DNA from: Salipiger profundus
Lineage (GTDB): Bacteria; Pseudomonadota; Alphaproteobacteria; Rhodobacterales; Rhodobacteraceae
Assembly (NCBI RefSeq): GCF_001969385.1
Contig: NZ_CP014796.1
Location: 186,001 to 250,000 of the forward strand
Direction: 5' to 3'
DNA length: 64,000 nucleotides
Numbering within the stretch: the first letter of the stretch is position 1; each line of letters opens with the position of its first letter. This document shows positions 1-64,000 of the stretch, in pieces. Both the position numbers and the translations under genes were made by a program. A model generated the notes under the pieces. That model saw nothing but the letters and a program-made list of their open reading frames with translations. It was not told the origin of the DNA and did no database searches.

Positions 1-206
1 CCGACGGAGATGTCGGGTGCTTCGCCGGGATTCGCGAATTCCTTGAGATCGACGCGGCCTTCCATCTTGTAGCCGACGTCGATGATGGCCTGGCCTGCCT
101 CTACGGCGATGACCTTGCCCTTGACGACAGTGCCCTCATCGGGCGTGTCCATTTCGAGGCTTTCATTAAGGAGGGCCTCGAATTCCTCCATGGTTGCGTT
201 AGCCAT
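1..206 (-). CDS. rpsA: 30S ribosomal protein S1, N-terminal part (gene runs off the left edge)
   Basis: First 68 codons of ribosomal protein S1, the mRNA-binding protein of the small subunit; the rest lies beyond position 1. The visible N-terminus begins MANATMEEFEALLNESLEM and runs into the first S1 (OB-fold) repeat with VVKGKVIAVEAGQAIIDVG. The ATG at 206-204 follows AAAAGGAT about 11 bases upstream. cmk lies upstream on the same strand, the usual proteobacterial order, but an aldo/keto reductase gene sits between them. The 229-bp leader (207-435) holds no gene and probably carries the rpsA promoter; I could not assign -35/-10 boxes with confidence. Confidence 0.93.
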   Translation of the reverse strand, partial: MANATMEEFEALLNESLEMDTPDEGTVVKGKVIAVEAGQAIIDVGYKMEGRVDLKEFANPGEAPDISV

Positions 207-435
207 GTGGCGTTCTGATCCTTTTCACATCTGTCTTTTACTGGCCGGGCGGTTGTCTCCGCCGGTCTTGAACGGGTTGGTCTCTTCAGACGTCCGCATA
301 TGACAAAGAGGGCCGGTTTGGTGCCGACCCTGCTCGCCTCTTCGTCGCGGGCTTTATGCCTGTCTTGACGCGCGCGATATACGCAATGCACGGCCCGGGA
401 TCAAGCCCGAACAGCCCTGCCCCGCCGCCGCGCGC

Positions 436-1428
436 TCAGCAGTAGCGCTCCGGGCCGACCCATTGCGCCGCCGTGTAGCGGTCGCCGTGGCACCAGCCCA
501 TCGGCAGCACCTGCTCGACCCGGGCCAACTGCGCGTCCGACAGCGACGCCTCCGCCCCCTCGACCAGTTCGCGGAAATGCGCGACCGAGCGGGTGCCCGG
601 GATCGGGATGACATGCGGCCCCTTGTGCAGCGTCCAGGCGATGGCCAGCGCAGCGGCGCTCAGGCCCATCTCGGCGGCCAGCGCGCGGAAGCCCGCGACC
701 ATCTCGAGGTTGGCGGTGAGGTTCGGCTCGGTGAACCGGGGGTTGGTCCGCAGGAACACGCTCTCCGAGATCGCCTCGCGCGTGAGCGGATGGTCGGTCA
801 GCAGCGAGCGCCCCACCGGCGAGAAGGCGACCAGCGCCGTGCCCAGTTCCGCGCAGGCCTGCAGGAGCCCCAGCTCGGGCGCGCGGGTCGAGAGCGAGTA
901 TTCCGACTGCACCGCCGCGACCGGGTGTTCGGCATGTGCCCGGCGCAGGGTGGCGGGCGCGATCTCCGACAGGCCGATGGCGCGGCACTTGCCCTTTTCC
1001 ACCAGGCGGCCGAGCGTGCCGGCCACCTCTTCGGGCGGGATCTCCGCCTGGTAGCGATGGGCATAGAACAGGTCGACGCAATCGACGCCCAGCCGCTTCA
1101 GCGACCCGTCGAGCTCGGCCTCCATGTGCGCGGGCGAGTTGTCGAAACAACGGTTGCCCTCGGCGTCCTTGGTGATGCCCGCCTTGGTGGCGATATGCAG
1201 CCCGTCCCGAGCGCCGGGGTTGGCCTTGAGCCACGCGCCGATGGTCGTCTCCGAGCGGCCCATGCCGTAGATGTTCGAGGTATCGATATGCGTGACCCCG
1301 ACCTCGCGCGCGAGGTCCAGCACCGCAAAGGAATTCTCCTCGGTCGTGGCACCGTACATGTCCGAGAACGACATGCCCCCGACCCCGAGGCACGAGACCT
1401 CGGCCGCGCCGATCCGCCGCTGTTTCAT
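436..1428 (-). CDS. Aldo/keto reductase
   Basis: A 330-residue NADPH-dependent aldo/keto reductase, a TIM barrel that reduces aldehydes or ketones; substrate unknown. The catalytic tetrad is visible as Asp49 and Tyr54 (HIDTSNIYG), Lys82 (ATKAG) and His124 (FYAHRYQ), and the C-terminal cofactor segment reads [14 protein letters not shown]. The product is about the usual family length and looks intact. Its ATG (1428-1426) overlaps the cmk stop codon as ATGA, so translation is probably coupled to cmk. Its place between cmk and rpsA is unusual, because those two genes are normally neighbours. It most resembles the general-stress YhdN/AKR11-13 type, which I infer from the motif spacing only. Confidence 0.9.
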
Positions 1429-2054
1429 TCGCCGTCTCCCTGGATAATGGCCCGACGCAGGTCCACTGCCGCCACCGCACGGGCGACGGCTGCCGCGATG
1501 TCGAGCTCCGACGTGTCGATGATCACCGCATCCTCCGCCGGGCGCAACGGGGCGTCGGCGCGGGACGCGTCGCGCGCGTCGCGCTCCCGGGTCTCGGCCA
1601 GCACCGTGTCGTAGTCGACCTCGACCCCGGCAGCCTGCAGCTCGTCGAAGCGACGCCGCGCGCGCACCTCGGCGCTGGCGGTGACGAAGAGCTTGGCCTC
1701 GGCCTCGGGACAGATCACCGTGCCGATGTCACGCCCGTCGAGCACCGCCCCGCCCGAGCGGCGCGCATAGGCCCGCTGGAAGTCGACGAGTGCGGCGCGC
1801 ACCTCGGGGATCACCGCGACCTTGCTCGCCGCCTGTGCCACCTCGGGGCTGCGCAGCCCCTCGGCCTCGAGATCCTCGGCCACGAGCGCCTGCGCGGCCT
1901 CGATCGGCTCGACCCCGTCGAGCATGCGCCGGCCCACGGCGCGGTAGAGCAGCCCGGTGTCGAGATGTCCGACGCCGAAATGCGCGGCCACGGCCTTGCT
2001 GATCGTGCCCTTGCCGGCAGCCGCCGGCCCGTCGATGGCGATGGTAAAGCTCAT
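1425..2054 (-). CDS. cmk: Cytidylate kinase
   Basis: Cytidylate kinase (209 residues) phosphorylates CMP/dCMP to the diphosphate using ATP in pyrimidine nucleotide metabolism. The P-loop GPAAAGKGT is at residues 9-17, followed by the substrate-binding [12 protein letters not shown] and the [17 protein letters not shown] segment, then the lid region rich in arginines (RARRRFDEL). Length matches the family. It sits downstream of aroA and a small membrane gene on the same strand, and overlaps the following aldo/keto reductase gene by four bases (ATGA). The gap of 57 bp upstream is compatible with read-through from aroA. Confidence 0.95.
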
Positions 2055-2111
2055 GGGTCAGCCTCCTGAATTCGGCCCTTCCGCCGCTTATGGCGGCCCC
2101 GAGAGCAGGCT

Positions 2112-2618
2112 TCAAGCCTCGCACGGACGACGCCGCCAGAGCGCGCCGAGACCGAGCACGCAAATCAGCACGAGCCCGACCTTGGCCTGCGTGAAGCGCG
2201 AGGCCCAGGCCGCAAGCTCCGGCAGGAACCCCTCCGCCCCGCGCAGGAGCAGTTCCCGCACCACCGCGTTCTCGGCCCAGTCGGCGCAGAAATAGGCCAG
2301 CGGCGGCAGGACCAGAAGCGCCCGCAGCAGCCGCCCCCGCCCGCGTGCGAGGATCTGCAGCCCTAGCCCGAGCGACAGCGCGAAGCTTGCCATGAAGGCC
2401 GCGTCGAGCCAGCGCATCTCGAGCAGGTAGACCCCGCGCCCGCCGTCATCGAGTGCCCGCAGATAGTCCAGCACCGCCGCGCCGTCGTAGCCCGCAAGCC
2501 GCGCGTCGAGCGGCAGCTGCCCGCCCGCGGCCGGCACCAGCACGGTCCATGAAAACCAGCCCATCAGCAGGAAGGTCGCCGTCGCCAGCGCCGCGACGAC
2601 CGGCAGCAGCCGGCTCAT
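2112..2618 (-). CDS. Small integral membrane protein of unknown function
   Basis: A 168-residue protein I do not recognise. It starts [20 protein letters not shown], a membrane segment that could also act as an uncleaved signal. At least three further hydrophobic stretches follow (about residues 70-90 ending LGLGLQILA, 97-110 [10 protein letters not shown], and near the C-terminus [14 protein letters not shown]), so three or four transmembrane helices are likely. A conserved-looking [13 protein letters not shown] segment lies between helices 3 and 4. The ATG at 2618 overlaps the aroA stop (ATGA), which decides the start and implies coupling to aroA. It may be a conserved Rhodobacteraceae membrane protein. 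Confidence 0.75.
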
Positions 2619-3961
2619 GCGCCCCGCGCGATGTCCGCACCAAGCCCCGTCATCAGCGGCTCGAACACCGGGAACGAAGTCGCGATGGGTCCGCCGTCGT
2701 CGACCCACACCGGCTCGGTGGTGCCAAGCCCCATGACGAGGAACGACATGGCGATGCGGTGGTCGAGATGGCTCTGCACCTCGGCGCCGCCCGGCACGTT
2801 GCCATGACCGCGCCCCGTGACCGTCCACCAGTCCTCGCCCTCGTCGACCTCGACACCGTTGGCACGCAGCCCGCGCGCCATGGCGTCGATCCGGTCGCTC
2901 TCCTTCACCCGCAGCTCGCGGACGCCCGGCATGTGGGTGCGCCCCTCGGCAAAAGCCGCGACCACCGAAAGCACCGGGTACTCGTCGATCATGCTCGCCG
3001 CGCGCTCGGGCGGCACCTCTATGCCCTTGAGATCCGGCGAGAAGCGGGCGCGCAGGTCGGCGACCGGCTCACCGCCCTCCTCGCGCGGGTTCTCGAAGGT
3101 CAGGTCGGCGCCCATCTCCTGCAGGGTGAAGAACAGCCCCGCCCGCGTCGGGTTGAGCCCGATGTTCGGAACCAGCACGTCCGAGCCCTCGGTGATCAGC
3201 GCGGCGCAGACCGGGAAGGCCGCCGAGGACGGATCGCGCGGCACCACGATGACCTGCGGCTTCAGCTCCGGTCGTCCGGTCAGGGTGATGACCCGGCCCT
3301 CGGGCGTGTCCTCGGTGACCACCTCGGCGCCGAACCCGGTGAGCATCCGCTCGGAATGGTCGCGCGTCGCCTCGCGCTCGATCACCACGGTCTGCCCCGG
3401 TGCGTTCAGCCCCGCCAGCAGCACCGCCGATTTCACCTGCGCCGACGGCACCGGCGTCGCGTAGCGCACCGGCAGCGGATCGCGCGCCCCGAGGATGGTC
3501 ATCGGCAGCCGCCCGCCGGACCGGCCATGCGCCTGTGCCCCGAACAGCGCCAGCGGATCGGTCACCCGCGCCATCGGCCGCTTGTTGAGGCTCGCGTCCC
3601 CGGTGAAGGTCGCGGCGATCGGCGTGGTCGCCATCGCCCCCATGATCAGCCGCACCCCGGTGCCGGAGTTGCCGCAGTCGATCACCTGCCCCGGCTCCGA
3701 GAACCCGCCGACCCCCACGCCCTGCACGTGCCATGTGTCGCCGCGCTTCTCGACCTCCGCGCCGAAGGCGCGCATCGCCTTCGCGGTGTCCAGAACGTCC
3801 TGCCCCTCGAGCAGGCCGGTGACCTTCGTCTCGCCGACCGCCATCGCCCCGAGGATCAGCGACCGGTGCGAGATCGACTTGTCCCCCGGCACATGCGCCT
3901 CGCCGCGCAGACCCTGCGACCGGCGCGCAATCATCGGAATGGCTTCCCCGTGGCTCGACAT
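2615..3961 (-). CDS. aroA: 3-phosphoshikimate 1-carboxyvinyltransferase (EPSP synthase), class II type
   Basis: EPSP synthase (448 residues) condenses shikimate-3-phosphate with PEP in the shikimate pathway. All four motifs described for class II enzymes are present: GDKS (26-29), SAQVK (173-177), RDHSE (200-204) and NPTR (270-273). The PEP-loop reads GNSGTG (97-102); the residue aligned with Ala100 of the Agrobacterium CP4 enzyme is Gly100 here, so the alanine behind CP4's glyphosate tolerance is absent. KESDR and the C-terminal [13 protein letters not shown] motif are also present. The start [10 protein letters not shown] is the furthest upstream ATG. It is followed by an overlapping membrane-protein gene, then cmk. 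Confidence 0.96.
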
Positions 3962-4014
3962 GACACCCTCTCCTGTTATCGCTCACGGGCGCTGATAGCA
4001 GCGCCCCGCGCCCC

Positions 4015-4082
4015 TGTCTTCTTCTCTTTCCAAATACCCTCGGGGGTGAGGCCGCAAGGCCGAGGGGGCAGCGCCCCCTCTC
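4015..4082 (-). repeat. Intergenic hairpin repeat, copy 1
   Basis: One of at least six copies of an intergenic element. Read on the minus strand it has a GGGGGCGCTGCCCCC hairpin, a short inner hairpin (GGCCTTGCGGCC), then CACCCCCGAGGGTATTT and a purine-rich end AGAAGAAG. It lies directly after the trmB stop and before aroA, so here it could also act as a transcription terminator. Confidence 0.75.
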
Positions 4083-4088
4083 TCCCGC

Positions 4089-4802
4089 TCACACCCGGCG
4101 GAACGTCAGGTAATGCGGCACCCGGCCCTCACGCAGCGCCTTCTGCTCGTAGCGGGTCGACAGCCAGTCGTCCCAGGGTTCGCGCCAGTCCTCAGGCCGC
4201 TCGGCCAGCCACTCGAAGCCCGCCTTGGGCACCTCGACCAGCGTCTGCCGCACGTAGTCCGGAATGTCGGTGGCCACGCGGAAGATCGCGCCCGGCGTCA
4301 TCGCCCGGGCCAGCGGCTCGAGGTGCTCCTGCGTCACGAACCGCCGGCGGTGATGCTTCTTCTTCGGCCAGGGGTCCGGGTAGAGCAGGAAGGCCCGCTC
4401 GATGCAGCCGTCCGGCAGCACGTCGAAGAGGTTGCGCACGTCGCCCGGGTAGACCCGCACGTTGCCGACGCCGGCGCGGCGGATCTTGCCCAGCAACATC
4501 GCGACGCCGTTGATGTAGGGCTCGCAGCCGACGATCCCGACCTGCGGGTTCTGCGCCGCCTGGTGGACCATGTGCTCGCCGCCGCCGAAGCCCACCTCGA
4601 GCCACAGCGGCTTGCCGTCGAAGAGCCGCCCCGTGTCGAGCGGCACCCGGTCCGGGTTCACGTCCCAGTCCACCGGTCCCGGCGACAGCGCGCCGAGATC
4701 TTCCTCGAGATAGGCCTCCTGCGACGCCTTGAGGGTCTTGCCCTTCACGCGGCCGTAGAAATTGCGCCAGGGGGCGCCGGGATGCTTGTTCGACGTGGTC
4801 AT
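4089..4802 (-). CDS. trmB: tRNA (guanine-N7-)-methyltransferase
   Basis: TrmB (237 residues) makes m7G46 in the variable loop of many tRNAs using S-adenosylmethionine. Motifs: the SAM-binding EVGFGGGEH, the acidic CEPYINGV after strand 2, and the signature YPDPWPKKKHHRRRF that holds catalytic and tRNA-contacting residues, ending STRYEQKALREGRVPHYL near the C-terminus. The ATG at 4802 gives the normal family length; the reading frame extends much further upstream only as the antisense shadow of metK coding sequence. It lies 98 bp after metK, the supplier of its methyl donor, but a strong terminator separates them, so it probably has its own promoter. Confidence 0.95.
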   Translation of the reverse strand: MTTSNKHPGAPWRNFYGRVKGKTLKASQEAYLEEDLGALSPGPVDWDVNPDRVPLDTGRLFDGKPLWLEVGFGGGEHMVHQAAQNPQVGIVGCEPYINGVAMLLGKIRRAGVGNVRVYPGDVRNLFDVLPDGCIERAFLLYPDPWPKKKHHRRRFVTQEHLEPLARAMTPGAIFRVATDIPDYVRQTLVEVPKAGFEWLAERPEDWREPWDDWLSTRYEQKALREGRVPHYLTFRRV

Positions 4803-4847
4803 GGCCGCGCGTTTAGCGCCAAGCCCCGCGCAGGGCAATCCCGCACG

Positions 4848-4874
4848 AAAAAGGGCGGCCCGCGACGGCCGCCC
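4848..4874 (-). terminator. Intrinsic terminator of metK
   Basis: Perfect 8-bp stem GGGCGGCC / GGCCGCCC with a six-base loop. On the minus strand it is followed directly by TTTTT (the A-run at 4848-4852 on the plus strand). It lies 27 bp past the metK stop codon. Confidence 0.85.
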
Positions 4875-4900
4875 CTGTTGTCCTTCGACGCCTTTGCGCT

Positions 4901-6079
4901 TCAGATCTCTTTCTTCAGCGCCTCGGCAAGGTCGGTCTGCTCCCACGAGAAACCGCCGTCCTCGTCGGGCGCACGCCCGAAGTGGCCGTAGGCCGCGGTG
5001 CGCTCGTAGATCGGCTTGTTGAGGTCGAGATGAGTGCGGATGCCGCGCGGCGTCAGGTCCATGACCTTGGGGATCGCCGCCTCGATGGCCGCCGGGTCGA
5101 CCTCGGCGGTGCCGAAGCTGTCGACGTAGATCGACAGCGGCTTCGCCACGCCGATGGCATAGGACAGCTGCACGGTGCAGCGCTCGGCCAGCCCCGCCGC
5201 GACGATGTTCTTGGCGAGGTAGCGCGAGGCATAGGCCGCCGAGCGGTCCACCTTGGTCGGGTCCTTGCCCGAGAAGGCGCCGCCGCCGTGCGGCGCCGCG
5301 CCGCCGTAGGTGTCGACGATGATCTTGCGCCCCGTAAGGCCGGCGTCGCCGTCGGGCCCGCCGATCACGAAGGTGCCGGTGGGGTTCACCCACCAGTCGG
5401 TCGCGTCGGTGAGCCAGCCCTCGGGCAGGACCTCGCGGATGTAGGGCTCGACGATCGCGCGCACGTCGGCCGAGCTGAGATCCGGGTCGAGGTGCTGGTG
5501 CGACAGCACGACCGAGGTCACGCCCACCGGCTTGCCGTTCTCGTAGCGGACCGAGAACTGCGACTTCGCGTCCGGCCCCAGCATCGGCGCCTCGCCCGAC
5601 TTGCGCGCCTCGGCGAGCCGCTTGAGCACCGCGTGCGAGAACAGGATCGGCGCCGGCATCATCTCCGGCGTCTCGTTGGTGGCGTAGCCGAACATGATGC
5701 CCTGGTCGCCGGCGCCCTCGTCGCCGCGCTCGCCGGTCACGCCTTGCGCGATATGCGCCGACTGCTCGTGCAGCAGGTTGGTGATCTCGACCGTTTCCCA
5801 GTGAAACTTGTCCTGCTCGTAGCCGATGTCCCGGATGCACGCGCGCGCGATGTCCGGGATCGCCTGCATGTACTCGGAGAGCTTGGCCTGATCGGACAGG
5901 CCGATCTCGCCCCCGATGACCACGCGGTTGGTGGTGGCGAAGGTTTCGCAGGCGACGCGCGCCAGCGGGTCTTCCGCGAGCAGCGCATCGAGCACCGCAT
6001 CGGAAATACGGTCACAGACCTTGTCAGGGTGACCCTCGGACACGGACTCCGAGGTGAAAGTGTAGTTTTGTCGGGACAT
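4901..6079 (-). CDS. metK: S-adenosylmethionine synthase
   Basis: Methionine adenosyltransferase (392 residues) makes SAM from methionine and ATP. It starts [20 protein letters not shown], with the HPDK motif that binds ATP/Mg. The loop [12 protein letters not shown] and the P-loop-like [20 protein letters not shown] are present. Length and domain layout are typical. Expression is very likely controlled by the SAM/SAH riboswitch just upstream (6081-6130), whose pseudoknot includes the GGAG ribosome binding site six bases before the ATG. A TTGACG-type promoter overlapping the lnt stop codon could start this transcript, and a strong terminator closes the unit. Confidence 0.97.
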
Positions 6080-6080
6080 T

Positions 6081-6130
6081 TGCGCTCCATTGGGTACCGA
6101 CCGTCACGCCAGGAAGCCGTTGTGACGGGG
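6081..6130 (-). ncRNA. SAM/SAH riboswitch in the metK leader
   Basis: On the minus strand the metK leader reads CGTCAC, then AACGGCTTCCTGGC, then GTGACG, a linker, and AATGGAGCGCAA just before the ATG. CGTCAC (6127-6122) and GTGACG (6107-6102) form stem P1. The loop segment GCTTC can pair with GGAGC (6089-6085), which contains the Shine-Dalgarno sequence, giving the H-type pseudoknot known for this class. The core CACAACGGCTTCCTGGCGTG matches the SAM/SAH riboswitch as I remember it from Rhodobacterales metK leaders. The layout implies that SAM (or SAH) binding hides the ribosome binding site and lowers metK translation. Confidence 0.92.
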
Positions 6131-6143
6131 ATGTAACGCACTA

Positions 6144-6172
6144 TGGCTACGGCGTGCCGACAGGGGCGTCAA
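6144..6172 (-). promoter_or_regulatory. Candidate sigma-70 promoter for metK
   Basis: Minus-strand TTGACG (6172-6167) overlaps the lnt stop codon. Seventeen bases further is TAGCCA (6149-6144), a poor -10 box. Transcription from here would start near 6137, only a few bases before the riboswitch, which fits its function. The -10 match is weak. Confidence 0.4.
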
Positions 6173-7701
6173 TCGGAAACGCGCCGGACGCGCCAGAAAG
6201 CCGCGAGGGCGAGCACAAGAAACAGGCCGAGCGCCGGCAGGTCGCCGGTGCGGCTGTAGGGGGTCACCCGCAGCGGCGGCGGCAGCGCGGTGTCGAGATA
6301 GCCGGCCTCGCCCAGCGGCAGACGGTCGAGCACGCGCCCGGCCCCGTCGATCACCGCCGAGACGCCGGTGTTGGCGGCGCGCACCATCGGCAGCCCCTGC
6401 TCGATGGCCCGCACCCGCGCCTGCGCGAGATGCTGGTAGGGCCCCGAGAACGTGCCGAACCATGCGTCGTTGGTGAGCTGCAGCAGGAAATCGGGGCGCT
6501 GCGGCGACCGCAGGTCCTGCGGAAAGACCGCCTCGTAGCAGATGAGCGGCAGCGCCCGTCCCAGTTCCTCGCCCAGGTCGATGGTGCGCGGCCCCGGGCC
6601 CGCGGCGTAGCCGCCCGCCGCCCGCTGCGCGAGCCCGCCGATCTCGAAATGGCTGAAGAACCACGCGGCGGGCATGTATTCCCCGAAGGGCACGAGATGG
6701 TGCTTGTCGTAGACCTGCAGCACCTCGGGCCCCTGCTCCGCCAGAACCAGCGAATTGTAGTAGTCACCGGCCTCTTCGCGCTGGATGCCGACCACGAGCC
6801 GCCCCGGGAAGGCCGCGTCGGTGGCGATCTCGAGCCCGCGGTCGGCGCGGTTCAGCAGCATCGGCAGCGCGGTCTCCGGCCAGACGGTCAGCGCCGGGCG
6901 CGCGAGGTCTTGGTGAGACGGGGCGGCAGTGAATTCGACCTGCCGGTCGAAGAAGGTCGGCACCCAGGCCGGGTCCCACTTCTGGCGCTGCGGGGCGTTG
7001 GGCTGCACCAGCCGCACCACCGGCCGGCCGTCGAGATCCTGCAGCGGCGGCACCAGCGCCATCCCGCCAAAGACCAGAACGGCCAGCAGCGCGCCCCCGG
7101 CAAGCGCCGGGCGCCACGCCTTCGCGGCGCCCCCGCGCAGGGCAACGGCGAGCAGCGCCGCCGCCCCGAGGGTGACGAAGGTCAGCCCGTGCGGACCGAT
7201 GACCGCGACCCACTGGATCGCGTCGACGGGCGTCCAGAGCGAGCCGACCATGGCCCAGGGAAAGCCGGTGAAGAGATAGGCGCGGGCCAGCTCGGCCGTG
7301 GCCCAGAGCACGACCAGCGCGAAGAGCCGGCGCCGCCGCCGCACCTGCGCCGCGCCCCAGAAGGCGAGCGCCCAGAACAGCGCCAGCCCCGCCGCGAGGA
7401 AGAACAGCGCGAAGGGGGCCATCCAGCCCGTCGTGACCGCGTCGACCTGGAACGGCTCGACCACCCAGGACAGCACCAGCCCGAAGTAGCCCAGCCCGAC
7501 GCCCCAGCCCGCCGCCAGCGCGCCGCGGGTGCCCCGCGCCGCGTCGAACAGCAGGAAGGCCGCGACGAGGCCGGCGAAGGCCGGCCACGGCAGATCGAAG
7601 GGCGCCTGCCCGAAGCCCATGACCGCGCCAGCCGCGACGGCCAGCGTCAGCCTTGCCCAGCCCGGCAGCCCGTCGAGCCGCCGGCGCGCGACGTCAAGCA
7701 C
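6169..7701 (-). CDS. lnt: Apolipoprotein N-acyltransferase
   Basis: Lnt (510 residues) adds the third acyl chain to the N-terminal cysteine of lipoproteins in the inner membrane. About six to seven hydrophobic helices fill the first half, followed by the periplasmic nitrilase-like domain. The catalytic triad can be read as Glu in VWPETALP, Lys in YDKHHLVPFGEY and Cys in ICYEAVFP. A last C-terminal membrane segment (LGLFLVLALAAF) anchors the domain. The start is GTG at 7701, inside the 3' end of the CBS/CorC gene (8-bp overlap), so coupling is likely. The window encodes many lipoproteins that would be its substrates. Confidence 0.95.
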   Translation of the reverse strand: MLDVARRRLDGLPGWARLTLAVAAGAVMGFGQAPFDLPWPAFAGLVAAFLLFDAARGTRGALAAGWGVGLGYFGLVLSWVVEPFQVDAVTTGWMAPFALFFLAAGLALFWALAFWGAAQVRRRRRLFALVVLWATAELARAYLFTGFPWAMVGSLWTPVDAIQWVAVIGPHGLTFVTLGAAALLAVALRGGAAKAWRPALAGGALLAVLVFGGMALVPPLQDLDGRPVVRLVQPNAPQRQKWDPAWVPTFFDRQVEFTAAPSHQDLARPALTVWPETALPMLLNRADRGLEIATDAAFPGRLVVGIQREEAGDYYNSLVLAEQGPEVLQVYDKHHLVPFGEYMPAAWFFSHFEIGGLAQRAAGGYAAGPGPRTIDLGEELGRALPLICYEAVFPQDLRSPQRPDFLLQLTNDAWFGTFSGPYQHLAQARVRAIEQGLPMVRAANTGVSAVIDGAGRVLDRLPLGEAGYLDTALPPPLRVTPYSRTGDLPALGLFLVLALAAFWRVRRVSD

Positions 7702-8653
7702 GCGGCGCCTCCGTCTCGGAGCGTTGGGCCTGCGGCACGGCCGCCGGCTTCGGCTCGGGGGCGGGCAGCGCCGCGACCGTGGTGTGCGGACGGATGCGCA
7801 ACCGCTTGATGCGGCGGGGATCGGCGTCGACGACCTCGAAGTCGATGCCCGCCGGATGCGGGATCACCTCGCCCCGGGCGGGGACGTGCCCCGCCAGCAT
7901 GAACACGAGGCCACCGAGCGTGTCGATCTCTTCCTCGTCAATGTCCTCGTCGGCAGTGAGCGCGATGCCGGTGTCGGCCTCGAACTCCTCGAGCGGCGTC
8001 TTCGCGAGCGCCAGCCAGCTGCCGGTCTTCTCGCGGAAGAAGTTGCGGCCCTCGTCGATGTCGTGCTCGTCCTCGATCTCGCCGATGACCTGTTCGATCA
8101 GGTCCTCGATGGTCACGAGCCCGTCGACACCGCCGTATTCGTCGATCACCAGCGCCATGTGCCGGCGTTCGGTCTGCATCTTGGTGAGCAGCACGCCGAT
8201 GGGCATGGAGGGCGGGACGAAGACCAGCGGGCGCAGGATCTTGGTGAGGTCGAAATCCTCGTCGCCGTTGCCGTTGAAGCCGTGGCGCAGCGAGAAATCC
8301 TTGAGGTGCGCCATGCCGATCGGCGTGTCGAGCGTGCCGGAGTAGACCGGCAAGCGGGTCATGCCGCTTTCGCGGAAAACCTTCACAAGCTCGGATTTCG
8401 TGCTGGTGTCAGGCACCGCCACGATGTCCGCCTTGGGAATCGCCACGTCCTCGACGCGCATGCGGCGCAGGTTCATGAGCCCCGGAGGAGGGGTCATGGC
8501 CTGAGGCACGGGGGTATTGTCCACCGGGGCGACCTGATCCGGCGCCGGTTTGAACGCTCTGAAAAGACGGCGGAAAAATCCGTCGCCGCCTTGTTCGTAT
8601 GCTCCTGGCCGCGCGCTGTGCGCCGCCATAGACGAGCCGTCGGTGTCGCCCAT
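7694..8653 (-). CDS. CBS-domain/CorC-HlyC protein (YbeX family)
   Basis: A 319-residue member of the CorC/YbeX/TlyC group. A poorly conserved, proline-rich N-terminus leads into two CBS domains (RRMRVEDVAIPKADIVAVP onward, and ILRPLVFVPPSMPIGVLLTK with the conserved ALVIDEYGGVDGLVT), followed by a C-terminal transporter-associated domain (DTLGGLVFMLAGHVPARGEV). There are no membrane helices, so it is the cytosolic type linked to Mg/Co handling and, in E. coli, to ribosome biogenesis. I chose the ATG at 8653 (MGDTDGSS) because AAAAGGAT lies just before it; an ATG 11 codons upstream lacks a ribosome binding site. It sits between ybeY and lnt, as in most proteobacteria. Confidence 0.9.
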   Translation of the reverse strand: MGDTDGSSMAAHSARPGAYEQGGDGFFRRLFRAFKPAPDQVAPVDNTPVPQAMTPPPGLMNLRRMRVEDVAIPKADIVAVPDTSTKSELVKVFRESGMTRLPVYSGTLDTPIGMAHLKDFSLRHGFNGNGDEDFDLTKILRPLVFVPPSMPIGVLLTKMQTERRHMALVIDEYGGVDGLVTIEDLIEQVIGEIEDEHDIDEGRNFFREKTGSWLALAKTPLEEFEADTGIALTADEDIDEEEIDTLGGLVFMLAGHVPARGEVIPHPAGIDFEVVDADPRRIKRLRIRPHTTVAALPAPEPKPAAVPQAQRSETEAPRA

Positions 8654-8689
8654 AGATCCTTTTCCGTTGGCGGGGCCGAACCCCAAGTC

Positions 8690-9169
8690 TTAGGAATATG
8701 GGTTCGCGATACCCATTTTGCCAAGTATTTCTGTCTCGAGAGTTTCCATCACCGTGGCTTCCTCGTCACTCACATGGTCGTGGCCCAGCAGATGCAGGGT
8801 GGCGTGAACGATCAGATGGGTGAGATGGTCGGCCGGTGTCTTGTCCTGATCGCGGGCCTCGCGCAGGCAGGTTTCGTAGGCGATGGCGATGTCGCCAAGC
8901 TCTTCCGGCATCTCCGGGTCGCCCTCGGGAAGCCGGTCGGGCGTGCGCTCCTCCGACGGCCAGGACAGCACGTTGGTGGGCTTTGGCTTGTCGCGGAAAT
9001 CGGCGTTGAGTGCCGCGATGCGGGCATCGTCGCAGGCGAGGACGGCAATCTCGAAGCCGTCGGGATCGAGCCCGACATGGCTCAGGGCCGCGCGGGCGGC
9101 GCGCTCGGCGAGGTCCTCGAGGCCCAGGGCCTCCCAGCGGTCGTCTTCGCAGATGAGATCGGTGAGCAT
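8690..9169 (-). CDS. ybeY: Endoribonuclease YbeY (16S rRNA maturation)
   Basis: YbeY (about 159 residues) is a zinc-dependent single-strand endoribonuclease needed for 16S rRNA 3'-end maturation and ribosome quality control. The metal site is HLIVHATLHLLGHDH (H-x3-H-x5-H), preceded by the conserved TNVLSWP and LGDIAIAYETC segments. Two adjacent ATGs (9172 and 9169) compete; the GGAG at 9175-9178 is only two bases from the first but five from the second, so I favour 9169. Neighbours are phoH (upstream) and the CBS/CorC gene (36 bp downstream), the standard cluster. Confidence 0.94.
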   Translation of the reverse strand: MLTDLICEDDRWEALGLEDLAERAARAALSHVGLDPDGFEIAVLACDDARIAALNADFRDKPKPTNVLSWPSEERTPDRLPEGDPEMPEELGDIAIAYETCLREARDQDKTPADHLTHLIVHATLHLLGHDHVSDEEATVMETLETEILGKMGIANPYS

Positions 9170-9189
9170 CATGTCTCCGCCGGGGTCGC

Positions 9190-9252
9190 AGGGGGCGCTG
9201 CCCCCTCGGCACATGCGTGCCTCACCCCCGGGATATTTCCGGCCAGAAGAAA
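9190..9252 (+). repeat. Intergenic hairpin repeat, copy 2
   Basis: Plus-strand copy: GGGGGCGCTGCCCCC hairpin, inner hairpin GGCACATGCGTGCC, then CACCCCCGGGATATTT, a seven-base variable piece and CCAGAAGAAA. It lies between phoH and ybeY, both on the minus strand, so it is antisense to them and need not end transcription there. Confidence 0.75.
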
Positions 9253-9267
9253 CCGGGGACCGCCCTG

Positions 9268-10248
9268 TCAGGCGGCACCCTCGGCGTCGTTCTCATAGGC
9301 TTCGATGATCGCCGCGACAAGCGGGTGACGCACCACGTCCTTGCCGGTGAAGTAGTTGAAGCCGATCTTTTCGATGCCCTTGAGCAGCCGCTCGGCATCC
9401 CACAGGCCCGAGGGCACGCCACGCGGCAGGTCGACCTGCGTGCGGTCGCCGGTGATGACCATGCGCGAGCCCTCGCCCAGGCGGGTCAGGAACATCTTCA
9501 TCTGCATGGTGGTGGCGTTCTGCGCCTCGTCGAGCACCACGAAGGCGTTCGACAGGGTGCGGCCGCGCATGAAGGCCAGCGGCGCGATCTCTACGGTCTT
9601 CTCTTCGCGCATCCTGGCGAGCTGCTTGCCGGGCAGGAAGTCGTTCAGCGCGTCGTAGAGCGGCTGCATGTAGGGGTCGACCTTCTCTTCCTGCGTGCCC
9701 GGAAGGAAGCCCAGCCGCTCGCCCGCTTCCACCGCCGGGCGGCAGAGGATGATCTTGTCGACGGCGCCGGTGATCAGCATGTTCACGCCAACCGCCACGG
9801 CGAGATAGGTCTTGCCGGTGCCCGCCGGGCCGATGCCGAAGGCGAGCTCGTTGCCGTAGAGCGACCGCACGTAGGCCTTCTGCGCGTCGGTGCGCGGCTC
9901 GATCAGCTTCTTGCGGGTCTTGATCTCGACCTTGCCGCCGTCGAACATCTCGAGCTGGGCCTCGGAGTCTTCTTCCTCGGGGGCGAGGCGGAACTCGCGG
10001 TCGATGTCGGCCCGGCTGACCGCACGCCCCTGCTCGAGCCGCTGGTAGAGCGCGGTGAGCACGTCGCGCGCGGCGGTCTGTGCGTCTTCCGGGCCGTGGA
10101 TCGCCAGCTGGTTGCCCCGGCGCAGGATCTGCACGCCGGTGCGGGTCTCGATGTCGGTGAGATTGCGGTCGAACTCGCCGCAAAGGTCGATCAGCAGCCG
10201 GTTGTCCGGGAATTCAAGGATGGCTTCTGTGAGGGTGCCTGTGGTCAC
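9268..10248 (-). CDS. PhoH-like ATPase (YbeZ)
   Basis: A 326-residue PhoH/YbeZ family protein, a P-loop ATPase related to the helicase core and associated with YbeY in RNA metabolism. An N-terminal KH-like region (GVQILRRGNQLAIHG) precedes the PhoH domain with Walker A GPAGTGKTYLA, RPAVEAGERLGFLPG, and Walker B FVVLDEAQNAT. It initiates at GTG (10248-10246), with GGAGA six to seven bases upstream; an ATG four bases upstream is out of frame. It is followed by ybeY after a 95-bp gap occupied by a repeat element. Confidence 0.93.
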   Translation of the reverse strand: MTTGTLTEAILEFPDNRLLIDLCGEFDRNLTDIETRTGVQILRRGNQLAIHGPEDAQTAARDVLTALYQRLEQGRAVSRADIDREFRLAPEEEDSEAQLEMFDGGKVEIKTRKKLIEPRTDAQKAYVRSLYGNELAFGIGPAGTGKTYLAVAVGVNMLITGAVDKIILCRPAVEAGERLGFLPGTQEEKVDPYMQPLYDALNDFLPGKQLARMREEKTVEIAPLAFMRGRTLSNAFVVLDEAQNATTMQMKMFLTRLGEGSRMVITGDRTQVDLPRGVPSGLWDAERLLKGIEKIGFNYFTGKDVVRHPLVAAIIEAYENDAEGAA

Positions 10249-10339
10249 GCATGTCTCCTGCGCCTCGAGTCTGTCTCAATCGTGCCAAGCGGGCGGCGGA
10301 AGGGCAAGCCCCGCACCACCGCGTTGCCTGCGCCAAATG

Positions 10340-10370
10340 CAGAAAGACCGCGCGGTGGGCAACCGCGCGG
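10340..10370 (-). terminator. Probable terminator after the 10400-10717 lipoprotein gene
   Basis: Perfect 8-bp stem CCGCGCGG / CCGCGCGG with a seven-base loop, followed on the minus strand by TCTTTCT. It would separate the OmpA/lipoprotein pair from phoH. Confidence 0.6.
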
Positions 10371-10399
10371 CCGGTAACATGGCAGTGTGTGCGACAGGA

Positions 10400-10717
10400 T
10401 CAGAGCGGGTCGCCGATGACGCTGGTCGAGCCCTGCTTGAAGTTGCCCGACGCGACGGTCGGCGGCGCGACGCCCGAGCAGACCGGCTTGCCGTAGCGGT
10501 CGTAGCGGCGGGCGAGATAGCCCTCGACCCCGTCATCGGCGATCCAGTTGTCGCAGCCGTCCGGATCGACCCAGACGCCCCACTTGAGCTGGCTGAGGTC
10601 GTCACGGTCGATGAGGTTGAGGTCCTTGCTCTTGTCGGGACCGATCGGCACGTCGGTGGCGCAGGCGGAGAGCGCGGCGACGGTGCCGAGCGCGAGAGCG
10701 AGTTTAGCAAGTTTCAT
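10400..10717 (-). CDS. Small lipoprotein with DGC..DDGVEGY module
   Basis: A 105-residue lipoprotein. MKLAKLALALGTVAALSAC ends in a clear lipobox (LSAC), so the mature protein is lipidated, probably at the outer membrane. The rest carries a module DPDGC-x3-W-x2-DDGVEGY-x3-R-x4-GKPVC. The same module is in the OmpA-like protein encoded 11 bp upstream, so the two are paralogous in that part. The start at 10717 follows GGAGACC; an ATG eight codons upstream lies inside the neighbour's 3' end and would spoil the signal peptide. No known function; I infer an envelope role with its neighbour. Confidence 0.8.
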   Translation of the reverse strand: MKLAKLALALGTVAALSACATDVPIGPDKSKDLNLIDRDDLSQLKWGVWVDPDGCDNWIADDGVEGYLARRYDRYGKPVCSGVAPPTVASGNFKQGSTSVIGDPL

Positions 10718-10728
10718 GGCCGGTCTCC

Positions 10729-11340
10729 TCAGCGCACACACAGGATTTCGACGCGGCGGTTCTTCGCCATGCCCTCGGCCGTGCGATTGGTCGCGACCGG
10801 GTAGTCCTCGCCGTAGCCGCGCACGTCGACGATGCGGGCGCCCGAGGCGCGGGCGACCTGGGCCACCGCGTTGGCGCGGTTGTAGCTCAGCCGCATGTTG
10901 TATTCCTTGCTGGCGCGCGCGTCGGTGTGGCCGACGATGATGAAGCCGAAGGCGCTGGCGCTCTGGAAGAACTGGCGCAGGCGGTCGCGGCCGCCGGCGT
11001 GGATGTTGTACTTGTCGGTGGCGAAATACTGGTCGGTGTTGAGCGTGCCGCAGACGTTGATATCTCGGCAGACCGGCCGTCCGTCGGGGGTCATGCGCGA
11101 AACGGCGTAGCCCTCGACGCCGTCGTCCATCACCCAGATCTCGCAGCCGTCGGGCGAGATCGAGATCCCCGGAACGTAGCGCTCACCCTTGATGGTGCGC
11201 GTGCTCTGCGTGGAGATGGTCGGTTCCTTGAAGCCGTCGCTGCCGGCCGCGGCAGGGCTGATCCCCGCGGTGGCAGCGAGGCCGGCGATCGCCACGGCAC
11301 CGAAGATGCCGCGGAGGGCTTTGGAAATGCAATTCGCCAC
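10729..11340 (-). CDS. OmpA family protein with N-terminal DGC..DDGVEGY module
   Basis: A 203-residue exported protein. A signal peptide (MANCISKALRGIFGAVAIAG onward, cleavage probably after SPAAAG) is followed by a module DPGC-like, read as SPDGCEIWVMDDGVEGY ending GRPVC, and then an OmpA C-terminal peptidoglycan-binding domain: FIIVGHTDARASKEYNMRLS with the diaminopimelate-binding Asp/Arg pattern and NRANAVAQ, RGYGEDYPVATN, NRRVEILC. There is no beta-barrel. It starts at GTG (11340-11338) after an AGAGG. It sits between miaB and phoH, genes usually adjacent, with the related lipoprotein directly downstream. It probably tethers the outer envelope to peptidoglycan. Confidence 0.85.
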   Translation of the reverse strand: MANCISKALRGIFGAVAIAGLAATAGISPAAAGSDGFKEPTISTQSTRTIKGERYVPGISISPDGCEIWVMDDGVEGYAVSRMTPDGRPVCRDINVCGTLNTDQYFATDKYNIHAGGRDRLRQFFQSASAFGFIIVGHTDARASKEYNMRLSYNRANAVAQVARASGARIVDVRGYGEDYPVATNRTAEGMAKNRRVEILCVR

Positions 11341-11572
11341 AGCCTCTGTCCCTTGTTCTAAAAGTGGTTCCCCAGATGCCCCGGAGCCGGAGATCGGCGG
11401 AACGGTGCAAACATACTATAAACCAAGAGATTATCAGAGAATTCCGTTCTGTGAAGCGAAATCTACTACATATTGTGGTTAATGCCGGGACAAACAAGCC
11501 CCGCCCACAGCATTGTTCGCAAGGCCGCGACGGAGGGGCGGCGCCGGTGCGGCCGCCCCTTGCGACCGGGTC

Positions 11573-12880
11573 TCAGACCAGCTCGCCGCGCAGCGAATTC
11601 GGCCCGCTATCCACGATGCGCACGCGGCGCAGGTCGCCCGGCGACAGCCCCTCGGCCTCGACGTGAACCGCGTGCAGGTAGTCGGACTTGCCGACCATCT
11701 GGCCGGCCATCCGGCCCGGCTTCTCGAAAAGCACGCCGAGCTCGCGGCCGACCATCGCGTCCTGCAGGCGGCGCTGCTGCTGCGTGAGCAGCGCCTGTAG
11801 CCGCTGCAGGCGGTCGTCCTTTTCCTCCTCGGGCACCTGCGCGCGCTCGGCGGCCGGCGTGCCGGGCCGTTCGGAGTACTTGAACGAGAAAGCAGAGCCG
11901 TATTCCACCGCCTCGATCAGCGCGAGCGTGTCGCGGAAGTCCTGCTCGGTCTCTTCCGGGAAGCCGACGATAAAGTCGCCCGACAGGTGCAGGTCGGGAC
12001 GGGCCGCGCGCAGCCGCTCGATGAGCCGCAGGTATTGCTCGGCGGTGTGCTGGCGGTTCATCCGCTTGAGGATACGGTCCGAGCCCGCCTGAACCGGCAG
12101 GTGCAGGTAGGGCATCAGCTTCTCGCAGTCGCCGTGGGCGGCGATCAGGGCGTCGTCCATGTCGTTCGGATGCGAGGTGGTGAAGCGGATGCGCTCGAGC
12201 CCGTCGATGGTCGCAAGCTCGCGGATGAGCCCCGCGAGCCCCCGGTCGTGGCCGTGGTAGGCGTTGACGTTCTGCCCCAGCAGGGTGATCTCGCGCACGC
12301 CGCGCTCGACGAGGTCGCGCGCCTCGTCCATCACGCGGGCCGCCGGGCGGCTCACCTCGGCACCACGGGTGTAGGGCACCACGCAAAAGGCGCAGAACTT
12401 GTCGCAGCCTTCCTGCACCGTGAGGAACGCGGTCGGGCCGCGCTTCGCCTTGGGCCGGGCCTTGAGGTGCTCGAACTTGTCCTCCTCGGGGAAGTCTGTG
12501 TCGAGCGCCTTGGCGCCGTTGTTCGTGCGGGCCAGCAGGTCGGGCAGCCGGTGATAGCTCTGCGGGCCGACCACCATGTCGACAAGCGGCTGGCGGCGGA
12601 CGATCTCCTCGCCCTCGGCCTGCGCGACGCAGCCCGCCACCCCGATCTTGAGATCCGGGCGCTCGGCCTTGAGGCCCTTGTAGCGGCCCAGCTCCGAGTA
12701 GACCTTTTCGGCGGCCTTCTCGCGGATGTGGCAGGTGTTCAGCAGGATCATGTCGGCGTCATCGGGCCGGTCCGTCTGGACGTAGCCCTGCCCGCCCATG
12801 GCCTCGGCCATGCGCTCGCTGTCGTAGACGTTCATCTGGCAGCCGTAGGTCTTGATGTAGAGCTTCTTGGGCTGGGTCAT
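11573..12880 (-). CDS. miaB: tRNA-2-methylthio-N6-dimethylallyladenosine synthase
   Basis: MiaB (435 residues) is a radical-SAM methylthiotransferase that adds the 2-methylthio group to i6A37 of tRNAs. The N-terminal UPF0004 domain carries the auxiliary-cluster cysteines Cys14 (TYGCQMN), Cys50 ([10 protein letters not shown]) and Cys84 (AGCVAQAEG). The radical-SAM triad is Cys159, Cys163 and Cys166 ([16 protein letters not shown]). A TRAM domain closes the protein ([19 protein letters not shown]). I chose the ATG at 12880 ([15 protein letters not shown]), which matches the family start. A GC-rich inverted repeat (11534-11560) without a T-run follows the stop codon and may act as terminator. 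Confidence 0.95.
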
Positions 12881-13062
12881 GATGTGCTCCCGGTGGCGCG
12901 GTTCAAGTCGCGGCGGATAGCGCAAAACGCGGCCCGTGAAAAGGGGAGCGACGCGGCGGGTCGCGGCCCCTGCCCCGCGTTTCCCTCCCCGGACCGCGCC
13001 GGGCTTGCATCGGGCGCGACTTTCACGGAATCCTGCGGCGACCCCGCCCGGAGAAACCGCCC

Positions 13063-13932
13063 ATGCACCACCCCGGCCTCGACGCCTTTCTCAGGAGCTC
13101 GAAAGCGGCGCTCGGCACCGGCCCCGTCGCGATGGTCTTCTGCGAGGACGCGGCCGAGATCGACACCACGCTGCGCCACCACCTGCAGTCGGGGTTTCGA
13201 TGCGTGCTGGCCTTCATGCCCCCGCAATTCGCGCTGGCACCGGACCTGCGCGATCGCGTCCACCGGATCGACCACGACCCGGCCGCAGACCGGGCCGTGC
13301 CGCGCGCGGTCGACGCGGTCAGCGACGCCGCGCCGGGCCAGTGGATGTTCTACTGCTACAACGCGGAATACCTGTTCTACCCGTTCTGCGAGACCCGCAC
13401 GGTCTCGGAGATGCTGGCGTTCCACGCCGAGGAACGCCGCGACGCCATGCTGACCTATGTCATCGACCTCTACGCCTCCGACCTCGACCGGCATCCCGAC
13501 GCGGTGTCGCTCGACGAGGCATGGATGGACCGCTCGGGTTACTACGCGCTGGCACGCAAGGATCCGCAGAAGCACAACCACCCGAAGCAGCGGCAACTGG
13601 ATTTCTTCGGCGGCCTGCGCTGGCGCTACGAAGAGCATGTCCCGCCCGCGCGGCGCAAGATCGACCGCATTTCGCTGTTCCGGGCGAAGCCGGGGCTGAG
13701 GCTGCGCGACGATCACACTTTCAGCGACGAGGAATACAACACCTACGCCTGCCCCTGGCACAACAACCTGACCGCGGCGCTGGTGTCGTTCCGCACCGCC
13801 AAGGCGCTCAAGCGCAACCCCGGCAGCAGCTCCGACATCCACAGCTTCCGCTGGCACAATTCCACGCCGTTCGAATGGCATTCGCGTCAGTTGCTGGACC
13901 TGGGGCTGATGGAACCGGGACAGTGGTTCTGA
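13063..13932 (+). CDS. Glycosyltransferase-2-like protein lacking a DxD motif
   Basis: A 289-residue cytosolic protein. I cannot name it firmly. The order of segments ([71 protein letters not shown]) resembles the Glyco_tranf_2_4 branch of family-2 glycosyltransferases, in which the first segment normally holds a D-x-D-E metal site; here it reads YNAE. That suggests a degenerate or reassigned enzyme. Trp, His and Arg are frequent in the C-terminal third. It is divergent from miaB across a 182-bp spacer and is followed by a hairpin terminator shared with the convergent flavin reductase gene. Confidence 0.6.
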
Positions 13933-13933
13933 A

Positions 13934-13955
13934 GAAGGCCCCGGGCGGGGCCTTC
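13934..13955. terminator. Bidirectional terminator hairpin
   Basis: Perfect 9-bp stem GAAGGCCCC / GGGGCCTTC with loop GGGC, in the 31-bp space between two convergent genes. It begins one base after the stop codon at 13932. There is no long T-run on either strand. Confidence 0.6.
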
Positions 13956-13963
13956 CGCTCAGG

Positions 13964-14647
13964 TCAGTCGAACTGTTCCATGATGATGCGCTCCTCGGCG
14001 ACGCCGAGTTTCTGCAGTTGCGTCTTCATGTCGTCGAGCATCGGCATCGGGCCGCAGACGTAGCAGGTGTCGTCCGCCGAGACGTATTCCTTCAGCAGCT
14101 CCCCGTCGATCTGCTCGCCGTAGAAGGGGCTGTCGGGCTCGTCGGTGACGATGTAGCGCGTCTTGAGCCCCGGCATCTTGTCGAACTCGTCGCGCAGGAT
14201 GATGTCGCGCTCGGTCTTGTTCGAGAAGATCAGCGTGTTGCCCTCGAGCGAGCCGGTCTTGTCGAGCTTGTCGCGCAGGATCGAGATGAAGGGCGTCACG
14301 CCGGCACCGCCCGCGATGAACACGCCGTCGCCCTCGTCGTCGATGGCCCCCCAGACGTCCTTGAAGACCATGGTGTCGCCCGGCTGCAGCCTTGCGATGC
14401 GCTCGGAGACGCCATCGTGCCCCTCGGCCTCTTCGGGATAACTCTTGATGACGAACTCGAGATGGTCATCCTCGGGCAGCGACGTCATCGTGAAGGACTT
14501 CCAGGTGTCGCGCCAGCCATCCTCGTCGAGCGCGATATGCGCCGCCTGGCCGGCCTCGTAGGAAAACCCCTCGGGCTTGTCGAAGGTGATCTTGCGGGTG
14601 TCGTGGGTGACGCTCTCGACAGCTCGGATCTTCAGCTTGGTGGTCAT
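13964..14647 (-). CDS. FAD-binding oxidoreductase, ferredoxin/flavodoxin reductase type
   Basis: A 227-residue FNR-superfamily flavin reductase transferring electrons between NAD(P)H and a small redox carrier. The FAD domain includes SYEAGQAAHIAL and WKSFTMTSLPED (the R-x-Y-S-type flavin site in altered form); the NAD(P) domain has IAGGAGVTPFISILR and the C-terminal CYVCGPMPMLDDM. There is no N-terminal or C-terminal 2Fe-2S domain. The ATG at 14647 has a near-perfect AAAGGAGG six bases upstream, which settles the start over an earlier ATG. Physiological partner is unknown; a flavohaemoglobin-like or Fpr-like role is possible. Confidence 0.85.
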   Translation of the reverse strand: MTTKLKIRAVESVTHDTRKITFDKPEGFSYEAGQAAHIALDEDGWRDTWKSFTMTSLPEDDHLEFVIKSYPEEAEGHDGVSERIARLQPGDTMVFKDVWGAIDDEGDGVFIAGGAGVTPFISILRDKLDKTGSLEGNTLIFSNKTERDIILRDEFDKMPGLKTRYIVTDEPDSPFYGEQIDGELLKEYVSADDTCYVCGPMPMLDDMKTQLQKLGVAEERIIMEQFD

Positions 14648-14767
14648 GTGGGTGCCTCCTTTGAGAGGCAAACGAACCCGCAAGCCGACGGGTTCCGCGC
14701 CGGCGGTGGCGGCCGCGTTCACGTGTCGGAGACAGCCATCAGCGGCGCGGGAAAGCGCCGCGCCGGA

Positions 14768-15211
14768 TCAGCTGCGCTTGCGCAGCCGGATCACCACGTC
14801 GACCGACGCGATCTCGGCCCCGTCGGGGGCGTCGGGCAGCCGCGAGATCACCATATCCTCGGCCGGGGCGTCGGTCAGGTGGCCGTCGTCCTCCCAGAAG
14901 AAATGCGGGTGATCGTGCGTGTTGGTGTCGAAGTAGCTGCGCGTGCCGTCGACCGTCACTTCCTGCATGAGGCCGGCGTCGCAGAAGGCCCGCAGCGTGT
15001 TGTAGACGGTCGCGAGCGAAACGCTTTCACCCTCTGCCTTGACCGCCGCGAAGAGACTTTCCGCGGTGACGTGGCGGTTGCGGCCATCGCCCACCAGCAA
15101 GGTGGCCAGCGCGACGCGCTGACGGGTCGGACGCAGACCGGCCCCGCTGAGCCAGTCGGTGCCCTTCTGAACGGCCTCTGTGGTCATCTCTGTTTCCGGC
15201 TGTTTACGCAT
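14768..15211 (-). CDS. irr: Fur-family iron response regulator Irr
   Basis: A 147-residue Fur-superfamily regulator. The N-terminal winged helix carries LRPTRQRVALATLLVGDG and NRHVTAESLFAAV, then SLATVYNTLRAF; the metal/haem-binding HDHPHFF is at residues 99-105. The paired CxxC zinc cysteines of classical Fur are missing (one Cys, at 77), which together with HVTAE points to Irr, the alphaproteobacterial regulator that senses iron through haem. The usual N-terminal haem regulatory motif of Bradyrhizobium Irr is absent. It is divergent from fabA, an arrangement conserved in Rhodobacterales. A hairpin GCGGCGC/GCGCCGC (14742-14761) follows the stop codon. Confidence 0.85.
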   Translation of the reverse strand: MRKQPETEMTTEAVQKGTDWLSGAGLRPTRQRVALATLLVGDGRNRHVTAESLFAAVKAEGESVSLATVYNTLRAFCDAGLMQEVTVDGTRSYFDTNTHDHPHFFWEDDGHLTDAPAEDMVISRLPDAPDGAEIASVDVVIRLRKRS

Positions 15212-15377
15212 CGTTCCTCATATAGCGGAGAGAGCGCCCCGATTTCAAACGAAAATACCCCGTGGTCCGCGCCACGACGACGCGGGTGCCCTCCCCCGCG
15301 GCAGGCTTGCATGCCGCGCACGGCGGGTGGTAAGGGAGGCCCCGATCTGAAACCCACGGAACAAGGGCCCGCCAAAC

Positions 15378-15887
15378 ATGGCCGACTACCCCACCAGCTT
15401 CGGCAAGGACGACCTGCTGAAATGCGCCCGCGGCGAGCTTTTCGGCCCCGGCAACGCGCAGCTTCCCGCCCCGCCCATGCTGATGATGGACCGCATCACC
15501 GACATTTCCGGTGATGGCGGCCCGCACGGCAAGGGCCACGTGGTGGCGGAATTCGACATCACCCCGGACCTGTGGTTCTTCGAGTGCCACTTTCCCGGCA
15601 ACCCGATCATGCCGGGCTGCCTCGGGCTCGACGGGCTCTGGCAGCTCACCGGCTTCAACCTCGGCTGGCGCGGCTGGCAGGGGCGCGGCTACGCGCTTGG
15701 TGTGGGCGAGGTGAAACTCACCGGCATGGTGCGCCCCGAGCGCAAGATGCTGACCTACTACGTCAACTTCACCAAGGCCGTGCAGACCCGCCGCCTGACC
15801 ATGGGCGTCGCCGACGGCATCGTCGAGGCGGATGGCGAGGTCATCTACCAGGTCAAGGACATGAAGGTCGCGCTCAGCGAAAGCTGA
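15378..15887 (+). CDS. fabA: 3-hydroxydecanoyl-[ACP] dehydratase/isomerase
   Basis: FabA (169 residues) dehydrates 3-hydroxyacyl-ACP and isomerises trans-2- to cis-3-decenoyl-ACP, the branch point to unsaturated fatty acids. The hot-dog-fold active site is [20 protein letters not shown], with His71 and Asp85 matching the E. coli His70/Asp84 pair. Length is typical. It is followed by fabB and fabI, so the three genes supply anaerobic-type unsaturated fatty acid synthesis. The upstream 166 bp is shared with the divergent irr gene and probably holds both promoters. Confidence 0.97.
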
Positions 15888-15959
15888 GCCCGGCGCGCGG
15901 GGGACCGGCTCCAACGGGCCGCGCCCCACCGGCGCGGTGCCCGGGCCCGGCGTCCGGCA

Positions 15960-15995
15960 TGCCTCCGGCGGAGGTATTTTCAAAGAGAAGAAGGG
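15960..15995 (+). repeat. Intergenic repeat, truncated copy 3
   Basis: Partial copy in the fabA-fabB gap: GCCTCCGGCGGAGGTATTTT followed by CAAAGAGAAGAAGG. It keeps the short hairpin, the TATTT core and the AGAAGAAG end, but not the GGGGGC-GCCCCC hairpin. Confidence 0.6.
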
Positions 15996-16142
15996 CCGGG
16001 CCACAGCGACCGGTTTCCCGGCCCCCTTGCGGGGCGGAGACCCTTTGCCGGGGGCAGGATGGCCCGAGGGTGGCCGCATCCTCCGCTTGCGTCCCCCCGC
16101 CCGCATGTCCTAGATAGCGCCCAACCAAGAAAGGGAGGCCAT

Positions 16143-17372
16143 ATGCGCCGCGTCGTCGTCACCGGACTGGGCATCGTATCGTCCATCGGCAACAATGCCG
16201 AAGAGGTGCTCGCCTCGTTGAAGGCGGGCCGCTCAGGCATCACCGCGAACGAAGAGATGAAGGAACACGGCTTCCGCAGCCAGATCGCGGGCGCCGTGGA
16301 CATCGACGTGAAGGAACACGTCGACAAGCGCACGCTGCGCTTCATGGGACCGGGCGCCGCCTACGCCCATATCGCCATGCAGCAGGCGATCGCGGATTCG
16401 GGGCTCGAGGAGGCAGAGGTCGTGAACCCGCGCACCGGCCTCATCGCCGGCTCCGGCGGGCCGTCGACCTCGGCCCTGCTCACCGCCCACCAGACCGTGC
16501 TCAAGAGCGGCGGCACCAAGCGTGTCGGCCCCTTCGCGGTTCCCAAGGCGATGTGCTCGACGATCTCCGCGAACCTGTCGACCGCCTTCAGGATCAAGGG
16601 CATCAACTACTCGATCACCTCGGCCTGCTCGACCTCGCTGCACTGCATCGGCAGCGCCGCCGAGCAGATCATGATGGGCAAGCAGGACGTGATGTTCGCC
16701 GGCGGCGGCGAAGAGCTCGACTGGACGCTGTCGTGCCTGTTCGACGCCATGGGCGCGATGTCGTCCAAGTACAACGACACCCCCGAGAAGGCCTCGCGCG
16801 CGTTCGACAAGGGCCGGGACGGCTTCGTGATCTCGGGCGGCGGCGGCATCGTCGTGCTGGAAGATCTCGAGCACGCCAAGGCGCGCGGCGCGAAGATCTA
16901 CGCCGAGGTGACCGGCTTCGCCGCGACCTCGGACGGCCACGACATGGTCGCCCCCTCCGGCGAGGGCGGCGAGCGGGCGATGCGGCTGGCGCTGCAGACC
17001 CTGCCCGAGGACCGCTCGGTCGGCTACATCAACGCGCATGGCACCTCGACCCCGGTCGGCGACGTCGGCGAGATCGAGGCGGTGCGCCGCGTCTTCGGCG
17101 ACGGCAGCACGCCCCCGGTCAGTTCGACCAAGTCGATGACCGGCCACAGCCAGGGCGCCACCGGCGCGCAGGAGGCGATCTACTGCCTGCTGGCGCTGCG
17201 CGACGATTTCATCATCCCCTCGATCAACGTGGACACGCTCGACCCGGCGCTGAAGCCGGAAGAGATCGCCACCGAATACAAGGACGCGGCGGGACTCGAC
17301 ACGGTCATGACCAACTCCTTCGGCTTCGGCGGCACCAACGGCTCGATGCTGCTGAGCCGTTACCGTGACTGA
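16143..17372 (+). CDS. fabB: Beta-ketoacyl-[ACP] synthase I
   Basis: FabB (409 residues) elongates acyl-ACPs with malonyl-ACP and is needed downstream of FabA for unsaturated fatty acids. The thiolase-fold triad is Cys162 ([14 protein letters not shown]) with two histidines in [13 protein letters not shown] and [12 protein letters not shown]; the glycine-rich [13 protein letters not shown] closes the sequence. The ATG at 16143 ([14 protein letters not shown]) is preceded by AAAGGGAGG, which rules out a longer in-frame start in the GC-rich spacer. It is separated from fabA by 255 bp containing a repeat remnant, so it may have its own promoter, and is 29 bp from fabI. Confidence 0.97.
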
Positions 17373-17401
17373 ACAACCAATAAGAACAACGGATTGAAAA
17401 C

Positions 17402-18193
17402 ATGTCGGAGCTTCTGAAGGGCAAGCGCGGGCTGGTCATGGGCGTAGCCAACGAGCGCTCGATCGCATGGGGCATCGCGCAGGCCCTGCACGGCGCGGGG
17501 GCGGAGCTTGCCTTCACCTACCAGGGCGAAGCCTTCGGCAAGCGCCTCGAGCCGCTGGCGGCGAGCGTGGGCAGCGATTTCATGGTCGATGTCGATGTCA
17601 CCGACGACGCCTCGCTCGATGCCGCCTTCGAGCAGCTCGGCGCGCGCTGGCCGACCATCGACTTCGTGGTGCATGCCATCGCCTTCTCGGACAAGTCCGA
17701 GCTCACGGGGCGGATCCTCAACACCAGCCGCACGAACTTCAAGAACTCGCTCGACATCTCCTGCTACAGTTTCATCGACGTCGCCCGCCGGGCGCATCCG
17801 CTGATGGTCGAGAACGGCGGCACGATGCTGACGCTGACCTATGACGGCTCGCAGCGGGTGGTGCCCAACTACAACGTCATGGGCATCGCCAAAGCGGCGC
17901 TGGAATCGGCGACGCGCTACCTTGCCAACGATCTCGGGCGCGAGGGCATCCGGGTGAACGCGATCTCGCCCGGCCCGATGAAGACGCTGGCCGGGGCCGC
18001 CATCGGCGGGGCCCGCAAGACCTACAAGCACACCGACCAGAACGCCCCCATGGGCGCCAACGCGACGCTCGAGGCGGTCGGCGGCACGGCGGTCTACCTC
18101 TGCTCGGACGCCGGCGCCTGCACCACCGGCGAGATCATCCACGTCGACGGCGGCTTCCACGTGCTCGGCATGCCGCAGTACGAGAACCTCTGA
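17402..18193 (+). CDS. fabI: Enoyl-[ACP] reductase (NADH)
   Basis: FabI (263 residues) carries out the last reduction of each fatty acid elongation cycle. It is a short-chain dehydrogenase variant: cofactor loop GVANERSIAWGIAQ, active-site Tyr147 (TYDG), and Tyr157/Lys164 in YNVMGIAK. The C-terminal GEIIHVDGGFHVLG is typical. The residue after the first catalytic tyrosine is Asp here rather than the more frequent Leu, Tyr or Gly; I would not read function into that alone. It is 29 bp downstream of fabB and probably cotranscribed. A GC-rich inverted repeat CCCGCGCC/GGCGCGGG follows before hisH. Confidence 0.96.
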   Translation: MSELLKGKRGLVMGVANERSIAWGIAQALHGAGAELAFTYQGEAFGKRLEPLAASVGSDFMVDVDVTDDASLDAAFEQLGARWPTIDFVVHAIAFSDKSELTGRILNTSRTNFKNSLDISCYSFIDVARRAHPLMVENGGTMLTLTYDGSQRVVPNYNVMGIAKAALESATRYLANDLGREGIRVNAISPGPMKTLAGAAIGGARKTYKHTDQNAPMGANATLEAVGGTAVYLCSDAGACTTGEIIHVDGGFHVLGMPQYENL

Positions 18194-18270
18194 ACGGCTC
18201 CGGCCCGCGCCCCGGCGCGGGTCGGCCCATACGCCCCTGCCCGCCTGTCGCGGGCGAAAGGAGCCCTGCC

Positions 18271-18906
18271 ATGCTGACGGCGATCATCGATTACGAAAGC
18301 GGCAACCTGCACTCGGCTGAGAAGGCGTTCCAGCGCATGGCGGCCGAGACCGGCGCGGGCGAGGTCACCGTGACCACCGATCCGCACACCGTCTCGAACG
18401 CCGACCGCATCGTGCTGCCCGGCGATGGCGCCTTCCCCGCCTGCGCCACCGCGCTGCGCCGCTCGGGCTGCTTCGAGGCGATGGTCGAGGCGGTCGAGAC
18501 CCGCGGTGTGCCGTTCCTCGGCATCTGCGTCGGCATGCAGCTTCTGGCGCGCAAGGGCCACGAGTACGAAGAGACCGACGGGCTGGGCTGGATCGACGGC
18601 GAGGTCGAGCGGATCGTGCCCTCGGACCCGTCGCTGAAGGTGCCGCACATGGGCTGGAACGACCTGGTGATCGACACGCCCCACCCGGTGCTCGACGGCA
18701 TCTCGACCGGGGACCATGCCTATTTCGTGCATTCCTACCAGATGCGCCTGGTCGATCCGGGACAGCGGCTGGCGCATGTCGACTATGGCGGCGACGTGAC
18801 CGCCATCGTCGGCAAGGACACGGTCATCGGCCTGCAGTTCCACCCCGAGAAGAGCGCCGCCACCGGCCTGCAGATGATCGCCAACTTCCTCAACTGGCGC
18901 CCCTGA
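18271..18906 (+). CDS. hisH: Imidazole glycerol phosphate synthase, glutaminase subunit
   Basis: HisH (211 residues) releases ammonia from glutamine and channels it to HisF for imidazole ring formation in histidine synthesis. It is a class I glutamine amidotransferase: nucleophile Cys86 in LGICVGMQLL, oxyanion segment LPGDGAFPA, and the His/Glu pair in LQFHPEKSAA. The start follows AAAGGAG. hisA follows, separated by an opposite-strand DUF2147 gene; hisF and hisB are not in the window, so the his genes are dispersed. The 77-bp gap after fabI has small GC hairpins but no clear promoter. Confidence 0.96.
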   Translation: MLTAIIDYESGNLHSAEKAFQRMAAETGAGEVTVTTDPHTVSNADRIVLPGDGAFPACATALRRSGCFEAMVEAVETRGVPFLGICVGMQLLARKGHEYEETDGLGWIDGEVERIVPSDPSLKVPHMGWNDLVIDTPHPVLDGISTGDHAYFVHSYQMRLVDPGQRLAHVDYGGDVTAIVGKDTVIGLQFHPEKSAATGLQMIANFLNWRP

Positions 18907-18950
18907 CCGGGGAGCGGGCCGGGGCTGAAGGGCCCCGTCCCTTTCGCCCG

Positions 18951-19337
18951 TTACTGCACCCGCCGCCATGTCTGGGCACGGCAGATTCCGAGCACGCAGC
19001 CCTCGACCTTGAGGCGGTTGCCGCCGAGCGTCATCCGCGCGTTGTAGGTCTTGTCGCGATCCGGCGCCCAGATCTTGCCGCCGCGATACTCGCCGCCGCC
19101 GCGCGGCTCCATGCCCCAGATCATCTGCCGCCCGATGTTGGGCGAGGCGATGGGGCTGCCGGCGCTGTCGAACCCCTTGCCCAGCACCCCGCAGATCTCG
19201 GCCCCGCAGGGCGCGATCGTCACATGCGCGTAGTTGCCGTTGTCGTCGGGCTGGGTCATCCAGACGCCCTCGACCGGGTCGGCCGCGGCCGCCCCCGCGA
19301 CAAGCGCAAGCGCCGCCGCCAGTATCGTGGTTCTCAT
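18951..19337 (-). CDS. DUF2147-type secreted protein
   Basis: A 128-residue exported protein. The signal peptide MRTTILAAALALVAGAAAA ends in an Ala-rich cleavage site. The mature part fits the DUF2147 family: DPVEGVWMTQPDDNGNYAHV at the start, Cys pairs APCGAEICG and EGCVLGICR, and the GGGEYRGGKIWAPDRDKTYNA core with a lipocalin-like beta pattern. The ATG at 19337 follows GGAGGAGAG, so the longer upstream ATG is not needed. Function is unknown; two possible disulfides are consistent with a periplasmic location. It lies on the opposite strand between hisH and hisA. Confidence 0.82.
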   Translation of the reverse strand: MRTTILAAALALVAGAAAADPVEGVWMTQPDDNGNYAHVTIAPCGAEICGVLGKGFDSAGSPIASPNIGRQMIWGMEPRGGGEYRGGKIWAPDRDKTYNARMTLGGNRLKVEGCVLGICRAQTWRRVQ

Positions 19338-19471
19338 CTCTCTCCTCCTCCGTCGAGATGGCCCCGAGCCTGCGGCAAGCGCCCGTTTCCGTTCAACAAT
19401 GACGCGGGGTCGGATTGCACAAGACCTCACGTCATGCGACTATGGGAAAAAATCGAAGCTGAGCAGACATC

Positions 19472-20194
19472 ATGATCCTGTATCCCGCCATCGACCTCAA
19501 GGACGGCAAGGCCGTGCGCCTGCTTCGCGGCGACATGGACAAGGCCACCGTCTTCAACGACGACCCCGCCGCGCAGGCTCTGGAGTTCGTGGCGGCCGGC
19601 TGCGAATGGCTGCACCTCGTTGACCTGAACGGCGCCTTCGCCGGCGAGCCGGTGAACGCCGCCGCGGTCGAGGCGATCCTGACCACGACCAACACCCCGG
19701 CGCAGCTTGGTGGCGGCATCCGCGATATGGCCACCATCGAGCGCTGGCTCGACAAGGGGCTGGCGCGGGTCATCCTCGGCACCGTGGCGGTCGAGAACCC
19801 GGCGCTGGTGCGCGAGGCCGCAGCCGCCTTCCCCGGCAAGATCGCCGTGGGCATCGACGCCCGCGACGGCCGCGTCGCCACCAAGGGTTGGGCCGAGGTC
19901 ACCGACGTCGATGCCGTGGAGCTCGCCAAGAGCTACGAGGACGCCGGCGTCGCCGCGATCATCTACACCGACATCAACCGCGACGGCGCCATGCAGGGCC
20001 CCAACATCGAGGCCACGGCAGCGCTTGCCAACGCGGTGACGATCCCGGTGATCGCCTCGGGCGGCGTCTCGTCGCTCAAGGACCTGCGCGCGCTGCGCGA
20101 CTGCGGCGCCACGCTCAATGGCGCCATCTCGGGCCGCGCGCTCTACGACGGGGCCATCGACCTCAAGGAAGCGCTGAAGCTGCTCAAGGTCTGA
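19472..20194 (+). CDS. hisA: Phosphoribosylformimino-5-aminoimidazole carboxamide ribotide isomerase
   Basis: HisA (240 residues) is the Amadori isomerase of histidine biosynthesis. The (beta/alpha)8 half-barrels are visible: [17 protein letters not shown] with catalytic Asp8, the first phosphate site LGGGIRD, the second catalytic Asp in [14 protein letters not shown], and the second phosphate site [11 protein letters not shown] followed by [11 protein letters not shown]. The ATG at 19472 has only a weak ribosome binding site (GAG). Its stop is followed by a repeat-like inverted sequence (20221-20375) rather than by hisF. Confidence 0.96.
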
Positions 20195-20220
20195 CCTCCG
20201 GTTATCCGTTCATCCCGGAC

Positions 20221-20375
20221 GGGGGTGGGTTGCAAACTCGCCCTACGCCATCGCGCTGCGGTCCGACGGCCTGCACGAGCTGCCCCGGCAGCCGCGTCCC
20301 GACCGGCGATGATCGAAACCCGCCCATGAGACCTGTCGCAGCGCCTCGTAGGGTGGGTTTACCAACCCACCGCCC
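20221..20375. repeat. Inverted repeat-bounded intergenic segment
   Basis: Left arm GGGTTGCAAACTCGCCCTACG (from about 20227, shown without its first bases) and right arm CGTAGGGTGGGTTTACCAAC (20347-20366) are imperfect inverted repeats about 100 bp apart. The right arm is itself a small hairpin (GTGGGTTTACCAACCCAC). CGTAGGGTGGGTT-type repeats are common in proteobacterial intergenic DNA. It fills the space between hisA and a convergent gene. Confidence 0.6.
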
Positions 20376-20381
20376 CTGCCC

Positions 20382-21389
20382 TCACAGGTCGATGTCGAGC
20401 GACACCGGGAAATGGTCCGATGCCACGAGAAGCGCCTCGCGCAATTCCGGCGTCTTCCAGCAGACCGGATCGTCGAACGGGTGCCAGATCCGCCAGCGCG
20501 GCCCCATCGCCGCGAGGTCCGGCGACACCATGATGTAGTCGAGCATCGCCTGCAGGAACCGCTTCTCGCCCTTCAGGTAGAACCGCGCCGAGGTCGGATG
20601 CGGCCCAAGCTTCGAGCCCAGCGTCGCCACGGCGTTCGGATCGTGGAGCCGTGGCCCGCCGTCGCCCAGCACGATCTCGACCGAGCTGCGCCCGAAGAGA
20701 TGCTCGTATTCATCGAGACCCGGGCCGTCGTTCAGGTCGCCCATCACGATCACGCTGTCGCCGGCCTCGAGATGCGTGCGGACGCGCCGCCGCAGCCAGA
20801 TCGCCTGCGCCAACTGCTTGCGCCGGTTGGCGATCCCCGGCCGCATGATCTGGTCGCGGGTCTCGGCGCCATGCGGCGCCTTGGACTTCAGGTGCGCACC
20901 GATCAGCCGCAGCTCGTGCCCCCGGGCGGTGACCGCCGCGACCTCGAGCGGTGGCTTCGAAAAGGTCACGCGGTCCTCGGTCTCGTCGATGTCGAGGTCG
21001 ATTCGGAACACCCCGTCGAAGCGCGGCACCTCACCCCCGGGCGTGCCCTCCGGCGCATGCCGCACGGTCAGCACCGCCGGGTCGTAGAGCAGCGCGATCT
21101 CCTGCTGGGTGCCGTTCAGGAAACCGGTCAGCACGGCCCGCGTGCGCAAGTCGAAGGCCTCGGCAAAAGCGTTCAGCGCCCGGGTGGTGTTGCGGCGGGT
21201 GTTGCTGTCGGGGGCCTCGACGATCATCCAAGCATCGGCATCGACGGCGGTGAAGACGATGCCGAGCGCCTCGATCTGCTGCGCCCGCGTTATGTCATGC
21301 CGGGCAGACCAGCGGTCATCGGCCAGCAGCGTTCCCGCGTCGTCGAAGAGCGCGTCGAACCATTCGACGTTGTAGGTGGCCAGCCGCAC
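20382..21389 (-). CDS. Endonuclease/exonuclease/phosphatase-fold protein
   Basis: A 335-residue EEP-superfamily hydrolase (DNase I-like fold). The metal and catalytic residues are visible in order: Asn in YNVEWF at the N-terminus, Glu in MIVEAPD, His in IGAHLKSKAPHG, Asp/Asn in VMGDLNDGPG, and the C-terminal SDHFPVSLDI. There is no signal peptide, so it acts in the cytosol; the substrate could be nucleic acid or a phosphodiester. The start is GTG at 21389, ten bases after the stop of the upstream TerB-DnaJ gene, so the two are probably cotranscribed. Confidence 0.82.
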   Translation of the reverse strand: MRLATYNVEWFDALFDDAGTLLADDRWSARHDITRAQQIEALGIVFTAVDADAWMIVEAPDSNTRRNTTRALNAFAEAFDLRTRAVLTGFLNGTQQEIALLYDPAVLTVRHAPEGTPGGEVPRFDGVFRIDLDIDETEDRVTFSKPPLEVAAVTARGHELRLIGAHLKSKAPHGAETRDQIMRPGIANRRKQLAQAIWLRRRVRTHLEAGDSVIVMGDLNDGPGLDEYEHLFGRSSVEIVLGDGGPRLHDPNAVATLGSKLGPHPTSARFYLKGEKRFLQAMLDYIMVSPDLAAMGPRWRIWHPFDDPVCWKTPELREALLVASDHFPVSLDIDL

Positions 21390-21399
21390 CGGCTCGCGC

Positions 21400-22083
21400 T
21401 CAGGCGGCCCGCTGCGCCGAGATTTCCTCCCAGGCGCGGTTGATGTCGATGAGGCGCTTCTCGGAGAGCTTCACCGCCTCTTCCGGCACGCCGCGCGCCT
21501 GCATCACGTCGGGGTGGCTGTCGCGGACGAGTTGCCGCCACTGGCGGCGGATCTCGGCGAGCGGCGCGTCGTGCGAGACGCCCAGCACCGCGTAGGGATC
21601 GGGCTCTGCATCGGGCACGAAGCGGCTGCGGATGGCACGGAACTGCGACGCCGGGATCTCGAAGATCTCGGCCACCCGCTCGAGGAACTCGGCCTCGTCC
21701 GGGTGATACTGACCGTCGGCCACCGCGATGTAGAAGAGCCCCTCCATCAGGTCGCAGATCGGCCCCTTGTTGCCGTCGAACATCCGGCGGATGCGGCGCG
21801 CGTATTCCTCGAAGCCGGCCACGTCCTGCCGCGCGAGGTTGAAGACCCGCGCAGCGGCGGCCTCGTCTTCCGGCGGGATCGAGAAGATCTCGCGGAAGGC
21901 GGCCACCTCGTTGCGCGTGACCCGGCCGTCGGCCTTGGCCATCTTCGCAGACAGCGCGATCACCGCGATGGTGAAGGCAACGGTGCGCTCGGGCGGCTGG
22001 CGGAGACGGTCGAAGACCGCGCCCAGCCCTTCGCCCTTGGCCAGCGCGGAAAGCGCCTCGGATATGCGGGTCCAGATCGACAT
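21400..22083 (-). CDS. TerB-DnaJ domain protein (DjlA-like)
   Basis: A 227-residue co-chaperone. Residues about 38-155 form a TerB-like helical domain (ALSAKMAKADGRVTRNEVAA and YIAVADGQYHPDEAEFLERV, both with the acidic D-G-x-x-x-x-x-E pattern). Residues 161-225 are a J domain (DPYAVLGVSHDAPLAEIRRQ) with the HPD tripeptide at 190-192, so it should stimulate a DnaK. The N-terminal membrane anchor of E. coli DjlA is missing, so this one is probably soluble. It precedes the EEP-fold gene by ten bases. Confidence 0.88.
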   Translation of the reverse strand: MSIWTRISEALSALAKGEGLGAVFDRLRQPPERTVAFTIAVIALSAKMAKADGRVTRNEVAAFREIFSIPPEDEAAAARVFNLARQDVAGFEEYARRIRRMFDGNKGPICDLMEGLFYIAVADGQYHPDEAEFLERVAEIFEIPASQFRAIRSRFVPDAEPDPYAVLGVSHDAPLAEIRRQWRQLVRDSHPDVMQARGVPEEAVKLSEKRLIDINRAWEEISAQRAA

Positions 22084-22124
22084 GGGCGGAGTTTACGCGC
22101 TCTGCGCGGCGGTGTCAGGACGGA

Positions 22125-22604
22125 TCACGGAAATTTCTGCATCAGCACAAGGTCCATCCAGCGGTCGAACTTCCGACCGACCTGCGGCAGCCGTGCGACC
22201 TCGTGAAAGCCGATGGCGGCGTGAAACGCCACGCCTGCAGGGTTTTCCGCCGAAATCCCGGCCATCAGCGCATGCACCCCCTGCCGCTGCGCCTCGTCTT
22301 CGAGCGCCGCCATGAGCGCGCGTCCCGCCCCGCGACCTCTTGCCTCGGGGGCGAGGATGACCGTGTGTTCCTTCGTCCAGGCGTAGCCCGGCCCCGCGCG
22401 GAACGGAAAGAAGGTCGCGAACCCCAGGAGCGCGCCGCCGTCCTCCGCCACCACGAAGGCGGGACCGCGCGCGGCGATGTCGGCCGCGAGTCCGGCCTCG
22501 GTTTTTTCGTCGGTGGTGAAGGTGATCGCCGTGTCGCGGATCCACGGGTTCCAGAGGGCCACGAGCGGCGCGGCGTCCTCCGCGCGGGCCGGGCGCACGA
22601 TCAT
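22125..22604 (-). CDS. GNAT N-acetyltransferase, phosphinothricin acetyltransferase-like
   Basis: A 159-residue GNAT acetyltransferase. MIVRPARAEDAAPLVALWN and the following FTTDEKTEAGLAADI match the PAT/Pat branch that acetylates methionine sulfone, phosphinothricin and similar amino acids. The acetyl-CoA pyrophosphate loop is APEARGRGAGRALM, and the C-terminal AAIGFHEVARLPQVGRKFDR is characteristic of this branch. The ATG at 22604 gives the family length; longer in-frame starts lie inside the upstream gene. It follows the glyoxalase-fold gene by ten bases. The physiological substrate cannot be read from the sequence. Confidence 0.85.
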   Translation of the reverse strand: MIVRPARAEDAAPLVALWNPWIRDTAITFTTDEKTEAGLAADIAARGPAFVVAEDGGALLGFATFFPFRAGPGYAWTKEHTVILAPEARGRGAGRALMAALEDEAQRQGVHALMAGISAENPAGVAFHAAIGFHEVARLPQVGRKFDRWMDLVLMQKFP

Positions 22605-22614
22605 CGCGGGACGG

Positions 22615-23238
22615 TCATTGCAGGATGCGAAGCTGGCCCTGCGGGGTGCGCAACTCGGCACGCAGCGCGGGGCGGGCGCCGGTCGCGAACCGGACCAGCG
22701 GCGCATCGAGATATGGCGCCAGCAGCGCCTCGAGCCCCTCGGCCTCGGGATGGATGACCTCGAGACCGGTGAGCCGCGCGCCCGACGCCGAGAGGATCGC
22801 CCCGGCGGGCACCGGGCTCAGCCACTGGATCAGCGCCGGGAACATGCCGTCATAGGGCAGCATCCCGTCCCCGGGCACCGACATCAGCCAGCGCAGCCGC
22901 CCGCGCGACAGCTCGACCGGGCGGCCCGCCATCGGCAGCGCCGCCAGCGCCTCGTCCATGTCGCGCACCCGGCAGATCCACTTGTCGAGCCGCGCCGGCC
23001 CCTTGAAGCGGTCGAGCCCGAACCAGCGTGGTTCGGTCGGCGGCTCGGCTGCGGGGTCGATGGCCAGCGCCTCGAGGTAGACGCCGCCCAGCCCGAGAAG
23101 CTGGTTGTGGGTGCCGTAGCGTGGATGGGTGCCGCCGGGCAGCAACGGCATCCCCACCGCCGACTCGGCGTGGGCGACGGCTTCTTCCAGGCTCTCGCCC
23201 AGCACCGCGATGTGGTCCAGTTCCAGCTTCAGCGTCAT
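22615..23238 (-). CDS. VOC/glyoxalase-like domain protein
   Basis: A 207-residue protein of the Glyoxalase_3-like VOC group. It begins MTLKLELDHIAVLGESLEEA, the usual beta-alpha-beta entry with a metal-type His (DHIAV), and contains GGTHPRYGTHNQLLGLGGVY with a second potential ligand (Glu in YLEALAID). The second half is less conserved. Function unknown; such proteins are often annotated as dioxygenase-like. It lies after methylmalonyl-CoA mutase on the same strand but behind a terminator, and ten bases before the GNAT gene. Confidence 0.78.
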   Translation of the reverse strand: MTLKLELDHIAVLGESLEEAVAHAESAVGMPLLPGGTHPRYGTHNQLLGLGGVYLEALAIDPAAEPPTEPRWFGLDRFKGPARLDKWICRVRDMDEALAALPMAGRPVELSRGRLRWLMSVPGDGMLPYDGMFPALIQWLSPVPAGAILSASGARLTGLEVIHPEAEGLEALLAPYLDAPLVRFATGARPALRAELRTPQGQLRILQ

Positions 23239-23298
23239 GCCCCGCCCGTCGTTCGTTCAGCTGTGGAACGATAGGGCACGGCCCCCGGCAAGCAAATG

Positions 23299-23336
23299 CA
23301 AAAACGCATCGCGGGCCGGAGGTTGCCCCGGCCCGC
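23299..23336 (-). terminator. Probable terminator of the methylmalonyl-CoA mutase gene
   Basis: Perfect 9-bp stem GCGGGCCGG / CCGGCCCGC (23311-23336) with an eight-base loop; TTTTT follows six bases later on the minus strand (A-run 23300-23304). Confidence 0.6.
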
Positions 23337-23362
23337 GCCAAACACGTCACAACAGCGGCGCG

Positions 23363-25492
<2,130 letters not shown>

Positions 25493-26523
25493 CGTCCTGT
25501 CCTCTCCTTGGTGGAGCCGGGGGCCAGGCTGCGCTGTCCTCTCCGTGCTCCGGGTCCTCTGTCAGTCGGGCCAGACCACCCGCCCCGGCGTGCAGCCAGA
25601 ACAGGTCGTCGGAATACCTTTCGCGCAGCGCCGCTGCCTGCGCGGGCGTGAACGGCATCCAGCGCCCCTCGCCCTCGGGCAGCCGCAAAGGGTCCTCGCC
25701 GCGCGCCGCAAGCACCGCGCGCAGCTCTGCGAGCCGCGGGCTGCGGTGCGTCCAGATGCCCCCCGGCGGCAGCGCCGGGCCGGCCTGCCCGGTGGCGCAG
25801 CGCAGCAGAAGATCGGGGCGCGAGACCAGCCGCTCGAAGGGGGTGACCACGATCTCGGCCTCGGGCAGCGCCGCGCGGATGTCGCCGATGACGTGCCGCC
25901 AGCTGCGCCGGGCCTCTGCCAGCGTGGCAAGCGTTGATGGATCGGGCAGCGGGGCACCACGCGGCAGCAGGAAGGCCAGCGTCGAGGCCCACCACATCTC
26001 TGGCGAGCGGATCTGCAGCACCACGCGCCGCACCGCGCCAAGGGCCGCGCCCATCCGCGCCAGCCGCGTCGCCGCGTCCGGGTAGAGCCGCCGCGCGCGC
26101 AGGCAGGCCCGCGGGGTGCCGAGCATGTTCTCTTCCGACACGATCAGCGCCTTGGCCCCCTGCCGCGTGGCGGACGAAAGTGCGAGCCGTACGCGCCCCT
26201 CCGCCCTGCCCGTCGGACAGGCGCAGGGGCACGGATCGAAGAGCCCGTGAAACAGCCCCTTGCGGGTGCGCCGGGGCTCCCACGCCACCAGCCCCTGCGC
26301 CGTCAGGGCGCCCTCTGCGCCCCGCAGGTAGGACTGGAACGTGGTCGTGCCCGTGCGGTGCGCGCCCGGGTGCAGGATGATGTCCATGAACCGCCGTCTC
26401 CGTGTGAAGGGATCGCGTCATCATGCGGCCCTCCCGGTGAGAAAGCGGTTAAGACAGGAAAATTTCGACGCAGACGCCGCGAAACATTGTGCGACGCCGG
26501 TCGGCGCGCCTATATCTTGAGGC

Positions 26524-26991
26524 ATGACACGCCGCATGCTTCTCGCCCTGCTCGCGGGGCTGACCCTCACCGCCGGCCTCGGTGCGGCACAGGGTGCCGA
26601 GACCCCCGAGGCCGAGACGATCCGCCCGGCTGGCGAGGCGACACTCGAAGACTTCCTCTGGATCAAGCGGCCGCTCGTGGTCTTCGCCGACAACCCGGCG
26701 GACCCGCGTTTCGTGCAGCAGATGCAACTCGTCACCGACCGACTCGATGCGCTGGTCGACCGCGACGTGGTGGTCATCACCGACACCGACCCGTCGGCCC
26801 GCTCGCCGATCCGCCGCGCGCTGCGCCCGAACGGCTTCATGCTCGCGCTCATCGCCAAGGACGGCACGATCCTGTTCCGCAAGCCGGCACCTTGGCACGT
26901 GCGGGAAATCTCGCGCTCGATCGACAAGCAGCCGCTGCGCCAGCAGGAGGTGCGCGACCGGTTGAACGCGCCGCAACCGCCCGCCGAGTGA
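26524..26991 (+). CDS. DUF4174-type exported protein
   Basis: A 155-residue protein with a signal peptide (MTRRMLLALLAGLTLTAGLG, cleavage near AAQG/AE). The mature part has the DUF4174 pattern: LEDFLWIKRPLVVFADNPAD, then DRDVVVITDTDPSA, RPNGFMLALIAKDGTILFRK and PAPWHVREISRSID, a thioredoxin-like fold without a CxxC. It is likely periplasmic; role unknown. It is on the plus strand between minus-strand genes, convergent with a lipoprotein gene whose stop lies seven bases away. Confidence 0.82.
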   Translation: MTRRMLLALLAGLTLTAGLGAAQGAETPEAETIRPAGEATLEDFLWIKRPLVVFADNPADPRFVQQMQLVTDRLDALVDRDVVVITDTDPSARSPIRRALRPNGFMLALIAKDGTILFRKPAPWHVREISRSIDKQPLRQQEVRDRLNAPQPPAE

Positions 26992-26998
26992 GCCGCCC

Positions 26999-27511
26999 TC
27001 AGTCGAAGGAGCGCAGCACCCAGGCGCGTTTCTCGGACCATTCGATCAGCGCCAGCACCTTTGCCTGCGGGTCGTAGACCGTGACCACCTGCGGGTCGAG
27101 CATGGCCCTGTAGAGCGGTTCCTCGAGCGCCGGCTCGAGGCACTGCGTCGCCCCCGACACCCCGGCCGAGACGATTCCCAGCCCGCTGCGGGTCTCGTGT
27201 TCCAGCACCGCGCGCGAGATACCGTCGGGGCTGAGCCCGGTCTCGAAGGCCACCGGCTTGCCCCGGTCGAGCAGCGACAGCGCCGCGGCCACGTCGCCGG
27301 CCCGCATCACCCGGGGTCTCGGATGGCGCGTGTAGATCGAGAACAGGGCCGCCGTGCAGCCCAGGCGGTCGCGGAAGTAGAGCGTATCGCGCAGGTAGAG
27401 CGTGTCGGACAGTTTTCCGCGCAGCTGCCCCTCGGTGCCGTAGAAGCACGCCGACAGCATGAGCGGCACCGCCAGCAGCAGCCCACGCCCCATCCCCGAG
27501 ATACCACGCAT
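26999..27511 (-). CDS. Lipoprotein of unknown function
   Basis: A 170-residue lipoprotein. MRGISGMGRGLLLAVPLMLSAC has a lipobox (LMLSAC) with Cys22. Two later cysteines (GCTAAL and ATQCLEP) could form a disulfide. The C-terminal half includes GLGIVSAGVSGATQCLEP and DPQVVTVYDPQAKVLAL. I do not recognise the family. The start could also be the ATG six codons later (MGRGLLL). It follows pccA's 3' end on the same strand only at a distance, so cotranscription with pcc genes is doubtful. Confidence 0.7.
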   Translation of the reverse strand: MRGISGMGRGLLLAVPLMLSACFYGTEGQLRGKLSDTLYLRDTLYFRDRLGCTAALFSIYTRHPRPRVMRAGDVAAALSLLDRGKPVAFETGLSPDGISRAVLEHETRSGLGIVSAGVSGATQCLEPALEEPLYRAMLDPQVVTVYDPQAKVLALIEWSEKRAWVLRSFD

Positions 27512-27708
27512 CGCACCGGTCCCCTGCCCGACGCCCCCACGCCAGCATGGCGGAAACGGGTTTCCGCAGGCTTTGGACATTGGGGCGGTCGGGTGTCATC
27601 TCGCGGGCTCCGGCAGGACGCTCAGGAAAAATTGTGCCGCTCCCCACACGCTCCGCGCCCCGGCCGCGTGGGCCGGAGACGGGAACTCTGTGCGGGAAGC
27701 GGCAGACA

Positions 27709-29709
<2,001 letters not shown>

Positions 29710-29768
29710 GTCTGTCCCTTTCCTACGGTATTCCCAGGCGCACGCGACGCGAAGGTGCGCGCGGCCAC

Positions 29769-29806
29769 AAAAAAAGCCACCGGGGCCCGCGTGGGCTCCG
29801 ATGGCT
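29769..29806 (-). terminator. Intrinsic terminator of the small lipoprotein gene 29857-30066
   Basis: On the minus strand AGCCATCGGAGCCC / GGGCCCCGGTGGCT (two mismatches) forms a long stem with a four-base loop, followed by seven T. It ends about 60 bp before the pccA start, separating the two genes. Confidence 0.88.
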
Positions 29807-29856
29807 GGCAAAACGGATCGGTCACCGCGCCGGGCGCGGTGGCGATCGAAACTGTC

Positions 29857-30066
29857 TTAGTTGCAGTACTGCGGCGTGACGTCGTCGCAGACGATGCCTG
29901 CGGTCGCGCCCACGGCTGCGCCCACGGTGCCGTCACCGCCGGTTGCGCGGTCGACCAGGTAACCGGTGCCTGCGCCCATGCCGGCACGGCCGAGATCCGA
30001 GGTCTCGCAGGCTGCGACGGTGAAAAGGCCGAGGATGGCTGCGAGGCGAATGGCGGTCTTTGCCAT
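29857..30066 (-). CDS. Small glycine-rich lipoprotein
   Basis: A 69-residue lipoprotein: MAKTAIRLAAILGLFTVAAC (lipobox VAAC, Cys20), then ETSDLGRAGMGAGTGYLVD and a glycine-rich GDGTVGAAVGATAGIV that looks like a short glycine-zipper membrane segment, ending CDDVTPQYCN with two cysteines. Similar very small lipoproteins are frequent in Rhodobacteraceae. The start follows AGGAGTTTCC (GGAG). A strong terminator follows it, so it is a single-gene unit. Its signal peptide resembles that of the 46-residue lipoprotein at 30866-31006. Confidence 0.8.
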   Translation of the reverse strand: MAKTAIRLAAILGLFTVAACETSDLGRAGMGAGTGYLVDRATGGDGTVGAAVGATAGIVCDDVTPQYCN

Positions 30067-30427
30067 GATGGAAACTCCTTGTGTTCCGTGAAAACCTTCC
30101 ACGACACAACGCCACGTCTGGGCGCGGAGTTCCATGCCATTTTTTTCGCGCGCCCAACCACATGCGCGGGGACACGCCGAATATCGGCGGGATGTCGCGC
30201 GCGGCGATACGGGGAAGCTACGGAAAGAAAGGCGGACGGCCGGCAAGGGGATGAACCGGACCGTCCGCAAGGGGAAGGGTAACGGTGAATCCCGGGCGCC
30301 CTGCGTTGGCGCCCGGCGACTCGCAACACGTCCACACTGACCGATTCACCCTGCGGTTGAAAGAGGCGTCCTCGCCCACCCTCAAGATGAGCGCCATTCC
30401 GCCAACCGGGGGCACGGGGGGCGCGGC
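30067..30427. other. 361-bp intergenic stretch with nested inverted repeats
   Basis: No gene seen. It should carry the promoter of the small lipoprotein gene at its left end. At 30284-30350 an 8-bp inverted repeat GGTGAATC/GATTCACC encloses a perfect 9-bp hairpin CCGGGCGCC/GGCGCCCGG (30292-30316). A second inverted repeat GCGGACGG/CCGTCCGC lies at about 30231-30268. These could be terminators for the minus-strand gene at 30428-30790. Confidence 0.55.
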
Positions 30428-30790
30428 TCAGACCCATTCGTCGCCCTCCTCGAAGGCCTCGGGATAGCTCGCGCGGGCCGCCTGCTCGTCGATGATCAGG
30501 AGCGCGTCGTAGCTTTCGGGATCGAAGGGGTCGTCATAGGGCAGCACCTCGCGTCCGAAGAGCCACGAGAGCCGACCGGCATCAAGGTTGCCGCGTTCGA
30601 AGGGTTCGTTGCCGAAATGCGCCCAGAGCGCCGCCACGAAGGCGAGGTCGGCGCGCTTGTCCACCGCCTTGCGGTCGCGATAGCGCTCGCGGCGGGTCAG
30701 CGGCGTGATCCCGCGCGGGTTGGCGCGACGAATGGTGAACTGGAAGTCGGTGCCGGTGAGCCGGCTCGGGAAACCGCGGTGTTTCAGCAT
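30428..30790 (-). CDS. Conserved hypothetical protein, charged and soluble
   Basis: A 120-residue protein I cannot assign to a named family. It is strongly charged: the N-terminal part is basic (RANPRGITPLTRRERYRDRK) and the C-terminal part acidic (ASYPEAFEEGDEWV), with an aromatic middle (LAFVAALWAHFGNEPFERGN). No signal peptide, membrane segment or cysteine pattern. Coding bias matches its neighbours, and the ATG at 30790 is the only good start. It lies between two minus-strand lipoprotein genes; position gives no clear function. Confidence 0.65.
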   Translation of the reverse strand: MLKHRGFPSRLTGTDFQFTIRRANPRGITPLTRRERYRDRKAVDKRADLAFVAALWAHFGNEPFERGNLDAGRLSWLFGREVLPYDDPFDPESYDALLIIDEQAARASYPEAFEEGDEWV

Positions 30791-30830
30791 GACCCGCCCT
30801 CCCCGAAGGAAATGGCCACCGCGCGGGGTC

Positions 30831-30859
30831 GAAGAGGGGCGGGCTTGCGGGCCCGCCCC
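30831..30859 (-). terminator. Probable terminator of the 46-residue lipoprotein gene
   Basis: Perfect 9-bp stem GGGGCGGGC / GCCCGCCCC with a six-base loop, seven bases past the stop; followed on the minus strand by TCTTC. Confidence 0.65.
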
Positions 30860-30865
30860 GCAAGA

Positions 30866-31006
30866 TCACTTGTACTTGCCGGTGTAGACCGGCTCGGTCG
30901 AGATCGGCTCGGGGTCGACCACGACGAACTCTTCTTCCTGCTGACCACCGCACGCTGCAAGGCCGAAGAGACCCAGCATTGCCAGAACTTTGATGCTCTT
31001 GGACAT
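30866..31006 (-). CDS. 46-residue lipoprotein
   Basis: A very short lipoprotein gene. MSKSIKVLAMLGLFGLAAC carries a lipobox (LAAC, Cys19), followed by GGQQEEEFVVVDPEPIS and TEPVYTGKYK, so only 28 mature residues remain. The start follows AGGAG, and a hairpin terminator lies directly after the stop codon, which supports it as a real gene. The mature part is acidic then slightly basic; it may be an entericidin-like or spacer lipoprotein, but I see no proof. Confidence 0.75.
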   Translation of the reverse strand: MSKSIKVLAMLGLFGLAACGGQQEEEFVVVDPEPISTEPVYTGKYK

Positions 31007-31220
31007 GTTATACTCCTGTCTGGTTCTTTGGAACCGACACGGCCTGACGGCCCTGCCTGTCCTCGTTCCGTTATGTCGATCACTCTGGGGTGACCGACCC
31101 CAAACATAGCCCAATTGTGAGCGGGACAATATCTTTCGCGCTCCGGATGCGATATTTGTGGCGACAAAGACGCAATTCGCGTCATGCCTGCAGATTTTTC
31201 CGCAAGATGTTGTGGATACA

Positions 31221-31637
31221 TCAGAAAGCTTCCCAGATGCAGCGGCCGTCACGCAGACTGTAGGCCTCGAAATACTGTGGTGTGCCCGGCGAAGGATCGC
31301 CGAACGCGACCACCTCCGCCATGAGCGAGATCACGATACGGTCAGCGGGTGGATCGCCGCCATCAAGCTGCGACAGTGCGAACCCCTGGCACAGCGCGTC
31401 CATGTCCGGGGCGACCTCCTCGTAAGGCCGTGGCGCCGCACCGCCGATCTCCGGTGCGACGAAGCGGAACCGGTAGACCGAAGCCACCCCCTGCTCGCCC
31501 GCGATGGCGTCATGGAAGCGCACCGGCATGCCCGAAGGCACCTCGATCAGGGCGGCCTCGGCCAGCGGAAACGCCGGCCCGGCGAGACCGAGCACCAGCG
31601 CCACGCCGGGCAGGAGACGAGCTCCGGCGCGGTTCAT
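31221..31637 (-). CDS. DUF6497-type exported protein
   Basis: A 138-residue protein with a signal peptide (MNRAGARLLPGVALVLGLAG). The mature sequence has a recognisable pattern: VPSGMPVRFHDAI, VYRFRFVAPEI, PDMDALCQGFAL, DRIVISLMAEVVAFG and the C-terminal QYFEAYSLRDGRCIWEAF. I recall this arrangement from a Rhodobacteraceae family called DUF6497, sometimes misnamed acetolactate synthase; no enzymatic function is supported. It overlaps the upstream gene by four bases (ATGA), so the two form a pair. The pair lies just downstream of pccB. Confidence 0.72.
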   Translation of the reverse strand: MNRAGARLLPGVALVLGLAGPAFPLAEAALIEVPSGMPVRFHDAIAGEQGVASVYRFRFVAPEIGGAAPRPYEEVAPDMDALCQGFALSQLDGGDPPADRIVISLMAEVVAFGDPSPGTPQYFEAYSLRDGRCIWEAF

Positions 31638-31972
31638 GACGCCCACCGAAGCCAGCGCGCCCGACGGCGCGGATCCTCGAGCAACTCGGCGATGCCGGCC
31701 TCGGCGCGGGCCCTCGGGGCCTGCGCGTCGAGCTGACCACCGGCCCGCACGAGCGTGCCCTGCCCCGTGTCCTCGACGAGCACGCAGGGCGAGAAGCCAC
31801 GCAGGTCCTGCAGCGCGCGCCACAGATCCTGCCGCACCTGGTGGGCCAGGCGCGCGCGTCGGCGCACCGGCAGCAGCCGCGTCTCGACGCTCAGGTCGAA
31901 GCGCGCCGGCCACCGGCGGGCGAGGATCAGCGCCCCGCCCTGCGCATGCGTATGCCAGCCCTTGCGGCCCAT
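31634..31972 (-). CDS. Hypothetical basic protein paired with the DUF6497 gene
   Basis: A 112-residue arginine-rich protein with no membrane segment. It starts MGRKGWHTHAQGGALILARR and contains LLPVRRRARLAHQVRQDLWR and FSPCVLVEDTGQGTLVRAGG. I do not recognise a family. Its stop overlaps the start of the DUF6497 gene (ATGA), and it begins 18 bp after the pccB stop, so the three genes may share a transcript. Coding potential is moderate because of the high GC; the overlap and spacing are the main support. Confidence 0.6.
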   Translation of the reverse strand: MGRKGWHTHAQGGALILARRWPARFDLSVETRLLPVRRRARLAHQVRQDLWRALQDLRGFSPCVLVEDTGQGTLVRAGGQLDAQAPRARAEAGIAELLEDPRRRARWLRWAS

Positions 31973-31990
31973 GACTCCCCCGCGACCGGA

Positions 31991-33523
31991 TCAGAGCGGG
32001 ATGTTGTCGTGCTTCTTCCACGGGTTGCTGAGCTTCTTGTTGCGCAGCATGGCGAAGGCACGGCTCACCCGGCGGCGGGTCGAGCGGGGCTGGATCACCT
32101 CGTCGATGAACCCGCGCTCGGCGGCAACGAAGGGATTCGCGAAGCGGTCCTCGTAGTCGGCGGTGTGCTTGGCGATCTTCTCCGCGTCACCGAGGTCGGC
32201 GCGATGGATGATCTCGGTCGCCCCCTTGGCCCCCATCACCGCGATTTCCGCGGTCGGCCAGGCGTAGTTCACGTCGCCGCGCAGGTGCTTCGAGCTCATC
32301 ACGTCGTAGGCGCCGCCATAGGCCTTGCGGGTGATGACGGTCACCTTCGGCACCGTCGCCTCGCCGTAGGCAAAGAGCAGCTTCGCGCCATGCTTGATGA
32401 CGCCACCGTATTCCTGACCGGTGCCCGGCAGGAAGCCCGGCACGTCGACGAAGGTCAGCAGCGGGATCTCGAAGGCATCGCAGAACCGCACGAAACGCGC
32501 GGCCTTCTTCGAGCTGTCGATGTCGAGGCAGCCCGCCAGCACCATCGGCTGGTTCGCCACGATGCCCACGGTCTGACCCTCGAGCCGGATGAAGCCGGTG
32601 ATGATGTTCTTGGCGTGCTCTTCCTGTATCTCGTAGAAATCGCCTTCGTCCGCGACCTTCAGGATCAGTTCCTTCATGTCGTAGGGCTGGTTGGCGTTCT
32701 CGGGGATGATCGTGTCGAGCGAGCTCTCGACCCGCGCCACGTCATCGAAGAAGGGCCGCACCGGCGGCTTCTCGCGGTTGTTGAGCGGCAGGAAGTCCAC
32801 GAGACGGCGCACTTCGGCAAGCGCCTCCACGTCGTTCTCGAAGGCGCCGTCGGCGACGCTCGACTTCTTGGTGTGGGTGGAGGCCCCGCCCAGTTCCTCG
32901 GCGGTGACGACCTCGTTGGTGACCGTCTTCACCACGTCGGGGCCGGTCACGAACATGTAGGAGGTATCCTTCACCATGAAGATGAAGTCGGTCATGGCCG
33001 GGCTGTAGACCGCGCCGCCGGCGCAGGGGCCCATGATGACGCTGATCTGCGGGATCACCCCCGAGGCCATGATGTTGCGCTGGAAGATCTCGGCGTAGCC
33101 CGCGAGGCTGTCGACACCCTCCTGGATGCGGGCACCGCCCGAGTCGTTGAGGCCGATCACCGGCGCGCCGTTCTGCATCGCCATGTCCATGATCTTGCAG
33201 ATCTTCATCGCGTGGGTGGCCGAAACGGACCCGCCGAGCACCGTGAAGTCCTGGCTGAAGACGTAGACCATGCGGCCGTTGATCGTGCCCCAGCCGGTCA
33301 CCACGCCATCGCCGTAGGGGCGGTTCTTCTCCATGCCGAAGTCGGTGCAGCGATGAGCCACGAACATGTCGTACTCCTCGAAGCTGCCCTCGTCGACAAG
33401 CAGCTCGATACGTTCGCGCGCGGTCAGCTTGCCCTTGGCGTGCTGCGCGTCGATCCGCTTCTGACCACCGCCGATGCGGGCACCGGCACGCCGGTCTTCC
33501 AGTTCATGCAGAATGTCTTTCAT
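31991..33523 (-). CDS. pccB: Propionyl-CoA carboxylase beta subunit (carboxyltransferase)
   Basis: PccB (510 residues) transfers the carboxyl group from biotin on PccA to propionyl-CoA, giving methylmalonyl-CoA. It has the two crotonase-like carboxyltransferase halves: [20 protein letters not shown] and [17 protein letters not shown] in the first, and [20 protein letters not shown] and [20 protein letters not shown] in the second. It ends [14 protein letters not shown], the usual PccB tail. The ATG at 33523 follows AAAGGGACGG. Its upstream region (33524-33698) holds TTTGCAAA-type boxes shared with the pccR promoter. Confidence 0.96.
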
Positions 33524-33584
33524 GGCCGTCCCTTTCGTTTGGCGTGACCATACAGAGGCGTCCTTCCCGCTCAAGTCAAATTCG

Positions 33585-33637
33585 GCAAATTTGCAAACTT
33601 GGAAAATGACTTGTCGAGCAAATTGCAAACTCGCAAA
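33585..33637. promoter_or_regulatory. Putative PccR operator upstream of pccB (and the divergent MFS gene)
   Basis: ATTTGCAAACTTGG at 33589-33602 overlaps the palindrome GCAAATTTGC (33585-33594). A second cluster AATTGCAAACTCGCAAA follows at 33621-33637. The first 14-mer recurs exactly upstream of pccR (34965-34978). A TTTGCAAA-containing site has been reported for Rhodobacter sphaeroides PccR at pccB; I recall this and cannot check it here. Confidence 0.65.
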
Positions 33638-33698
33638 GCGCAGGCACGCATCGCAAGCGGAATGGACAAACTCCGGTTTCGGTCCTACCCCTCCTTAC

Positions 33699-34925
33699 AT
33701 GGAAAATCCGCCCCGCATCCGGTTCCTGGATCAAACCACGCCGCCACATATTGTCACACTCATCCTGCTGGCCGGAATCTCGGCGCTTGCGATGAACGTG
33801 TTCCTGCCGTCGCTGCCCAAGATGACGGCACATTTCGAGACCGAGTACAGGCTCATGCAGCTTTCGGTCGCGATCTACCTCGGCGTGAACGCGGTGCTGC
33901 AGATCCTGATCGGCCCCATCTCGGACAAGTTCGGGCGCAGACCGGTGATTCTGTGGGGGCTGGGGCTGTTCCTCGTGGCCACGCTGGGCTGCATCTTCGC
34001 GCCCAACGTGGCGCTCTTTCTCGCCTTCCGGATGTGCCAGGCGGTGATCGTCTCGGCGATGGTGCTGAGCCGCGCCGTGGTGCGCGACATCGTTCCGCAG
34101 GACCAGGCGGCCTCGATGATCGGCTACGTCACCATGGGCGTCGCCGTGGTGCCGATGGTCGGCCCGGTGATCGGCGGCGTGCTGGGCGAAGCCTTCGGCT
34201 GGCAGGCGACCTTCTGGCTGCTGTTCGGACTGGGGGCCGCGATCTTCTGGCTGAGCTGGCGCGACCTCGGCGAGACCTCGGTGTCGCGCGGGCTGTCGCT
34301 GGGCCAGCAGTTCAGCGAGTATCCCGAGCTGTTCCGCAGCCCGCGCTTCTGGGGCTACGCGCTGAGCTGCGCCTTTTCCTCGGGCGCCTTCTTCGCCTAC
34401 CTCGGCGGCGCACCCTTCGTGGGCTCCGAGGTCTTCGGCCTGACCCCGGCCGTCCTCGGCTTCTTCTTCGGCGCGCCCGCCGTGGGCTACATGATCGGCA
34501 ACGGGCTGTCGGGAAAATTCTCGGCGCGCGTCGGCATCAACCGGATGATCCTCTGGGGCTGCATCGTGAACACCGGCGGTCTGGCGCTGGCGCTGGTCAC
34601 CTTTGCCATGGGCTTCCAGTCGGAGTGGACGTTCTTCGGCTACATGACCTTCGTCGGCCTTGGAAACGGCATGACCATCCCCAATGCCACCGCCGGCGCG
34701 CTGTCGGTGCGTCCCCATTTGGCGGGCACCGCCTCGGGGCTCGCCGGCGCGATCATGATCGGCGGCGGCGCTGCGCTCTCGGCACTTGCGGGCGCCCTGC
34801 TGCATCCCGGAACCGGCGCCTGGCCCCTGCTGTGGCTGATGTTCTCGACCGGCATCGCCTCGGTCGCGGCGATCCTCGTGGTGATCCGCCGCGAGCGGCA
34901 GCTGGGCGGGCTCGGCACCGCCTGA
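33699..34925 (+). CDS. MFS transporter, Bcr/CflA type
   Basis: A 408-residue major facilitator with about twelve hydrophobic segments, of the Bcr/CflA drug-resistance branch. The inter-helix 2-3 loop GPISDKFGRRPVILWGLGL is the MFS signature; helix 1 includes SALAMNVFLPSLPKMTAHF, typical for Bcr. I chose ATG 33699 (MENPPRIRFLDQ); longer forms would extend over the operator region. It is divergent from pccB and lies 95 bp before pccR. Its location within the propionyl-CoA locus suggests export of an organic acid or unrelated drug efflux; the sequence does not decide. Confidence 0.85.
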   Translation: MENPPRIRFLDQTTPPHIVTLILLAGISALAMNVFLPSLPKMTAHFETEYRLMQLSVAIYLGVNAVLQILIGPISDKFGRRPVILWGLGLFLVATLGCIFAPNVALFLAFRMCQAVIVSAMVLSRAVVRDIVPQDQAASMIGYVTMGVAVVPMVGPVIGGVLGEAFGWQATFWLLFGLGAAIFWLSWRDLGETSVSRGLSLGQQFSEYPELFRSPRFWGYALSCAFSSGAFFAYLGGAPFVGSEVFGLTPAVLGFFFGAPAVGYMIGNGLSGKFSARVGINRMILWGCIVNTGGLALALVTFAMGFQSEWTFFGYMTFVGLGNGMTIPNATAGALSVRPHLAGTASGLAGAIMIGGGAALSALAGALLHPGTGAWPLLWLMFSTGIASVAAILVVIRRERQLGGLGTA

Positions 34926-34964
34926 GCCCGGCACCCGGCATCCGGGCTGGACCCCGGCGCGCGG

Positions 34965-34997
34965 ATTTGCAAACTTGGCCGTCACGTTTCGCAAACC
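34965..34997. promoter_or_regulatory. Putative PccR operator upstream of pccR
   Basis: ATTTGCAAACTTGG (34965-34978) is identical to the box upstream of pccB; GTTTCGCAAACC (34986-34997) is a second, imperfect half. They end 23 bp before the pccR ATG, a position suited to autoregulation. Confidence 0.65.
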
Positions 34998-35020
34998 AGC
35001 GAACCCACGGGAGGAGACCG

Positions 35021-36412
35021 ATGGCCACACGCAAGCTCTACGCGGGCGCCAAGCTGCGCGACCTGCGCGGCCGGCTGAGCCTCACGCAGAAGGATTTCGC
35101 CGCCAAGCTGGGGATCTCGCTGCCCTACCTGAACCAGATGGAGAACAACAACCGGCCGGTCTCGACCACGGTGGTGCTGGCGCTGGCGCAGGAATTCGGC
35201 TTCGACGTCACCGAGCTGGGACAGGGCGACAGCGAGCGGCTGGTCACCGACATGCGCGAGGCGCTGGCCGACCCGATCTTCGCCGAGGCGCCGCCGCTCG
35301 CCGACCTGCGGCTCACCGCCTCGAACGCGCCGGCGCTGGCGCGCGCCTTTCTCGAACTGCACCGCGCCTACCGGCAGACCCACGAGCGGCTCGCCAGTCT
35401 CGACGAGGCGCTGGGGCGCGAGGATGCGCAGCTGCAGCCCTCGCCGTGGGAGGAAGTGCGCGACTTCTTCCACTACTGCGACAACTACATCGACGCCATG
35501 GACCGCGCCGCCGAGCATTTCGCCGAAGGCATCGCCGGCGACCTGCGCGCCGGCGTGATCTCTCGGCTGCGCGAGCGCGGCATACGGGTCGAGCGGACCC
35601 ACACCACCACCTTGCGCGCCTGGGACGCGGAAAAGCGCGAACTGACGCTCTCGAGCCTCGTGCCGCCCGAGACCCAGACCTTCCAGCTGCTGGTGCAGGT
35701 GGCGCTGCTGCGCCAGAACGACCTTCTGGAGGCGACGCTCGACCTCGCCCGGTTCCAGTCCGACGCGGCGCGCGCCATCGCCAAGCTGGGGCTCGCCAAC
35801 TACTTCGCCGGGGCGGCGATGATGCCCTACGGCCGCTTCCTCGCGGCGGCGCAGGAAACCCGCCACGACCTCGAGCTGCTGGCGGCGCGCTTCGGCGCCT
35901 CGATCGAGCAGGTGGCGCACCGGCTCTCGACGCTGCAGCGGCCCGGCGCCAAGGGCATTCCGTTCTTCTTCGCCCGCGTCGACCAGGCCGGCACGATCAC
36001 CAAGCGCCACTCCGCCACGCGGCTGCAGTTCGCCCGCTTCGGCGGCGCCTGCCCGCTGTGGAACGTGCACCGCGCCTTCGAGACGCCCGGCCATTTCCTG
36101 CGCCAGCTCGCCGAGACCCCGGACGGGGTGCGTTACGTGCTGCTCGCCCGCGACGTGCCCAAGCGCGGCGGCCATTTCGGCGCGCCGGTGCGGCGCTACG
36201 CCATGGCGCTCGGCTGCGAGGTCAAACACGCAGGCGCGCTGGTCTACGCCGACGGGCTGGACCTCGGCCGCGACGGGGCCTTCGAGCCGATCGGCATTTC
36301 CTGCCGGATCTGCGAGCGCACCAACTGCCACCAGCGCTCGGTGCCGCCGCTGGAGAAGCGGCTCTCCATCCATCCCGAGCGCCGCGACGTGCTGCCCTAC
36401 GAGCTGGAATAG
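35021..36412 (+). CDS. pccR: Short-chain fatty acyl-CoA regulator (ScfR family), probable PccR
   Basis: A 463-residue transcription factor. Residues about 8-65 form an XRE-type helix-turn-helix (LRDLRGRLSLTQKDFAAKLG, then ISLPYLNQMENNNRPVSTTV). A long central IrrE-like region and a C-terminal cysteine-containing part (GISCRICERTNCHQRSVPPL) follow, the layout of ScfR proteins such as RamB, PccR and MccR that sense acyl-CoAs. Since it neighbours pccB and shares an operator-like box with it, PccR, which activates propionyl-CoA carboxylase genes during propionate growth, is the most likely identity. The ATG at 35021 follows GGGAGGAG. Confidence 0.88.
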   Translation: MATRKLYAGAKLRDLRGRLSLTQKDFAAKLGISLPYLNQMENNNRPVSTTVVLALAQEFGFDVTELGQGDSERLVTDMREALADPIFAEAPPLADLRLTASNAPALARAFLELHRAYRQTHERLASLDEALGREDAQLQPSPWEEVRDFFHYCDNYIDAMDRAAEHFAEGIAGDLRAGVISRLRERGIRVERTHTTTLRAWDAEKRELTLSSLVPPETQTFQLLVQVALLRQNDLLEATLDLARFQSDAARAIAKLGLANYFAGAAMMPYGRFLAAAQETRHDLELLAARFGASIEQVAHRLSTLQRPGAKGIPFFFARVDQAGTITKRHSATRLQFARFGGACPLWNVHRAFETPGHFLRQLAETPDGVRYVLLARDVPKRGGHFGAPVRRYAMALGCEVKHAGALVYADGLDLGRDGAFEPIGISCRICERTNCHQRSVPPLEKRLSIHPERRDVLPYELE

Positions 36413-36461
36413 GCGGCGACCGACCGCCCCGCGGCGGCCGGGTCTGCCGCTGCACGGCGGC

Positions 36462-36524
36462 AGGGGCGCTGCCCCTCTGCGCCTGCGGCGCATTCACCCC
36501 GGGGATATTTGAAGCCAGAAGAAG
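36462..36524 (+). repeat. Intergenic hairpin repeat, copy 4
   Basis: Plus-strand copy between pccR and gatC: AGGGGCGCTGCCCCT hairpin, inner hairpin TGCGCCTGCGGCGCA, ACCCCGGGGATATTT, then GAAGCCAGAAGAAG. Confidence 0.75.
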
Positions 36525-36619
36525 GCCCGGGCCCCGCCCCTGCCCCGCCGCGGCGCTTGCGGCCCGGAGACAGCGGCGGTAAAGCGGGCGGGACAAATTC
36601 AGGACAACGGAGCCCGCCG

Positions 36620-36907
36620 ATGTCGATCGACACCGATACCGCCGCCCGCGTGGCGAAGCTCGCCCGGATCCGGGTCGAGGAAGAGCAGCTGCCCGCGCTG
36701 GCGCAGGAATTCTCGAACATCCTCGATTTCATCGAGCAGCTGAACGAGGTCGACGTCGAGGGCGTGGAACCCATGGTCTCGGTCACGCCGATGCGGCTGA
36801 AGCGCCGCGAGGATGGGGTGACCGACGGGGGCATGCAGGAGAAGATCCTGTCGAACGCGCCCGATGCCCGCGAAGGGTTCTTTGCAGTGCCGAAGGTGGT
36901 GGAATGA
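36620..36907 (+). CDS. gatC: Asp/Glu-tRNA amidotransferase subunit C
   Basis: GatC (95 residues) stabilises the GatCAB complex that converts misacylated Glu-tRNA(Gln) or Asp-tRNA(Asn) to the amides. The typical sequence is seen: [55 protein letters not shown] and the C-terminal [19 protein letters not shown]. The ATG overlap with gatA (GAATGA) implies coupling. gatB is not in the window. Confidence 0.96.
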
Positions 36908-38391
36908 GCGAACTGACGAAGATGAAGGTCGCCGGTGCGCGCGACGCGCTGCGCGCGGGCGAAGTGACCAGCGTGGAGCTGACCGAGGCCTGTCTTTCGG
37001 CCATCGAGGAGGCCGGGGCGCTGAACGCCTACGTGCACAAGACCCCCGAGAGCGCGCTCGAGCAGGCCCGCGCCGCCGACGCCCGGATCAAGGCCGGCGA
37101 CGCGCCCGCGATGTGCGGCATCCCGATGGGGATCAAGGATCTCTTCTGCACCAGGGGTGTCGCATCGCAGGCCGCCTCGCGCATCCTCGAGGGGTTCCGC
37201 CCGGAGTATGAATCCACCGTCACCGGCCAGCTCTTCGACGCTGGCGCGGTGATGCTGGGCAAGCTCAACATGGACGAGTTCGCCATGGGCTCGTCGAACG
37301 AGACCAGCACCTACGGCAACGCGGTGAACCCCTGGCGGCGCGGCAACGACGACGCGCAGCTGACCCCCGGCGGCTCGTCGGGCGGCTCGGCGGCAGCGGT
37401 CGCGGCCGACCTCTGCCTCGCGGCGACCGGCACCGACACCGGCGGCTCGATCCGCCAGCCCGCCGCCTTCACCGGCATCACCGGCATCAAGCCGACCTAC
37501 GGGCGCTGCTCGCGCTGGGGCATCGTCGCCTTCGCCAGCTCGCTCGACCAGGCCGGCCCGATGACCAAGGACGTGCGCGACGCGGCCATCGTGCTGCAGG
37601 CGATGTGCGGTCACGACCCCAAGGACAGCACCTCGGCCGACCTGCCGGTGCCGGACTTCGAGGCGATGCTGACCGGCGACATCCGCGGCAAGACCATCGG
37701 CATTCCGCGCGAATACCACATGGACGGCATGCCCGACGAGATCGAGGCGCTCTGGGCGAAGGGCCGCGAGATGCTGGCCGACGCCGGTGCGAAGATCGTC
37801 GACATCTCGCTGCCGCACACCAAGTACGCGCTGCCCGCCTACTACGTGATCGCGCCCGCAGAGGCCTCGTCGAACCTCGCGCGCTACGACGGGGTGCGCT
37901 ACGGCCACCGCGCCACGCTGGCGAGCGGCGAAGGCATCAACGACATGTACGAGAAGACGCGCGCCGAGGGCTTCGGCCCCGAGGTGCAGCGCCGCGTCAT
38001 GGTCGGCACCTACGTGCTGTCGGCGGGCTTCTACGATGCCTACTACAACCGTGCCCGCAAGGTCCGCACCCTCATCAAGAAGGACTTCGAGGACGTCTTC
38101 GCGGCGGGGGTCGACGCGATCCTCACGCCGGCCACGCCCTCGGCGGCCTTCGGCCTCGGCGAGATGAAGGACGCGGACCCGGTTCAGATGTATCTCAACG
38201 ACGTTTTCACCGTCACCGTGAACCTTGCCGGCCTTCCGGGCGTTAGCGTTCCGGCAGGACTGGACAAGCAGGGCCTGCCGCTGGGGCTCCAGCTCATCGG
38301 GCGCCCCTGGGAAGAGGGCGATCTGCTGAATACCGCCTATGCGCTCGAGCAGGCGGCGGGCTTCGTGGAAAAGCCCGCCCGGTGGTGGTAA
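36904..38391 (+). CDS. gatA: Asp/Glu-tRNA amidotransferase subunit A
   Basis: GatA (495 residues) is the glutaminase subunit of GatCAB and supplies ammonia to GatB. The amidase-signature Ser-cisSer-Lys triad is Lys78 ([10 protein letters not shown]), Ser158 ([12 protein letters not shown]) and Ser182 ([13 protein letters not shown]). The insertion RRGNDDAQ before the serine loop is common in alphaproteobacteria. The ATG overlaps the gatC stop by four bases. Its stop is 36 bp before the following lipoprotein gene. Confidence 0.97.
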
Positions 38392-38426
38392 CAGCACGCG
38401 CACAGAGAAAGGTGACGGGCATCGAA

Positions 38427-39122
38427 ATGCGAACGGTTTTCCTTTGCGGTGTGGCGGCGCTTGCGCTGTCGGCATGCACCACGGCAGTTCCCGACAGCGG
38501 GGCCGGCGTCGGCTTCGGCGATTACCAGACCTACGCGCAGCGCCAGGTCGCCTCTCAGGGCGCGGTCTCCGGCCAGGTGACCGTCCAGGCCCCGACCGAA
38601 GTCGAGACCACGACCCTCGACGGCACTGACGCGGAAGCGGACGCCGCAGCCAACGCGGCGGCACGGAACTCCGGCGTGGCGCCGGTGCAGGCCGCGCCCG
38701 GCAACCCCGCGCCGCAGGTGGTGAGCAACTCGGCCGGGATCTCGAACGAGAATAGCTTCGAGGCCGTTTCGGCCGAGCGCGACATCGAGGACGACGCGCA
38801 GCTCATCGCGCAGAACCGGGCGCAGTACCAGGTGATCAACCCAACCGATCTGCCGCCGCGTCCCAACAGCAGCGCGCCCAACATCGTCGCCTACGCGCTG
38901 CAGACCACCAACCCGGTGGGCTCGCCGCTGTACGAGCGGCGCGGCCGGTTCGACGGCAACCGGATCTCGCGCGCCTGCGGATCGTACAACTCGTCCGACC
39001 TCGCGCAGGAAGCCTTCCTCGCCGCCGGCGGGCCGCAGCGTGACCGCAAGGGGCTCGACCCCGATGGCGACGGCTTTGCCTGCGCCTGGGATCCCGCGCC
39101 GTTCCGCGCGGCGCGCGGCTGA
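38427..39122 (+). CDS. Lipoprotein with a C-terminal Excalibur-like motif
   Basis: A 231-residue lipoprotein. MRTVFLCGVAALALSAC carries the lipobox (LSAC, Cys17). A long low-complexity Ala/Thr/Glu-rich stretch follows. The C-terminus has RACGSYNSSDLAQEAFLAAG then GLDPDGDGFACAWDPAPFR, where DPDGDGFAC matches the Excalibur calcium-loop pattern DxDxDGxxC. The protein probably binds calcium at the cell surface or periplasm. I use the ATG at 38427; a GTG 15 bases upstream is possible. Its stop codon overlaps a proposed CTG start of the following amidase gene (CTGA). Confidence 0.78.
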   Translation: MRTVFLCGVAALALSACTTAVPDSGAGVGFGDYQTYAQRQVASQGAVSGQVTVQAPTEVETTTLDGTDAEADAAANAAARNSGVAPVQAAPGNPAPQVVSNSAGISNENSFEAVSAERDIEDDAQLIAQNRAQYQVINPTDLPPRPNSSAPNIVAYALQTTNPVGSPLYERRGRFDGNRISRACGSYNSSDLAQEAFLAAGGPQRDRKGLDPDGDGFACAWDPAPFRAARG

Positions 39123-39781
39123 CCTGCGCACTCTGGCATCCCAGTGACAACTTCGGCCCGCGCCGGCTCGGCGCGTGTGCCGACATGGTGGTGCTGCACT
39201 ACACCGCCATGCCAAGCGCCATCGCCGCGCGTGACTGGCTATGTGCCCCCGAAAGCCAGGTCTCGGCGCATTACGTGCTGGCGCGCAACGGCACCTGCTG
39301 GCAGCTCGTACGCGAGGACATGCGCGCCTGGCACGCGGGCCTTGGCGCCTGGGGCAGCGTGACCGAGGTCAATTCCCGCTCCATCGGCATCGAAATCGCC
39401 AATACCGGTGCCGAGCCCTTCCCCGAGCCGCAGATGGCCGCGCTCGAAACGCTTCTCGCCGGCATCCTGCGGCGCTGGCGGATCCCGCCCGAGCGGGTGA
39501 TCGGCCACGCCGACCTCGCGCTGGGTCGCAAGATCGACCCCGGCCCGAAACTCGACTGGGCCCGCCTCGCCCGGCGCGGCCTCGCCGTCCGGCCCCGGCC
39601 CGCGACACCGGGCGATTTCCACGCCGACGCACGCCGCGCCGGCTACCACGCCGACCCCGAGCACGACAGCGCCCTGCTCGCCGCCTTCCGCGACCGTTTC
39701 CGGCCCGGCGCCGAGGGCCCGCTCGACGACACCGACCGCGCGCTGATGGCCGATCTCGCCGCGCGCTGGCCCGCCGCCTGA
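39119..39781 (+). CDS. N-acetylmuramoyl-L-alanine amidase (AmiD-like), probable CTG start
   Basis: A peptidoglycan amidase of the PGRP/amidase_2 family. Zinc ligands: His in VVLHYTAM, His in VIGHADLALGRKIDPG, with SAHYVLARNGTCWQLV and the SIGIEIANTG strand. The first ATG is 39185, but in-frame sequence upstream reads LWHPSDNFGPRRLGACADMV, the conserved N-terminus of this family, so the true start is further left. No ATG, GTG or TTG exists in frame there; the CTG at 39119 overlaps the previous stop (CTGA), like the ATGA couplings elsewhere. There is no signal peptide, so it may recycle cytosolic muropeptides (AmpD-like). Confidence 0.8.
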   Translation: MTCALWHPSDNFGPRRLGACADMVVLHYTAMPSAIAARDWLCAPESQVSAHYVLARNGTCWQLVREDMRAWHAGLGAWGSVTEVNSRSIGIEIANTGAEPFPEPQMAALETLLAGILRRWRIPPERVIGHADLALGRKIDPGPKLDWARLARRGLAVRPRPATPGDFHADARRAGYHADPEHDSALLAAFRDRFRPGAEGPLDDTDRALMADLAARWPAA

Positions 39782-39840
39782 GCCGCCGCCCTCGCAACGT
39801 CGGGTCCGCAGGACCACGCCCGCCCCTTCTCCGGTTGCAC

Positions 39841-39892
39841 AAATACCCTCGGGGGTGAATTGGCCGCAGGCCAAGAGGGGGCAGAGCCCCTT
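39841..39892 (-). repeat. Intergenic hairpin repeat, copy 5
   Basis: Minus-strand copy between the amidase and metallo-hydrolase genes: GGGGCTCTGCCCCC hairpin, inner hairpin TTGGCCTGCGGCCAA, then CACCCCCGAGGGTATTT. The purine-rich AGAAGAAG end is missing or diverged here. Confidence 0.7.
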
Positions 39893-39949
39893 TACCGCCT
39901 CCCCGCATGCGCTACCCTCGCGGAGGTCACACATCCGGAGGCTACCATC

Positions 39950-40642
39950 ATGAAGATCATCTGGCTCGGACACGGCTCCTTCCGCATCGAGATCGAGGAT
40001 CAGGTCCTGCTGATCGACCCCTGGCTCGAGGGCAACCCGCTGATGCCCGACGACCGCGCCGACGAGGCGCTCGAGGGCGCGACGGAGATCCTGATCACCC
40101 ACGGCCATTTCGACCACACCAACGACATCGCCTCGATCTCGAAGAAGACCGGGCTCGCGGTCTCGGGCATGTTCGAGCTCGTCGGCCTGCTGGAAAGCCA
40201 GGGCGCCACGGCGGGCCAGGCCTTCAACAAGGGCGGCACCATCAGCTTCGGCAATGTGTCGGTGAGCATGGTCCCCGCCTCGCACAGCTCGTCGATGATG
40301 GTCGACGACAGGCCGCAGTACGCCGGCATGGAGACCGGCTTCATCATCCGCGGCGAGGGCAAGACCATCTACTTCTCGAGCGATACCACGATCATGGCCG
40401 ACATGGCGTGGATCGGCGAGTATTACAAACCCGACATCGGCATGCTCTCGGCGGGCGGCTACTACACGATGGACATGGAGATGGCCGCCTGGGCCGCCGC
40501 CAAGTACTTCGACTTCAAGACCGTGATCCCGATGCACTACCGCACCTTCCCGGCGCTGGCGCAATCGGCCGAGACGCTCGCCGCCGGGCTCCCCGGCGTG
40601 AAGGTGATCGAGCCCGAGGTGCTCGAACCGATCGGGCTCTGA
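39950..40642 (+). CDS. Metallo-beta-lactamase-fold hydrolase, UPF0173 type
   Basis: A 230-residue soluble metal-dependent hydrolase of the UPF0173/YtkL group. Metal ligands: His8 in WLGHGSFRIE, the THGHFDH cluster (His51, His53, Asp55, His56), VPASHSSS and FSSDTTIMADM, and the C-terminal His in VIPMHYRTFPAL. Substrate unknown; relatives are often annotated only as metal-dependent hydrolase. The ATG at 39950 gives the family N-terminus MKIIWLGHGSF. It is preceded by a repeat element and followed by a glycosyltransferase gene. Confidence 0.88.
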   Translation: MKIIWLGHGSFRIEIEDQVLLIDPWLEGNPLMPDDRADEALEGATEILITHGHFDHTNDIASISKKTGLAVSGMFELVGLLESQGATAGQAFNKGGTISFGNVSVSMVPASHSSSMMVDDRPQYAGMETGFIIRGEGKTIYFSSDTTIMADMAWIGEYYKPDIGMLSAGGYYTMDMEMAAWAAAKYFDFKTVIPMHYRTFPALAQSAETLAAGLPGVKVIEPEVLEPIGL

Positions 40643-40748
40643 CCGGGCTGCGCCGCAAGGCACCTTCCGGTCTGCGCCTCACGGTGCTTTCCGCCCCGCG
40701 CCCGATTGCCTATGGTGGCGCCAGACACGCGCCGGCGCGGGGACGGGA

Positions 40749-41750
40749 ATGGCAGGGCAGGAGCAGGACGGCGCAGGCCGCCTCAACGTGATGATCGTCG
40801 GCCAGTCCGGCCGCCTGCAGTACGAGGCGATCCTCTTCGCCGTCTCGCTGGCCCTGACCACCCCGCGCGCCCGGCTCTTCGTGGCCGAGCCGCAACCGGG
40901 GCCGCTCTGGCCCCGCGACCCGCGCATCACCGATTCCGAGGTGCGCGCCCTGCTCGAGGCCCATGGCGCGACCTTCGTGCCCTTCGAAAGCCGGCATTTC
41001 GGCGCGGAGTATCCCTACGGCAACAAGATCGAGGCGCTTTTCGCCCTGCCCGAGGGCGAGCCCTTCGTCTTCTTCGATACCGACACGCTGGTCCTCGACG
41101 ACCTCGACCGCATCCCCTTCGATTTCGCCCGTCCCACCGCCTCGCTGCGGCGCGAGGACACCTGGCCGAAGATCGAGCTCTACGGCCCCGGCTACACCGA
41201 AACCTGGCGGGCGCTCTACGACCGCTTCGGGCTCGATTTCGAAAGCTCGCTCGATCTCGCCTGGCCCGAGGAACACTGGCGCCGGCATCTCTACTTCAAC
41301 GCGGGCGTGTTCTTTTACGAGTGCCCGCACCGGTTCGGACGGCGCTTCCTCGATTACGCGCTCTCGATCCGCGACGACGCGCCGCCCGAACTGGTGTGCC
41401 AGAGCCTCGATCCGTGGCTCGACCAGGTCGCGCTGCCGCTGGTGATCCATTCCCTCGGCGGCGGCCGCGACACCCTGCCCCCGGGCCTGATCGACGGCAC
41501 GGTCACCTGCCATTACCGCAGCCTGCCGCTGCTCTACGCGCGCGAGGAGGACGCCGTGATAACCTTCCTCGAGGAGATCGCCGCGCCGAACCGGATCAAG
41601 CGGGTGCTGAAAGAGTACGAGCCGATCCGGCGGATGCTCTACCAGGGGCGCGGCCACAAGGCGCGCGCGCTCTTCGACCGCGAGAACCTGCCGCGCCTCG
41701 AACAGGGCTTTCGCAACAGGCTCAAGCGCGAAGGCTTCTGGATGCGCTGA
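40749..41750 (+). CDS. Putative GT-A-fold glycosyltransferase with a DTD motif
   Basis: A 333-residue protein without signal peptide or membrane segment. NVMIVGQSGRLQYEAILFA opens an alpha/beta domain; NKIEALFALPEGEPFVFFDT ends in the D-T-D metal-binding motif at Asp110-Asp112 (FFDTDTLVLDDLD), followed by YFNAGVFFYECPHRFG, a typical acceptor-side element of nucleotide-sugar transferases. The basic C-terminus (RIKRVLKEYEPIRRMLYQGR) could sit on the membrane surface. No family name is secure and neither donor nor acceptor can be inferred. It stands alone between a hydrolase and a propeller-protein gene. Confidence 0.65.
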   Translation: MAGQEQDGAGRLNVMIVGQSGRLQYEAILFAVSLALTTPRARLFVAEPQPGPLWPRDPRITDSEVRALLEAHGATFVPFESRHFGAEYPYGNKIEALFALPEGEPFVFFDTDTLVLDDLDRIPFDFARPTASLRREDTWPKIELYGPGYTETWRALYDRFGLDFESSLDLAWPEEHWRRHLYFNAGVFFYECPHRFGRRFLDYALSIRDDAPPELVCQSLDPWLDQVALPLVIHSLGGGRDTLPPGLIDGTVTCHYRSLPLLYAREEDAVITFLEEIAAPNRIKRVLKEYEPIRRMLYQGRGHKARALFDRENLPRLEQGFRNRLKREGFWMR

Positions 41751-41855
41751 CGCGGCTGGCGGAGTCTTTCCGATCCGTGCCCGTTCCGCTATCTTACCTT
41801 CGGAGACTTCCAGGGGCATGCTACGCTGTGGCTGCGCATTTGCCGGAGCATAGCC

Positions 41856-43007
41856 ATGGCGTATCCCACGAGTCTCCTGGTCGGCACCACCAAGGGTGCC
41901 TTCGTCATCGACGGCCCCGGGCGGGCCGGCTGGAATGTCTCGGGGCCGTTCTGCGACGGCTGGTCCATCAACCACATGGCCGGAGACCCCGACACCGGAC
42001 GGATCTGGGCGGCGGGCGGCAACGACTGGACCGGTGCCGGCGTCTGGCGCAGCGACGACCGGCGCGACTGGCGCCTCGCCAAGCTTGCCGACGGCGAGAT
42101 CGACGCATGGGTGCGCAACGATCCCGCGATGGGCGAGATGTTCGGCATGGTCCCCGCCGATCCCGCCCCATGGTCTGGCAGCATCAGCGCGCTTTGGTCG
42201 ATCCACCGCACGCCGGATGCACTCTATGCCGGGGCGAAGCCGGCGCGGCTTTTCCGCAGCACCGACGGCGGCGAGACGTGGGAGGAGCTGCGCGGGCTCA
42301 CCGATCACCCGTCATCGGACAGCTGGCAGCCCGGCGCGGCGGGGCTCACCCTGCACACCATCGTTTCGGCTCCGGAGGCTCCGGAGAAGCTCTGGGTCGG
42401 CATCTCGGCGGCGGGCGTCTTCGCCTCGGAAGACGGCGGTGCCACATGGGAACGGCGCAACCGGCGCTCGAACGCACCCGCGACGCCCTGCGCCCACCCG
42501 GCGGCGGGCGACGGCGTCGAGACCGGGCACTGCGTGCACAACATGCAACGCGCGGGTGGCGACGGCGACCTGCTCTACCAGCAGAACCACCACGGCGTCT
42601 TCCGTTCTCGGGACGGAGGGCGCAGCTGGGACGACATCACCAAGGGGCTGCCCTCGACCTTCGGCTTTCCCATCGCCGTGCACCCGCACGACCCGCAGAC
42701 GATCTGGACGCTGCCGCTCAACGGCGACATGGCGGGGCGCTTCCCGCCCGACGCACGCGCCGCGGTCTGGCGCTCGCGCGATGGCGGCGACAGCTGGGAA
42801 GCCTGCCGCGCGGGGTTGCCGCAGGAGAGCTGCTATTTCACCGTGCTGCGTCAGGCGATGGCGACCGATGGCCAGGAGGAGGCGGGCGTCTATTTCGGCA
42901 CCAACTCGGGATCGGTTTTCGCCAGCCTCGACGCCGGCGACAGCTGGAGCGAGATCGCGCGCCACCTGCCAACGGTACTCTGCGTCGAGGTGCTCGAACG
43001 GGCCTGA
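41856..43007 (+). CDS. Asp-box beta-propeller protein (BNR/sialidase-like fold)
   Basis: A 383-residue protein with five Asp-boxes: RSTDGGETWEEL, ASEDGGATWERR, RSRDGGRSWDDI, RSRDGGDSWEAC and ASLDAGDSWSEI, so it should form a six- or seven-bladed propeller. There is no signal peptide and none of the sialidase arginine triad is obvious, so calling it a glycosidase would be unsafe; relatives are annotated as exo-alpha-sialidase or WD40/YVTN-like. It starts MAYPTSLLVGTTKGAFVIDG. The spacer of 105 bp before it suggests its own promoter. Confidence 0.78.
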   Translation: MAYPTSLLVGTTKGAFVIDGPGRAGWNVSGPFCDGWSINHMAGDPDTGRIWAAGGNDWTGAGVWRSDDRRDWRLAKLADGEIDAWVRNDPAMGEMFGMVPADPAPWSGSISALWSIHRTPDALYAGAKPARLFRSTDGGETWEELRGLTDHPSSDSWQPGAAGLTLHTIVSAPEAPEKLWVGISAAGVFASEDGGATWERRNRRSNAPATPCAHPAAGDGVETGHCVHNMQRAGGDGDLLYQQNHHGVFRSRDGGRSWDDITKGLPSTFGFPIAVHPHDPQTIWTLPLNGDMAGRFPPDARAAVWRSRDGGDSWEACRAGLPQESCYFTVLRQAMATDGQEEAGVYFGTNSGSVFASLDAGDSWSEIARHLPTVLCVEVLERA

Positions 43008-43306
43008 TGCCCACGTCGGCGGGCCTTTCGGCCCGGGCCGTCCCCTAGATAGACCCAATGCTCCCCCGCCATCCCTGCAGCCTTCGGGATTAATGGCGCG
43101 CCACGCCTGTCGCGCGGGCTATCCCTACGGCCTGCGGTCGCCTGCCCGAACAACCTGCCGGAACGACGCGAAGAGCAACCGACGGTCACCCCCTTCCCCC
43201 GGGGCGGCCGTTTTTCGGGTGTCACGTCCCGCGCGGCCCACCGCCGTATTGTGAGGGCGCCCGCAATGTCTTACCCCTTTCCCGGAGGAACATGAGGGAG
43301 GTTTCC
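43008..43306. other. 299-bp intergenic stretch upstream of the sulfhydrylase gene
   Basis: A small hairpin CGGGCC/GGCCCG near 43018-43034 may end transcription of the propeller-protein gene. The rest holds no gene. A riboswitch would be plausible ahead of a methionine-pathway gene, but I find no SAM-II, SAM-V or SAM/SAH signature. Two adjacent ribosome binding sites (GGAGGA and GGGAGG) precede the two in-frame ATGs at 43292 and 43307. Confidence 0.6.
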
Positions 43307-44584
43307 ATGACTCACGGCTTCGACACCCTGCAGGTGCACGCGGGCGCACGGCCCGACCCGGCGACCGGCGCGCGGCAGACCCCGGTCTACCAGACCACGG
43401 CCTATGTCTTCCGCGACGCGGATCACGCGGCGGCGCTCTTCAACCTTCAGGAGGTGGGCTACATCTACTCCCGCCTGACCAACCCCACCGTCGCCGCACT
43501 GCAGGAACGTGTCGCGACGCTCGAGGGTGGTGCCGGCGCGGTCTGCTGCTCGTCGGGTCACGCGGCGCAGATCATGGCGCTGTTCCCGCTGATGGGGCCG
43601 GGACTGAACATCGTCGCCTCGACCCGCGCCTACGGCGGCACGATCACCCAGTTCAGCCAGACCATCAAGCGCTTCGGCTGGTCCTGCACCTTCGTCGACT
43701 TCGACGATCTCGCCGCCGTCGAGGCGGCCATCGACGAGAACACCCGCGCGATCTTCTGCGAGAGCATCGCCAACCCGGGCGGCTACGTCACCGACCTCGA
43801 CGCCATCGCGGCCATCGCCGACAAGGCCGGGCTGCCGCTGATCGTCGACAACACATCGGCCACGCCCTACCTGTGCAAGCCCATCGAGCATGGCGCGACG
43901 CTGGTCGTGCACTCGCTGACAAAGTACATGACCGGCAACGGCACGGTCACCGGCGGCGCGGTCATCGACTCGGGCAAGTTCGACTGGTCCGCCTCGGACA
44001 AGTTCCCCTCGCTCGCGGCGCCCGAGCCCGCCTACCACGGCCTGAAGTTCCACGAGACCTTCGGCTCGCTGGCCTTCACTTTCCACTCCATCGCCATCGG
44101 CCTGCGCGACCTCGGGATGACGCTGAACCCGCAGGCGGCGCATTACACGCTGCTCGGGATCGAGACACTCAGCCTGCGGATGCAGAAGCACGTCGAGAAC
44201 GCCACGCGCGTCGCCTCGTGGCTCGAGAACCACCCCGCCGTCGAGCAGGTGACCTATGCCGGGCTTCCGTCGTCGCCCTACAACGACCGGGTGTCGAAGA
44301 TCTGCCCGAACGGCGCCGGCGGCCTGTTCACGGTCGCGCTGAAGGGGGGCTACGAGAGCTGCGTGAAATTCGTCGACTCGCTGGAGATCTTCAGCCATGT
44401 CGCCAACCTCGGTGACGCGCGCAGCCTGGTGATCCACTCGGCCTCGACCACGCACCGCCAGCTTACCGAGGAACAGCAGATCGCCGCGGGCGCCGCGCCG
44501 AACGTGGTGCGCATCTCGATCGGCATCGAGGACCCCGAGGATCTCATCGCCGATCTCGACCAGGCTCTCGCCAAGGCGGGCTGA
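43307..44584 (+). CDS. metY: O-acetylhomoserine sulfhydrylase
   Basis: A 425-residue PLP enzyme of the Cys/Met-metabolism family that makes homocysteine from O-acetylhomoserine and sulfide, feeding methionine and then SAM synthesis. The PLP lysine is Lys206 in VHSLTKYMTGNGTV; IVDNTSATPYLCKP precedes it, and YSRLTNPTVAALQERVATLE is the subunit-contact segment. FDTLQVHAGARPDPATGARQ is the typical start, so I prefer ATG 43307 (MTHGF) over ATG 43292; both have good ribosome binding sites. metK elsewhere in the window uses the product downstream. A bidirectional terminator follows. Confidence 0.92.
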   Translation: MTHGFDTLQVHAGARPDPATGARQTPVYQTTAYVFRDADHAAALFNLQEVGYIYSRLTNPTVAALQERVATLEGGAGAVCCSSGHAAQIMALFPLMGPGLNIVASTRAYGGTITQFSQTIKRFGWSCTFVDFDDLAAVEAAIDENTRAIFCESIANPGGYVTDLDAIAAIADKAGLPLIVDNTSATPYLCKPIEHGATLVVHSLTKYMTGNGTVTGGAVIDSGKFDWSASDKFPSLAAPEPAYHGLKFHETFGSLAFTFHSIAIGLRDLGMTLNPQAAHYTLLGIETLSLRMQKHVENATRVASWLENHPAVEQVTYAGLPSSPYNDRVSKICPNGAGGLFTVALKGGYESCVKFVDSLEIFSHVANLGDARSLVIHSASTTHRQLTEEQQIAAGAAPNVVRISIGIEDPEDLIADLDQALAKAG

Positions 44585-44592
44585 GCGCAAGC

Positions 44593-44619
44593 GCCCGGGC
44601 GGACACACCCCGCCCGGGC
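44593..44619. terminator. Bidirectional terminator between convergent genes
   Basis: Perfect 10-bp stem GCCCGGGCGG / CCGCCCGGGC with a seven-base loop, between the sulfhydrylase stop (44584) and the convergent SIMPL gene stop (44633). Confidence 0.7.
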
Positions 44620-44632
44620 CGTTCGTCCGATG

Positions 44633-45316
44633 CTATTCGCCGAGCGAGAACACCATCGTCACGCGGGCGCCGATCACGGTTTCGCCCGCCGCGACCGGCA
44701 CCGAGGCCATGCGCGCCATCTCCATCATCGGCTCGGGGCGGTAGCCACCGCCCTGCTCGGAGATCGAGACCACCGGCCCGAGCGTCACGCCCGCGGCTTC
44801 GGCCAGCACCTTGGCCTTGGACATCGCGTCCTCTACCGCATCGCGCCGCGCGTCATCCTCGACCGGGCCCGGCTCCTGCAGGCCGAAACTCAGCCCCGAC
44901 AGGCGGTTTGCACCGTCCTCGGTCACGGCACCGAGCACGTCGCCGAGCTGCGACAGGTCGCGCACCCGCACCTGCAGGCGATTGCTCGCCTCGTAACCGG
45001 TGATCCGGGACTCTTCATCGCTGTTGCGGTCGTTCCAAACCGGCTGCAGCCCGATGTCCGAGGTCTGCCGGTCGCGCGCGGCGATGCCCATGGCATCGAG
45101 CCGCGCGATGATCGCGTCTGCGACCTCCGAGGTCGCCGCCATCGCCGCGCCGGCGTCTGCGTCCTGCGCGGTCACCCCGAGCGTGATGGTGGCCATGTCG
45201 GGCACGGCGGCGGCGCTGCCCTCGCCGGTGACGGTGAGCGTCGGGGCGCTGTCCTGAGCGGATGCCGCGACCGGCAGCGCGAGGGCGCAGAACAGAGCGA
45301 AAGCGAAACGTCGCAT
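44633..45316 (-). CDS. SIMPL (DUF541) periplasmic protein
   Basis: A 227-residue exported SIMPL-domain protein. Signal peptide MRRFAFALFCALALPVAASA. The mature part has the family pattern: LTVTGEGSAAAVPDMATITL, GAAMAATSEVADAIIARLDA, RDRQTSDIGLQPVW, GYEASNRLQVRVRDLSQLG, and AVEDAMSKAKVLAEAAGVTL. In E. coli the homologue YggE is linked to oxidative stress; here the role is inferred only. It is separated by 167 bp from the divergent large membrane-protein gene. Confidence 0.9.
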   Translation of the reverse strand: MRRFAFALFCALALPVAASAQDSAPTLTVTGEGSAAAVPDMATITLGVTAQDADAGAAMAATSEVADAIIARLDAMGIAARDRQTSDIGLQPVWNDRNSDEESRITGYEASNRLQVRVRDLSQLGDVLGAVTEDGANRLSGLSFGLQEPGPVEDDARRDAVEDAMSKAKVLAEAAGVTLGPVVSISEQGGGYRPEPMMEMARMASVPVAAGETVIGARVTMVFSLGE

Positions 45317-45483
45317 GGGAACCTCCTGTGAACATGCGTTCCGGCACCAGCTTCGAACGCCGCGCGTCCGGCTGCAAGACCCTGCCGCCCAAGCCTTCTT
45401 TCTCTGAGCGGTAAGCTGCTGTAGACTGTGGGCGTTTCGCTTGGGACTACCCAAGCAGGTCCGAGCAGTGATAGAGACCGCAT

Positions 45484-48411
45484 ATGGTACCGAACTCCGC
45501 GCTTTCCCTCTCATTCGAAGGCATTGCCCTTCTGCGCCGCGCCGACATCGGCTGGCGGCTGGTCGACGAGGTGGCGCTTGACCGGGACGATCTCGAGGCG
45601 GCTCTACGGGAGCTGTGCGAGACCGCCAGTGCCTCCGCGCCCGATGGCGCCGAGGTGCTGCTGATCCTGCCCGACGAACAGCTGCGCTACCTCGACATCC
45701 CGGCCCCGAGCGAGGACAGCCGGCTCGAGGAAGCCGCGGTGCGCAAGGCGCTCGACGGCGCCACCCCCTACGACGTGGAAGAGCTGGTCTACGACTGGCA
45801 CCGCCGGGACGGACGGCTTCAGGTCGCCGCCGCCGCGCGCGAGACGCTGGACGAGGCCGAGAGCTTCGTGCGCGCGCACGGTTTCGTGCCGGTCAGCTTC
45901 ACCGCGACACCGCCGCACGAGACCTTCAGCGGCACCGTGTCCTTCGGCGCGGCTTCCGGCTGGACCGGCGAAGCCCCTGACCGCCTGCCCGCGCCGGTGC
46001 AGATCGTCTGGGACTACGAAGATCTGCCGCCCCTAAACGACGACGAAGCGATCCAAGCGGACGAGAGCGCCACGGCTGCCGGGGGCAGCGCCGAGTCCGA
46101 CGCTGACCTGCACAAGTCCGTCCCGGACGCGGCCCGGTCGGATGCCTCGAACACGCCGGCGCCGGCAAATGCGTCCCCCGAACGCGCCTCATCGGAGCCG
46201 CGGCAGGCTGAAGCCGCGGCCCTCGCGCCGCTTCCCGGCGCCAACGATGCAACGGCCCGGCCCGGCAGTGCGCCATCGGCCGGGGCGAAGCCCGCTCCGG
46301 ATGCGGCGGTCGCACAGAAGCAGTCGACCGACCGCATCCCTCCCGCCGAGCAGGTGCAGAAGCCCGTGAGCTTCGGCGGCGGCATGTTCGGCCCCGGCGG
46401 CAACGCCCGCTCGGACAGCGAGAGCGACGCCGCGACCGAGGCTCCCGTGGTGCGACCGCTCAAGCCCGCCAGCGGCCCCGCCGCCCCACGTGCGGACGGC
46501 GACGCCCCGGCGGCGCCCAGCTTCTCGAGCATCCGCGCCACGCGCGACGCGCCCGCGGGTGGCCCGGCCCCGCTTGCGGCGGCACCGCAGGTCACTCCGG
46601 GAAACGAGCCCCGCGTCGCGCCGCGCCTCAAGGCCGAGGCCGTGACCGACAGCGCCGCGCCCACGGTCGGCGCCTCTGCCACCGGCAGCACCGCGAAGAC
46701 CGCGAACACGCCCAAGGTCGCGACGCCTTCCGCCGCTGCGCCCCGCAAGGCCGAGACAGCGACGACCCCGGCCAAAGCCGTCCCTTCGACGGCTGAGACC
46801 TCGACCCGCTCCGGCGCGGCAGAGGCGTCCGCGACGCCCCGGGCCGACGCGCCGAAATTCCAGAACGAGGCCCTGCGCCGGGTCGCGATGCGCCGCGCCA
46901 ACGGCGAGGATCCGGGCGCGGCCACCGTGGACACGCGCACCGTCGCCGCCGGCACCCTCGACCCCGAGGAAGAGCGCCGCCGCATGACCCTCTTCGGCGC
47001 CCGTCGCGAGGAACAGATCGGTGGCAAGCCGCGCTTCCTCGGCCTGATGCTGACCATGGCACTGCTGGTCTTCCTCGTGGGCATCGCGGCATGGGCGGCG
47101 GTCTTCCTCGACGAGGGGATCTCGCGCTTCTTCGCGCCATCCGAGTCCGAGGACACCACCATCGCCGCCGCGCCCCCGCCCGAGACGCAGGACACGCCGG
47201 CCCCTGCCGAAGCACCGGCCTCCCTCCCTGCCGATGACGCGCAGGCCGAGGACATCGCGGTGCTGCCGCCCGAGCCTGAGGCGGAGCCCTCCGAGGCGAC
47301 CGCGCTTCAGCCGATGGAGCCGGTTCCGGGGCACGAAGAGCCCTCGCCCGAGGAAGCCGCGGCCCGCTATGCCGCCACCGGCATCTGGCAGCGCGCCCCC
47401 GAGATGCCGATGCGGCCCATTCCCGACCTGGTCGAGGATCTCTACATCGCCTCTGTCGACCCGAAGGTCGGCCAGTTCGACGCGATCGCCCTGCCCCCGG
47501 CGCCCGGTCTGAACGAGGACGTCACGCTCGAGCCCCGGCGCCTGCCGCCCGGGCCCGACGTGCGCTTCGATCTCGACGAGAACGGACTTGTCCGTGCGGC
47601 GCCCGAGGGGGCGATCTCGCCCGACGGGCACCGGGTCTTTACCGGCGCGCCGCCGCAGGTGCCGCCGCTGCGCACACCGGTCGAGACCGACGACGCCCCC
47701 GAGGCGGCGGAAGCCGACGCCGTGGACCCCGCGCAGGACGCCCTGCGCGAGGCACGCCCCAATGCCCGCCCCGAGGATCTCGTGGAACAGAACGAGCGCG
47801 CGACGCTCGGCGGCAACTCGATTGCCGAACTTGCGGCCATTCGGCCCGTGCTGCGTTCGCCGCGCGTGCTGGAGCAGGCGGCCGCCGCGCCCCAGGCCGA
47901 GGACGACGCGCCGGAGACGGCCGCGACCGAGGAAGACGCCGCCCCGACAGAGACCGCCGAGGCTGCGGAAGAGCCCGAAGCCACCGCCGACACCGAGACC
48001 GCCGAGGAAGCCGCCCCCGAGCCCGAGGTGCCCACGGGCACCGCGCAGGCGGTCGCCGCATCGCTGCAGCCGCAGGGCCGCCCGAGCGACATTGCCGGCA
48101 TCGTGGACCGGGCCGAGCAGGTGCAGACGGCTGCCGTCCGGCGGCAGGCGGCACCGAACATCCCGCAAAATGCCAACGTGGCGCGGCAGGCCACGGTGCG
48201 AAACCAGATCAACCTCAGCCGGATGAACCTGATCGGCGTCTTCGGCAGCCCCTCGAACCGCCGCGCGCTTGTGCGGCTCTCGAACGGGCGGCTGCAGAAC
48301 GTGAAGGTGGGCGACCGGCTCGACGGCGGTCGCGTTGCCGCCATCGGCGAGGACCAGCTGCGCCTCACCAAGGGCGGGCGCAACATCGTGCTCGAAATGC
48401 CGAACGGCTGA
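45484..48411 (+). CDS. Large single-pass protein with GspL/PilM-like N-terminus and PilP/GspC-like C-terminus
   Basis: A 975-residue protein, not a family I can name. Residues 1-160 (LLRRADIGWRLVDEVALDRD, LLILPDEQLRYLDIPAPSED, AAVRKALDGATPYDVEELVY) resemble the cytosolic actin-like domain of GspL/PilM proteins. An Ala/Pro/Glu-rich linker runs to about 500, then a membrane helix near 518-541 (LGLMLTMALLVFLVGIAAWA). After a second disordered acidic stretch the last 80 residues (MNLIGVFGSPSNRRALVRLS, VKVGDRLDGGRVAAIGED) match the beta domain of PilP/GspC. It would span the inner membrane once and link cytosol with periplasm. No secretion or pilus genes are nearby. Confidence 0.75.
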   Translation: MVPNSALSLSFEGIALLRRADIGWRLVDEVALDRDDLEAALRELCETASASAPDGAEVLLILPDEQLRYLDIPAPSEDSRLEEAAVRKALDGATPYDVEELVYDWHRRDGRLQVAAAARETLDEAESFVRAHGFVPVSFTATPPHETFSGTVSFGAASGWTGEAPDRLPAPVQIVWDYEDLPPLNDDEAIQADESATAAGGSAESDADLHKSVPDAARSDASNTPAPANASPERASSEPRQAEAAALAPLPGANDATARPGSAPSAGAKPAPDAAVAQKQSTDRIPPAEQVQKPVSFGGGMFGPGGNARSDSESDAATEAPVVRPLKPASGPAAPRADGDAPAAPSFSSIRATRDAPAGGPAPLAAAPQVTPGNEPRVAPRLKAEAVTDSAAPTVGASATGSTAKTANTPKVATPSAAAPRKAETATTPAKAVPSTAETSTRSGAAEASATPRADAPKFQNEALRRVAMRRANGEDPGAATVDTRTVAAGTLDPEEERRRMTLFGARREEQIGGKPRFLGLMLTMALLVFLVGIAAWAAVFLDEGISRFFAPSESEDTTIAAAPPPETQDTPAPAEAPASLPADDAQAEDIAVLPPEPEAEPSEATALQPMEPVPGHEEPSPEEAAARYAATGIWQRAPEMPMRPIPDLVEDLYIASVDPKVGQFDAIALPPAPGLNEDVTLEPRRLPPGPDVRFDLDENGLVRAAPEGAISPDGHRVFTGAPPQVPPLRTPVETDDAPEAAEADAVDPAQDALREARPNARPEDLVEQNERATLGGNSIAELAAIRPVLRSPRVLEQAAAAPQAEDDAPETAATEEDAAPTETAEAAEEPEATADTETAEEAAPEPEVPTGTAQAVAASLQPQGRPSDIAGIVDRAEQVQTAAVRRQAAPNIPQNANVARQATVRNQINLSRMNLIGVFGSPSNRRALVRLSNGRLQNVKVGDRLDGGRVAAIGEDQLRLTKGGRNIVLEMPNG

Positions 48412-48488
48412 CGCCACGCCGGCGCCGGCAACGGCCCCGACCCTTGCTCAAAAAGGTCCGAGCGGCCGCAAGGCTGCGACCGAAAGAC

Positions 48489-50840
48489 TCAGAACGGCAC
48501 GTCGTCCTCGGCGTGCACGAAGCGGGCGACCACCTTCTTGGTGCCGGCCTTCTCGAAGGCGATCTCGAGCTTGTCACCCTCGATCCCGGTGATCGCGCCG
48601 TATCCGAACTTCTGGTGGAAGACCCGCTGGCCCATCTCGAAGGCCGAGACCGCCTCGAGGTCGATGACCTGCGTGCGGCTCTCGCGCGGCTGGCTGACCG
48701 GGCGCTGCGACGAGCGCTGCTGCAGCCGCTTCCAGCCCGGCGAGTTGTAGACGTTCGCCTCGGCCGCCCGCGTCTCGATCCCGGAGCCGCCGCCGTAGGC
48801 TGCCGCCGCGCCGTAGCCGCCGCCGTAGAGCCCCGGCGGGGTCAGCACCTCGACATGCGCCTCGGGCAGCTCGTCGATGAAGCGCGAGGGCAAGGCCGAC
48901 TGCCACTGGCCGAAGACCCGCCGGTTGCCCGCGAAGGAGATCGTGCAGAGTTCTTCGGCGCGGGTGATACCGACGTAGGCCAGCCGCCGCTCTTCCTCGA
49001 GCCCCTTGAGGCCGCTCTCGTCCATGGACCGCTGCGACGGGAAAAGCCCGTCTTCCCAGCCGGGCAGGAAGACCACGGGAAACTCGAGCCCCTTCGCCGC
49101 GTGCAGGGTCATGATCGAGACCTTGGCGCCGCTCTCCTCGGTCTCGTTGTCCATGATGAGCGCGACGTGCTCCAGGAAGCCCTGCAGGTTCTCGAAGCCT
49201 TCGAGCGCCTTCACCAGTTCCTTGAGGTTCTCGAGCCGGCCCGGCGCCTCGGGCGTCTTGTCGTTCTGCCACATGGTCGTGTAGCCGGATTCGTCGAGAA
49301 TGATCTCGGCCAGCTCCATGTGGGTGACGTCCTTGTCGCCGGTCATCCGGCCCCAGCGCGCGAGGTTTTCGCACAGCATCCGCAGCTGGCCGCCCCCCTT
49401 GCCGCGGATGCGGTCCTCGTCGATGGCGATCCTGGCGCCCTCGAGCAGCGTGACGCCGAATTCCCGCGCCGTCGCCTGGATCGTCTGCTGCGCCTTGTCG
49501 CCAAGGCCGCGCTTGGGCGTGTTGACGATCCGTTCGAAGGCAAGGTCGTCCTCGGGCGAGACCACCAGCCGGAAATACGCCATGGCATCGCGGATCTCGA
49601 GCCGCTCGTAGAAGCGCGGGCCGCCGATCACGCGATACGGCAGGCCAATGGTCAGGAAACGGTCCTCGAACGCGCGCATCTGGTGCGAGGCGCGCACGAG
49701 AATCGCCATGTCGTCGAGCGAATGCGGGTCGATCCCCCGGGTGCCCTTCTGCAGCGATTCGATCTCCTCGCCGATCCAGCGAGCCTCTTCCTCGCCGTCC
49801 CAGTGACCGATCAGGCGGACCTTCTCCCCGCCCTCGGCCTCGGTCCAGAGTTCCTTGCCAAGCCGGCCCTCGTTGCCCCGGATCACGCCGGAGGCGGCCG
49901 CGAGGATATGCGCGGTCGAGCGGTAGTTCTGTTCCAGCCGGACGACATGGGCGCCGGGGAAATCCTTTTCGAAGCGCAGGATGTTGCCCACCTCGGCGCC
50001 GCGCCAGCCGTAGATCGACTGGTCGTCGTCGCCGACGCAGCAGATGTTCTTGTGCCCCCCCGCCAGCAGCCGCAGCCAGAGATACTGCGCCACGTTGGTA
50101 TCCTGGTACTCGTCCACGAGGATGTAGCGGAACCAGCGCTGGTATTGCTCGAGCACGTCCGGATGCGCCTGGAAGATCGTCACCATGTGCAGCAGCAGGT
50201 CGCCGAAGTCGCAGGCGTTCAGCTCGCGCAGGCGGGCCTGGTATTGCTCGTAGAGCTCGGTGCCCCGGTGGTTGTAGGCCGAAGCCTCGGACGCGGGCAC
50301 CTTGGAGGGCACCCATGCGCGGTTCTTCCACTGGTCGATGAGGCCCAGAAGCTGGCGCGCGGGCCAGCGCTTCTCGTCGATGTTGTTGGCCGCGATCAGC
50401 TGCTTGAGCAAGCGCAGCTGATCGTCGGTGTCGAGAATGGTGAAGTTCGACTTCAGCCCCACCAGCTCGGCATGGCGGCGCAGCAGCTTGACGCAGATCG
50501 CGTGGAAGGTGCCGAGCCACGGCATCCCCTCGATCTGCTGGCCGAGCATCCGGCCGACGCGGGTCTTCATCTCGCGCGCGGCCTTGTTGGTGAAGGTCAC
50601 CGACAGGATCTCGTTCGGGCGCGCCCGCCCCGAGACCAGCAGGTGCACGATCCGGGCGGTCAGCGCCTTGGTCTTGCCGGTGCCCGCGCCCGCGAGCATC
50701 AGCACCGGGCCGTCGAGCTGCTCGACCGCCGCGCGCTGCGCCTCGTTCAGATCGTCGAGATACGGTGCCGGACGCGCGGCCATGGCGCGCGCCGACAGCG
50801 AAGCGCCCTCGAAGGCGTCCATGTCATCGAAACTGCTCAT
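48489..50840 (-). CDS. uvrD: ATP-dependent DNA helicase UvrD/PcrA
   Basis: A 783-residue superfamily-1 3'-5' helicase for nucleotide excision and mismatch repair. Motifs: Q motif LNEAQRAAV, Walker A AGAGTGKT (50-57), motif Ia VTFTNKAAREMKTRV, Walker B VDEYQDTN, motif III GDDDQSIYGWRGA, motif IV EQNYRST, motif V TLHAAKGLEFPVVF, motif VI RRLAYVGITRAEE. The C-terminal tail ends with a Tudor-like QRVFHQKFGYGAITGIEGDK as in PcrA/UvrD that bind RNA polymerase. The glycine-rich GLYGGGYGAAAAYGGGSG linker is longer than usual. It is convergent with the preceding gene. Confidence 0.95.
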   Translation of the reverse strand: MSSFDDMDAFEGASLSARAMAARPAPYLDDLNEAQRAAVEQLDGPVLMLAGAGTGKTKALTARIVHLLVSGRARPNEILSVTFTNKAAREMKTRVGRMLGQQIEGMPWLGTFHAICVKLLRRHAELVGLKSNFTILDTDDQLRLLKQLIAANNIDEKRWPARQLLGLIDQWKNRAWVPSKVPASEASAYNHRGTELYEQYQARLRELNACDFGDLLLHMVTIFQAHPDVLEQYQRWFRYILVDEYQDTNVAQYLWLRLLAGGHKNICCVGDDDQSIYGWRGAEVGNILRFEKDFPGAHVVRLEQNYRSTAHILAAASGVIRGNEGRLGKELWTEAEGGEKVRLIGHWDGEEEARWIGEEIESLQKGTRGIDPHSLDDMAILVRASHQMRAFEDRFLTIGLPYRVIGGPRFYERLEIRDAMAYFRLVVSPEDDLAFERIVNTPKRGLGDKAQQTIQATAREFGVTLLEGARIAIDEDRIRGKGGGQLRMLCENLARWGRMTGDKDVTHMELAEIILDESGYTTMWQNDKTPEAPGRLENLKELVKALEGFENLQGFLEHVALIMDNETEESGAKVSIMTLHAAKGLEFPVVFLPGWEDGLFPSQRSMDESGLKGLEEERRLAYVGITRAEELCTISFAGNRRVFGQWQSALPSRFIDELPEAHVEVLTPPGLYGGGYGAAAAYGGGSGIETRAAEANVYNSPGWKRLQQRSSQRPVSQPRESRTQVIDLEAVSAFEMGQRVFHQKFGYGAITGIEGDKLEIAFEKAGTKKVVARFVHAEDDVPF

Positions 50841-51065
50841 GGCGCCAATCTAGCGGCAGGAGGCAGCGATGGGAAGGGATCGTTCCCCTTATGTTCGCAA
50901 GAAAGCTGTGGACGACCCCAGCGCGTGGGACAGACGGAACAGCCGCCCAGCGGAACGCCGCCCAGAGTGGCCATGCTGTGCTCGTCAGCAAACACGGGTG
51001 GCGGCAGCGAATATACGAATAGTCACACGAAACGGATTGGCGCGAGGACACTTTCCTCCGGCGTG

Positions 51066-52277
51066 TCAGCGGGAAAACTGGAGGGATCTCGCCGCCCCTA
51101 CGGTCACGAGGCCGGACGTCATCTCAGCCGTTTCGGTCTCGACCGGAGCGGAGAGCAGCGGGCGCCGGTTACGTCGGTGCCGCAGGACAAGCCGCCTTGC
51201 GCGCGCGCCCTCGACGAAAGGACGGGCCGGGACCGCTGGCGACGGCAGCAGCGGCACCACCTGCGACGGCAGCGCAAGCAGCGCACGGTCGCCCGGAAAG
51301 AGCGATTCCGCCGGCGCACCGTTGGCGATCAGGATCTCGTGACGCTCCAGCAGCAGGTGCACGTAGGCCAGCGACGCGGGAGGCACCGGGGCGATCCCCG
51401 GAAGGTGGCGCAGTTGGCGCGCGGCGATCAGCACTTCGGGGCAGCCGCACATGCGCTGCACGATGGCGGAGCGCAGCAGCATCCGGTGCTGTGCCGAGAC
51501 GAAGAGATCCTCGTCCGGCAGCCCGGCACCGAGCGCCCCCGCGCGGATACGCATCGGCCAGGTCGATCTCTCTTGCGCGCGCTCCCCGGCACCCGGCACC
51601 GTCCTGCCGACCCAGCGCAACGGCTGTGCCCCGTGGTCGAGCGTTTCGACCAGCATCCCGGGCCGCAGCGCCCAGGCCGGGCGGGTGCCAGCCGGCACTG
51701 CGATCCGTGTCTCGCCCGAAAAGCACAGCATCACGCCGTTCGAGCTGTTGAGCACCGCGTCATTGCCGATGCCCTCCTGCGCGCCATAGGCCGAATAGGC
51801 GCTGTCGGTGGCGAATTGCGACGCGTTCGGCGTGCCATCCAGGTCATCGCCGTCGATCTGTGTCAGCACCGTGCCCGGCTGGTAGAGCCCGCCCTGCCCG
51901 TCCACGTAGTCGCCGACGGAGGCATCCCAGGCGCGCGATACCACGACGCCCACGGGGGCGTTCTCGATATAGAGACCGGTGATACGGTAGTAGAGACCCG
52001 TGGCGGCATCGACCGTGATGATCTCCCAGTCCGCCTCGATCTCGGAGCCGGCGGGCCAGGTGACGCCATTGATGGTGACCGGCGCCACGAGGTTCGCGCC
52101 GCCGTCGTCGGGGAAATCCCCGTCGGCGGTCTGCGCCACCACGTCGCCGCTGCTGGAAAAGCTCAGCAGGTCGCCGACCGTCGAGCCGACGGTGTGCGTG
52201 TCGTCGGAAGTGGACCCCGAAATCGGATCGGTGCCGGTGATGTCCGCAAGCTGCACGATGCGGAAACTGAACGCCAT
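51066..52277 (-). CDS. Hint-domain protein
   Basis: A 403-residue protein with an N-terminal beta-rich region carrying many Asp, Gly and Thr residues and, from about residue 180, a Hint (hedgehog/intein) domain of the Hint_2 type: LCFSGETRIAVPAGTRPAWA with a nucleophile-like Cys185, LRPGMLVETLDHGAQPLRWV, VSAQHRMLLRS and HLLLERHEILIANGAPAESL. Such proteins are abundant in Rhodobacteraceae and are usually secreted or surface-linked. The ATG at 52277 (MAFSFRIVQLADITGTD) has no classical signal peptide. Whether the Hint domain cleaves or is inactive cannot be seen. Confidence 0.85.
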   Translation of the reverse strand: MAFSFRIVQLADITGTDPISGSTSDDTHTVGSTVGDLLSFSSSGDVVAQTADGDFPDDGGANLVAPVTINGVTWPAGSEIEADWEIITVDAATGLYYRITGLYIENAPVGVVVSRAWDASVGDYVDGQGGLYQPGTVLTQIDGDDLDGTPNASQFATDSAYSAYGAQEGIGNDAVLNSSNGVMLCFSGETRIAVPAGTRPAWALRPGMLVETLDHGAQPLRWVGRTVPGAGERAQERSTWPMRIRAGALGAGLPDEDLFVSAQHRMLLRSAIVQRMCGCPEVLIAARQLRHLPGIAPVPPASLAYVHLLLERHEILIANGAPAESLFPGDRALLALPSQVVPLLPSPAVPARPFVEGARARRLVLRHRRNRRPLLSAPVETETAEMTSGLVTVGAARSLQFSR

Positions 52278-52381
52278 GATAGCCCTCGTCCCGTGAACTT
52301 CCGCAACCCTACAGCACCCGCCTTTCCAGACTCTGACCAGCCATGGCACCCGGAACCAGCGAATTGCATCGAATTGTCGGG

Positions 52382-52401
52382 GATGACTTTGCAAAGTCAT
52401 C
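52382..52401. promoter_or_regulatory. 20-bp perfect palindrome with TTTGCAAA core, upstream of pyc
   Basis: GATGACTTTGCAAAGTCATC is an exact palindrome, 104 bp before the pyc ATG. A half-like ATCAAATTTGCATAA follows at 52413-52427. The core equals the box proposed for PccR and resembles the site of RamB, another ScfR-family regulator. Confidence 0.7.
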
Positions 52402-52504
52402 TCGCGTTTACATCAAATTTGCATAACCCGCTTGCGCTGCATCGCGGCATGGCGTTCAATCCGCCGGATGGCCGAACCGGCCAAAGGACGGAGGAATACG
52501 ACGC

Positions 52505-55500
52505 ATGCCCGAGTTTCAGAAGATTCTCATCGCCAACCGTGGCGAAATCGCCATTCGCATCATGCGGGCGGCGAACGAGATGGGAAAGAAGACGGTCGCC
52601 GTCTTCGCTGAGGAGGACAAGCTCGGGCTTCACCGCTTCAAGGCCGACGAGGCCTACCGCATCGGCGAAGGGCTCGGCCCCGTGGCGGCCTACCTGAGCA
52701 TCCCCGAGATCATCCGCGTCGCCAAGGAGAGCGGCGCCGACGCGATCCACCCCGGCTATGGCCTGCTGTCGGAAAACCCCGAGTTCGTCGACGCCTGCGT
52801 CGAGGCCGGCATCGCCTTCATCGGTCCGCGCGCCGAGACCATGCGCGCGCTCGGTGACAAGGCCAGCGCCCGCAAGGTGGCCGTGGCGGCCGGCGTGCCG
52901 GTTATCCCGGCGACCGACGTCCTTGGCGACGACTTCGAGGCCATCGCCAAGGAGGCCGAGGAGATCGGCTACCCGCTCATGCTCAAGGCAAGCTGGGGCG
53001 GCGGCGGCCGCGGCATGCGCCCGATCGAGGGCCCGAAGGAACTCAAGGAAAAGGTGCTCGAGGGGCGCCGCGAGGCCGAGGCCGCCTTTGGCAACGGCGA
53101 GGGCTACCTCGAGAAGATGATCACCCGGGCCCGCCACGTCGAGGTGCAGATCCTCGGCGACAAGCAGGGCAACATCTACCACCTCTACGAACGCGACTGC
53201 TCGGTGCAGCGCCGCAACCAGAAGGTCGTCGAGCGCGCCCCCGCGCCCTACCTGTCGGAAGCGCAGCGCGAGGAGCTCTGCGAGCTCGGCCGCAAGATCT
53301 GTGCCCATGTGAACTACGAGTGCGCCGGCACCGTCGAGTTCCTGATGGACATGGACACGGGGGCTTTCTACTTCATCGAGGTCAACCCGCGCGTGCAGGT
53401 CGAGCACACCGTGACCGAAGAGGTCACCGGCATCGACATCGTGCAGGCGCAGATCATGATCGCCGAGGGCAAGAGCCTTGCCGAGGCCACCGGCAAGGCG
53501 TCGCAATACGACATCCGCCTGACCGGTCACGCACTGCAGACGCGGATCACCACCGAGGATCCGACCAACAACTTCATCCCCGACTACGGCCGCATCTCGG
53601 CCTACCGGTCGGCGACCGGCATGGGCATCCGTCTCGATGGCGGCACCGCCTACGCCGGCGGGGTCATCACCCGCTACTACGATTCGCTGCTGGTGAAGGT
53701 GACCGCCAAGGCCCCCACCCCAGAGCGCGCCATCGCGCGCATGGACCGGGCGCTGCGCGAGTTCCGCATCCGGGGCGTCAGCACGAACATCGAGTTCGTC
53801 ATCAACCTGCTGAAGCACCCCACCTTCCTCAACAACCAGTACACCACCAAGTTCATCGACACGACGCCCGAGCTCTTCGACTTCAAGAAGCGCCGGGACC
53901 GGGGCACCAAGGTGCTGACCTACATCGCCGACATCTCGGTCAACGGTCACCCCGAGGTGCAGGGCCGCCCCGCACCCGCCGCCGAGCTGAAGCCGGCAAA
54001 ACCGCCGGTGCCGCAGCACGAGACGCCGCCCGCCGGCACCCGCACCCTGCTCGAGGAGAAGGGCGCGCAGGCGGTGGCCGACTGGATGGCCGACCAGAAA
54101 CGCCTGCTGATCACCGACACCACCATGCGCGACGGCCACCAGTCGCTGCTGGCCACGCGGATGCGGTCGATCGACATGATCAAGGTGGCGCCCTCCTATG
54201 CCGCCAACATGTCGGACCTGTTCTCGGTCGAGTGCTGGGGCGGTGCGACCTTCGACGTGGCCTACCGTTTCCTGCAGGAATGCCCGTGGCAGCGGCTGCG
54301 CGACATCCGCACCCGGATGCCCAACATCATGACGCAGATGCTGCTGCGCGCCTCGAACGGCGTGGGCTACACCAACTATCCCGACAACGTGGTGCAGAGC
54401 TTCGTGGCGCAGGCCGCCGACAGCGGCGTCGACGTGTTCCGGGTGTTCGACTCGCTGAACTGGGTCGAGAACATGCGCGTCGCCATGGACGCGGTCATCG
54501 ACAGCGGCAAGATCTGCGAGGGCACGATCTGCTACACCGGCGACATCCTCGACCCCGACCGGGCGAAATACGACCTGAAGTACTACGTCGAGATGGGCAA
54601 GGCGCTGAAGGGCGCCGGCGCGCATGTGCTTGGGCTCAAGGACATGGCCGGCCTGCTCAAGGCCAACGCCGCCGGCGCGCTGGTCAAGGCGCTCAAGGAA
54701 GAGGTCGGCCTGCCGATCCACTTCCACACGCACGACACCTCGGGCGCGTCGATCGCCACCATCATCGAGGCCGCCCGCGCCGGTGTCGACGCGGTCGACG
54801 CCGCGATGGATGCGCTCTCGGGCAATACCTCGCAGCCGACGCTGGGCTCGATCGTCGAGGCGCTGCGCCACACCGACCGCGACACGCTGCTCGACGTGGG
54901 CACGATCCGCGAGATCTCGAACTACTGGGAAGCGGTGCGCGGCCAGTACACCGCCTTCGAGAGCGGCCTGCAGGCGCCGGCCTCGGAGGTCTACCTGCAC
55001 GAAATGCCGGGCGGCCAGTTCACCAACCTCAAGGCGCAGGCGCGCTCGCTGGGGCTGGAAGAGCGCTGGCACGAGGTCGCCAAGACCTATGCCGACGTGA
55101 ACATGATGTTCGGCGACATCGTGAAGGTGACGCCCTCGTCCAAGGTCGTGGGCGACATGGCGCTGATGATGGTGAGCCAGGGCCTGACGCGGGCGCAGGT
55201 CGAGGACCCGAAATCCGACGTCAGCTTCCCCGACTCGGTCATCGACATGATGAAGGGCAATCTCGGCCAGCCGCCGGGCGGCTTCCCCGAAAAGATCGTG
55301 AAGAAGGTGCTGAAGGGCGAGCAGCCCAATACCGAGCGCCCCGGCGCGCACCTGCCGCCGGCGGACCTGCCCGCCCTGCGCCAGGAGCTGCAGGACCGCT
55401 TCCCCGATACCGAGTTCGACGACGAGGACTTCAACGGCTACCTGATGTATCCCAAGGTCTTCACCGACTACGTCGCACGGCACGAGGAATACGGCCCGGT

Positions 55501-55948
55501 GCGCGTGCTGCCGACGCTGACCTATTTCTACGGCATGAAGCCCGGCGAGGAGGTCACCGCCGAGATCGACCCGGGCAAGACGCTCGAGATCCGGCTGATC
55601 ACCGTGGGCGAGACCCAGGACGACGGCGAGGTGCGGGTGTTCTTCGAGCTGAACGGCCAGCCGCGCACGGTGCGGGTGCCGGACCGCAAGGCCAAGGCCA
55701 CCAGCGCTGCGCGCCCCAAGGCCGAGATCGGCAACCTCAACCACGTCGGCGCGCCGATGCCGGGCGTCGTCGCCTCGGTCGTGGTGACGCCGGGCCAGCA
55801 GGTCAAGGAAGGCGACCTGTTGCTCACCATCGAGGCGATGAAGATGGAGACCGGCCTGCACGCCGAGCGCGACGCCACCGTCAAGGCGGTTCACGTGCAG
55901 GCGGGTGGCCAGATCGACGCCAAGGACCTGCTCATCGAGTTCGAATGA
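52505..55948 (+). CDS. pyc: Pyruvate carboxylase
   Basis: A full-length, single-chain pyruvate carboxylase (1147 residues) that makes oxaloacetate from pyruvate for anaplerosis. Domains: biotin carboxylase (FQKILIANRGEIAIRIMRAA; ATP-grasp KASWGGGGRGMRPIEG; EVNPRVQVEHTVTEEV), central carboxyltransferase (TDTTMRDGHQSLLATRMRS; the carbamylated-lysine region LGLKDMAGLLK; HFHTHDTSG), allosteric/tetramerisation linker, and a C-terminal biotinyl domain with EAMKMETG, Lys1113. The ATG follows GGAGG with suitable spacing. The upstream palindrome and A/T-rich stretch suggest regulated transcription. A repeat element follows the stop. Confidence 0.97.
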   Translation: MPEFQKILIANRGEIAIRIMRAANEMGKKTVAVFAEEDKLGLHRFKADEAYRIGEGLGPVAAYLSIPEIIRVAKESGADAIHPGYGLLSENPEFVDACVEAGIAFIGPRAETMRALGDKASARKVAVAAGVPVIPATDVLGDDFEAIAKEAEEIGYPLMLKASWGGGGRGMRPIEGPKELKEKVLEGRREAEAAFGNGEGYLEKMITRARHVEVQILGDKQGNIYHLYERDCSVQRRNQKVVERAPAPYLSEAQREELCELGRKICAHVNYECAGTVEFLMDMDTGAFYFIEVNPRVQVEHTVTEEVTGIDIVQAQIMIAEGKSLAEATGKASQYDIRLTGHALQTRITTEDPTNNFIPDYGRISAYRSATGMGIRLDGGTAYAGGVITRYYDSLLVKVTAKAPTPERAIARMDRALREFRIRGVSTNIEFVINLLKHPTFLNNQYTTKFIDTTPELFDFKKRRDRGTKVLTYIADISVNGHPEVQGRPAPAAELKPAKPPVPQHETPPAGTRTLLEEKGAQAVADWMADQKRLLITDTTMRDGHQSLLATRMRSIDMIKVAPSYAANMSDLFSVECWGGATFDVAYRFLQECPWQRLRDIRTRMPNIMTQMLLRASNGVGYTNYPDNVVQSFVAQAADSGVDVFRVFDSLNWVENMRVAMDAVIDSGKICEGTICYTGDILDPDRAKYDLKYYVEMGKALKGAGAHVLGLKDMAGLLKANAAGALVKALKEEVGLPIHFHTHDTSGASIATIIEAARAGVDAVDAAMDALSGNTSQPTLGSIVEALRHTDRDTLLDVGTIREISNYWEAVRGQYTAFESGLQAPASEVYLHEMPGGQFTNLKAQARSLGLEERWHEVAKTYADVNMMFGDIVKVTPSSKVVGDMALMMVSQGLTRAQVEDPKSDVSFPDSVIDMMKGNLGQPPGGFPEKIVKKVLKGEQPNTERPGAHLPPADLPALRQELQDRFPDTEFDDEDFNGYLMYPKVFTDYVARHEEYGPVRVLPTLTYFYGMKPGEEVTAEIDPGKTLEIRLITVGETQDDGEVRVFFELNGQPRTVRVPDRKAKATSAARPKAEIGNLNHVGAPMPGVVASVVVTPGQQVKEGDLLLTIEAMKMETGLHAERDATVKAVHVQAGGQIDAKDLLIEFE

Positions 55949-55965
55949 GCGGCACCGAGGGGATC

Positions 55966-56032
55966 GGGGGCGCTGCCCCCGTCCCGGACCTTCGTCCGGG
56001 ACTCCCCCGGGATATTTGAGGCCAGAAGAAGC
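55966..56032 (+). repeat. Intergenic hairpin repeat, copy 6
   Basis: Plus-strand copy between pyc and the rhodanese gene: GGGGGCGCTGCCCCC hairpin, inner hairpin CCCGGACCTTCGTCCGGG, CCCCCGGGATATTTGA, GGCCAGAAGAAG. It is the most complete copy in the window. Confidence 0.78.
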
Positions 56033-56059
56033 GCGCGACGGCGCGTCGGGAGGCGAAGG

Positions 56060-56461
56060 ATGGCCCTGAGAGTGAGCGCGGCGGATCTCGTCGCGGAGGC
56101 GCGGGCCCGGGTGCCCGAGGTCGGGACCGCCGAGGCGATCGCACAGCATGGCGACCCGGACCTTGTGATCGTGGACATCCGCGACGTGCGCGAACGGCAG
56201 CGGAGCGGGGTGATTCCCGGCGCGGTGCATGCGCCGCGCGGGATGATCGAGTTCTGGGTCGATCCCGACAGCCCCTACCACAAGCCGGTCTTTGCCCAGC
56301 AGGGCAAACGCTACCTGTTTCACTGCGCCAGTGGCTGGCGCTCGGCGCTGACGGTGGCCACGCTGCAGGACATGGGCTTCGACGCCGCGCATCTGCGCGA
56401 CGGCTTCACCGACTGGGTGGCGCAGGGCGGCCCGGTCGAGCAGCTCGCCCCGCGGGGCTGA
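56060..56461 (+). CDS. Rhodanese-domain protein
   Basis: A 133-residue single-domain rhodanese. LVIVDIRDVRERQRSGVIPG is the CH2A entry, and HCASGWRSALTVATLQDMGF carries the active-site Cys89 in a six-residue loop (CASGWR), so it is probably an active sulfurtransferase or sulfur-carrier protein. No signal peptide. The start ATG at 56060 follows GGAGG-like bases just after a repeat element. It is convergent with the DUF4405 gene, 20 bp apart. Confidence 0.9.
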   Translation: MALRVSAADLVAEARARVPEVGTAEAIAQHGDPDLVIVDIRDVRERQRSGVIPGAVHAPRGMIEFWVDPDSPYHKPVFAQQGKRYLFHCASGWRSALTVATLQDMGFDAAHLRDGFTDWVAQGGPVEQLAPRG

Positions 56462-56481
56462 GGGCCGACCGCCACCGCGGA

Positions 56482-56982
56482 TCAGTCGACGGCAAGCACC
56501 GCGTAGAGCGCCGTGTCGGGCTGGTCCGAATCGACGGCGATCTCGTGCAGGCTGGCCTCGGGGTCGTGCACGGTGAACCCCGCCGCGCCGAGCCTTTCGG
56601 TCAGGGCGTCGGGCGTCTGGTCGAGGATCGCCGCGACCTCGGAGACGGTTCCCGACAGCATCACCTCGGCCAGCGCGAACTGCGGCGGGCGGCCGCCGCG
56701 CCCGGAGGCAGCGTCGGTGGGCAGCACGAAGGCCAGCGCGGCAAGCGCAGAGGCCCCGAGCGCCAGCCCGAAGACCGGCTTGCGCAGGTAGGCGGTCATC
56801 GGGCGCCAGTTCTTCCACAGGTGCAGCGCGAAAGGCAGGATCAGCACGATGCTGAGCCATTCGTGCATCGCGTGGAAGGCGCCCGCGTTCCAGTGGAAGA
56901 ACAGCGCGACCCCGGAGATCAGCGCGACGAGGAAGAGCCCGGTGATGAGCGGCGTGGCGGTGCGGTTGAGAAAGCGCGTCAT
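56482..56982 (-). CDS. DUF4405 membrane protein (possible b-type cytochrome)
   Basis: A 166-residue membrane protein. Three hydrophobic segments (about residues 10-30, 40-60 and 70-88) contain His30, His37, His40 and His54 in the pattern FHWNAGAFHAMHEWLSI...FALHLWKNW, the DUF4405 arrangement likely to ligate haem b. A soluble C-terminal part follows (LAEVMLSGTVSEVAAILDQT, then a ferric-uptake-like GAAGFTVHDPEASLHEIAVD). DUF4405 proteins often associate with flavinylated electron-transfer proteins; no such partner is in view. I chose ATG 56982; a longer in-frame start exists at 57057. Confidence 0.75.
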   Translation of the reverse strand: MTRFLNRTATPLITGLFLVALISGVALFFHWNAGAFHAMHEWLSIVLILPFALHLWKNWRPMTAYLRKPVFGLALGASALAALAFVLPTDAASGRGGRPPQFALAEVMLSGTVSEVAAILDQTPDALTERLGAAGFTVHDPEASLHEIAVDSDQPDTALYAVLAVD

Positions 56983-57111
56983 GGGATCCTGCCCGGCTGT
57001 CGTGAGCGTTGCGGCGACGGTCACGGGCGGTTGCCCCTGCGTCGTCAGCCTTTTCACGGCAGCCCGCCGGCGGCCCGTCGAAAATTTCCACGAAAAAGGT
57101 GAAAAATCCTC

Positions 57112-57140
57112 TTGCAGCCCGGCGCTGTAGGCTCTAAATC
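57112..57140 (+). promoter_or_regulatory. Sigma-70-type promoter of the tRNA-Gly pair
   Basis: TTGCAG (57112-57117) and TAAATC (57135-57140) with a 17-bp spacer; a start near 57147 would place tRNA-Gly 1 about 12 bases downstream. Confidence 0.65.
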
Positions 57141-57158
57141 GCCTCCACCATCAAGGAG

Positions 57159-57233
57159 GCGGGCGTAGCTCAGGGGTAGAGCATAACCTTGCCAAGGTTA
57201 GGGTCGGGCGTTCGAATCGCCTCGCCCGCTCCA
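57159..57233 (+). tRNA. tRNA-Gly(GCC), copy 1
   Basis: 75 nt including an encoded CCA. Acceptor stem GCGGGCG/CGCCCGC, D-loop with AGCTCAGGGGTAGAGC, anticodon GCC at 57191-57193, T-arm GGGCGTTCGAATCGCCT, discriminator T. It differs from copy 2 by changes that keep base pairing in the anticodon and T stems. Confidence 0.97.
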
Positions 57234-57273
57234 AGATGGACCCTTCGGCGACCACGGTCGTCGTAAACAGGAA

Positions 57274-57348
57274 GCGGGCGTAGCTCAGGGGTAGAGCATT
57301 ACCTTGCCAAGGTAAGGGTCGTGAGTTCGAATCTCATCGCCCGCTCCA
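57274..57348 (+). tRNA. tRNA-Gly(GCC), copy 2
   Basis: 75 nt including CCA. Same acceptor stem, D-arm and anticodon loop (GCC at 57306-57308) as copy 1, but the T-arm is GTGAGTTCGAATCTCAT and the anticodon stem TACCTT/AGGTA. It lies 40 bp after copy 1 and forms the left border of a region without core genes, as expected for a tRNA integration site. Confidence 0.97.
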
Positions 57349-58342
57349 ACATGCCAATCAAGGCATATATATATCTTAATGATTCCGGTCACACTGCAAT
57401 CCGCTGGTGAAGGCACTGGCCAAACCGGATGTTGCTGGACGAAATCCGTTTTTAACCGGTTGGTCAGCGCAGCGTTCGGCCTGCGAGGGATTGCCCCCGA
57501 TGGCACGACCAGCATGTGATCGTGACGCAGCGGGAAGATCCAGCTCCTTGCTTTCAGGGAAAGTACAGCAGCCTTCAGCGTCTCGTTTTGGAGAAGAGAC
57601 TGCCCGGGGGCAAGTCACGGGGAAAAATGATCAGGCGGGCACACTGAGCCAGCCAAACGCTTCCCCCTTCTCTGGAAGGCTTCCGTGCACTTCACGGTGT
57701 CCATGGATCTTCTCGCGTTCAACCCGAGCGTCCTTCAGGCCCGCCCTCTATCATGTGCCTTGCGGACGCAGACTCCGCCGGCGAGGCCACGCTTTCGGCG
57801 GAAGAGTTCGAACGCGCTCCACCTCACCACGGTCACGCTCGGTCTCAACGACAGGTTTCAGGCGCTCGACGAAGACGGGAGTAGGTCGTCGAGCACGGAC
57901 GAGATGGCCGCGCCCGGGCATACGAGAGAGCGCATGCGCCGGTCCTGGGGTGGGAGCCAGGAGAACTTACGTCACGTAGCATTGTTGTCGCCGACTAAAG
58001 CCCGCCCGGATAGGCAGTCGCTGAGGCGGGAAGTGACAGGTTGTGCCATTTCGGGGAGTTGATGGCTGCCTTTCCGGTGCTGTGCAAGACCGGGCGGACG
58101 CCGGTGAAATGCGCATCCGCACGCCGCGGCGACCGGCGGAAACGTCGAGAAGGCTGCTCCCGGCCTTCTTGATGAACACTAGCGGCATCAAGTCCAGGAG
58201 GCTTTTCGTACCGACGTGGACTGCGTGCGCTGCAAACTGGCGGCCACCCCTTCACACCTCCTTGCAAGCGGGTTCACTTTTTCGGGAACCCTCCAGCGCT
58301 GGAAGGCCGTTGAGCCGACGAGACCTAACCTTGGAGGTGCCG
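57349..58342. other. About 1 kb without an intact gene, beside the tRNA pair
   Basis: Starts with an A/T-rich tract (AAGGCATATATATATCTTAA). Base composition and codon patterns differ from the core region. No reading frame looks like an intact gene; the only recognisable piece is a broken EF-hand sequence (57685-57905). I find no integrase, transposase or rRNA. It may be the decayed end of a genomic island. Confidence 0.6.
57685..57905 (+). pseudogene. Frameshifted EF-hand protein remnant (tentative)
   Basis: Two EF-hand-like loops lie in two different plus-strand frames: DADSAGEATLSAEEFE from about 57765 (frame of 57765) and LDEDGSRSSSTDE from about 57865 (frame shifted by one). In the second, Asp at loop positions 1 and 3 and Glu at 12 fit a calcium loop. 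A single frameshift between them would restore one protein. EF-hand proteins occur near copper modules in relatives. The identification rests on short motifs. Confidence 0.35.
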
Positions 58343-59182
58343 ATGACCTATTCCCGCTTCGCCCTCATGATCCTCACCTCGACGGTGATCATGTTCGGGC
58401 TGATGTATCTGAACACCTATGCGTTCGAGCATGTCTTCTACAGCGAGACCCGCGTCTATATGGCAATCGTCATGGGTGCGACCATGGCCTTCGTCATGCT
58501 TGCCTTCATGGCGTCAATGTACCCCAGCCGAGCGGTCAACATCGCCATCTTCGCCGGCAGCATCGTCGTCTTCGCCGGCGCGCTGTGGCTGGTGCGCAGC
58601 CAGGTGACCGTGAACGGCGCAAGCTACATGCGGGCGATGATCCCCCACCATTCGATCGCCATCATGACCTCGGAGCGCGCCGGCATCGATGACGCGAGGG
58701 TGCGCAAGCTCGCCGACAGCATCGCCACGGCCCAGAAGAAGGAGATCGCCGAGATGCGCGCGCTGATCGAGGATGTCTCCGCCGGAAACGTCGTGAGCGA
58801 AATTTACGAAGATCCGCCCGCGCAGGAGGGCACGCTGCAGGACGCGCTGAACAACACGCTCCTGTCGAAGCTCGATCCGGCACCGCTGACCCGTGAGGAG
58901 GCCGGGGAAGCCATGCCCGAGGGGAACACCTGTGCCTTCCGCCGGACCCGCACCGAAGACCCGGTGCTGATCGCCGCCGCCGATGGCAGCGCTGCCGTCA
59001 CCAAGCTCAACGGCATCATCCTGCCGCTGAACGGAGGAGAGGCCGATGGCAGCTACGCCACCGAGGGGCTCGAAATGGCGGTCGAACCGGTCGATGCGTC
59101 GCGGTCCGACAGCCATCTCACGTTCCGCCTCTCCCCTGGCCCCGAGGCGATCTATCGCGGCTTCTGGTCCTGCAGCGGCTGA
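58343..59182 (+). CDS. DUF305 membrane protein with an extra C-terminal domain
   Basis: A 279-residue protein. Three membrane helices (about 5-27, 38-60, 66-85) are followed by the DUF305 signature SYMRAMIPHHSIAIMTSERA (MIPHH at 99-103) and KEIAEMRALI, a helical domain often linked to copper or other metals. After about residue 170 an additional, mainly beta domain follows (LTREEAGEAMPEGNTCAFRR ... YRGFWSCSG) with two cysteines. In other Rhodobacteraceae similar C-terminal segments occur as a separate small gene, so this may be a fusion. The ATG follows GGAGGTGCCG. It opens the copper module. Confidence 0.82.
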   Translation: MTYSRFALMILTSTVIMFGLMYLNTYAFEHVFYSETRVYMAIVMGATMAFVMLAFMASMYPSRAVNIAIFAGSIVVFAGALWLVRSQVTVNGASYMRAMIPHHSIAIMTSERAGIDDARVRKLADSIATAQKKEIAEMRALIEDVSAGNVVSEIYEDPPAQEGTLQDALNNTLLSKLDPAPLTREEAGEAMPEGNTCAFRRTRTEDPVLIAAADGSAAVTKLNGIILPLNGGEADGSYATEGLEMAVEPVDASRSDSHLTFRLSPGPEAIYRGFWSCSG

Positions 59183-59431
59183 GCCTGCAAACCTGCTCCG
59201 GTCCTGCACGGACATTCGAGCCGTGAAGCAGACACCGGGCAGGTCCGGGGAACGAGGGCTGGCGGGCTTTGCCGCACCGGACAGCCCTCGTCATCGCCTG
59301 GTCTGCAGTGGTGCGCCGGTGCGGGCGTCCGGTGGTTTCCTGATGGCAGAAATTCGCCTGACATAAACGTGTTCCGATCCGACGACGCAAAGCACTTGCC
59401 CGGGTGAGCGCCAGATGCGTAATTCCTTCCC

Positions 59432-59815
59432 ATGCTGGGCAAGATTCGAGCCATTGTGATCTTCTGCGCCGTGACGCTTGTCACGGTCGGGATGTCTCTT
59501 GGCCCCGCAAATGCGGCAACGATGATTGCATGCGAGGCAGACGCGTCATCGGTGTCTCACCGTTCGTCGCTTCACTCGGATCATCACTCGGATCATCGCT
59601 CCCAGTTCATCCACGAGGCGCATGACGAGGTGAAAGCTTCGTTGGATCATCAGGCCGAGCACTGTTCGAGCCACGCGTGCGTCTTCGGGCTCTCGGAGAG
59701 CTCTCTCGCCCCGTCGGAGGGTTTGGCCGAGAAGCGTTTGGCCAGAGAGCCCTTTGCATCCTCGCTTGTGCCCCTCGCCAGCCCCGATGGGCTGCGGCGC
59801 CCTCCCCGCGCCTGA
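59432..59815 (+). CDS. Histidine-rich exported protein
   Basis: A 127-residue protein with a signal peptide (MLGKIRAIVIFCAVTLVTVG, cleavage near NAA/TM). The mature part is rich in His and Asp: SLHSDHHSDHRSQFIHEAHD, then HQAEHCSSHACVFG with two cysteines, a likely metal-binding zone; the tail is basic. Short His-rich proteins of this type accompany copper-resistance genes in alphaproteobacteria. No firm family; DUF2946-like is possible. Spacing of 249 bp before it suggests its own promoter. Confidence 0.7.
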   Translation: MLGKIRAIVIFCAVTLVTVGMSLGPANAATMIACEADASSVSHRSSLHSDHHSDHRSQFIHEAHDEVKASLDHQAEHCSSHACVFGLSESSLAPSEGLAEKRLAREPFASSLVPLASPDGLRRPPRA

Positions 59816-59884
59816 ACATCGTTTCTGAGACCGCGGCTCTCCTGGGCCGCGCAATGAAGATGTTCTGAACACGGGACCTATCCC

Positions 59885-60100
59885 ATGAAAATTCTGCATG
59901 CGGCTTTCTTGCCGCTGCTCGCTGCGGGCTGCGCGTCCGTGGCCGAGCTTGATGCCTCGCCGACGCTCGTCGCGGCGACAAATTCCGGCATGACGACACG
60001 CGTCGAGCCGGGTCCGACTGTCACCTACACACGTCATCCCATCGAAGAGCCCGGTGACTGGCGCGCTCTGAATGACGCCCAATCGGAGGAAAGCCGATGA
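59885..60100 (+). CDS. Small lipoprotein upstream of the TolC-family gene
   Basis: A 71-residue lipoprotein: MKILHAAFLPLLAAGC carries the lipobox (AAGC, Cys16), then a short mature part ending DWRALNDAQSEESR. Its stop overlaps the ATG of the TolC-family gene (ATGA at 60097-60100), so it is coupled to the efflux channel and could help its assembly. No named family seen. Confidence 0.75.
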   Translation: MKILHAAFLPLLAAGCASVAELDASPTLVAATNSGMTTRVEPGPTVTYTRHPIEEPGDWRALNDAQSEESR

Positions 60101-61509
60101 GGCGCGCGACACTTCCGGCACTCGGCGCTGTTCTGCTTCTCGCGGCATGCGGGGACGCAGCACTGCAACAAAGCGCCAGCGCTCCCCGCGCCGGGTTTGC
60201 CTCTGTAGAAGCCGGGAGCCGCAAGGCTCTGGGCGCCGCTCCCGCATGGCATCTCTCTGCCGCCGAGATCGAGGCAAACGCATCGCGCGTCCATGCGCTG
60301 ATCAACGGCAAGACGATCAGCGCGGACACGGCAGTACAGGTCGCACTCATCAACAACCGGGCGCTGCAAGCCAACTTCGCCGACCTCGGTCTTTCTTCCG
60401 CCGAGCTCTGGGAGGCGGCGATGGGGCCTGTCCCTTCGGTGGGCGTGTCGGTGTCGGGGCTGGCCGGCGATGTGTCCCGGTCTCTCGAAGCGACGCTGAT
60501 CAACTCGTTGCTCGACCTCGCGACAACACGCTCCCGGACCGAGATCGCAGCGATCCACTTCCGGCAGGCAGAGCTTGCCGCTCTTTCCGAAACCATCGCG
60601 CTCGCCATCGAGACCCGGCGTGCCTGGATCGAAGCTGTGGGGGCTTTCGAAGCCGCCGCTCTGATCGGTCGGGCGCAAGGGACCGCCGACGCCGCCTCGG
60701 AACTGGCCGCGCAACTCGGCCGGACTGGCGCGATGAGCAAGGCGGACCAGGCGCGGGAACATGCCTTTACCGCCGAGCTCGCGGGCGAGCGCACCGCGGC
60801 CAGACTCGAAGCGCAACTCGCCAAGGACCGTCTCCTGCGGCTCATGGGGCTATGGGGTAGCGGCACGACTGTCTATGTGCCGGACGCCCTGCCATCCCTG
60901 CCAGGCCGGCCCCGTGCCTCGGCGGATATCGAACGCATGGCCCTGACCAACCGCGTCGATCTGGCGGCAGGCAAGCTTGAACTTGAGGCCGTGGCTCTCG
61001 AATACAAGCTCAGTGGCGAGACGCGCATGGTATCGGATGTCGCGCTCGCCGCCGGGGTCGAGTTCGAGGAGGCGGAGGGCGAGACGGAGCGCACCCCCGT
61101 TCTGGAAGTGGATTTCGAGATCCCGCTCTACGATACCGGCCGCCTCGTCTCGAAGCGCGGACAAATGGCGTATCTGCAGGCCGCCAGCACCCTTGCGCAG
61201 ACCGCTGTCGATGCGCGGGCCGAAGCCCGCATGGCCTTTCGCGCGGTCACTGGGCGACACGCCGTTGCGCGCCATTGGCGGGACGAGGTCATGCCGCTCC
61301 GCAGGCAGATCGATGAAGAGGCCCTGCTGTCCTACAACGGCATGCTGACCTCGACGTTCGAGCTGCTCGAAGATGCGCGCGAAGGGCTCGATGCGCGTCT
61401 CTCAACCGCAGAAGCCAAGCGCGACTACTGGCTTGCCGAAACTGATGTCACCGCCGCGATCTGGGGGGGCGCCGTCGGCGCATCCTCCGAAGAGGAGGAC
61501 GAAGAATGA
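60097..61509 (+). CDS. TolC-family outer-membrane channel lipoprotein
   Basis: A 470-residue outer-membrane factor. MRRATLPALGAVLLLAAC has a lipobox (Cys18), so it is lipid-anchored as in CusC/OprM relatives. The two internal repeats of the TolC fold are visible: ALINNRALQANFADLGLSSA ... ALSETIALAIETRRAWIEAV and ALTNRVDLAAGKLELEAVAL ... AEAKRDYWLAETDVTAAIW. The C-terminus is acidic (SSEEEDEE). No RND pump or adaptor gene is in the window, so its partner may lie elsewhere. It overlaps the multicopper oxidase start by four bases. Confidence 0.88.
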   Translation: MRRATLPALGAVLLLAACGDAALQQSASAPRAGFASVEAGSRKALGAAPAWHLSAAEIEANASRVHALINGKTISADTAVQVALINNRALQANFADLGLSSAELWEAAMGPVPSVGVSVSGLAGDVSRSLEATLINSLLDLATTRSRTEIAAIHFRQAELAALSETIALAIETRRAWIEAVGAFEAAALIGRAQGTADAASELAAQLGRTGAMSKADQAREHAFTAELAGERTAARLEAQLAKDRLLRLMGLWGSGTTVYVPDALPSLPGRPRASADIERMALTNRVDLAAGKLELEAVALEYKLSGETRMVSDVALAAGVEFEEAEGETERTPVLEVDFEIPLYDTGRLVSKRGQMAYLQAASTLAQTAVDARAEARMAFRAVTGRHAVARHWRDEVMPLRRQIDEEALLSYNGMLTSTFELLEDAREGLDARLSTAEAKRDYWLAETDVTAAIWGGAVGASSEEEDEE

Positions 61510-62867
61510 TGAACCGCAGACAACTTCTGGGTGCCGGCATCGGCGCGGGGGCGACCCTCGCCTCGGCAGCGATGGCCCAAACGCGCTTTCGCGATCTGCC
61601 CGAGGCAGCGAGCACCGAGAGCCCCTATACCCAGGTGCCGGAGCGTCCGGGTGTCGGACCGGACTACAATCCGGTCGTCACCCTGAATGGCTGGTCCCTG
61701 CCGTTCCGGATGAACGGGAACGTCAAGGAATTCCATCTGGTTGCCGAGCCGGTGGAACGCATCATGGCCGACGGGATGATCGCGCGCCTGTGGGGCTACA
61801 ACGGTCAGTCCACCGGCCCCACGATCGAGGCCGTGGAAGGCGAACGGGTCCGCATCTACGTGACCAACCGGCTGCCCGAGCACACCTCGGTCCATTGGCA
61901 CGGGCTGATCCTGCCTTCCGGCATGGATGGCGTGGGCGGGCTCAGTCACCCGGGGATTCCGCCGGGCAAGACCTTCGTCTACGAGTTCGACCTCACGAAA
62001 TCCGGCACCTTCATGTACCACCCGCACGCCGACGAAATGGTGCAGATGGCGATGGGGATGATGGGGCTTTTCATCGTCCACCCGCGCAATCCCGAGTTCA
62101 TGCCCGTCGACAGGGATTTCGCATTCCTTCTGGCGGCCTACGACATCGATCCCGGGACCTATATCCCGCGCGTGGCCGAGATGACGGATTTCAATCTCTG
62201 GACCTTCAACAGCCGGATCTTCCCCGATATCGACCCGCTGGTCGCCGGGAAGGGCGACCGGGTGCGCGTGCGCGTGGGCAACCTCACGATGACCAACCAT
62301 CCGATCCACATGCATGGCTACGATTTCGAGGTCACCTGTACGGATGGCGGTTGGGTCCGTCCCGAAGCCCGCTGGCCCGAGGTGTCGATCGACATTCCCG
62401 TGGGGGCCATGCGCGCCTACGAATTCGACGCCGTGCATGAAGGGGACTGGGCCCTGCATTGCCACAAGTCGCACCACACCATGAACGCGATGGGGCATGA
62501 GCTTCCGACCGTCATCGGCGCCGACAAGCGACGGCTGACGGAAATGGTGCGACGCCAGCAGCCCGGCTACATGCCGATGGGCACTGCTGGCATGGCGGAC
62601 ATGGGCGAGATGTCCATGGAAATTCCCGAGAACACCATTCCCATGATGACCGGTTGGGGACCGCACGGGCCGCTCGAGATGGGAGGCATGTTCACCGTGA
62701 TGAAGGTACGCGAGGGGATCGAGGCAGGCGATTACAGCGATCCCGGCTGGTATGAGAATCCCCCCGGCACGCAGGCCTACGAATGGACCGGTGAACTTCC
62801 GGACCCCGCATCCAACACCAGCCCCGAGACCATCCTCACGCCGCGCGGCGGCACGAGGCAGGGCTGA
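61506..62867 (+). CDS. Multicopper oxidase (copper-resistance type)
   Basis: A 453-residue multicopper oxidase, probably oxidising Cu(I) in the periplasm. A twin-arginine-like NRRQLLGAG leads a signal region. The four copper clusters are intact: HWHG (His130, His132), HPHADE (His172, His174), HPIHMHG (His265, His268, His270) and HCHKSHHTMNAM (His318, Cys319, His320, His324, Met329). A Met-rich tail (YMPMGTAGMADMGEMSMEIP and PMMTG) may bind further Cu(I). The start overlaps the preceding stop (ATGATG). Cu-handling neighbours on both sides support the role. Confidence 0.93.
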   Translation: MMNRRQLLGAGIGAGATLASAAMAQTRFRDLPEAASTESPYTQVPERPGVGPDYNPVVTLNGWSLPFRMNGNVKEFHLVAEPVERIMADGMIARLWGYNGQSTGPTIEAVEGERVRIYVTNRLPEHTSVHWHGLILPSGMDGVGGLSHPGIPPGKTFVYEFDLTKSGTFMYHPHADEMVQMAMGMMGLFIVHPRNPEFMPVDRDFAFLLAAYDIDPGTYIPRVAEMTDFNLWTFNSRIFPDIDPLVAGKGDRVRVRVGNLTMTNHPIHMHGYDFEVTCTDGGWVRPEARWPEVSIDIPVGAMRAYEFDAVHEGDWALHCHKSHHTMNAMGHELPTVIGADKRRLTEMVRRQQPGYMPMGTAGMADMGEMSMEIPENTIPMMTGWGPHGPLEMGGMFTVMKVREGIEAGDYSDPGWYENPPGTQAYEWTGELPDPASNTSPETILTPRGGTRQG

Positions 62868-62896
62868 CCTATCCGAGCAAAGGAGTACCAAAGCTC

Positions 62897-63397
62897 ATGA
62901 AGAAAGCACTACTCACACTCGCGACCCTGCTCGCACCCACTTTTGCATCGGCGGCAGGGGAACACGCCGGTGGTCACGACGACGATCATGGCGCAATGAA
63001 TGGCCACGCGATGGCGCTTGGCGCGCCTGCCGAAGGCGAGCCCACTCGCACGGTCGAGATCGTGATGAACGAGGACTACGACGCGGACTCCGTCTACGTC
63101 TTCGACAAGAAGGCTCTCGAATTCGCCGCCGGCGAGACCGTGCGTCTGCACATCATCAACGCTGGCGAAGAAGTCCATGAGTTCGTCATGGACACCGCAG
63201 CCGCCAATGCCGAGCACAAGGAACTGATGGCGAAGTTCCCCGAGATGGAACACGACGATCCCAACTCCGTCCGCCTTGAGCCGGGCGAGGAGGCCGAGAT
63301 CCTCTGGACCTTCGGCGAACCCGGCACCTTCGAATTCGCATGCCTTCTGCCCGGCCATTACGAGGCCGGCATGCACGGCCCCCTGACAGTCAACTGA
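62897..63397 (+). CDS. Cupredoxin-type periplasmic copper protein
   Basis: A 166-residue blue-copper-like protein with a signal peptide (MKKALLTLATLLAPTFASAA) and a His-rich linker (HAGGHDDDHGAMNGHAM). The copper site is His94 (EEVHEFVMD), Cys149, His154 and Met159 (FACLLPGHYEAGMHG), i.e. a type 1 pattern. It may shuttle copper or electrons to the oxidase. It starts 29 bp after the multicopper oxidase stop and is 19 bp from the CusF-like gene, so the three are likely cotranscribed. Confidence 0.92.
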   Translation: MKKALLTLATLLAPTFASAAGEHAGGHDDDHGAMNGHAMALGAPAEGEPTRTVEIVMNEDYDADSVYVFDKKALEFAAGETVRLHIINAGEEVHEFVMDTAAANAEHKELMAKFPEMEHDDPNSVRLEPGEEAEILWTFGEPGTFEFACLLPGHYEAGMHGPLTVN

Positions 63398-63416
63398 TCC
63401 AAACGGAGACACCCCC

Positions 63417-63704
63417 ATGAAACTTCTTTCGATTGCAGCCGCACTCGTCCTCTCGGCGACCGCAGCTTTCGCCCAGGACGACGATGGCATGAGCACCGGC
63501 ACGGTGACCAAGGTCGACACCCAGTGGAACAAGGTCACCATCGATCACGGCCCCCTGGAAAACCTCGACATGCCCGCGATGAAGATGGTCTTCGTCGTAG
63601 CCGATGCCGCAATGCTGGACGGCTTGGCGGAAGGCACGGAAATCCGGTTCACCGCTGACCGGGTCAACGGCAAGCTGACCGTCACCGAGATGGAACAGCA
63701 GTGA
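63417..63704 (+). CDS. CusF-like periplasmic copper chaperone with Met in place of Trp
   Basis: A 95-residue exported protein: signal peptide MKLLSIAAALVLSATAAFAQ, then a small OB-fold domain: GTVTKVDTQWNKVTIDHGPL and NLDMPAMKMVFVVADAAML. This matches CusF except that the residue equal to CusF Trp44, which packs on the bound Cu(I), is Met52; His44, Met55 and Met57 are kept, so an all-Met/His site is expected. It ends at 63704; the next base begins the stop of the gene on the other strand. Confidence 0.9.
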   Translation: MKLLSIAAALVLSATAAFAQDDDGMSTGTVTKVDTQWNKVTIDHGPLENLDMPAMKMVFVVADAAMLDGLAEGTEIRFTADRVNGKLTVTEMEQQ

Positions 63705-64000
63705 TCACTCTCCCGCGCCGGCCTCCGTCGGCGCGGGGCCTTCCGTCACTCTGGAGGTCCGCGTTGCTTCGACCATTTCCTTGAGTTGATCGGTTTCGAC
63801 GAACCCGGGAACAAGCGCCTCGCCGGTGAAGAAGAAAGGCCCACCACTGCCCCCTAGCGCCTGCGTCAACCGCATCGAGGTTTCAATGTGCACGGCGACG
63901 TCCCGAGGATCGATATCCAGCCTTAGCCGATCCAAGCCCGGTCCGACCGCCTCGGCGACCCGCATGACAGAGGCTTCCTTCGCGCGCCCTTCGCCCCCCA
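63705..64000 (-). CDS. DsbA-family thiol-disulfide protein, C-terminal part (gene runs off the right edge)
   Basis: The visible 97 codons, open to the right edge, are the end of a DsbA-fold protein: AVGPGLDRLRLDIDPRDVAV, then LTQALGGSGGPFFFTGEALV with the cis-proline loop (GGP) and PGFVETDQLKEMVEATR. The CxxC active site would lie beyond 64000. An internal ATG at 63965 is not the start, since the open frame and the family pattern continue upstream. The last residues (EGPAPTEAGAGE) are not conserved. It abuts the CusF-like gene tail to tail with no spacer. Confidence 0.75.
   Translation of the reverse strand, partial: GGEGRAKEASVMRVAEAVGPGLDRLRLDIDPRDVAVHIETSMRLTQALGGSGGPFFFTGEALVPGFVETDQLKEMVEATRTSRVTEGPAPTEAGAGE

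What the first reader, a model, noticed from the sequence alone, without database searches (positions are those of the whole stretch)
6081..6130. Complete SAM/SAH riboswitch sequestering the metK ribosome binding site
The core (P1 CGTCAC/GTGACG, loop AACGGCTTCCTGGC, pseudoknot partner GGAGC that contains the Shine-Dalgarno) agrees with the metK-leader riboswitch known from Rhodobacterales. The 11-base linker before the AATGGAGC segment looks longer than in the examples I remember. A promoter that crosses the lnt stop codon would start the transcript only a few bases before the aptamer, so nearly the whole leader is aptamer plus ribosome binding site. The wider cluster includes several SAM-using enzymes (trmB, miaB).
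Basis: partly seen in the sequence, partly recalled or inferred. Interest (0 to 1): 0.75.

Follow-up and report, generated by a model that had tools for sequence, protein, structure and literature searches.

The report
Ordinary SAM/SAH riboswitch before metK
The stretch in front of the gene for the SAM-making enzyme matches a known RNA switch that senses SAM or its by-product and covers the ribosome landing site; it is a normal member of a known family, with a conserved and unusually built promoter-like sequence just upstream.

Summary
On the minus strand, 6131-6083 is a full-length Rfam SAM-SAH (RF01727) match: 55.3 bits, cut-off 40. Its GGAGC ends 4 nt before metK. 250 of 295 genomes of the family exceed the cut-off, as do 20 of 20 of the genus, the window's own included. 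In 132 one-per-genus aptamers P1 pairs in 888 of 924 cells against 766±5 when shuffled. The pseudoknot pairs in 132 of 132, once through a compensatory G-C to A-U change. The linker is NOT long: its length is the mode of 133. The proposed promoter is supported: TTGAC in 118 of 132 leaders, TA exactly 17 nt later in 113 of these. In the window TTGACG spans the lnt stop codon, implying a start near 6137, 9 nt before P1. T at -7 occurs in 0 of 114. Side find: four species have a metK leader with the same pseudoknot and U23 but a rebuilt P1 junction, with no Rfam match in the three scanned. The window element itself is ordinary.

The parts
6167..6172 (-). predicted -35 element TTGACG; contains the lnt stop codon TGA (6171-6169)
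   Evidence: coordinates; TTGAC 38-58 nt before A13 in 118 of 132 genera (Markov control mean 7.3, max 15) and in 20 of 20 of the genus; stop of the long upstream ORF = TGA inside TTGAC in 38 of 90 genera and 13 of 20 of the genus
6144..6149 (-). predicted -10 element TAGCCA, 17 nt after the -35, no T at -7
   Evidence: not listed by the simple sigma-70 scan
6129..6137 (-). predicted transcript 5' end (start about 6137, +/-2) and the 9 nt before P1
   Evidence: inferred from the -10 position; no transcript data seen
6122..6128 (-). P1 5' strand CCGTCAC
   Evidence: covariation
6108..6121 (-). loop and ligand pocket AACGGCTTCCTGGC (A13 to C26 of the crystal numbering); GCUUCC makes the pseudoknot, U23 would pair the ligand adenine
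   Evidence: numbering from PMC7367207
6101..6107 (-). P1 3' strand GTGACGG
6089..6100 (-). linker TCGGTACCCAAT, of the commonest length
6084..6088 (-). GGAGC: Shine-Dalgarno sequence and pseudoknot partner of the loop
4901..6079 (-). metK, S-adenosylmethionine synthase, the controlled gene
   Evidence: TIGR01034 497.7 bits, cut-off 309.4
6169..7701 (-). lnt, apolipoprotein N-acyltransferase, upstream gene whose end holds the -35
   Evidence: TIGR00546 287.4 bits, cut-off 132.9

Best explanation
A canonical SAM/SAH riboswitch (RF01727) that represses translation of metK. RNA starts near 6137 from a sigma-70-type promoter that begins inside the end of lnt, so almost the whole 58-nt leader is aptamer plus ribosome binding site. 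When SAM or SAH is plentiful it binds at U23, between P1 and the pseudoknot, and stabilises pairing of GCUUCC with GGAGC; the Shine-Dalgarno sequence is covered and MetK synthesis falls. When ligand is low the pseudoknot is unstable and ribosomes load. Shown here: presence, family membership, conservation, P1 covariation, conservation of the promoter-like sequence. Inferred from published work on relatives: ligand binding and translational repression. Inferred only: the start site, and that the -10 without -7T makes transcription depend on CarD.
For: RF01727 55.3 bits over 40, positions 1-49 of 49. 250 of 295 family genomes over the cut-off and 20 of 20 of the genus, own genome included. P1: 888 of 924 cells paired, shuffles 766±5, maximum 784; slid versions 252-578. 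Pseudoknot five of five pairs in 132 of 132, with a compensatory G17-C50 to A17-U50 in L055. U23 and G24 in 132 of 132. The ligand site and OFF-state model are from PMC7367207 sections 13, 14 and 20. No terminator-like site in the leader: the one listed in 4800-7800 (6238-6226) is inside lnt, against a shuffle mean of 1.3. Promoter.
Against: The nested fold of the leader is no more stable than shuffles (z -0.44), and the minimum-energy structure puts the linker in a hairpin with metK codons. Without the pseudoknot GGAGC is predicted only 37% unpaired on average in 132 genera, though 70% in the window, second most open of the 132; this weakens a simple 'free when unbound' picture for relatives. 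The aptamers were collected by a covariance search that rewards P1, and I located GGAG[CT] and the core by pattern, so pairing and invariance are partly selected for. P1 is imperfect in some relatives: all seven pairs in 105 of 132, the outermost in 113. Pseudoknot covariation rests on one genome. Position 44 is A here, U in the crystallised RNA. No binding, expression or start-site data for this genome.
Confidence: 0.95

Rival explanations
1. The element is a true family member but metK is mostly translated from RNA read through from lnt, so the short-leader promoter is minor and the switch acts inside a longer message.
For: lnt lies directly upstream on the same strand; the simple promoter scan lists no site.
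Against: TA stands exactly 17 nt after TTGACN in 113 of 118 TTGAC-bearing leaders, and TTGAC-17-TA also lies upstream of metK in 9 of 31 located leaders of genomes without an RF01727 match (no chance control was made for that count).
Confidence: 0.15
2. TTGAC and TA are kept for coding or other reasons (the end of lnt), not as a promoter.
For: TTGAC contains the stop codon of the long upstream ORF in 38 of 90 genera.
Against: In other genera the stop lies elsewhere while TTGAC stays: 14 upstream of the -35, 20 between -35 and -10, 2 downstream (13 of the 90 have no TTGAC, 3 no long ORF). The 17-nt spacing holds in 113 of 118.
Confidence: 0.05
3. The window copy is a decayed switch that no longer binds ligand.
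For: Its score (55.3) is below the best relative (64.7).
Against: Loop, pseudoknot and P1 are intact; 20 of 20 of the genus keep the element.
Confidence: 0.02

Closest known systems
SAM/SAH riboswitch, RF01727 (Weinberg et al. 2010, PMC2864571, passages seen; structure PMC7367207, sections seen)
   Same: P1, loop, U23, pseudoknot with GGAGC, placed directly before metK; linker of the usual length
   Different: nothing essential; the linker in this genus carries GGTA followed by two pyrimidines (read by eye), position 44 is A as in most relatives
SAM-II (SAM_alpha, RF00521)
   Same: also senses SAM and also present in this genome
   Different: one match elsewhere in the genome, about 60 nt before an ORF that looks like a sulfhydrylase by its translation (name by my reading); no SAM-II match at metK
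Alphaproteobacterial sigma-70 promoters without -7T (PMC8407463, abstract and passages)
   Same: -35 and -10 hexamers with non-T at -7
   Different: here T at -7 occurs in 0 of 114 genera, while the paper reports that over 60% of such promoters lack it

Membership tests
SAM/SAH riboswitch RF01727 | covariance-model score above the gathering cut-off | tested here: met
   55.3 bits vs 40, full length
SAM/SAH riboswitch RF01727 | P1 hairpin conserved by pairing | tested here: met
   888 of 924 cells paired in 132 genera; pairs 2-7 each occur in several standard types
SAM/SAH riboswitch RF01727 | H-type pseudoknot of loop with GGAGC holding the Shine-Dalgarno | tested here: met
   five of five pairs in 132 of 132, one compensatory change; the partner was located by the pattern GGAG[CT], which was found in 133 of 133
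SAM/SAH riboswitch RF01727 | ligand-pocket letters U23, G24, G46 | tested here: met
   present in the window; U23 and G24 in 132 of 132; roles from PMC7367207. Position 44, whose 2'-OH touches the ligand, is A here and U in the crystal; AAYGGAGC is found in 103 of 132
SAM/SAH riboswitch RF01727 | directly upstream of metK, in Rhodobacterales | tested here: met
   4 nt between GGAGC and ATG; metK TIGR01034.
SAM/SAH riboswitch RF01727 | binds SAM and SAH with similar affinity | not testable with these tools
   needs ITC or in-line probing
CarD-type promoter without -7T | -35 and -10 at usual spacing with A/C/G at -7 | tested here: met
   TTGACG-17-TAGCCA; T at -7 in 0 of 114 genera
CarD-type promoter without -7T | transcription stimulated by CarD | not testable with these tools
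   needs in vitro transcription; presence of a carD gene in this genome was not tested

The most novel reading that the evidence does not exclude
The window element is canonical, but the comparison set suggests that the SAM/SAH class is wider than Rfam's model. In Rubricella, Pontibrevibacter (now Pontivivens), Monaibacterium and one unnamed relative, the metK leader keeps G16-G24 (with U23) and the GGAGC pseudoknot, while the junction below the ligand (A13, A14, R25, C26, G27) is rewritten to G, G, C, U, U over a different P1. [quoted passage not shown]
Probability: 0.5. Interest if true: 0.5.

Novelty: new member of a known kind. Interest (0 to 1): 0.25.

Why it matters
The window copy is routine annotation: SAM feedback on SAM synthetase. 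Two by-products are testable. The metK promoter-like sequence has T at -7 in 0 of 114 genera, which, if CarD activates it, would tie SAM synthesis to CarD-dependent transcription with ligand control layered on translation. And the rebuilt junction in four species is a natural experiment on why this small SAM aptamer does not tell SAM from SAH.

Tried and rejected
Long linker: rejected. A genus-specific helix between the conserved 5' end and the linker's GGTA: tried by eye, no consistent pairing, dropped. Hairpin of the linker with metK codons in the minimum-energy fold: not better than shuffles, not pursued. Transcription termination as the mechanism: no terminator-like site in the leader. Spread beyond the family: 5 of 385 class-wide genomes, all in the same family, the window's own among them. 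A second weak match in G145 (22.8 bits): not followed. A paper search for SAM-SAH leaders in Rhodobacteraceae returned 0 papers. For the variant: a loose pattern scan of genome contigs gave 41 loci, 3 with a MetK motif within 240 nt; the other 38 I treat as chance. A two-mismatch search of 394 family genomes matched 92, with the exact core listed only in G015 and G211; of the 30 loci returned by that call one was flagged by my MetK motif test, but its translation is not MetK by my reading.

Rows dropped: L136 as a duplicate of L101, and L061 (second copy in G047), from the one-per-genus set; L042 (contig end) from the P1 and promoter counts, leaving 132 of 133. The set covers 133 of the 255 matching genomes: the 30 best loci, 29 low-scoring genomes, and in-between ones that I picked.

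Of the 40 genomes without a match, 35 gave a match to the MetK protein (18 of 20, 17 of 20; G160, G207 and G216 partial or weak). 31 start regions were located, 5 loci were not; L175's is misplaced (seen). In those 31: a core-like loop plus GGAG in 3 (L063, L180, L181), an ahcY-like end directly upstream in 4 (L064, L069, L072, L078). G693, a fourth genome of G211's genus, gave only an unrelated match; its metK leader was not seen.

Full report
WHAT IS THERE. On the minus strand, cmscan of the whole window against Rfam 15 gives RF01727 (SAM-SAH) at 6131-6083, 55.3 bits, cut-off 40, positions 1-49 of 49. No other family matches in 5900-6300 up to E 1. In order: CCGTCAC (6128-6122), AACGGCTTCCTGGC (6121-6108), GTGACGG (6107-6101), linker TCGGTACCCAAT (6100-6089), GGAGC (6088-6084), GCAA, then ATG of metK at 6079. 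The downstream gene is metK (TIGR01034, 497.7 bits) and the upstream gene lnt (TIGR00546, 287.4 bits); the gene after metK looks like trmB but scores just below the curated cut-off (103 vs 112.65).

RELATIVES. 255 of 295 genomes of the family have a match, 250 over the cut-off; 20 of 20 in the genus, own genome included; in a class-wide sample 5 of 385, all of the same family. This agrees with the literature: found exclusively in Rhodobacterales, immediately before metK (PMC2864571, passages), and in 13 of 15 studied Rhodobacterales genomes (PMC4239095, passages).

COVARIATION. I oriented 133 one-per-genus aptamers, from high-, middle- and low-scoring matches. In 132 with both P1 strands, 888 of 924 P1 cells pair; dealing the 3' strands out among genomes gives 766±5, maximum 784. 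Sliding the 3' strand by 1-3 gives 252-578. Pair 1 is always C-G; pairs 2 to 7 each occur in several standard types. All seven pairs form in 105 of 132, the inner five in 120. The pseudoknot pairs fully in 132 of 132. It hardly varies, but L055 changes G17 to A and C50 to U together, restoring the pair; L050 and L153 change only U20, the base that is extruded in the crystal structure (PMC7367207 section 13). Cautions: the set was collected by a model that rewards P1, and I located the core and GGAG[CT] by pattern.

LINKER. The distance from P1 to GGAGC is 18 in the window. Among 133 genera: 16 in 2, 17 in 17, 18 in 56, 19 in 36, 20 in 12, 21 in 8, 22 in 1, 23 in 1. The linker is of ordinary length. 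Reading the leaders of the genus by eye, the linker carries GGTA followed by two pyrimidines; I attach no function to this.

PROMOTER. The simple scan of 4800-7800 lists none; its rule demands T at the end of the -10. Comparison tells more. TTGAC lies 38-58 nt before A13 in 118 of 132 leaders (Markov control mean 7.3, maximum 15). TA follows TTGACN after exactly 17 nt in 113 of the 118, after 18 in 3, and within the spacings tried in none of the other 2. The implied start lies 3-7 nt before P1 in 92 of 116. In the window TTGACG is 6172-6167 and TAGCCA 6149-6144, so the start is near 6137, 9 nt before P1. The stop of the long upstream ORF (lnt in the window; not identified in the relatives) is the TGA inside TTGAC in 38 of 90 genera with long flanks and in 13 of 20 of the genus; in 36 of the 90 it lies elsewhere while TTGAC stays. 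The base at -7 is T in 0 of 114 genera (A 28, C 56, G 30), where a background T of 16.5% would give a chance of about 1e-9 if genera were independent, which they are not; in the genus 0 of 20. PMC8407463 (abstract and passages) reports that over 60% of alphaproteobacterial sigma-70 promoters lack -7T and proposes CarD as the activator. CarD action at metK is my inference.

MECHANISM. The published model (PMC7367207 sections 13, 14, 20) has ligand at U23 between P1 and the pseudoknot, and the Shine-Dalgarno sequence covered when ligand is bound. U23, G24, U45 and G46 are present here. Position 44 is A where the crystallised RNA has U; its contact with the ligand is through the 2'-OH, but a second contact of U44, to G24, uses the base. 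AAYGGAGC, as in the window, is found in 103 of 132. PMC10516623 (abstract and passages) adds that folding as the RNA is made first exposes the Shine-Dalgarno sequence. Against a simple picture: nested folding gives no unusual stability (z -0.44), and predicts GGAGC only 37% unpaired on average across genera without the pseudoknot (70% in the window).

GENOMES WITHOUT A MATCH. Of the 40, 35 gave a match to the MetK protein, three of them partial or weak. In 31 located start regions (one, L175, misplaced) 3 leaders keep a core-like loop with GGAG, 4 follow an ahcY-like end, and 9 have TTGAC-17-TA (no chance control). Two of the 3, from different genera and found without assuming the variant, share one variant core. 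A pattern scan of named genomes then found it before metK in Rubricella aquisinus, Pontibrevibacter nitratireducens and Monaibacterium marinum (3 of 41 matching loci; the first and last have the same leader as the two genomes already seen), and a genus search added one unnamed species. Rfam gives no RF01727 match to the first three, nor to L181, up to E 10; the fourth was not scanned. The core TGCGGCGGCTTCCTGCTTC is identical in the four, but the later two were found by searching for it. The flanking stems differ and pair in each (5, 8, 7 and 5 bp; sum 25 against 9.2±2.6 for shuffled flanks, reached in 1 of 5000); yet 2 of 12 cross-pairings between species reach 5 and 7 bp, so with four sequences the covariation is suggestive, not final. 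G16 to G24, including U23, and GGAGC are kept; A13, A14, R25, C26 and G27 are changed (my alignment by eye). In Rubricella the gene upstream looks like malate dehydrogenase rather than lnt (by my reading of its end). A paper search naming these genera with the riboswitch listed no title that looked like a report of such a variant (listing only, 15 of 46 shown).

VERDICT. The finding is real and correctly read, except for the linker. It is an ordinary member of a known riboswitch class.

Noticed in passing
L203 (3476-3521), L208, L218, L236; same leaders in L063, L180, L234, L235: Variant SAM/SAH-like metK leader in four species, with identical core TGCGGCGGCTTCCTGCTTC, different pairing stems and GGAGC; RF01727 does not match it in the three scanned.
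   Followed up: partly
L181 (genome G227): Single metK leader with ACAACGGCTTCCAG, i.e. U23 changed to A, and GGAGC; no RF01727 match up to E 10. Decayed or different switch.
   Followed up: no
L061 (genome G047, contig 16): Second SAM/SAH element (39.7 bits) before a metK-like start whose ATG reads ATT; may be a duplicated metK beginning to decay. Compare L032, the main copy.
   Followed up: no
L055 (genome G133): Compensatory change in the pseudoknot: loop G17 to A with GGAGC to GGAGT.
   Followed up: yes
window 6144-6172 and relatives: metK promoter-like sequence TTGAC-17-TA with T at -7 in 0 of 114 genera; also present upstream of metK in 9 of 31 leaders of genomes without an RF01727 match.
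   Followed up: partly
L103 (own genome, contig 1, 2840448-2840525): A SAM-II riboswitch (61.8 bits) before an ORF that looks like a sulfhydrylase: the genome uses two SAM switch classes.
   Followed up: partly
window 57159-57230 and 57274-57345: Two similar tRNA genes in tandem on the + strand (Rfam tRNA, 65.4 and 69.8 bits).
   Followed up: no
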